Source: a virus
Reading direction: 5' to 3' (one strand)
Virus record (IMG/VR): IMGVR_UViG_3300037808_000042
Location: 1-20,379 of that record
DNA length: 20,379 nt
Shown: positions 1-20,379 of the stretch, piece after piece
How positions within the stretch are numbered: position 1 is the stretch's first letter
Layout: every line of letters starts with the position of its first letter
Program-made: the position numbers and the translations under genes
Notes under the pieces: generated by a model
What the model saw: the letters and a program-made list of their open reading frames with translations, nothing else
What the model was told of the DNA's origin: nothing
The model's database searches: none

Positions 1-1203
1 GACGTAAACCAACCAGACGAAGTTAAGGATCGTATTCGTGAAGAGTATGAAGGCATCCTAAAACTTCTACAATTCAATACCAAAGCATATGACATTTTTA
101 GTAAATGGTATGTAGATGGTCGTTTGTATTATCATCTAATGATTGATACAAAGAAAACTAAAGAAGGTATTCAAGAGATTCGTTACATCGATCCACGTAG
201 AATTAAAAAGGTACGTGCAGAGAAACGTCAGAAAGAAGCACCTCTTAACTCTAAAAACATATTCAATAAGAAGTACAACGAATATTATATCTACTCACCT
301 AAAGGTGTTAAAGCAGGTAACGAGGGTGTTAAGATTGCTACTGATTCAATTGCTTATGTTCATTCAGGTATATTGAACGGTGACAATTCTGCTGTATTGG
401 GGCATCTACATAAAGCAATCAAACCATTAAACCAATTACGCATGCTGGAAGACGCAACGGTTATCTACCGACTTGCTCGTGCTCCAGAACGCAGAATCTT
501 CTATATTGATGTTGGTAACTTGCCGAAGGGTAAAGCAGAACAATATCTAAGAGATATGATGGCGAAGCATAAGAACAAACTTGTGTACGATGCTAACACT
601 GGTGAAGTGAAAGACGATCGTAAGTTTATGACTATGCTTGAGGATTACTGGTTGCCTAGACGTGAGGGTGGTCGTGGTACTGAGATTACTACACTTCCTT
701 CAGGTCAGAACCTTGGTGAATTAGATGATGTATTATATTTCCGTAAGAAACTATACGAATCGTTAAATGTTCCATCAACTAGACTGGAATCAGAAGCACA
801 GTTTAATATGGGTCGTGCTAACGAAATTACTAGAGATGAGTTAAAGTTTAGCAAATTCATCAAACGTCTTAGAACTAGGTTCTCTGAGTTATTTAATATC
901 ATCCTTGAGAAGCAATTACTATTAAAAGGTGTTATCACTAAAGCAGAATGGTTAGAGATGAAAGACTCTATCAATTACGATTTTATGGAAGATAACTACT
1001 TCGCCGAACTTAAAGAAGGTGAAGTGCTTAGAGAACGTCTATCACTATTACGTGATGTTGATGAATACACTGGTAAGTATTACTCCACCGAATGGATTAG
1101 AACTGAAGTTCTTAAACAGAGTGAAGATGATATTAAACAGATTGATAAGCAGATTGAAGCAGAAGCACCTGAAGAGGGTGAAGAAGAAGATGAGGACTTC
1201 TAA
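1..1203 (+). CDS. 20: Portal vertex protein gp20 (5' partial)
   Basis: This is the dodecameric portal protein of the capsid vertex, through which DNA is packaged and to which the neck and tail attach. The reading frame is open from the first base of the window, so the start lies upstream and 400 residues are visible. The T4 protein has about 524, so roughly 120 N-terminal residues are missing. The segment around bases 100-140 (KWYVDGRLYYH) matches the T4-family portal motif. Further typical parts are the YIDPRRI stretch near residues 62-68, the VYRLARAPERRIFYIDVG block (TVI-YRLARAPERR near residues 155-165) and an acidic C-terminal tail. A TTG at 124 could be taken as a start, but conserved portal sequence continues upstream of it, so it is internal. 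The gene is followed by a late promoter and the gp67-like gene, as in T4. Identification is by recognised family sequence and gene order. Confidence 0.95.
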   Translation, partial: DVNQPDEVKDRIREEYEGILKLLQFNTKAYDIFSKWYVDGRLYYHLMIDTKKTKEGIQEIRYIDPRRIKKVRAEKRQKEAPLNSKNIFNKKYNEYYIYSPKGVKAGNEGVKIATDSIAYVHSGILNGDNSAVLGHLHKAIKPLNQLRMLEDATVIYRLARAPERRIFYIDVGNLPKGKAEQYLRDMMAKHKNKLVYDANTGEVKDDRKFMTMLEDYWLPRREGGRGTEITTLPSGQNLGELDDVLYFRKKLYESLNVPSTRLESEAQFNMGRANEITRDELKFSKFIKRLRTRFSELFNIILEKQLLLKGVITKAEWLEMKDSINYDFMEDNYFAELKEGEVLRERLSLLRDVDEYTGKYYSTEWIRTEVLKQSEDDIKQIDKQIEAEAPEEGEEEDEDF

Positions 1204-1207
1204 ATAT

Positions 1208-1215
1208 TATAAATA
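1208..1215 (+). promoter_or_regulatory. T4-type late promoter TATAAATA upstream of the gp67-like gene
   Basis: An exact TATAAATA octamer lies 17 bases before the ATG at 1233, just after the portal stop codon. It matches the T4 late promoter -10 element, which is read by RNA polymerase carrying gp55; gp55 is encoded in this window. An RBS (AAGGAG) lies between it and the start. Confidence 0.75.
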
Positions 1216-1232
1216 TTCAAAAGGAGAATTAT

Positions 1233-1415
1233 ATGAGCGAATACACTATGAATGATGCAGTATCAATGGCAGGTGATGGTAATGCATCACAATTTAAGGA
1301 TACGGTAGGTTCTCTTTTAATGGACAAAATTAAAGATTCAGTTGCAATTAAGAAACACGAAGTTGCTGCTAATTTTATGAACGATATAGAGGACAGTCAA
1401 GATGAAGACATTTAA
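1233..1415 (+). CDS. Small prohead core protein, gp67-like
   Basis: A 60-residue acidic helical protein starts at an ATG with a strong RBS (AAGGAG). It sits directly between the portal gene and the next core-protein-like gene. In T4 this slot holds gp67, a small prohead core protein of about 80 residues needed for correct head assembly and later cut by gp21. The acidic C-terminus (NDIEDSQDEDI) agrees with a core peptide. The assignment rests on position, size and character; sequence identity to T4 gp67 is not obvious by eye. It overlaps the next gene by 14 bases, which suggests translational coupling. Confidence 0.7.
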   Translation: MSEYTMNDAVSMAGDGNASQFKDTVGSLLMDKIKDSVAIKKHEVAANFMNDIEDSQDEDI

Positions 1416-2061
1416 AAGTTTTATTAACGAAGGGTCTATTGCCCAAGACTACGTCGCACCGAAAGATAGTGATGATGAAGTAAAGGATATCAAACCCCGT
1501 TCTAAGGGTGAGGAAGACTTTAAAAATACACATAAAATGACTCACACTAAGCACCCTGTTGCTGGTGATCATCAGTTTGATGGTTCTATCAAAGGTATTA
1601 ATGAAGATGTTGAACTTAATGAGAAATCGTATAAACAAGTTTTTGATTTAAAGAAAGGAAGTGCTCGTGTACGTGCATTCTTATACAATGATGGTGAGTA
1701 TGTAGCATATTTCACTGGTAATGGTGAAACTTCAGTTGGTATTCCTGGAAACAAACTAGATAAAAAATGGTTGAAAACTAAATTAGATAAGTTTTCTAAG
1801 TCAGGGTTAATTGGTGAAGAAGTTAATGAAGATGCTTGGTCTGACTTACAAACTATTGTTAAAACACTTGCATCAAAGAATTCATCAGGAAAGGTTAAAT
1901 TTGCTAACGGTAAACAAGAAACAGTTGATATGGGAACTGCTAAACAAATCGTTACAGTTTTAAATAAACTCAACCCTAATAATAAGAAGAAAGCAATTGC
2001 TACACTAAACAAAGATCCTGCTGGATTGATGAAAGTGTTAGACATCGTACATAAGGCATAA
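1402..2061 (+). CDS. Probable prohead core or internal head protein in the gp68 position
   Basis: This is a 219-residue lysine- and aspartate-rich protein. The N-terminus MKTFKSFINEGS resembles the short N-terminal leader found on several T4 head-core proteins and contains I8-N9-E10|G11, which fits the (I/L)xE|(A/G/S) site cut by the T4 prohead protease. Related INE, LNE and VNE tripeptides recur near residues 67, 73 and 140. The gene lies between the gp67-like gene and gp21, where T4 has gp68 (141 residues). The C-terminal part (about 150-219) is helical and lysine-rich, which would suit a DNA-contacting internal protein, but this is inference. The start overlaps the preceding gene by 14 bases. 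I do not recognise a named domain in the middle region. Confidence 0.65.
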   Translation: MKTFKSFINEGSIAQDYVAPKDSDDEVKDIKPRSKGEEDFKNTHKMTHTKHPVAGDHQFDGSIKGINEDVELNEKSYKQVFDLKKGSARVRAFLYNDGEYVAYFTGNGETSVGIPGNKLDKKWLKTKLDKFSKSGLIGEEVNEDAWSDLQTIVKTLASKNSSGKVKFANGKQETVDMGTAKQIVTVLNKLNPNNKKKAIATLNKDPAGLMKVLDIVHKA

Positions 2062-2062
2062 T

Positions 2063-2338
2063 ATGAAACCATTAGCAAATACAGTAGCAACAGGATCAGC
2101 AACTAACGTATATAAAGCAACTGCTGTTTATATTGCTAACGACGGTACTGCTAGAACTTTAACGGTTGCTAACACTGCTATCGATAACGGTAACGGTCAG
2201 AATGGAAATTACGCAGGTGGTTCTGTTACAATCAGAATCCCAGCAAACGGTTCATTAGTTATTCGTAAACGTCCTAATGATACTATAACTTGTAATGCTG
2301 CAACCTACGGCACTAAAGTCGCAGAGAACGGAGCATAA
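2063..2338 (+). CDS. Small beta-rich protein of unknown function, possible head decoration or structural protein
   Basis: This 91-residue protein begins one base after the preceding stop (TAATATG) with a weak RBS (AAGG). It is rich in Thr, Asn, Ala and Val with alternating patterns (KATAVYIANDGTARTLTVAN, then GGSVTIRIPANGSLVIRKRP) that predict a compact beta-sandwich with few helices. It lacks cysteines and membrane segments. Genes of this kind (N-terminus MKPL..TVATGSAT.VYKA) occur among head genes of marine T4-like phages, generally as hypotheticals. Lying inside the late head operon between core and protease genes it is probably a virion or prohead component. A decoration role is a guess. 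Confidence 0.75.
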   Translation: MKPLANTVATGSATNVYKATAVYIANDGTARTLTVANTAIDNGNGQNGNYAGGSVTIRIPANGSLVIRKRPNDTITCNAATYGTKVAENGA

Positions 2339-2339
2339 T

Positions 2340-2594
2340 ATGAAATTATACGAATCAATTAATAATGTATTAAACGGTGTTAAATTGGATGAAGGTAAAC
2401 TTCCTGCTCCAATTCTAAAGAAAGTTAAGAACGATGTCAAGTTGGCTAAATCAAGTCTTAACGGTGCTGTTGATTATCTAGGTGATATTGCTGGTGATGT
2501 CCAACCACATGATGATGCATTAAATAAACAACTTATTACAGCATACCGTGAATTATTAAAAGCACAAACTGCATTAAATAAAATTAAGGTGTAG
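2340..2594 (+). CDS. Small helical head-region protein of unknown function
   Basis: This gene encodes an 84-residue helical protein. An earlier in-frame ATG exists at 2295, but it would overlap the upstream gene by 44 bases. I chose ATG 2340 because it lies just after the preceding stop, has GGAG 7 bases upstream, and gives the N-terminus MKLYESINNV, resembling the MKxFxxF/MKLLSE starts of neighbouring head proteins. Residues L16-D17-E18|G19 form a candidate gp21 cleavage site. If it is used, a short leader is removed and a lysine-rich helical product of about 66 residues remains. That pattern would suit an internal head or core peptide. No named family is recognised. Confidence 0.7.
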   Translation: MKLYESINNVLNGVKLDEGKLPAPILKKVKNDVKLAKSSLNGAVDYLGDIAGDVQPHDDALNKQLITAYRELLKAQTALNKIKV

Positions 2595-2596
2595 AT

Positions 2597-3256
2597 ATGA
2601 AACTATTATCAGAAGTACATGAGGATATAAACTATATCACAGAAGCAACTGAAGATGGAAAGAAAAACTTTTTCATTGAAGGTGTTTTTATGCAAGGTAA
2701 CTTTAAGAACCGTAACGGTAGAGTATATCCTACTGAGATCTTAGAGAAAGAAGTTTCTCGTTACAATAAAGAATATGTACAAAAGAATCGTGCTTACGGT
2801 GAACTTGGTCATCCACAAGGTCCTACAATTAATCTAGAGAGAGTATCTCATATGATTACTAAGTTGGAAAGAGATGGCGATAACTTCGTAGGTAAAGCAA
2901 AGATTATGACCGAAACACCTTATGGTGCTATCGTTAAGTCATTAATAAAAGAAGGTGCTCAACTTGGTGTTTCATCAAGAGGCATGGGTACGTTAAGTGC
3001 TGGTAAAGGTGGAGTACAACAAGTCGGTAAGGATTTCTATCTAGCAACTGCTGGTGATATCGTTGCTGACCCAAGTGCACCACTTGCCTTTGTTGAAGGT
3101 ATTATGGAAGAAAGAGAATGGATCTTCGAAAATGGTATCTGGACAATAGAACAAGCAGAAAATATGAAGAGTCAAATCGTCAAAATGTCTGTAAAAGAAA
3201 TTGAGGATAAGAAGTTTAAGATATTCGAAACTTTTTTAAACTCTTTACAGAAGTAA
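2597..3256 (+). CDS. 21: Prohead core maturation protease gp21
   Basis: This is the 219-residue serine protease that matures the prohead by cutting scaffold, core and capsid proteins. T4 gp21 is of similar length (about 212). Clear family blocks are FFIEGVFMQGNFKNRNGRVYP (residues 25-45), GELGHPQG around H72, GVSSRGMGTL at 124-133 with the nucleophile at S126 or S127, and the GDIVADPSAP block (153-162). This His/Ser arrangement is that of the gp21 / herpesvirus-protease-like group. A sequence I14-T15-E16|A17 near the N-terminus fits the enzyme's own cleavage consensus and could be a self-processing site. The gene starts two bases after the preceding stop, inside the late head operon and before scaffold gp22. 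Confidence 0.95.
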   Translation: MKLLSEVHEDINYITEATEDGKKNFFIEGVFMQGNFKNRNGRVYPTEILEKEVSRYNKEYVQKNRAYGELGHPQGPTINLERVSHMITKLERDGDNFVGKAKIMTETPYGAIVKSLIKEGAQLGVSSRGMGTLSAGKGGVQQVGKDFYLATAGDIVADPSAPLAFVEGIMEEREWIFENGIWTIEQAENMKSQIVKMSVKEIEDKKFKIFETFLNSLQK

Positions 3257-3268
3257 AAATATAAATTT

Positions 3269-3276
3269 TATAAATA
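3269..3276 (+). promoter_or_regulatory. T4-type late promoter TATAAATA upstream of gp22
   Basis: An exact TATAAATA octamer lies in the 61-base gap between gp21 and gp22, 42 bases before the gp22 ATG. It would give extra late transcription of scaffold and capsid genes, which are needed in large amounts. An RBS (AGGAG) precedes gp22. Confidence 0.75.
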
Positions 3277-3317
3277 AATGATAAATAAAAGAAACTTTTT
3301 AATAGGAGCATTCCAAA

Positions 3318-4412
3318 ATGTCTGAAAAAGAATTAAACGAACTAGAGTTAGAGGAAGCGAAGGCATCATTTGGTGTGGACGCTGAAGTACCAGATCCAAA
3401 AACTAAAGAAATAACACCTCCAGGTGCTAAACCTGAAGATGAAGATAAGAAAGATAATCCTAAGCAGGGTTCATCTGTCAAGAAAACCAAAGTTGCTATG
3501 GTAACTGCTATGGTTGATGCCGTTAAAGGTATGAAGAAAGAAGAACTTGAACTTTCTTATAAAGATATCATGTCAGCAATGAAAGTTGAAGGTTTTGAAA
3601 AAGACGAAGACGATGCTGAAGAAGATGAAAAAGACGATAAGAAAAAGAAAAAGTCAATCAAAGATATCAAGAAAATTGATACTGACGATGTAGACGTTAA
3701 AGAAGACATTGCTGCAATGTTTAACGGTGAAGACTTATCTGAAGATTTTACTGCTAAAGCAACTACTATCTTTGAATCTGCTATTGTTTCTAAAGTTAAT
3801 GACATCTTAGAATCTGTTACCATTGATATGGAAGCAGAACTTGAAGTCGAGAAAGCAGAAATTACTGAAAACTTAACTGCTAAGTTAGACGATTACCTTG
3901 AATACGTTTCAGAAGAATGGATGAAGGAAAACGAACTTGCTGTTGAACAAGGTATCAAGAACGAAATTACCGAAAACTTTATGACAGGTCTTAAGGCACT
4001 ATTCACTGAAAACTATGTTGACATTCCAGAAGAGAAAGTTGACATCGTTAATGAGATGGCTGCTAAGTTAGAAGAATTAGAATCTTCTGTTAATGAAGGT
4101 ATCGAAAAGAACATCGAATTACGCAAAGAAATCTCAGAATCTAGAAAAACTAAGATTCTTAGTGACGTTTGCGATAGTTTGACCGAATCTCAAGCAATCA
4201 AATTGAAATCACTTTCTGAAGGTGTGGATTTTGATACTGAAGATTCTTACGTAGAAAAAATTGAAACTCTTAAAGAAAACTATTTCCCATCTGTGGAAAG
4301 AGTGATTACTGAAGAACTAGATGATGAACCTCTGGAAATTGATGATGAAAATGAAGTTGTTGATCCAGAAATGTCTGCTTACATGAGTGCTATTACAAAT
4401 AGTATTCGATAA
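3318..4412 (+). CDS. 22: Prohead scaffold protein gp22
   Basis: This 364-residue, extremely acidic, helix-rich protein lies between the protease and the capsid gene, exactly where T4 has the major scaffold gp22 (about 269 residues). The scaffold forms the internal core around which gp23 assembles and is then degraded by gp21. Residues 92-108 are an Asp/Glu tract followed by a lysine run (108-118). From about 140 to the end it is an almost continuous predicted helix or coiled coil (for example ELEVEKAEITENLTAKL). Many LxE, IxE and FxE tripeptides supply potential gp21 sites. The N-terminal 130 residues look like an extension compared with T4. Assignment is by composition, position and C-terminal family resemblance. 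Confidence 0.88.
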   Translation: MSEKELNELELEEAKASFGVDAEVPDPKTKEITPPGAKPEDEDKKDNPKQGSSVKKTKVAMVTAMVDAVKGMKKEELELSYKDIMSAMKVEGFEKDEDDAEEDEKDDKKKKKSIKDIKKIDTDDVDVKEDIAAMFNGEDLSEDFTAKATTIFESAIVSKVNDILESVTIDMEAELEVEKAEITENLTAKLDDYLEYVSEEWMKENELAVEQGIKNEITENFMTGLKALFTENYVDIPEEKVDIVNEMAAKLEELESSVNEGIEKNIELRKEISESRKTKILSDVCDSLTESQAIKLKSLSEGVDFDTEDSYVEKIETLKENYFPSVERVITEELDDEPLEIDDENEVVDPEMSAYMSAITNSIR

Positions 4413-4454
4413 AGTAAATTTTAAAAATCAATAATACATATAAAGGAGAAACAC

Positions 4455-5081
4455 ATGACTCAATCAACTGACTTGCTAAATAAGTGGCAGCCTGTTTTAG
4501 AGCATCCTGAACTAGATAAAATCACGGATGCACATAAAAAGGCAACTATTGCTACACTTTTAGAAAATCAAGAAATCGCTGCCAGAGAACAAGCATCTAA
4601 CGGCGGAAACTTTAATCCAACTTTACTAGGTGAAGCTGCTCCAACAAACGCAATGGGTGGTTCTTCATCTACTGCATCTGCAGGTAACGTAGATATCTTC
4701 GATCCAGTGTTAATCTCACTAGTTCGTCGTTCTATGCCTAACTTAATTGCATACGATATCGCTGGTGTTCAACCAATGACTGGTCCTACTGGACTTATCT
4801 TCGCAATGCGTTCTAAGTACACTTCACAAAGTGGTACTGAAGCAATGTTCAATGAAGCAAATACTTCATTCTCTGCATCTGCGTCAGGTAATACTGCTTC
4901 TTTAGGTGTTGCTAACGGTGCTGCAGGTACTGCTCAAACTGGTACAGATCCTAACGATCGTGCTTCTGGTTCTGGTTACACTGTAGAAACTGGTATGTCT
5001 ACTGCTGATGCTGAAAAATTAGGCGATACTGCTAATAACGGTTTCAACGAAATGGCATTCTCAATCGAGAAAGTTGTTTAG
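4455..5081 (+). CDS. 23: Major capsid protein gp23, N-terminal part (gene disrupted)
   Basis: This is the first 208 residues of the HK97-fold major capsid protein, with a strong RBS (AAAGGAG). The N-terminal propeptide ends at L58-G59-E60|A61, matching the T4 gp23 maturation site at E65|A66. Family blocks follow, including FDPVLISLVRRSMPNLIAYDI and GVQPMTGPTGLIFAMRSKY. The frame stops at a TAG (5079-5081) right after FSIEKVV. In intact gp23 proteins this position continues with about 26 conserved residues (T4: TVAAKSRALKAQYSIEMAQD and onward to HG) before LDA-E. Here that segment is absent and the rest resumes in another frame from 5078. This is either a lethal 76-base deletion in the sampled molecule or an assembly error. 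Confidence 0.93.
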   Translation: MTQSTDLLNKWQPVLEHPELDKITDAHKKATIATLLENQEIAAREQASNGGNFNPTLLGEAAPTNAMGGSSSTASAGNVDIFDPVLISLVRRSMPNLIAYDIAGVQPMTGPTGLIFAMRSKYTSQSGTEAMFNEANTSFSASASGNTASLGVANGAAGTAQTGTDPNDRASGSGYTVETGMSTADAEKLGDTANNGFNEMAFSIEKVV

Positions 5082-5755
5082 ATGCTGAGACTGAATTATC
5101 TAACATCTTATCTGCTGAAATCCTTTCAGAGATTAACCGTGAAGTAATTCGTACTATCAACTACTCTGCTGTAGCAGGTGCTCAAAAGAACACTACTACT
5201 GCTGGTACTTTCGACTTAGATACTGATTCTAATGGTCGTTGGTCAGTTGAGAAGTTCAAAGGTTTAATGTTCCAAATCGAACGTGATGCTAATGAAATTG
5301 CTAAGTCTACTCGTCGTGGTAAGGGTAACATTATGATCACTTCATCTGACGTTGCTTCTGCACTTCAAATGGCTGGTGTTCTAGATTACACTCCTGCGTT
5401 GTCAAACAACTTACAAGTAGATGATACTGGTAATACGTTTGCTGGTGTTATGAATGGTCGGATCAAAGTTTACATTGATCCGTACTTCTCAGATGCTACT
5501 AACAACTACTACACAATGGGTTACAAAGGTTCTTCTGCATTCGATGCTGGTATCTTCTACTGCCCATACGTTCCTTTACAAATGGTTCGTGCAGTTGGTG
5601 AAAACTCTTTCCAACCTAAGATTGGCTTCAAGACTCGTTACGGCATGGTTTCAAACCCATTTGCTACTAACGATGCTAACGGTGTTGCTGCTCGTTTAGG
5701 TTCTGGCGATGGTAACATCTACTACCGTTTGACTAAGATTACTAACTTAATGTAA
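5078..5755 (+). CDS. 23: Major capsid protein gp23, C-terminal part (out of frame with the N-terminal part)
   Basis: This is the remaining 225 residues of gp23, in a different frame from the upstream part and without its own start or RBS at its beginning. The first in-frame ATG is 5267, deep within conserved sequence. From 5078 it reads LDAETELSNILSAEILSEIN, then NREVIRTINYS, FQIERDANEIAKSTRRGKGN, VFAGV-like TFAGVMNGRIKVYIDPYF, FDAGIFYCPYVPLQMVRAV and FQPKIGFKTRYGMVSNPFA, all capsid-shell blocks of the T4 gp23 family, through to the natural end. A terminator follows directly. With the missing 26 residues the whole protein would be about 459 residues, a reasonable length for the family (T4 521). 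Confidence 0.9.
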   Translation, partial: LDAETELSNILSAEILSEINREVIRTINYSAVAGAQKNTTTAGTFDLDTDSNGRWSVEKFKGLMFQIERDANEIAKSTRRGKGNIMITSSDVASALQMAGVLDYTPALSNNLQVDDTGNTFAGVMNGRIKVYIDPYFSDATNNYYTMGYKGSSAFDAGIFYCPYVPLQMVRAVGENSFQPKIGFKTRYGMVSNPFATNDANGVAARLGSGDGNIYYRLTKITNLM

Positions 5756-5774
5756 TCCAGGTTAAACCCTAGAT

Positions 5775-5804
5775 AAAACCTCAACTTCGGTTGGGGTTTT
5801 TTTT
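5775..5804 (+). terminator. Intrinsic terminator after gp23
   Basis: A stem pairs 5775-5785 (AAAACCTCAAC) with 5790-5800 (GTTGGGGTTTT), with one G-T wobble. It is closed by a C(UUCG)G tetraloop and runs into eight T residues. It ends the head operon transcript just after the gp23 stop codon. Confidence 0.92.
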
Positions 5805-5821
5805 CGCATTAATTTCAGTGT

Positions 5822-5829
5822 TATAAATA
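5822..5829 (+). promoter_or_regulatory. T4-type late promoter TATAAATA upstream of amtB
   Basis: An exact TATAAATA octamer lies downstream of the gp23 terminator and 42 bases before the amtB start codon. It implies that the transporter gene is transcribed late by gp55-containing polymerase. A good RBS (AGGAG) lies close to the ATG. Confidence 0.8.
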
Positions 5830-5871
5830 GGTTTGTAATGTTGTGTAGCAATTTCAATATAGGAGAAATAT

Positions 5872-7035
5872 ATGGAATTAGGCTATGCCTTAAATACATT
5901 GTACTTCCTTGTCTCAGCAGTCTTAGTGATGTGGATGGCAGCAGGTTTTACAATGTTAGAAGCAGGATCGGTTCGTTCGAAGAACGTAACTGAGATCCTT
6001 ATAAAAAACGTAGCACTTTATAGTGTTGCGTCATTAACCTTCTTGTTTGTGGGTTACGAATTAATGTACGGTGGATGGAATGCTCCAGAAGACCACGCAT
6101 TGATGAGTGACTTTTTCTTTCAAGTAGTATTTGTAGCAACAGCAATGTCAGTGGTTTCTGGCGCTGTTGCTGAACGTAAGAAACTATGGTCATTCTTAGT
6201 TTTCGCAGCAATCTTTACTGCTGTGATTTACCCAATTCAAGGTTCTTGGAGTTGGGGTGGTGGCTGGTTGTCAGAAGTAGGATTCTTTGACTTTGCAGGT
6301 TCGGGAATTGTACACATGGCAGGTGCTGCAGCTGCATTAGCGGCAGTACTACTAATTGGTCCACGTAAGGGTAAGTATGATAAGAACGGAAATCCCGTTG
6401 CTATCCACGGTTCTAGTACAACGCAAGTTGCTCTAGGTACACTTATTCTTTGGATGGGTTGGTTTGGTTTTAATGGTGGTTCACAGTTAAGTATTTTAGG
6501 ATTAGACAATGCTAACGCAGTTGCTCAAATCTTTGTTAATACTAATACTGCGGCTGCTGCAGGTTTACTGAGTGCAATGGTGCTCTCAAAACTTTGGTTA
6601 AAGAAGACCGTTTTGAATGTGACTCTGAATGGTGCATTAGCAGGACTGGTAGTTATTACAGCAGATCCTCTAACACCTTCACCTGAAATCGCTGCATTAT
6701 ATGGTGCGATTGGTGGTTTGATTGTTCCTATTTCTATGGCATTGCTAGAGAAGTGGGGTATTGATGACCCAGTGGGTGCAATCAGTGTTCACGGAGTAGC
6801 AGGTATTGTGGGACTAATGTTGGTTCCAATTTTAAATACTGATGCTACATTATATGGACAAGCAGTTGGTACTGGTGCAATCTTCGGATTTGTATTTGGT
6901 ACTTCACTAATTGTCTGGTACTTACTCAAAAAGACTATTGGTCTGAGAGTAGGTGAAGATGAAGAACTTGCTGGTTCTGATATGTGGGAGACTGGTTCTT
7001 CTGCTTATCCAGAATTTATGGATAACAGCAAGTAG
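5872..7035 (+). CDS. amtB: AmtB-type ammonium transporter (auxiliary metabolic gene)
   Basis: This 387-residue inner-membrane channel of the Amt/MEP/Rh family would bring ammonium into the infected cell. About 11 membrane helices can be traced. The key residues of E. coli AmtB are present: the DFAGSG signature with D140 (D160 in E. coli), the twin pore histidines H148 and H307 (H168/H318), gate phenylalanines F87 and F200 (F107/F215), the recruitment-site W128 (W148) and S204 (S219). The C-terminal GLRV and the tail ending in AYPEF are also present; in host proteins this tail mediates subunit cross-talk and PII control. The protein starts directly at helix 1 without the cleaved signal peptide of E. 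coli AmtB, as many relatives do. No glnK gene is visible. The gene looks intact and is bounded by terminators, with its own late promoter. Confidence 0.97.
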   Translation: MELGYALNTLYFLVSAVLVMWMAAGFTMLEAGSVRSKNVTEILIKNVALYSVASLTFLFVGYELMYGGWNAPEDHALMSDFFFQVVFVATAMSVVSGAVAERKKLWSFLVFAAIFTAVIYPIQGSWSWGGGWLSEVGFFDFAGSGIVHMAGAAAALAAVLLIGPRKGKYDKNGNPVAIHGSSTTQVALGTLILWMGWFGFNGGSQLSILGLDNANAVAQIFVNTNTAAAAGLLSAMVLSKLWLKKTVLNVTLNGALAGLVVITADPLTPSPEIAALYGAIGGLIVPISMALLEKWGIDDPVGAISVHGVAGIVGLMLVPILNTDATLYGQAVGTGAIFGFVFGTSLIVWYLLKKTIGLRVGEDEELAGSDMWETGSSAYPEFMDNSK

Positions 7036-7064
7036 ATCTTTAATCATTGTTACGCAACATGCCC

Positions 7065-7091
7065 AATCCCTCTTAATTGAGGGATTTTTTT
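7065..7091 (+). terminator. Intrinsic terminator after amtB
   Basis: An eight-base stem AATCCCTC (7065-7072) pairs with GAGGGATT (7079-7086) around a TTAATT loop, with a T-run to 7091. It isolates amtB from the following tail gene. Confidence 0.92.
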
Positions 7092-7096
7092 CGTGT

Positions 7097-7104
7097 TATA
7101 AATA
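7097..7104 (+). promoter_or_regulatory. T4-type late promoter TATAAATA upstream of the gp19-like gene
   Basis: An exact TATAAATA octamer lies 6 bases after the amtB terminator and 27 bases before the ATG at 7132, so the tail gene restarts its own late transcription. Confidence 0.78.
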
Positions 7105-7131
7105 TAGTACAAGGAATTTACCCGACACATT

Positions 7132-7626
7132 ATGCCAAATGAACCTACAAACAAATCATTACTATCCCCAATAGGGTTTAGATTCCAAATCCAGAAATTA
7201 CCACACGTAAATTATTTCTGTACTGCAGCATCTATTCCAGATATGTCACTTGGACGTATTGATACAGTAACTAACCCATTTAATAAACTTCCAATTGCTG
7301 GAGATAAAATGGAGTTTAGTGACTTGTCATTAAAGTTTAGAGTAGATGAGGATATGAAGAACTATCGAGAGATAGTAGATTGGATGACTGGTTTAGGTTT
7401 CCCTGATAACTACGAACAAAGAAAACTCTTAACTGAACCTTATTCTGATGCTTCGTTGATTATTATGACATCTCAGTATCAACCTAACATAGAAGTTAAG
7501 TTTATTGATTTGTATCCTACTAATATTGCTTCATTAGAATTTGATATTGGTCAATCAGATATAGAATATTTAACTGGTGATGTAACATTTACTTATCGTT
7601 CTTATCAAATAACATCAATAGATTAA
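7132..7626 (+). CDS. T4 gp19-like tail tube family protein
   Basis: This 164-residue protein is close to the T4 tail tube protein gp19 in length (163). It shows the general tube-fold layout: an N-terminal beta strand block (SPIGFRFQIQKLPHVNYF), a PIAGDKMEFSDLSLKF motif that parallels the gp19 VAGDRTFDDWTVTV region, a central helix with WMTGLGFP, and a C-terminal LYPTNIASLEFDIG strand that parallels LWPTNVGELQLDWD. In T4-like phages the main gp19 gene normally lies before gp20. This copy lies after gp23, so it may be a second member such as a tube-related or baseplate protein, not the main tube. The RBS (AAGGA) is 16 bases from the ATG, which is rather distant. It is driven by its own late promoter. 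Confidence 0.82.
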   Translation: MPNEPTNKSLLSPIGFRFQIQKLPHVNYFCTAASIPDMSLGRIDTVTNPFNKLPIAGDKMEFSDLSLKFRVDEDMKNYREIVDWMTGLGFPDNYEQRKLLTEPYSDASLIIMTSQYQPNIEVKFIDLYPTNIASLEFDIGQSDIEYLTGDVTFTYRSYQITSID

Positions 7627-7637
7627 ACTTATATCAA

Positions 7638-7652
7638 AGAGGCAACACCTCT
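7638..7652 (+). other. Short hairpin after the gp19-like gene, possible weak terminator
   Basis: AGAGG (7638-7642) pairs with CCTCT (7648-7652) around a five-base loop. It lies 12 bases after the stop codon, but only a broken AT tract follows instead of a T-run, so termination is uncertain. Confidence 0.35.
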
Positions 7653-7714
7653 ATTATACTACGAATTAGATGATTAGTAAAGTTTTAAAGCATTTAATTT
7701 ACATTGGGTCTAAC

Positions 7715-7743
7715 TTTACTTTATAGACGAAGTAAGGTATAAT
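7715..7743 (+). promoter_or_regulatory. Sigma70-like early or middle promoter for uvsY
   Basis: TTTACT (7715-7720) and a perfect TATAAT (7738-7743) are separated by 17 bases, within the longer repeated form AACTTTACTTT ... AAGGTATAAT. The same element recurs before gp46, the glycosyltransferase and the DUF262-HNH gene. The uvsY ATG lies only 7 bases after the -10 box. Confidence 0.85.
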
Positions 7744-7750
7744 ATATAGT

Positions 7751-8185
7751 ATGAACATTGAACAAATAGTATCTGAATGGAATAAAGATTCCAAGATAGA
7801 TGAAACCGAATTAGGCAGTGCCTCTGCCACCATCCCACAAGTCCATAACAAGTATCTTAAATACTATATGGGTGAACGTGTGCAACTTATCAAACTGAAA
7901 GGTAAGCATAAGAAAATCCAAAGAACCTTGCTTGAGTATTATCTTGGGGAATTAGACAGACACGAATTATCTGAACTTGGTCGTGAGCAATTCTTTAAGA
8001 AATTACTTAAGAACGAAGTTAATACATATATTGAGTCAGATGATATGTTCATCGAATCTATATTGTTAGTTTCAATGCAAGAAGAAAAGGTATCATACCT
8101 TGACTCAATAATTAAAAGTTTAAACAATCGTGGATTCCAAATTAAGAGTGCAATTGATTGGGCAAAATTCACCACAGGTGGTTAA
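7751..8185 (+). CDS. uvsY: UvsY recombination mediator protein
   Basis: This 144-residue protein (T4 UvsY 137) loads the UvsX recombinase onto single-stranded DNA covered by gp32 during recombination-dependent replication and repair. The best match is at the C-terminus, where NRGFQIKSAIDWAKFTTGG parallels SRGFAIKHIQDMRAFEAGK of T4. The central helical part (KLKGKHKKIQRTLLEYYLGEL) parallels the T4 region with YYSG. The gene directly precedes uvsW, as in T4, and its stop overlaps the uvsW start (TAATG). It is preceded by a strong -10 box only 7 bases away, so a transcript from this promoter would have almost no leader. Confidence 0.92.
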   Translation: MNIEQIVSEWNKDSKIDETELGSASATIPQVHNKYLKYYMGERVQLIKLKGKHKKIQRTLLEYYLGELDRHELSELGREQFFKKLLKNEVNTYIESDDMFIESILLVSMQEEKVSYLDSIIKSLNNRGFQIKSAIDWAKFTTGG

Positions 8186-9654
8186 TGGAAAAGATTGAAG
8201 TCTACAAAAAAGACGAAGTATATTTAAAATTGGATTGTGAACGTGGCACTTCTATGGAGTTGTCTGAGTTCTTCACGTTTGAAGTTCCAGGTGCTAAGTT
8301 TATGCCAGCAGTTCGTAATAGAATTTGGGATGGTAAAATCAGACTGTATAATGTAAACACTCAACAAATCTACGTTGGACTGTTAGAGCATATCAAAAGG
8401 TTTGCTAAGGAAAGGGACTACAAAGTAATTGTACACGATGGTCTTGAAGATACAATGGATATCCCGTTAAACGGTCTTAAGAAATATCTAACTGAGAAAC
8501 GGTTTGAACCTCGTGATTATCAATTAAGAGCAGTTGCCCATGCTATCAGAAATAATAGAGCATTAGTATTATCCCCGACAGCATCTGGTAAATCGTTCAT
8601 CATTTACTCGCTACTCAAATACTATTTAAGGAAGGAATGTAAGAGAGCATTAGTCATCGTTCCGACCACTTCTCTGGTCTCACAGATGAATTCTGACTTC
8701 GCTGATTATTCAGATGGTACGTTTCACGAAACTCATAAGATAATGTCGGGTCAGGATAAGGAGCATCCTACTGCAAGGGTTTTTATTTCCACATGGCAGA
8801 GCATATATAAACTCCCGAAGAAATACTTCGACCAGTTTGACGTGATCGTAGGGGACGAGGCGCACCTCTTCAAAGCAAACTCATTATCTAAGATTATGGA
8901 GAAACTGACCGACTGTAAATATAGGTTTGGTTTCACTGGAACATTAGATGACACCCAAACAAATAAACTTGTACTTGAAGGTTTGTTCGGACCAGTAATG
9001 AAAGTTATCACTACTAAGGAACTAATTGACAACGAAACACTTGCTGAATTTAGAATCAAGTGTCTAGTGTTGAAATATCCAGACCACGAACGCAAACGGA
9101 TGAAGAAGACTACTTATCAAGAGGAGATGGATTTCCTTGTCAGTAATACTCATAGAAATAACTTCATCAAAAACTTGACTATTACTCGTAAAGGGAATAC
9201 ACTATTATTATTCCAGTACGTTGAAAAACACGGCAAGGTATTATATGACGCAATCAAAGATGAGTGTCACGATGATAGAAAAGTGTTCTTTGTTCACGGA
9301 GGTGTAGATGCATCAGAAAGAGAAGAAATTAGAGCAATCACAGAAAAAGAAAACGACGCAATCATTATCGCTAGTTACGGAACGTTCTCTACTGGTATTA
9401 ACATTAAGAACCTTCATAACATTATATTTGGTTCTCCTAGTAAAAGTAGGGTACGAAATCTTCAGTCGATAGGTAGAGGATTAAGAAAGGGTGACAGTAA
9501 GGAGCAGGCAACGTTATATGATGTTTCAGACGATTTAAGTTGGAAGTCTTATCATAACCATACTCTTAAGCACTTTGCTGTTAGAATTAAATTATACAAC
9601 CAAGAGGAGTTTGATTACTCTCTCTACAACATAAAATTAAACTATGACGATTAG
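8185..9654 (+). CDS. uvsW: UvsW DNA/RNA-DNA helicase
   Basis: This superfamily 2 helicase has 489 residues (T4 UvsW about 503). It unwinds branched DNA and R-loops and moves the phage from origin-dependent to recombination-dependent replication. The N-terminal domain has the FFTFEVPGAKFMPAVR and WDGKIRLYN blocks. Walker A is SPTASGKS (130-137), the DEAH box is 224-227, motif III is TGT (251-253), and motif VI is QSIGRGLRK (427-435). I chose ATG 8185, which overlaps the uvsY stop as TAATG and has AGGTGG upstream, over an in-frame TTG at 8158 inside uvsY. MEKIEVYKKDEVYLKLDCE also aligns with the T4 N-terminus. The end overlaps the next gene by 11 bases. Confidence 0.96.
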   Translation: MEKIEVYKKDEVYLKLDCERGTSMELSEFFTFEVPGAKFMPAVRNRIWDGKIRLYNVNTQQIYVGLLEHIKRFAKERDYKVIVHDGLEDTMDIPLNGLKKYLTEKRFEPRDYQLRAVAHAIRNNRALVLSPTASGKSFIIYSLLKYYLRKECKRALVIVPTTSLVSQMNSDFADYSDGTFHETHKIMSGQDKEHPTARVFISTWQSIYKLPKKYFDQFDVIVGDEAHLFKANSLSKIMEKLTDCKYRFGFTGTLDDTQTNKLVLEGLFGPVMKVITTKELIDNETLAEFRIKCLVLKYPDHERKRMKKTTYQEEMDFLVSNTHRNNFIKNLTITRKGNTLLLFQYVEKHGKVLYDAIKDECHDDRKVFFVHGGVDASEREEIRAITEKENDAIIIASYGTFSTGINIKNLHNIIFGSPSKSRVRNLQSIGRGLRKGDSKEQATLYDVSDDLSWKSYHNHTLKHFAVRIKLYNQEEFDYSLYNIKLNYDD

Positions 9655-10018
9655 TATTATAAAACTCTCTAGTGGAGAAACGGTAATGGCAGATGTATTA
9701 TCATACGATGAAGAAACACTTGATATCGAAACTAAAAACCCATTACAAATTACAATGCAAGAGGATATGAAGTCACGTAAGATGCAAATGTTTTCATCTG
9801 CTTGGATACCATTATTCGGCGAGGATACTCATATCGAGATTAGGTTTGACCATATTATAGCAATAGCAGAAGCACCAAAGGAAATGAAAGAATATTATTC
9901 TGGATCATTAGATGAAATGAGAATAAAAGAAACATCAGATGATTGGTCTGATAACGAAAACGTGAAACCAGAAATTGTAAGAGAAATTTTAAGAATAGCA
10001 AATACAAGCATACACTAA
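9644..10018 (+). CDS. Small protein with a predicted Sm-like (LSm) beta-barrel, function unknown
   Basis: This 124-residue protein overlaps the uvsW end by 11 bases (ATGACGATTAG). The N-terminal 75 residues have the pattern of an Sm-like or SH3-like barrel: IIKLSSGETVMADVLSYDEE, then strands DIETKNPLQITMQ, SSAWIPLFG and IEIRFDHIIAIAEA. A helical acidic tail follows. Similar short 'KL.sGE.v.A.v' proteins occur beside gp55 in marine T4-like phages as hypotheticals. It could bind RNA or protein, but nothing in the sequence shows its role. Position between uvsW and gp55 hints at replication or late transcription. It does not resemble T4 gp33. Confidence 0.75.
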   Translation: MTISIIKLSSGETVMADVLSYDEETLDIETKNPLQITMQEDMKSRKMQMFSSAWIPLFGEDTHIEIRFDHIIAIAEAPKEMKEYYSGSLDEMRIKETSDDWSDNENVKPEIVREILRIANTSIH

Positions 10019-10027
10019 GGAAATATT

Positions 10028-10552
10028 ATGGCAAAGAAAAGAAACTATGTAAATAATCCAGACTTCTACGCAGCAATGGTAGAATATCAAAAAGCAATTA
10101 AATTAGCAGAGGATGCTGGTAAAGATAAACCCCAAGTCCCAAATTACATTGCAGAATGTATCTCGTTAATTGCTAACCGACTATCCTTCAAACCAAACTT
10201 TATCAACTATACGTTTAGAGAGGATATGATTGGTGATGGCATTGAGAACTGTTTAAGGTATATGCATAACTTCAACCCTGAGAAAACTCAAAACCCTTTC
10301 GCATATTTTACTCAGATTATTTACTATGCATTTCTTAGACGTATTCAAAAAGAGAAAAAGTATTTGTACACCAAATTCAAAGCAACTGAGAATGCTAATG
10401 CTATGGGAGAAACTGCTGATATGCAAGGGCACGATGTTTCTGGCAATTTTAATGCTGACGTTAAATCAAGTGACAGTGCTCAAGAATATATGAATGAGTT
10501 TATTACGAACTTCGAAAATACTAAGGCAAAGAAAACGGTTGTTAAGAAGTGA
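10028..10552 (+). CDS. 55: RNA polymerase sigma factor gp55 for late transcription
   Basis: This 174-residue divergent sigma factor (T4 gp55 185) directs host core polymerase to TATAAATA promoters, several of which are present in this window. The N-terminal NYVNNPDF matches the T4 start NYVNNKEL. The conserved centre, MIGDGIENCLRYMHNFNPEKTQNPFAYFTQ continuing to FLRRIQKEKK (residues 67-111), corresponds to the T4 gp55 sigma region 2-like segment. In T4 the extreme C-terminus binds the sliding clamp. Here a hydrophobic-acidic stretch (EYMNEFITNFEN, 153-164) is followed by a basic tail ending KKTVVKK. The stop overlaps the gp47 GTG start. Confidence 0.95.
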   Translation: MAKKRNYVNNPDFYAAMVEYQKAIKLAEDAGKDKPQVPNYIAECISLIANRLSFKPNFINYTFREDMIGDGIENCLRYMHNFNPEKTQNPFAYFTQIIYYAFLRRIQKEKKYLYTKFKATENANAMGETADMQGHDVSGNFNADVKSSDSAQEYMNEFITNFENTKAKKTVVKK

Positions 10553-11610
10553 AGATTGCTTTAGTAACTGACACGCATTTTGGGGTAAGGAATGACTCAC
10601 TACATTTCCTTGATTACTTTGAAGAATTTTATAGCAAACAGTTTTTCCCTAAGTTAGAAGCAGAGGGGATTACTACTATCATTCACTTAGGTGATATTGT
10701 AGACAGACGTAAGTATATCAACTATGTCACGTTGCGTAGAATGAAAGATATGTTTATTGATGAGTGTGAAAAGAGAGGAATTGCTTTACACGTTATAGTA
10801 GGCAACCACGATGTACCATTCAAAGATACAAATGAATGGAACTCTATGAATGAATTATTTGATAATACGTTTGTTGAATACTATTCAAAACCTGAGACAT
10901 TAACCTTTGATGGTCACGACATATTAATAATGCCTTGGATTAACAAGCAGAATTATGATGTAGCAATTGATGCTATGGATAAAACACCTGCTCAAGTTAT
11001 GTTTGGTCACCTAGAAATTGCTGGTTGCTTAATGAACGTGGGTATGCCTAACCCTCACGGTATGCGTGTATCAGACTTTGATAAGTTTGACTTAGTATGC
11101 TCAGGACATTTTCATCACAAATCTACTACTAAAAACGTAGAGTATCTTGGTTGTCCGTATGAATTAACTTGGGCAGACTTCAACGATGCTAAAGGATTTC
11201 ACATATATGATACAGATACACGTGGACTTGAGTTCGTTAGAAACCCTAACTCTATGTTCAAAAAGGTATTCTACTCAGATGATAACAAATCAGCAGAGGA
11301 AATCCTAGACTTCCCGTTCGACTCATACAAGGGTGCGTATGTGAAAGTTATTAAGCAAACGGTTGATAATCCATACTGGTTCGATTTATTTATGGATAAG
11401 TTGTACAAAGCAGACCCAATTCATATCCAAATCGTTGAAGACCACTTGAACCTCAACTTAGAGGATGACGAGGATATCGTGAATGAAGCAGAAGATACTA
11501 TCACTATTATGAATTCTTATATCGGCAATTATCCAGATAATGTACCGAAAGACGACCTGAGTCAGTTGATGTCAGAACTCTACAATGAAGCAATCCATAT
11601 GGATGCATAA
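10549..11610 (+). CDS. 47: Recombination nuclease subunit gp47 (Mre11/SbcD-like)
   Basis: This is a 353-residue metallophosphoesterase nuclease (T4 gp47 339) that works with gp46 to resect DNA ends and degrade host DNA. The start is GTG at 10549, overlapping the gp55 stop as GTGA. Metal ligands are visible in order: D8 and H10 (TDTHFG), D49 (HLGDIVDRR), N86-H87-D88 (GNHD), H154 (FGHLE), and H187/H189 (SGHFHH). The C-terminal third is an acidic cap and capping-helix region, as in T4. The tight coupling to gp55 and the order 55-47-46 agree with T4-like genomes. Confidence 0.96.
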   Translation: MKIALVTDTHFGVRNDSLHFLDYFEEFYSKQFFPKLEAEGITTIIHLGDIVDRRKYINYVTLRRMKDMFIDECEKRGIALHVIVGNHDVPFKDTNEWNSMNELFDNTFVEYYSKPETLTFDGHDILIMPWINKQNYDVAIDAMDKTPAQVMFGHLEIAGCLMNVGMPNPHGMRVSDFDKFDLVCSGHFHHKSTTKNVEYLGCPYELTWADFNDAKGFHIYDTDTRGLEFVRNPNSMFKKVFYSDDNKSAEEILDFPFDSYKGAYVKVIKQTVDNPYWFDLFMDKLYKADPIHIQIVEDHLNLNLEDDEDIVNEAEDTITIMNSYIGNYPDNVPKDDLSQLMSELYNEAIHMDA

Positions 11611-11611
11611 C

Positions 11612-11640
11612 TTTACTTTTATGGGGAAATAAGGTATAAT
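11612..11640 (+). promoter_or_regulatory. Sigma70-like early or middle promoter for gp46
   Basis: TTTACT (11612-11617), a 17-base spacer and TATAAT (11635-11640) sit in the gap between gp47 and gp46, in the repeated form CTTTACTTTT ... AAGGTATAAT. The gp46 ATG begins 7 bases after the last base of the -10 box, about where transcription should start. Confidence 0.85.
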
Positions 11641-11646
11641 TATATT

Positions 11647-13359
11647 ATGATACATTTTTCGAAATTGAAATACAAAAACATATTGTCAACAGGTAATGTG
11701 TTCACTGAAATCCAACTAGACCGTTCTCCTAACACAATTGTTGTTGGTGAGAATGGAGCAGGTAAATCAAGTCTAATTGATGCCTTGTGTTTCGTGTTGT
11801 TTAATAAACCGTTCAGAGATATTAAGAAACAACAACTTGTAAACAGTATCAATAACAAGGATGCTTTAGTTGAGGTTGAGTTTAAAATCGGTTCGAATGA
11901 TTATAGAGTTCTTAGGGGAATTAAACCTAACATCTTTGAAATCTATAAGAACAACGAACTATTAAATCAGCCAGGAAGTTCTAGAGATTATCAAGCAACT
12001 CTAGAGGACACTATCCTCAAATTAAATTACAGATCGTTCACTCAAATTGTGGTGCTGGGTAACGCATCCTTCACTCCGTTTATGCAGTTGAAACCGTATG
12101 ACCGAAGAATTATTATTGAAGACTTATTAGATATTCAAATATTCTCTAATATGAATTTACTACTGAAGGATAGGGTATCAACCAATAAGAAAGACTCTCA
12201 AGAAATTGAATATCAAATCAACTTATCTGAAGACAAGATCCAAGTACAGCAGGAATACCTTGAGCAACTTAAACACGATGTAGATGACCAAATCAATTCT
12301 ATTGTAGTTGAACGTAATGGTTATGAACAAAGATACAATACGTCTGAGAGTGAGTGTTTTAAATTAGGTGATGCTGTAGACGGACTACTAAGTGAAGTTG
12401 GTCACGAAGCAAAGGTTAAGAACAAGTCTGCTAAGGTATCTGACTTATTACAGAAACTCCACGACAAAACTCATAACAGCACTAAACGTATGATGTTCTT
12501 TGAGAAGAATGATAACTGCCCAACGTGCGAGCAATTGATTGACTTGAAGATTAAGGCAGATAAAATCGAGACCACTCAGAAAACTATTAAGGAAACTGAA
12601 GCAGGTATTGAAACATTACTTGTAGAGCAGGATAAACTTGTGGTTGAGATGGATAAGATTGACGTGCTACAAAATTCAATCCAAGATAAGCAGTTGAAGA
12701 TTAGGGAACACCAATCTGAAATGAAACATATGCAGAAGAACGGTAAGTCTGCTAACACAAGAATTAGAACACTCCAGTCTAAGAACAAAGAAGATAATAA
12801 TGCTGAGAGTAAGATAAAAGAATTACAAAAGAGTATTAACTCACATAGTACGAATAGAGAAATCCTTTCTAATGAGAAGGAACTGTTTGGGTTTGCTTCA
12901 GGTATGCTAAAGGACGGTGGTATTAAGACTAGAATCATCCGTCAGTATATTCCTATTATGAACAAGTTGATTAATAAGTATCTAGCATCCCTTGAGTTCT
13001 TTGTAAACTTTGAATTGGATGAAGAGTTCAACGAAACAATTAAGAGTAGGTATCGTGATATATTTTCATATGCCAATTTCTCTGAAGGCGAGAAGATGCG
13101 TGTAGATTTGGCATTACTGTTTACTTGGCGAGCAATTGCTAAGATGAAGAACTCAACTAACACTAACCTATTAATTCTAGACGAAGTATTTGATGCATCA
13201 CTAGACTCAACTGGTTGTGATGAGTTCTTGAAACTATTGCACGACTTAGGAACTGAAACAAGCGTATTTGTCATTTCCCATAAGGGTGACATATTGATTG
13301 ATAAATTTAGAAGTAAGATTGAATTCCAAAAAATTAAAAACTTTAGCAGGATAGTATGA
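11647..13359 (+). CDS. 46: Recombination ATPase subunit gp46 (Rad50/SbcC-like)
   Basis: This is the 570-residue SMC-like ATPase (T4 gp46 560) partnering gp47. Walker A is GENGAGKS (34-41). A coiled coil (about 170-460) contains the zinc hook C291-P-T-C294. The ABC signature is FSEGEK (478-483), Walker B is LLILDE with D512 and E513, and the switch histidine is H545 (SHKGD). It is complete, with no sign of frameshift. Its own promoter lies so close to the ATG that the mRNA may be leaderless. Transcription from gp47 upstream could also cover it, with AAGG about 12 bases before the ATG as a weak RBS. It overlaps the next gene by 4 bases (ATGA). Confidence 0.97.
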   Translation: MIHFSKLKYKNILSTGNVFTEIQLDRSPNTIVVGENGAGKSSLIDALCFVLFNKPFRDIKKQQLVNSINNKDALVEVEFKIGSNDYRVLRGIKPNIFEIYKNNELLNQPGSSRDYQATLEDTILKLNYRSFTQIVVLGNASFTPFMQLKPYDRRIIIEDLLDIQIFSNMNLLLKDRVSTNKKDSQEIEYQINLSEDKIQVQQEYLEQLKHDVDDQINSIVVERNGYEQRYNTSESECFKLGDAVDGLLSEVGHEAKVKNKSAKVSDLLQKLHDKTHNSTKRMMFFEKNDNCPTCEQLIDLKIKADKIETTQKTIKETEAGIETLLVEQDKLVVEMDKIDVLQNSIQDKQLKIREHQSEMKHMQKNGKSANTRIRTLQSKNKEDNNAESKIKELQKSINSHSTNREILSNEKELFGFASGMLKDGGIKTRIIRQYIPIMNKLINKYLASLEFFVNFELDEEFNETIKSRYRDIFSYANFSEGEKMRVDLALLFTWRAIAKMKNSTNTNLLILDEVFDASLDSTGCDEFLKLLHDLGTETSVFVISHKGDILIDKFRSKIEFQKIKNFSRIV

Positions 13360-14030
13360 ACGAACTAATAATACCAGAATTGGACGAAGGTGAAAATCAC
13401 ATTTTTTTTGATTATAATCTTTCAAATTTTGATGATAAGGTTTATCACGCAAAATCGAATTTAGAATTAACAAAACAACTATTTCGAAAATGGAAAATTA
13501 TCAGGAAAAACGAAACACCAAAAGAAGAAGAATTAAAATCATTAGCAGGAGATCTTAAAGAAGAATATTATTATCGTTCGGGCATGGATATCCCTTTTAG
13601 TTATATTGAAAATTTTATTAAAGTCAATTTGGAACGGGGTTTTGATAGGGAAATTCTTGAAATCTCTTTCTGCAGAAAGGGTTCTGATAAACCCGATTTA
13701 TGGTTGAACGTGATGCATCGTTATGAACACAACCCATCACATAGTCACATTGGTTTATTCTCGTTTGTTTGGTATTTAGATATACCAGAAGAAATACGGC
13801 AAGAATGTTATAATCAAAAGTCCAATGGTAAAACGAGAGGGACGATTCAATTTGATTCAAATAGGACAAATATTCACTTTAATTTAAACCCAAAAACTGC
13901 AGACGTATTCATTTTTGAGTCTGGGCACAAACATCAAGTATATCCATTCTACACAGATAATGAAAGGTATTCTATGGCAGGAAATGTACATTCAATAACT
14001 TTTAAAGACGGAGAAACAATAACATCATGA
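13356..14030 (+). CDS. Small 2-oxoglutarate/Fe(II)-dependent oxygenase-like protein
   Basis: This 224-residue protein belongs to the phage 2OG-Fe(II) oxygenase-like group common in marine T4-like phages. The diagnostic region is LWLNVMHRYEHNPSHSHIGL with FSFVWYLDIP (residues 115-144), followed by DVFIFESGHKHQVYPFYTDN and ERYSMAGN (183-210). Likely iron ligands are in H129-S-H131 and H191 or H193, and R204 would hold 2-oxoglutarate. The HxH where most enzymes have HxD/E is typical of this phage group. The substrate is unknown; protein or small-molecule hydroxylation are possible. It overlaps gp46 and def by 4 bases each, so it is translationally coupled. Its codon use looks somewhat more AT-rich than its neighbours by eye, compatible with later acquisition. 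Confidence 0.8.
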   Translation: MNELIIPELDEGENHIFFDYNLSNFDDKVYHAKSNLELTKQLFRKWKIIRKNETPKEEELKSLAGDLKEEYYYRSGMDIPFSYIENFIKVNLERGFDREILEISFCRKGSDKPDLWLNVMHRYEHNPSHSHIGLFSFVWYLDIPEEIRQECYNQKSNGKTRGTIQFDSNRTNIHFNLNPKTADVFIFESGHKHQVYPFYTDNERYSMAGNVHSITFKDGETITS

Positions 14031-14527
14031 TATTAAAATTGACAGATGAAATATTAAGAGAACCAACTCAACGATTTGACTTTAGCAATCCACCAATGGA
14101 TCCGACTGAGTTATTTCAAAACTTGAGAGATACAATGATTGCTAACAACGGACTAGGACTTGCTGCAAATCAAGTAGGACTACCGTATAACGTATTTGTT
14201 ATTGGCAATCCTCATATTGAAGACAGTGTGTTCTCAGTATTCAATCCGACTATTGTAGATTACTCAGATGCAATTACATTAGGTGAAGAGGGTTGTTTGT
14301 CATTCCCTAACCTATTCGTTAAGGTTAAAAGGTCGAATATCATTAAAGCAAGGTTCTCCGGACACGATGGTAAGGTTGATACTATTAAGTTTGACGGGTT
14401 TACTGCTCGAGCATTCCAACACGAGTATGACCATTTACAAGGAGAGGTATTTACCCAAAAGACGTCTAAGTTCCACCTTGACAGGGCAAAACATAATAAG
14501 AAAAAACTTGACAGAATGTCTAAATAA
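14027..14527 (+). CDS. def: Peptide deformylase
   Basis: This 166-residue metalloenzyme removes the formyl group from the N-terminal methionine of new proteins. All three family motifs are intact: G42-L-G-L-A-A-N-Q49 (GxGxAAxQ), E88-G-C90-L-S (EGCLS, Cys metal ligand) and H132-E133-Y-D-H136 (HExDH). The C-terminal tail is short and basic. Peptide deformylases are known from marine phages, where they are thought to help keep protein maturation going late in infection. The start overlaps the preceding oxygenase gene (ATGA). A consensus promoter for the next gene lies in the last codons of this one. Confidence 0.96.
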   Translation: MILKLTDEILREPTQRFDFSNPPMDPTELFQNLRDTMIANNGLGLAANQVGLPYNVFVIGNPHIEDSVFSVFNPTIVDYSDAITLGEEGCLSFPNLFVKVKRSNIIKARFSGHDGKVDTIKFDGFTARAFQHEYDHLQGEVFTQKTSKFHLDRAKHNKKKLDRMSK

Positions 14528-14536
14528 GGGTATAAT
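14508..14536 (+). promoter_or_regulatory. Consensus sigma70 promoter for the TET/JBP-like dioxygenase gene
   Basis: A perfect TTGACA (14508-14513) and a perfect TATAAT (14531-14536) are separated by 17 bases. The -35 lies inside the end of def. An RBS (AGGAGA) precedes the ATG at 14559. It differs from the other repeated promoters, which use TTTACT as the -35, and should be strong and early. Confidence 0.88.
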
Positions 14537-14558
14537 ATAGTAATACATTAGGAGAAAT

Positions 14559-15995
14559 ATGGAAGAAATTACAATCAACGGCAACACTTGGCAGAAATAT
14601 AAAGGTGATGAAGGGCAAGACGTATTCATCGCAAAGTTTATGATTGACCAAGATAAATTATTAGGTAAGTACGTAGACGAATCATTTTATGACGTGCTAA
14701 TTGAGAACGATGCCGATGTGTATCTTCCCCCTGAATGTGATATGACTAAGAGTCAAGATTGTGATAATGTATGCTTTAAGTGTGTAGATGAGTCAAGACT
14801 AGCATTCAAATTCCGTAAGAACGTATTTACCCCTGAAGAACAGTTGGGTGCGTTTGAAGGATTGTACGATTCAGCAGTCGAGTCAAATAACCGTGGTATG
14901 GCAGCAGGTCCGAGAGTTGAACAGTCTGGTCATCGTGATTGGGTAACACCGTTCCAAGCAGATATCCTTGAATATTATGCTCAAGGGCAACCAACACCAG
15001 TAGATGGTTCTGACCCAATCGAAACTATTATTGAAAAGCACAAGACTAAGCAACACGAAACACGTGGGTCGGTTTGGTTACGTTCTAAGATTGAGGGAGA
15101 GTTCGGTGTATATACTGGGTTCTTTGATGTTGCTATGGAACGTTTCAAATCAATGGAAGTTTCTGAAGCAACAGACTATGTTAAGAGTGTTCGTAAGGAT
15201 ATGATATCAGATACATCGTATGCGTCACCAATGTGGTCAGGTATCGCAGGGTTTTATGGTAGATATCCACGTATTCCTTATGGTAGAGAAACTTCATACG
15301 TTGAACATAACCGTGCTAAGTTTGAGAAGTGTTATCCATTCGCAAGGAAACTTGATAAAGAATTTGCTCGATTGATTCCAGGTCGTTATGCTAAACAAAA
15401 AGAATTCGCAGATAGATTAGATCCTAAGTTTTTAATTGGTGAAGATACTGCATTAACAACGATTACTGTGAATACTACTCAGAGTGATAGAAATGCTAGA
15501 ATGGCATGCCATCGTGATGCAGGTTCTTTGAATGAAGGATTCTCAAACCTAACAGTAATTACTAAAGACGGTAAGAGTTGGAACGGTGGTTATCTTGTAG
15601 CACCAGAAGTACGTGCTGCAATTGATATTCGTCCAGGTGATTTGCTATTGATTGACAATATGCGTATCATCCACGGCAACACCCCTATTGAAGCACCTGA
15701 CTCGGGTGTTGAAGATATGTTAAGAATGAGTTTGATTTTCTATTACCGTGAGGATATGGATAAGTTAGGAACTTGGGATTATGAAAAGACTAGACGTGCT
15801 TATGTTGATAGTCGTAGGTTGAATAAAGAACATAAATTGTGGAGACCTTTCTGGAATGGAGTATCACCTAGTATGTGGCATGACGATGAATGGTATGATT
15901 ACCTAAGAGAACAAGATAAAGGTGAGGAATGGTTAGAGAATTATCATCCTGAAGCACTTGAAGAACACACAACACTAGAGGGGTTCTTCGCATAA
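14559..15995 (+). CDS. TET/JBP-like 2-oxoglutarate/Fe(II) dioxygenase, candidate DNA base hydroxylase
   Basis: This 478-residue protein has a C-terminal double-stranded beta-helix oxygenase domain. H318-R-D320 and H372 form the iron triad (ACHRDAG, IIHGN). The segment around NGGYLVAPEVRAAIDIRPGD continuing LLLIDN (342-367) is typical of the TET/JBP group, and R389 (LRMSLIFYYRED) would bind 2-oxoglutarate. Members oxidise thymine (JBP) or 5-methylcytosine (TET) in DNA. The N-terminal half has a cysteine cluster C60, C68, C72, C75 that could bind zinc, and the conserved-looking block SNNRGMAAGPR (109-119). The gene overlaps a nucleotide-sugar epimerase gene (TAATG) and is followed by a glycosyltransferase and a sugar mutase, which supports a role in making a glycosylated base. 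The family call is by motif; the substrate is inferred. Other 2OG oxygenase substrates remain possible. Confidence 0.72.
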   Translation: MEEITINGNTWQKYKGDEGQDVFIAKFMIDQDKLLGKYVDESFYDVLIENDADVYLPPECDMTKSQDCDNVCFKCVDESRLAFKFRKNVFTPEEQLGAFEGLYDSAVESNNRGMAAGPRVEQSGHRDWVTPFQADILEYYAQGQPTPVDGSDPIETIIEKHKTKQHETRGSVWLRSKIEGEFGVYTGFFDVAMERFKSMEVSEATDYVKSVRKDMISDTSYASPMWSGIAGFYGRYPRIPYGRETSYVEHNRAKFEKCYPFARKLDKEFARLIPGRYAKQKEFADRLDPKFLIGEDTALTTITVNTTQSDRNARMACHRDAGSLNEGFSNLTVITKDGKSWNGGYLVAPEVRAAIDIRPGDLLLIDNMRIIHGNTPIEAPDSGVEDMLRMSLIFYYREDMDKLGTWDYEKTRRAYVDSRRLNKEHKLWRPFWNGVSPSMWHDDEWYDYLREQDKGEEWLENYHPEALEEHTTLEGFFA

Positions 15996-16744
15996 TGGTT
16001 GTTGTTACTGGAGCAAAAGGTTATATCGGTTCATCCTTAATGAAAAAGTTAGAAGCAACTGGAATTGATATTGAAGAATGGGATATTCGTAATTCGACTG
16101 AACCCAATCCAGATGTAACTTGTGTTGTTCATCTTGCAGCACTTGTTCGTGTGGGTGAGAGTGTAGAAAAACCTGCTGAGTATTATGATACAAATGTTAC
16201 AGGAACGTTGAACGTTATTAAAGCATATCCTAATGCCAAATTCATTTTTGCTTCTACGGGTGCTGCATTCAGTCCCGACTCCCCGTATGGTCACGCAAAG
16301 GTTATGTCTGAACAAATGATTAAAGATATTTGTAAAGAATACACCATCTTCAGGTTCTATAACGTTGGTGGTGGAGTTCCTACTAACCCAGATGGGTTGC
16401 CTGGATCTATTATTAACGCAAAAGAAAAAGGGCAATTCACTATTTTTGGTAATGATTATGATACGAAGGATGGTACGTGTGTTCGGGATTATTTCCATAT
16501 TGAAGATTTGACTGACGCATTAGTCCGAGCAGTTAATGAACCTGCTGCGATGACAGACTACGAACCACTAGGTTCAGGAAAGTCATATACCGTTAAAGAG
16601 TATGTTGATGCATACCTAGCAAAGTATGGAAACGAATTTGAAGTAATTTATGGTGATAGACGTCCAGGTGATTTACCAATATCAGAAGTGCCATTCGTGT
16701 CGAAGTTTATGACACCCACAAAAACCCTAGAAGAAATCGTGTAA
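15995..16744 (+). CDS. NAD-dependent nucleotide-sugar epimerase, GalE-like
   Basis: This 249-residue short-chain dehydrogenase/reductase of the extended type probably converts UDP-glucose and UDP-galactose. The Rossmann NAD motif is TGAKGYIGS (5-13). Catalytic residues are S87/T88 and Y98-x3-K102 (YGHAK). The GalE hallmark DGTCVRDYFHIEDL lies at 159-172, and a GDRRPGDLP motif at 220-228 lies near the end. It is shorter than cellular GalE (about 338), mainly in the substrate-binding part, but all catalytic elements are present. It starts inside the dioxygenase stop (TAATG), so the two are translationally coupled. UDP-galactose made here would be the substrate of the mutase encoded downstream. 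Another sugar specificity is possible. Confidence 0.88.
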   Translation: MVVVTGAKGYIGSSLMKKLEATGIDIEEWDIRNSTEPNPDVTCVVHLAALVRVGESVEKPAEYYDTNVTGTLNVIKAYPNAKFIFASTGAAFSPDSPYGHAKVMSEQMIKDICKEYTIFRFYNVGGGVPTNPDGLPGSIINAKEKGQFTIFGNDYDTKDGTCVRDYFHIEDLTDALVRAVNEPAAMTDYEPLGSGKSYTVKEYVDAYLAKYGNEFEVIYGDRRPGDLPISEVPFVSKFMTPTKTLEEIV

Positions 16745-16747
16745 TAC

Positions 16748-16776
16748 TTTACTTTTGATGTGTAGTAGGGTATAAT
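16748..16776 (+). promoter_or_regulatory. Sigma70-like promoter for the glycosyltransferase-mutase pair
   Basis: TTTACT (16748-16753), a 17-base spacer and TATAAT (16771-16776) occur in the repeated form ACTTTACTTTT ... AGGGTATAAT. The gap to the ATG at 16800 carries a GGAG RBS. Confidence 0.85.
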
Positions 16777-16799
16777 ATAATAAATGATTGGAGTATAGA

Positions 16800-17837
16800 A
16801 TGAAGAAAATATTAGTTACTGGATTTACCAGAGCAGCTTGCACAAGAAACTTTCACGAGAAATCGCAGATAGGTTTGTGTACAGCACATTACAGTTTCGT
16901 TGAAGCATTAGAAGCATTGGGATGGGAAGTCGACCAAAGACCAGTAACTGCTGGTGAAGATATTTCGAAGTATGATAAAGTTGTAGTTTTCCTTATGCAT
17001 ATCTCACCTTATAATACACATATGTATGGTGCGTTATGGGCAATCTCTCAACGTCCCGATGCTTTGTTTGCAATCGAGGACTGGCAGTCTCCTAAGAACA
17101 TTAACACTTGGGTTGGTAAAGAAGATAAGATTCTCGAATCAATCACAAATGATTACTATATTAACAATGTCGTTGCAGAGAAAGAATTACGTCCAGAATG
17201 GAACGACGCATTTGGAAGAGCAATACGTTCTATCACAAAACAAAAGACTCCAATTACCCTTCCTGCTCATCTTGGCGGAGACTTTAAGATGTTATTTCCT
17301 AATTGGGACGAAAGTAAAGTGTTTTCTTGGCATGCATCAGCATATACGTTGCATAGAGAACCTTCTAGGTCTTTATTCGCAGAACCTAAAGAGTTTGTAT
17401 TCAACTTCGCTGGATTGATTCAATCAGAAACTGAGAAGTGGTTTAATAAAGTTACTGACGGTGCTACTTGGCAGATTATGCAATACGGATCTAAGTCTAA
17501 GAAACAAAAACGTTTAACTGAACAAGAGATGATGTCAAAATTCAACGACCATTGGGGAATCCTTATGGCAGGTTATTGGCATGCAGGTTCAGGTTGGTGG
17601 AGAGCAAGACCACAACAAACTGCTGACGTTGGTTCAATTCTTATATGTGAAGATAAAGAAGGTGCTATCTTTGGCGAACCGTATCTAGGTTTGACTTGTG
17701 CTAAGATTGAATCTATGTCGGTTGGTGAACTGGGCACACTTGCTTTAAATCAGAAAGAAGCATATTATGATTCTCAACCTATGGATAAATCGATTACTGA
17801 AAGACAAATTACGGAATATTTAGAATGCGAGTTCTAG
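16800..17837 (+). CDS. Putative GT-B glycosyltransferase
   Basis: This 345-residue protein has a two-domain layout like GT-B glycosyltransferases. The N-terminal Rossmann-like domain starts KKILVTGFTRAACTRNF and includes AHYSFVEALEALGWEVDQRP and a KVVVFLMHISPYNTH strand-loop. The C-terminal donor-binding-like part contains GILMAGYWHAGSGWWRARP, ADVGSILICEDKEG and GLTCAKIESMSVGELGTLAL, resembling the last strands and helices of phage DNA glycosyltransferases and related GT-B enzymes. I chose ATG 16800 (GGAG 6 bases upstream) over an in-frame TTG at 16788. It overlaps the UDP-galactopyranose mutase gene by 13 bases, so its likely donor is a UDP-sugar, possibly UDP-galactofuranose. The acceptor could be a hydroxylated DNA base or a surface glycan. 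The family call is by fold pattern only. Confidence 0.62.
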   Translation: MKKILVTGFTRAACTRNFHEKSQIGLCTAHYSFVEALEALGWEVDQRPVTAGEDISKYDKVVVFLMHISPYNTHMYGALWAISQRPDALFAIEDWQSPKNINTWVGKEDKILESITNDYYINNVVAEKELRPEWNDAFGRAIRSITKQKTPITLPAHLGGDFKMLFPNWDESKVFSWHASAYTLHREPSRSLFAEPKEFVFNFAGLIQSETEKWFNKVTDGATWQIMQYGSKSKKQKRLTEQEMMSKFNDHWGILMAGYWHAGSGWWRARPQQTADVGSILICEDKEGAIFGEPYLGLTCAKIESMSVGELGTLALNQKEAYYDSQPMDKSITERQITEYLECEF

Positions 17838-18835
17838 TTGTCGGTGCAGGTTTTGCTGGAGCAGTATATGCCAGAGAACTTGCCGAAGATGGATATGACG
17901 TAACTGTAATAGATGAGAGATTCCATATCGCAGGTAATGCGTATGATTATATTAATGATGACGGCATCCGTGTGCATAAGTATGGTCCACATATTTTCCA
18001 CACTAACAACGAAAGGGTTGTTGAGTGGTTATCTAATTTCACTGAATGGACTGAGTATAAGCATAAAGTATTAGCAAAGCATACAGATGGAAAGTTTTAT
18101 GTATTGCCAGTCAATCGTAAGACTAAAGAACTTCTAGGTGAGAAAAATATACTTGATATATTCTTCAAACCATACACTAAGAAAATGTGGGATAAAGAAT
18201 TAGAAGAACTCAACCCTAAGATCCTTGAACGTGTGCCAGTTCGTGATGACGATAATGAATTGTATTTCCCTGATGACAGTTTCCAAAAGATGCCGACAGA
18301 AGGTTATACTAAATTGTTTGAACGTATATTCGACCACGAAAATATTACAGTCAAGTTGAATACATCATTCAATAAAGATATGGAAGATGAATACGACCAC
18401 GTGTTTAATAGTATGCCTATTGACGTGTATTATGATAATCTACACGGTGAGTTGCCATATCGAAGTATTAAATTTGAGACGGTAACATTACCCGAGCAAA
18501 AGGTTTACAAAACATCCACAACAAACTTCACCACTTCTGGTGGTCCGACACGTGTAACTGAATGGAAAAACTTTCCTAATCACGGTAAGAATTTATATGC
18601 TACAACATTGACATACGAATTCCCTTGCGATTATAGAAGTAACAATATGGAAAGGTATTATCCAGTCAAAGACATTGAAGGGATTAACACTGAAGTTTAT
18701 AAGCAATACCGTGATGAACCGAATGATAAAGTTTCATTCATCGGTCGTTGCGGAACATATCAATATCTAGACATGCACCAAGTGATAAACCAGTCATTAG
18801 TCGGTGTTATGAAGTTTTTGAAATTAAATCACTAA
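17825..18835 (+). CDS. glf: UDP-galactopyranose mutase
   Basis: This 336-residue flavoenzyme (E. coli Glf 367) interconverts UDP-galactopyranose and UDP-galactofuranose. It has the FAD motif GAGFAGA (7-13), the GNAYD and GPHIFHTNN (54-62) blocks, the PYTKKMW helix, RVPVRDDDNELYFPDDSFQ, a KMPTEGYTKLFERI stretch, and the C-terminal YYPVKD and FIGRCGTYQYLDMHQVINQS block that closes the FAD site. All major motifs are present and the gene looks functional. It is co-transcribed and overlaps by 13 bases with the upstream glycosyltransferase gene, and the GalE-like epimerase lies two genes earlier. That gives a UDP-Glc to UDP-Gal to UDP-Galf route. A promoter for the next gene begins right after the stop. 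Confidence 0.96.
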   Translation: MRVLVVGAGFAGAVYARELAEDGYDVTVIDERFHIAGNAYDYINDDGIRVHKYGPHIFHTNNERVVEWLSNFTEWTEYKHKVLAKHTDGKFYVLPVNRKTKELLGEKNILDIFFKPYTKKMWDKELEELNPKILERVPVRDDDNELYFPDDSFQKMPTEGYTKLFERIFDHENITVKLNTSFNKDMEDEYDHVFNSMPIDVYYDNLHGELPYRSIKFETVTLPEQKVYKTSTTNFTTSGGPTRVTEWKNFPNHGKNLYATTLTYEFPCDYRSNNMERYYPVKDIEGINTEVYKQYRDEPNDKVSFIGRCGTYQYLDMHQVINQSLVGVMKFLKLNH

Positions 18836-18839
18836 AAAC

Positions 18840-18868
18840 TTTACTTCCGTTTGAAATTATAGTATAAT
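18840..18868 (+). promoter_or_regulatory. Sigma70-like promoter for the DUF262-HNH gene
   Basis: TTTACT (18840-18845), a 17-base spacer and TATAAT (18863-18868) form the fourth copy of the repeated element (AAACTTTACTT ... TAGTATAAT). The predicted transcription start is near 18875, over 100 bases before the ATG. Confidence 0.82.
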
Positions 18869-18981
18869 TAGTATTGAGGGTCAGGTTTTACTTTAAGTAG
18901 AATTCACTTTCCCTCAAAACTGATAGGAACGATTAATTTCAAGTTCCGTTTAATTACTTTTTAATAATACAAGGAAATAAT
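18869..18981 (+). promoter_or_regulatory. Long structured 5' leader of the DUF262-HNH gene
   Basis: This is the untranslated region between the promoter and the ATG at 18982. TTGAGGG (18874-18880), at about the transcript 5' end, can pair with CCCTCAA (18911-18917). GGAAC (18926-18930) can pair with GTTCC (18943-18947). The RBS AAGGA lies near 18971. Other genes in the window have leaders of 0-40 bases, so a length of about 107 bases with two hairpins suggests RNA-level control or stability. No known riboswitch is recognised. Confidence 0.5.
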
Positions 18982-20370
18982 ATGTTAGACCACGACAACG
19001 TAATAAAAACAGTTAAAGACACAATCGAAGATGTCCGTAACAAAGTAATCAACCCAGACCCAATCGGTCAAAGACCAGCAGTTTCTACTGGACTTAAAAA
19101 ACCCCGAGGCATTATTGATTCTATTCTGAATAGATATTCAATCGGTGTAATCACTGTGCGAGATATTGAGCATGATGATGAAAATCGAAAAGTCTACAAA
19201 GATTACAAATGGTTAGTTATTGATGGTGGAAATCGAATTAGAGCAATTAGGGATTTCAAAAAGGGCAAGTTTACTACTACTGCTGGAGAAACATACCTTT
19301 CTCTAAGCGATGAACAAAGGGAATTATTTGACACTACTAAATTGTTATTCCAAGTTTACATCTGCGACAATCACGAATCGACTGAGATCTTTCGTAGACT
19401 CAATACAGTAACACCAGTTAATCAGATTGAAATGATTATGGCAAATGATACTGCTCAAATAACTAAAGAAATTAGAACCCGTGTGAAAACGTTTAAAGAA
19501 TACGGACCGACTTCAACAAAACATAAAATCTTTAATACTGAAAGGAAAGATGATGGTAAGGATAAAGCATTGTACTGGAACACACCAGTAAATCCAAGAC
19601 GTAAGTGGGATGAGTATGTTGCTATCGTATTCATTAAAGTTATGGGTGGTGGTAACGTTGCTGCAGGTTTAGATGAGATTGAAGATCTCGTAAATGCTGG
19701 TCCAGTTATCACGTCTAGAGTTAAGAAACTCACTGATACATTTTTTAATGATGCGTTAAAGGTACTCGATGGATTTGATGCTAAGATGAATGCTAATAGT
19801 TTCGGTGCTTTTCAGGCAGTATGGTTTGAACTGCTTGAACGTAACAGGGTTTTCGCAATCAAAGACCATGAAAAGTTTGGTGAAGAATTCTTTAAGGCAC
19901 ACAAAAACTTAACTGGCAATAGCAATGCTGATTATGAAATTGACGTTAGGGAGTTCAAGACTGGGGAACGTAACACTACAAAGGTTGTTAAGGAACTTGT
20001 TAAGACGTTTGCTCGATCTGCGATTAAATATCCTTCAAACCCATCTCAACAACATGAGGTTGCGAAATTATATCTTCATGAGATGGATATTGATGATGCG
20101 ATTCTTTATAAAGATACCCGAAGAACCATCACTAAAGATAAGAAGTTTGAGATGCTTGTACAACAAGACTTCCGTTGTGCTATTGACGGTGAACCATTGA
20201 GTATTGAAGATGCTATCTTTGGACACGACACGCCTTGGAGTAAGGGTGGTACTATTGAAGATGGTGCTATTATTCGTAAAGAGCATAATGTAGCAATGGG
20301 TGCTTTAATGAATCTAGATGAATACCGACATCACCTTGAGTATCAACGTAATCAGCGTGCCAGTGCTTAA
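18982..20370 (+). CDS. DUF262 (ParB/GmrS-like) plus HNH nuclease protein
   Basis: This 462-residue protein joins an N-terminal DUF262 domain and a C-terminal HNH nuclease domain. DUF262 features are GQRPAVSTGLKKPRGIIDSI with LNRYSIGVITV (29-59) and the NTPase-like motif V-I-D81-G-G-N-R85 in place of the usual DGQQR. The HNH part includes F-R-C399, then GHDTPWSKGG (H415, D416) and a terminal H435-N436. DUF262-HNH/DUF1524 proteins include GmrS-GmrD, type IV restriction enzymes that cleave glucosylated hydroxymethylcytosine DNA. A phage copy could degrade host or rival phage DNA, act as a homing-like nuclease, or interact with the phage's own modified DNA. Function is inferred from architecture. 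The gene has its own promoter and a long leader. Confidence 0.82.
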   Translation: MLDHDNVIKTVKDTIEDVRNKVINPDPIGQRPAVSTGLKKPRGIIDSILNRYSIGVITVRDIEHDDENRKVYKDYKWLVIDGGNRIRAIRDFKKGKFTTTAGETYLSLSDEQRELFDTTKLLFQVYICDNHESTEIFRRLNTVTPVNQIEMIMANDTAQITKEIRTRVKTFKEYGPTSTKHKIFNTERKDDGKDKALYWNTPVNPRRKWDEYVAIVFIKVMGGGNVAAGLDEIEDLVNAGPVITSRVKKLTDTFFNDALKVLDGFDAKMNANSFGAFQAVWFELLERNRVFAIKDHEKFGEEFFKAHKNLTGNSNADYEIDVREFKTGERNTTKVVKELVKTFARSAIKYPSNPSQQHEVAKLYLHEMDIDDAILYKDTRRTITKDKKFEMLVQQDFRCAIDGEPLSIEDAIFGHDTPWSKGGTIEDGAIIRKEHNVAMGALMNLDEYRHHLEYQRNQRASA

Positions 20371-20379
20371 ATAGGTATT

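Follow-up and report, generated by a model that had tools for sequence, protein, structure and literature searches.

A cassette of four adjacent genes in a T4-like virus is, with moderate confidence, best explained as a DNA base hypermodification route ending in a galactofuranosyl base, probably on thymine. The original prediction, made from sequence alone, was that a dioxygenase, a GalE-like enzyme, a glycosyltransferase (GT) and a UDP-galactopyranose mutase (Glf) form a route to a sugar-modified base; this is supported by the folds of the proteins, by the conservation of their genes and by the partners beside which they occur, with the product itself remaining an inference.

Organization of the locus

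The window, that is, the whole stretch of DNA analysed, is an entire virus record of 20,379 bases, and a 38,425-base contig encodes proteins 100% identical to those of the window. Outside the cassette its genes are T4-like, and include those for a portal, head protease, scaffold, major head protein, tail tube, helicase, late sigma factor and SbcD/SbcC-like proteins. The features of the cassette are:

14559..15995, + strand: TET/JBP-family 2OG-Fe(II) dioxygenase, 478 aa (Pfam Tet_JBP, fold); proposed pyrimidine 5-methyl hydroxylase acting in DNA
15510..15518, + strand: HxD iron-binding motif of the dioxygenase, H318-x-D320; invariant in 38 aligned TETs
15672-15674, + strand: distal H372 of the dioxygenase; invariant in 38 aligned TETs
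15723-15725, + strand: R389 of the dioxygenase (2OG-binding Arg); invariant in 38 aligned TETs
15969..15992, + strand: dioxygenase tail TTLEGFFA, resembling DNA polymerase tails of related phages; proposed sliding-clamp-binding peptide
15995..16744, + strand: GalE-like UDP-glucose 4-epimerase-like protein, 249 aa (PDB matches); proposed supplier of UDP-galactose
16800..17837, + strand: GT-B transferase, 345 aa, with a T4 beta-glucosyltransferase-like fold (AlphaFold model, VIA); proposed DNA galactofuranosyltransferase
17079..17081, + strand: invariant Asp94 of the transferase; possible equivalent of catalytic Asp100 in T4 beta-glucosyltransferase (BGT)
17825..18835, + strand: UDP-galactopyranose mutase (Glf), 336 aa (Pfam GLF, PDB); proposed source of UDP-galactofuranose

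All four ORFs lie side by side at 14559-18835 as had been predicted, and the predicted 13-base overlap of glf with the transferase gene was confirmed. The epimerase ATG overlaps the TET stop codon by one base (TAATG), so that the claimed translational coupling of these two genes is plausible, with only the overlap itself established. The transferase ORF, ending at 17837, may start at the ATG at 16800 (345 aa) or at an upstream TTG at 16788 (349 aa). A 462-aa protein is encoded downstream; its profile gave no useful match against the PDB, and by eye only it resembles GmrSD-type nucleases.

Sequence and structural affinities of the cassette proteins

The homologies of the cassette proteins stand far above chance level. 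The dioxygenase matches the Pfam profile Tet_JBP (PF12851) with 46 bits (cut-off 34.9; E 4e-12), and HMMER aligns its motif with the HRD and distal H/R region of TET2. We take H318, D320 and H372 to be the iron triad and R389 to bind 2OG, with residue roles as in the TET family. Structure comparisons of its AlphaFold model (pLDDT 84.6) recovered CMD1 (Z 19.3), TET2 (19.1), NgTET1 (18.3) and CcTet (17.6), the TET types spanning 17.4-19.3 and ranking over AlkB and FTO; the first non-TET match was ALKBH3 at Z 14.0. Prolyl hydroxylase reached only Z 12.0, and no recognisable small-molecule oxygenase was present among the 50 top VIA rows. The predicted model thus has a TET-type fold, clearly favored over other 2OG oxygenases in the structural matches compared; oxidation of 5-methylcytosine (5mC) or thymine is inferred. 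The solved TETs matched have 5mC or related substrates in DNA, and no JBP is among them. A placement by sequence only was rejected: in a comparison of the TET profile with PDB sequences, clavaminate synthase (E 0.008) outranked TET2 (E 0.017), and sequence therefore left undecided the identity that the fold decided.

The epimerase matches Pfam Epimerase (PF01370) at E 1e-28 and, as its best PDB matches, UDP-glucose 4-epimerases at E 9e-32. Its YGHAK sequence fits YxxxK, and at 249 aa it is short compared with the 330-348 aa of most matched PDB epimerases. Glf meets both marks of UDP-galactopyranose mutases, namely the GLF profile (PF03275; E 3e-52) and the conserved motifs, with the stretches HKYGPHIFHT, LPYRS and TRVTEWK aligned to the mutase 3hdq (E 8e-69).

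The transferase gave no Pfam match up to E 1, TAGT (PF20691) included, and matches phrog_14998 at E 5e-39. Its AlphaFold model (pLDDT 92.1, pTM 0.90) has as its best VIA match T4 BGT (1nzd; Z 18.1, 298 residues aligned, rmsd 3.8, 11% identity), followed by other kinds of sugar enzyme at Z ~16 (first non-BGT 16.2). The first 50 Foldseek rows contained T4 AGT and lacked BGT. No sequence-profile link was found to T4 BGT (hhalign probability 3.7% over 49 columns, with a single-sequence template) or to the RB69 arabinosyltransferase candidate ORF003c, and the transferase profile gave only chance-level matches to PDB sequences. Asp94 is invariant in 50 sequences, and also in 13 that include relatives from Aeromonas, Erwinia, actinophage and Providencia phages. 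Asp100 is the catalytic residue of T4 BGT, and Asp94 is possibly its counterpart, an inference from its position after a strand in the model without residue-level superposition.

In sum, the HxD...H...R motifs of TET/JBP type claimed originally held in profile, motif and fold, and the GT-B, GalE-like and Glf identities were likewise upheld; the supply of UDP-galactofuranose stays inferred. The two structural outcomes that could have refuted the prediction, a dioxygenase lying among protein or small-molecule oxygenases and a transferase lying among surface-glycan enzymes, were both looked for and not obtained.

Conservation of the cassette

The gene order proved to be conserved in related phages, a check that the prediction had called for. 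Among 17 related contigs with close GT loci (L092-L108, excluding L091, the window's own virus), TET, GT and Glf are all present in 13, the other four being truncated by contig ends. Wherever there is sequence, the GT has TET upstream (15/15; an epimerase intervenes in 14) and Glf directly downstream (15/15). In the complete phage C48C1, TET, GT and Glf are contiguous and an epimerase-family gene is located elsewhere. Most records are fragments, making gene absence weak evidence except in C48C1.

TET-linked GTs form one clade on the GT tree. TETs with the cassette are scattered on the TET tree, where their distribution over 8 rows requires 8 gains or losses, no fewer than 4 of them forced; losses as well as gains could account for the repeated changes, and 2 of these rows are long branches whose placement is unsure.

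Partner exchange and the case for DNA as the target

Outside viruses the GT seems to be nearly absent: a scan of 84,980 species genomes gave 3 loci, in 2 metagenome-assembled genomes, versus 400 viral stretches, with different peptide patterns used in the cellular and viral scans. The best of those 400 stretches furnished 79 GT loci. In a sister clade the transferase adjoins a T4-gp42-like dCMP hydroxymethylase in place of TET. We tested 50 GT records, mostly longer contigs, drawn from 16 of 18 close loci (L091 and L095 omitted) and 34 of 62 distant loci. TET occurs in 14 of the 16 TET-type records and a thymidylate-synthase (TS)-family gene in none, versus TET in none and a TS-family gene in 30 of the 34 distant records. 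On the GT tree a single switch, rather than repeated ones, accounts for this exclusivity. The examined flanks of 53 of the 62 distant loci contain a TS-like gene; its products share 45-64% identity with T4 gp42 across the BLAST match, and Asp occupies the column of ThyA Asn177 in all 53.

As a TET or a gp42-like gene alternates beside the GT, the companion of the GT is thus an enzyme that produces a hydroxymethyl-pyrimidine, an argument for DNA, and against a surface glycan, as the target. The original interpretation is strengthened by two further findings: in other phages a dCMP hydroxymethylase gene has this GT, or a GalE-GT-Glf unit, next to it, and beside closely similar TETs the GT gives way to other chemistries (see below).

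Two rival explanations bear on these neighborhoods. 1) The sugar genes might decorate a virion protein or host-surface glycan, with their adjacency to TET due to chance or common regulation, an alternative that the prediction itself had allowed. Surface-glycan pathways commonly include Glf and GalE; the Glf of Agrobacterium phage Atu_ph04 has been read in print as a cell-wall galactofuranose gene (PMC6630229), and Glf occurs in Rhizobium and Streptococcus phages absent from the GT search results. However, the same GT, mostly with Glf in TET-type loci, adjoins TET or gp42-like genes, has a BGT-like fold and a nearly viral distribution, and the TET slot is otherwise occupied by DNA-modification-type enzymes. 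Neighborhoods, fold and distribution thus all disfavor this reading, which we consider very unlikely. 2) A hydroxymethyl base might be glycosylated with a sugar other than galactofuranose, such as glucose, galactopyranose or a pentose, with UDP-galactofuranose used elsewhere or Glf taking another UDP-sugar. Consistent with this, 22 of the 34 tested distant GT records lack Glf, the GT relative of a Providencia phage has a SIS-domain neighbor, a Morganella relative overlaps a gene annotated as putative arabinose 5-phosphate isomerase, and arabinosylated phage cytosine is already known (PMC13390438). Against it, Glf directly follows the GT in all 15 of the other TET-type loci with sequence there and overlaps it in the window; Glf also adjoins the GT in phages of actinomycetes and, with Glf preceding the GT, in those of Aeromonas and Erwinia; and GalE goes together with Glf, being directly upstream of the GT in 10 of 20 distant loci with Glf versus none of 42 where no Glf was found. 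We regard this rival as unlikely, and retain galactofuranose as the preferred sugar.

The TET slot and the target base

TET relatives are encoded in 121 viral stretches, of which the best 80 loci were kept for analysis. These and C48C1 make 81, with a downstream gene called in 77, the window's own virus included. Counting only the three nearest downstream genes on the forward strand with starts inside 2.3 kb, 22 of the 77 have a glycosyltransferase and 38 a kinase or aGPT-Pplase2, with none having both; TAGT lies within the first three genes in 12. A Fisher p of 7e-9 takes no account of relatedness. Partner exchange is thus observed, and TET loci resemble a slot with swappable chemistries.

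TETs 72-80% identical to that of the window (L008, L010-L012) adjoin aGPT-Pplase2 and a P-loop kinase. Neither C5-methyltransferase (PF00145) nor the TS family (PF00303) was detected by profile searches in 26 TET records (25 of the 80 contigs, mostly longer ones, and C48C1, the only complete one) or in the 16 TET-type GT records, one contig being common to both sets; the dCMP/dUMP hydroxymethylase and methyltransferase genes that the prediction had proposed seeking were, as far as these two profiles cover them, not found there. The annotated DNA methyltransferase of C48C1 is of the N6-adenine D12 type. Thymine-type enzymes next to close TETs, together with the lack of a C5-methyltransferase match in the tested TET records, make thymine the likelier target, and the choice between thymine and 5mC, originally left undecided, now leans to the former.

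A possible but less likely rival keeps the cassette and changes the base: TET would oxidise 5mC deposited by a C5-methyltransferase of phage or host origin, and the GT would yield galactofuranosyl-5hmC. In its favor, the top structural matches of TET are 5mC enzymes, characterised phage TETs reportedly act on 5mC (Burke et al. 2021), and gp42-like dCMP hydroxymethylases with the Asp signature (53/53) accompany the GTs of the sister clade, 13 of whose 34 tested records also hold a C5-methyltransferase. The GT lineage may, then, have used 5hmC. Further, the glucosylation of 5hmU by T4 beta-GT in duplex DNA is limited to 5hmU mispaired with G (PMC4111573), so that a BGT-like enzyme acting on 5hmU:A would need an altered specificity. 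Against the cytosine rival stand the absence of PF00145 from the TET and TET-type GT records, with a host C5-methyltransferase remaining possible, and the aGPT-Pplase2/kinase partners of close TETs, aGPT-Pplase2 being named for thymine.

A putative clamp-binding tail

C-terminal peptides of this kind bind sliding clamps; T4 gp43 ends in SLDFLFG and the C48C1 polymerase in TLEDFFG. The strict tail motif was present in 79 of 95 TET ORFs (including repeat fetches of some contigs), the other 16 comprising 9 near variants, one split gene and 6 without the tail. Among 1853 proteins, 132 have it (many are orthologues), versus 1.1 expected from shuffled tails. No such tail was found on the GT or in the TETs of one clade with the same cassette (L102-L104, L106, L108). 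The TET tail is likely a sliding-clamp-binding peptide, an inference without binding data.

Proposed pathway and its implications

In the preferred reading, the dioxygenase, probably clamp-tethered by its tail, would act on freshly synthesised phage DNA and hydroxylate a pyrimidine at its 5-methyl group, most likely converting thymine to 5-hydroxymethyluracil. GalE would turn UDP-glucose into UDP-galactose and Glf would turn this into UDP-galactofuranose, which the BGT-fold transferase would use to attach galactofuranose to the hydroxymethyl group. The predicted product is galactofuranosyl-oxymethyl-uracil (galactofuranosyl-5-hydroxymethyluracil), a base J-like compound with a five-membered galactose ring; were the base cytosine, it would be a galactofuranosyl analogue of T4 glucosyl-hmC. 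In the absence of nucleoside data, the substrates, the sugar and its transfer to DNA are inferred. On a bolder reading, for which the arguments seem evenly balanced, a clamp-tethered TET hydroxylates phage thymine, galactofuranose caps it, and TET loci of T4-like phages serve generally as docking sites, with one hydroxylase and many exchangeable end chemistries. Such exchange predicts that the window, L005 (93% TET identity) and L008 (80%) differ solely in the group on the same hydroxymethyl base.

Phage DNA decorated with sugars withstands many restriction and CRISPR nucleases, as established for T4, and the decoration proposed here, if real, would probably guard the viral genome against bacterial defences, with such protection against restriction or CRISPR likewise inferred. 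Each new DNA sugar implies hosts and enzymes adapted to that sugar. Galactofuranose is known mainly from microbial surfaces and is not known to occur in mammals; on DNA it would, if confirmed, be a new chemical class. The suggestion that such a base may be new stands only in that no prior description was found in the open-access literature searched, a limited search, as Iyer 2013 may list such clusters; the kind of system, a sugar-modified phage base, is already known. The large phage TET set can also be used to ask how the family selects thymine or 5mC.

Comparison with known systems

In kinetoplastids, base J is made by a JBP hydroxylase and a glucosyltransferase. The cassette likewise pairs a TET/JBP oxygenase with subsequent glycosyl transfer to a hydroxymethyl base in DNA, probably thymine, but is a phage gene cluster with a BGT-like transferase, and its neighboring GalE and Glf imply galactofuranose rather than glucose. 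With the T4 glucosyl-hmC system (gp42 and alpha/beta-GT) it shares the beta-GT fold, albeit at only 11% identity in the structural match, and b-gt adjoins gene 42 just as the sister-clade GT adjoins a gp42-like gene; in the cassette, however, the base would be hydroxylated in DNA by TET and not made as a nucleotide, and the sugar supply differs. In RB69 and NP phages, arabinose is placed on 5-hydroxycytosine made by a TS-family enzyme (PMC13390438, which cites a paper with arabinofuranosylation in its title; the words mutase and galact are absent from its searched text). These phages too put a sugar on a DNA base and carry sugar-supply genes, whereas the cassette has TET as base maker and Glf/GalE neighbors that imply galactofuranose. 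For Rhodococcus phage Tonitrus, thymidine hypermodification with a tet-like protein, aGPT-Pplase2 and a 5hmU DNA kinase has been proposed (PMC11955845); the close TETs with aGPT-Pplase2-like and kinase partners use the same slot, in which the cassette has sugar transfer instead of kinase/amino-acid chemistry. Phage systems with TAGT (PF20691) also share this TET slot, and the cassette transferase differs from theirs in being accompanied by GalE and Glf and in having no TAGT or other Pfam match.

Organization of the predicted cassette

The window spans an entire IMG/VR virus record (20,379 bases) and codes for T4-like portal, head protease, scaffold, major head protein, tail tube, helicase, late sigma factor and SbcD/SbcC-like subunits. 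The original prediction read four adjacent ORFs as a candidate DNA hypermodification route, in which a dioxygenase would hydroxylate a DNA pyrimidine, GalE and Glf would supply UDP-galactofuranose and a transferase would attach the sugar. The coordinates of all four held exactly:

14559-15995, + strand: TET/JBP-like dioxygenase (TET; Pfam Tet_JBP, E 4e-12, above cut-off)
15995-16744, + strand: GalE-like epimerase (Pfam Epimerase, E 1e-28)
16800-17837 (from ATG), + strand: GT-B-like transferase (GT; phrog_14998 is the sole strong family match)
17825-18835, + strand: UDP-galactopyranose mutase, Glf (Pfam GLF, E 3e-52)

Pfam assigns three of the four, the transferase not being among them. The TET stop and epimerase start overlap by one base (TAATG), and GT and Glf by 13 bases. 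The prediction is well supported as a pathway, most probably to a sugar-modified hydroxymethyl base; this product is inferred. The string gggtataatata lies ahead of both the TET gene (14528-14539) and the GT gene (16768-16779); as it is absent from the remainder of the + strand, two transcription starts are conceivable.

The genes immediately 5' of TET (13356-14527) encode another 2OG-Fe(II) oxygenase (PF13759) and a peptide deformylase. The structural block includes an AmtB-type ammonium transporter (5872-7035; PF00909, E 1.6e-92), with homologs of 90-100% identity in the viral contigs L005, L006 and L008. The major head protein (phrog_138; 4455-5755) is split into two ORFs, 4455-5081 and 5267-5755. 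These match opposite profile ends, separated by a gap, as might result from a frame break, from an insertion or from a sequencing error.

Structural affinities of the dioxygenase and the transferase

The residues H318-x-D320, H372 and R389 are unvaried in an alignment of 38 TETs. Sequence alone leaves the family placement undecided: a PDB profile search ranked clavaminate synthase (E 0.008) slightly ahead of human TET2 (E 0.017), whose alignment covers the HRD motif together with the distal H/R stretch. The placement is decided by an AlphaFold model (pLDDT 84.6). The top 22 Foldseek matches are all TET-type enzymes, followed by FTO, and VIA-align scores are 19.3 for CMD1, 19.1 for TET2, 18.3 for NgTET1 and 17.6 for CcTet, then 14.0 for ALKBH3 and 12.7 for AlkB. 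A structural placement among protein or small-molecule oxygenases, which would have refuted the original prediction, is thus not seen. Relatives in the GenBank phages DLP_6, Cr30, S-CBWM1 and HTVC112P are annotated "SNF2 DNA repair protein", probably an inherited misannotation.

The GT model is very confident (pLDDT 92.1, pTM 0.90). Its top VIA-align match is T4 DNA beta-glucosyltransferase (BGT; Z 18.1, 298 of 345 residues, 11% identity); the next different protein is glycogen synthase (Z 16.2), and T4 alpha-glucosyltransferase (AGT) scores 14.3. Foldseek placed antibiotic glycosyltransferases and AGT at the top, BGT was not in its first 50 rows, and sequence-profile comparison found no link between GT and BGT. 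GT Asp94, unvaried across the aligned relatives, could correspond to BGT Asp100, which is catalytic. The fold does not determine the sugar or the acceptor.

Gene neighborhoods and phyletic spread of the transferase

Close versions of GT are encoded by 18 viral loci, including the window's own virus. Among the others, wherever sequence was available, TET lies upstream of GT (15/15), with an epimerase between them in 14 (the exception is L099), and Glf lies directly downstream (15/15). All three genes are present in 13 of these 17 loci, the remaining four being truncated by contig ends. Two epimerase lineages, ~70% and ~35% identical to that of the window, occupy the GalE position. In the complete genome of phage C48C1, TET-GT-Glf are contiguous and an epimerase-family gene lies elsewhere. 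In some contigs (e.g. L097, 3863-6007), inspection by eye suggests two additional genes, one cytidylyltransferase-like and downstream of TET, the other of GT-B type and ahead of GT; they might serve to build a longer sugar chain.

On the TET tree, eight cassette-bearing TETs (two of them long branches) require eight gains or losses, of which supported branches make at least four unavoidable. The clustering of these TETs does not exceed that of shuffled labels. As the TET-linked GTs form a single clade, it is likely that the unit repeatedly switched TET backbones, or was lost beside many TETs.

A wider search of viral contigs recovered 400 stretches encoding GT relatives, of which 79 loci were kept; 50 GT-bearing records were tested for companions (see table).

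Companions of GT in the tested records
Companion: TET-type records (16); distant records (34)
TET: 14 (in the other two, the contig starts within or at GT); 0
Thymidylate synthase (TS) family: 0; 30
C5-methyltransferase: 0; 13
Glf: 14; 12

A TS-like gene lies within the available flanks of 53 of the 62 distant loci. These 53 proteins are 45-64% identical to T4 dCMP hydroxymethylase (gp42) across the BLAST match, and all have Asp at the ThyA Asn177 column, as does the gp42 control (motif RSNDVVFGFRND); Asp at this position marks dCMP enzymes, although the RB69 5-hydroxy-dCMP synthase is likewise a homolog (PMC13390438). The complete order gp42-like, dCMP deaminase, GalE, GT, Glf occurs in five distant loci (L137, L163, L164, L176, L190), and GalE immediately precedes GT in 10 of the 20 distant loci where Glf is present versus 0 of 42 in which none was found. 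The pairing of GT with Glf extends to Aeromonas phage 25 and Erwinia phage FBB1, where Glf comes first, and to actinophage DSL-LC01, where GT does. The usual companion of GT is therefore probably a maker of hydroxymethyl-pyrimidine, TET or gp42-like. No other argument speaks as strongly for DNA as the acceptor, but it is weakened by the GT tree, on which the companion switch occurred a single time.

Alternatively, GT might be a surface-glycan enzyme, which bacteria would be expected to carry. Across 84,980 species (one genome each) only three GT loci were found, in two metagenome-assembled genomes; Glf adjoins GT in all three and one also has a gp42-like gene. This scarcity probably disfavors the surface-glycan role, although the contrast is rough because the cellular and viral scans used different peptide patterns.

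Exchangeable partners of the dioxygenase

For the 77 loci in which TET has a called downstream gene, we surveyed the first three genes after TET, naming partner families from one representative per cluster. P-loop kinases (representative: PF18751) occur in 37, TAGT in 12, aGPT-Pplase2-like proteins in 10, GT-B (PF00534) in seven and the window-type GT in three. A glycosyltransferase is present in 22 loci and a kinase or aGPT in 38, the two never together. The aGPT-Pplase2-like proteins have no Pfam match and were named from phage relatives, at least 3 among 376 records, annotated as alpha-glutamyl/putrescinyl thymine pyrophosphorylase clade 2. The window TET groups, with 100/100 support, with those of L005 and L007 (93% and 83% identical to it; GT-B partner) and of L008 and L011 (80% and 72%; aGPT and kinase partners).

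In L030 and L035, the genes after TET encode TAGT together with a fusion of nucleotidyltransferase and kinase (PF00483; APH below cut-off), likely a different sugar supply. A glutamine amidotransferase-like protein follows TET in 17 loci (L014, L022, L048, L057, L064 and others), none with a sugar transferase among the first three genes, and an amidoligase-like protein (Pfam match below cut-off) in 11; these might represent further end chemistries.

A putative replication tether

A C-terminal (S/T)L(E/D)xFF-like tail is present in 79 of 95 TET ORFs by a strict pattern, with near variants in nine more; it is missing from TETs of the cassette-bearing clade L102-L104, L106 and L108 and of Cr30. 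The same tail ends 13 of 17 DNA polymerases of one family, TAGT and GT-B partners, and the adenine methyltransferase of C48C1; the window GT lacks it. Overall, 132 of 1853 proteins carry it versus 1.1 by shuffling, many of the 132 being orthologs. T4 gp43 ends in SLDFLFG, a sliding-clamp-binding peptide. From this likeness, clamp binding is inferred, and we propose that TET would act on fresh DNA at the replication fork.

The target base

Thymine is the likelier target, being moderately favored over cytosine. The less probable alternative, that TET oxidizes 5mC, draws support from the gp42-like genes linked to sister GTs and from the 5mC specificity of solved TETs. Against it, the partners of TETs similar to that of the window point to thymine, C5-methyltransferase and TS-family genes are found in none of 26 TET records (25 of them fragments picked from 80), and the annotated DNA methyltransferase of C48C1 is of the N6-adenine D12 type. 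BGT glucosylates 5hmU in single strands, and in duplexes only if mispaired with G (PMC4111573), which cuts both ways.

Comparison with known systems

A sugar-modified hydroxymethyl base from TET and GT is of an already known kind; the new part is the GalE-Glf supply and the galactofuranose it implies, of which we found no description in the open-access literature searched, key papers lying outside that search. In phage Tonitrus, a tet-like protein, an aGPT-Pplase2 and a 5hmU kinase have been proposed to effect thymidine hypermodification, and a ParB-like nuclease gene adjoins the tet-like gene (PMC11955845). The window encodes a 462-residue protein (18982-20370) without a Pfam match up to E 1, which by eye appears ParB/DUF262-like with an HNH-like stretch at its C-terminus; its relatives occur near TET in L004, L005, L007, L015, L056, L076, L094, L099, L102-L104 and L106. 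On this visual judgment, the window and Tonitrus share a ParB-like gene in the vicinity of TET.
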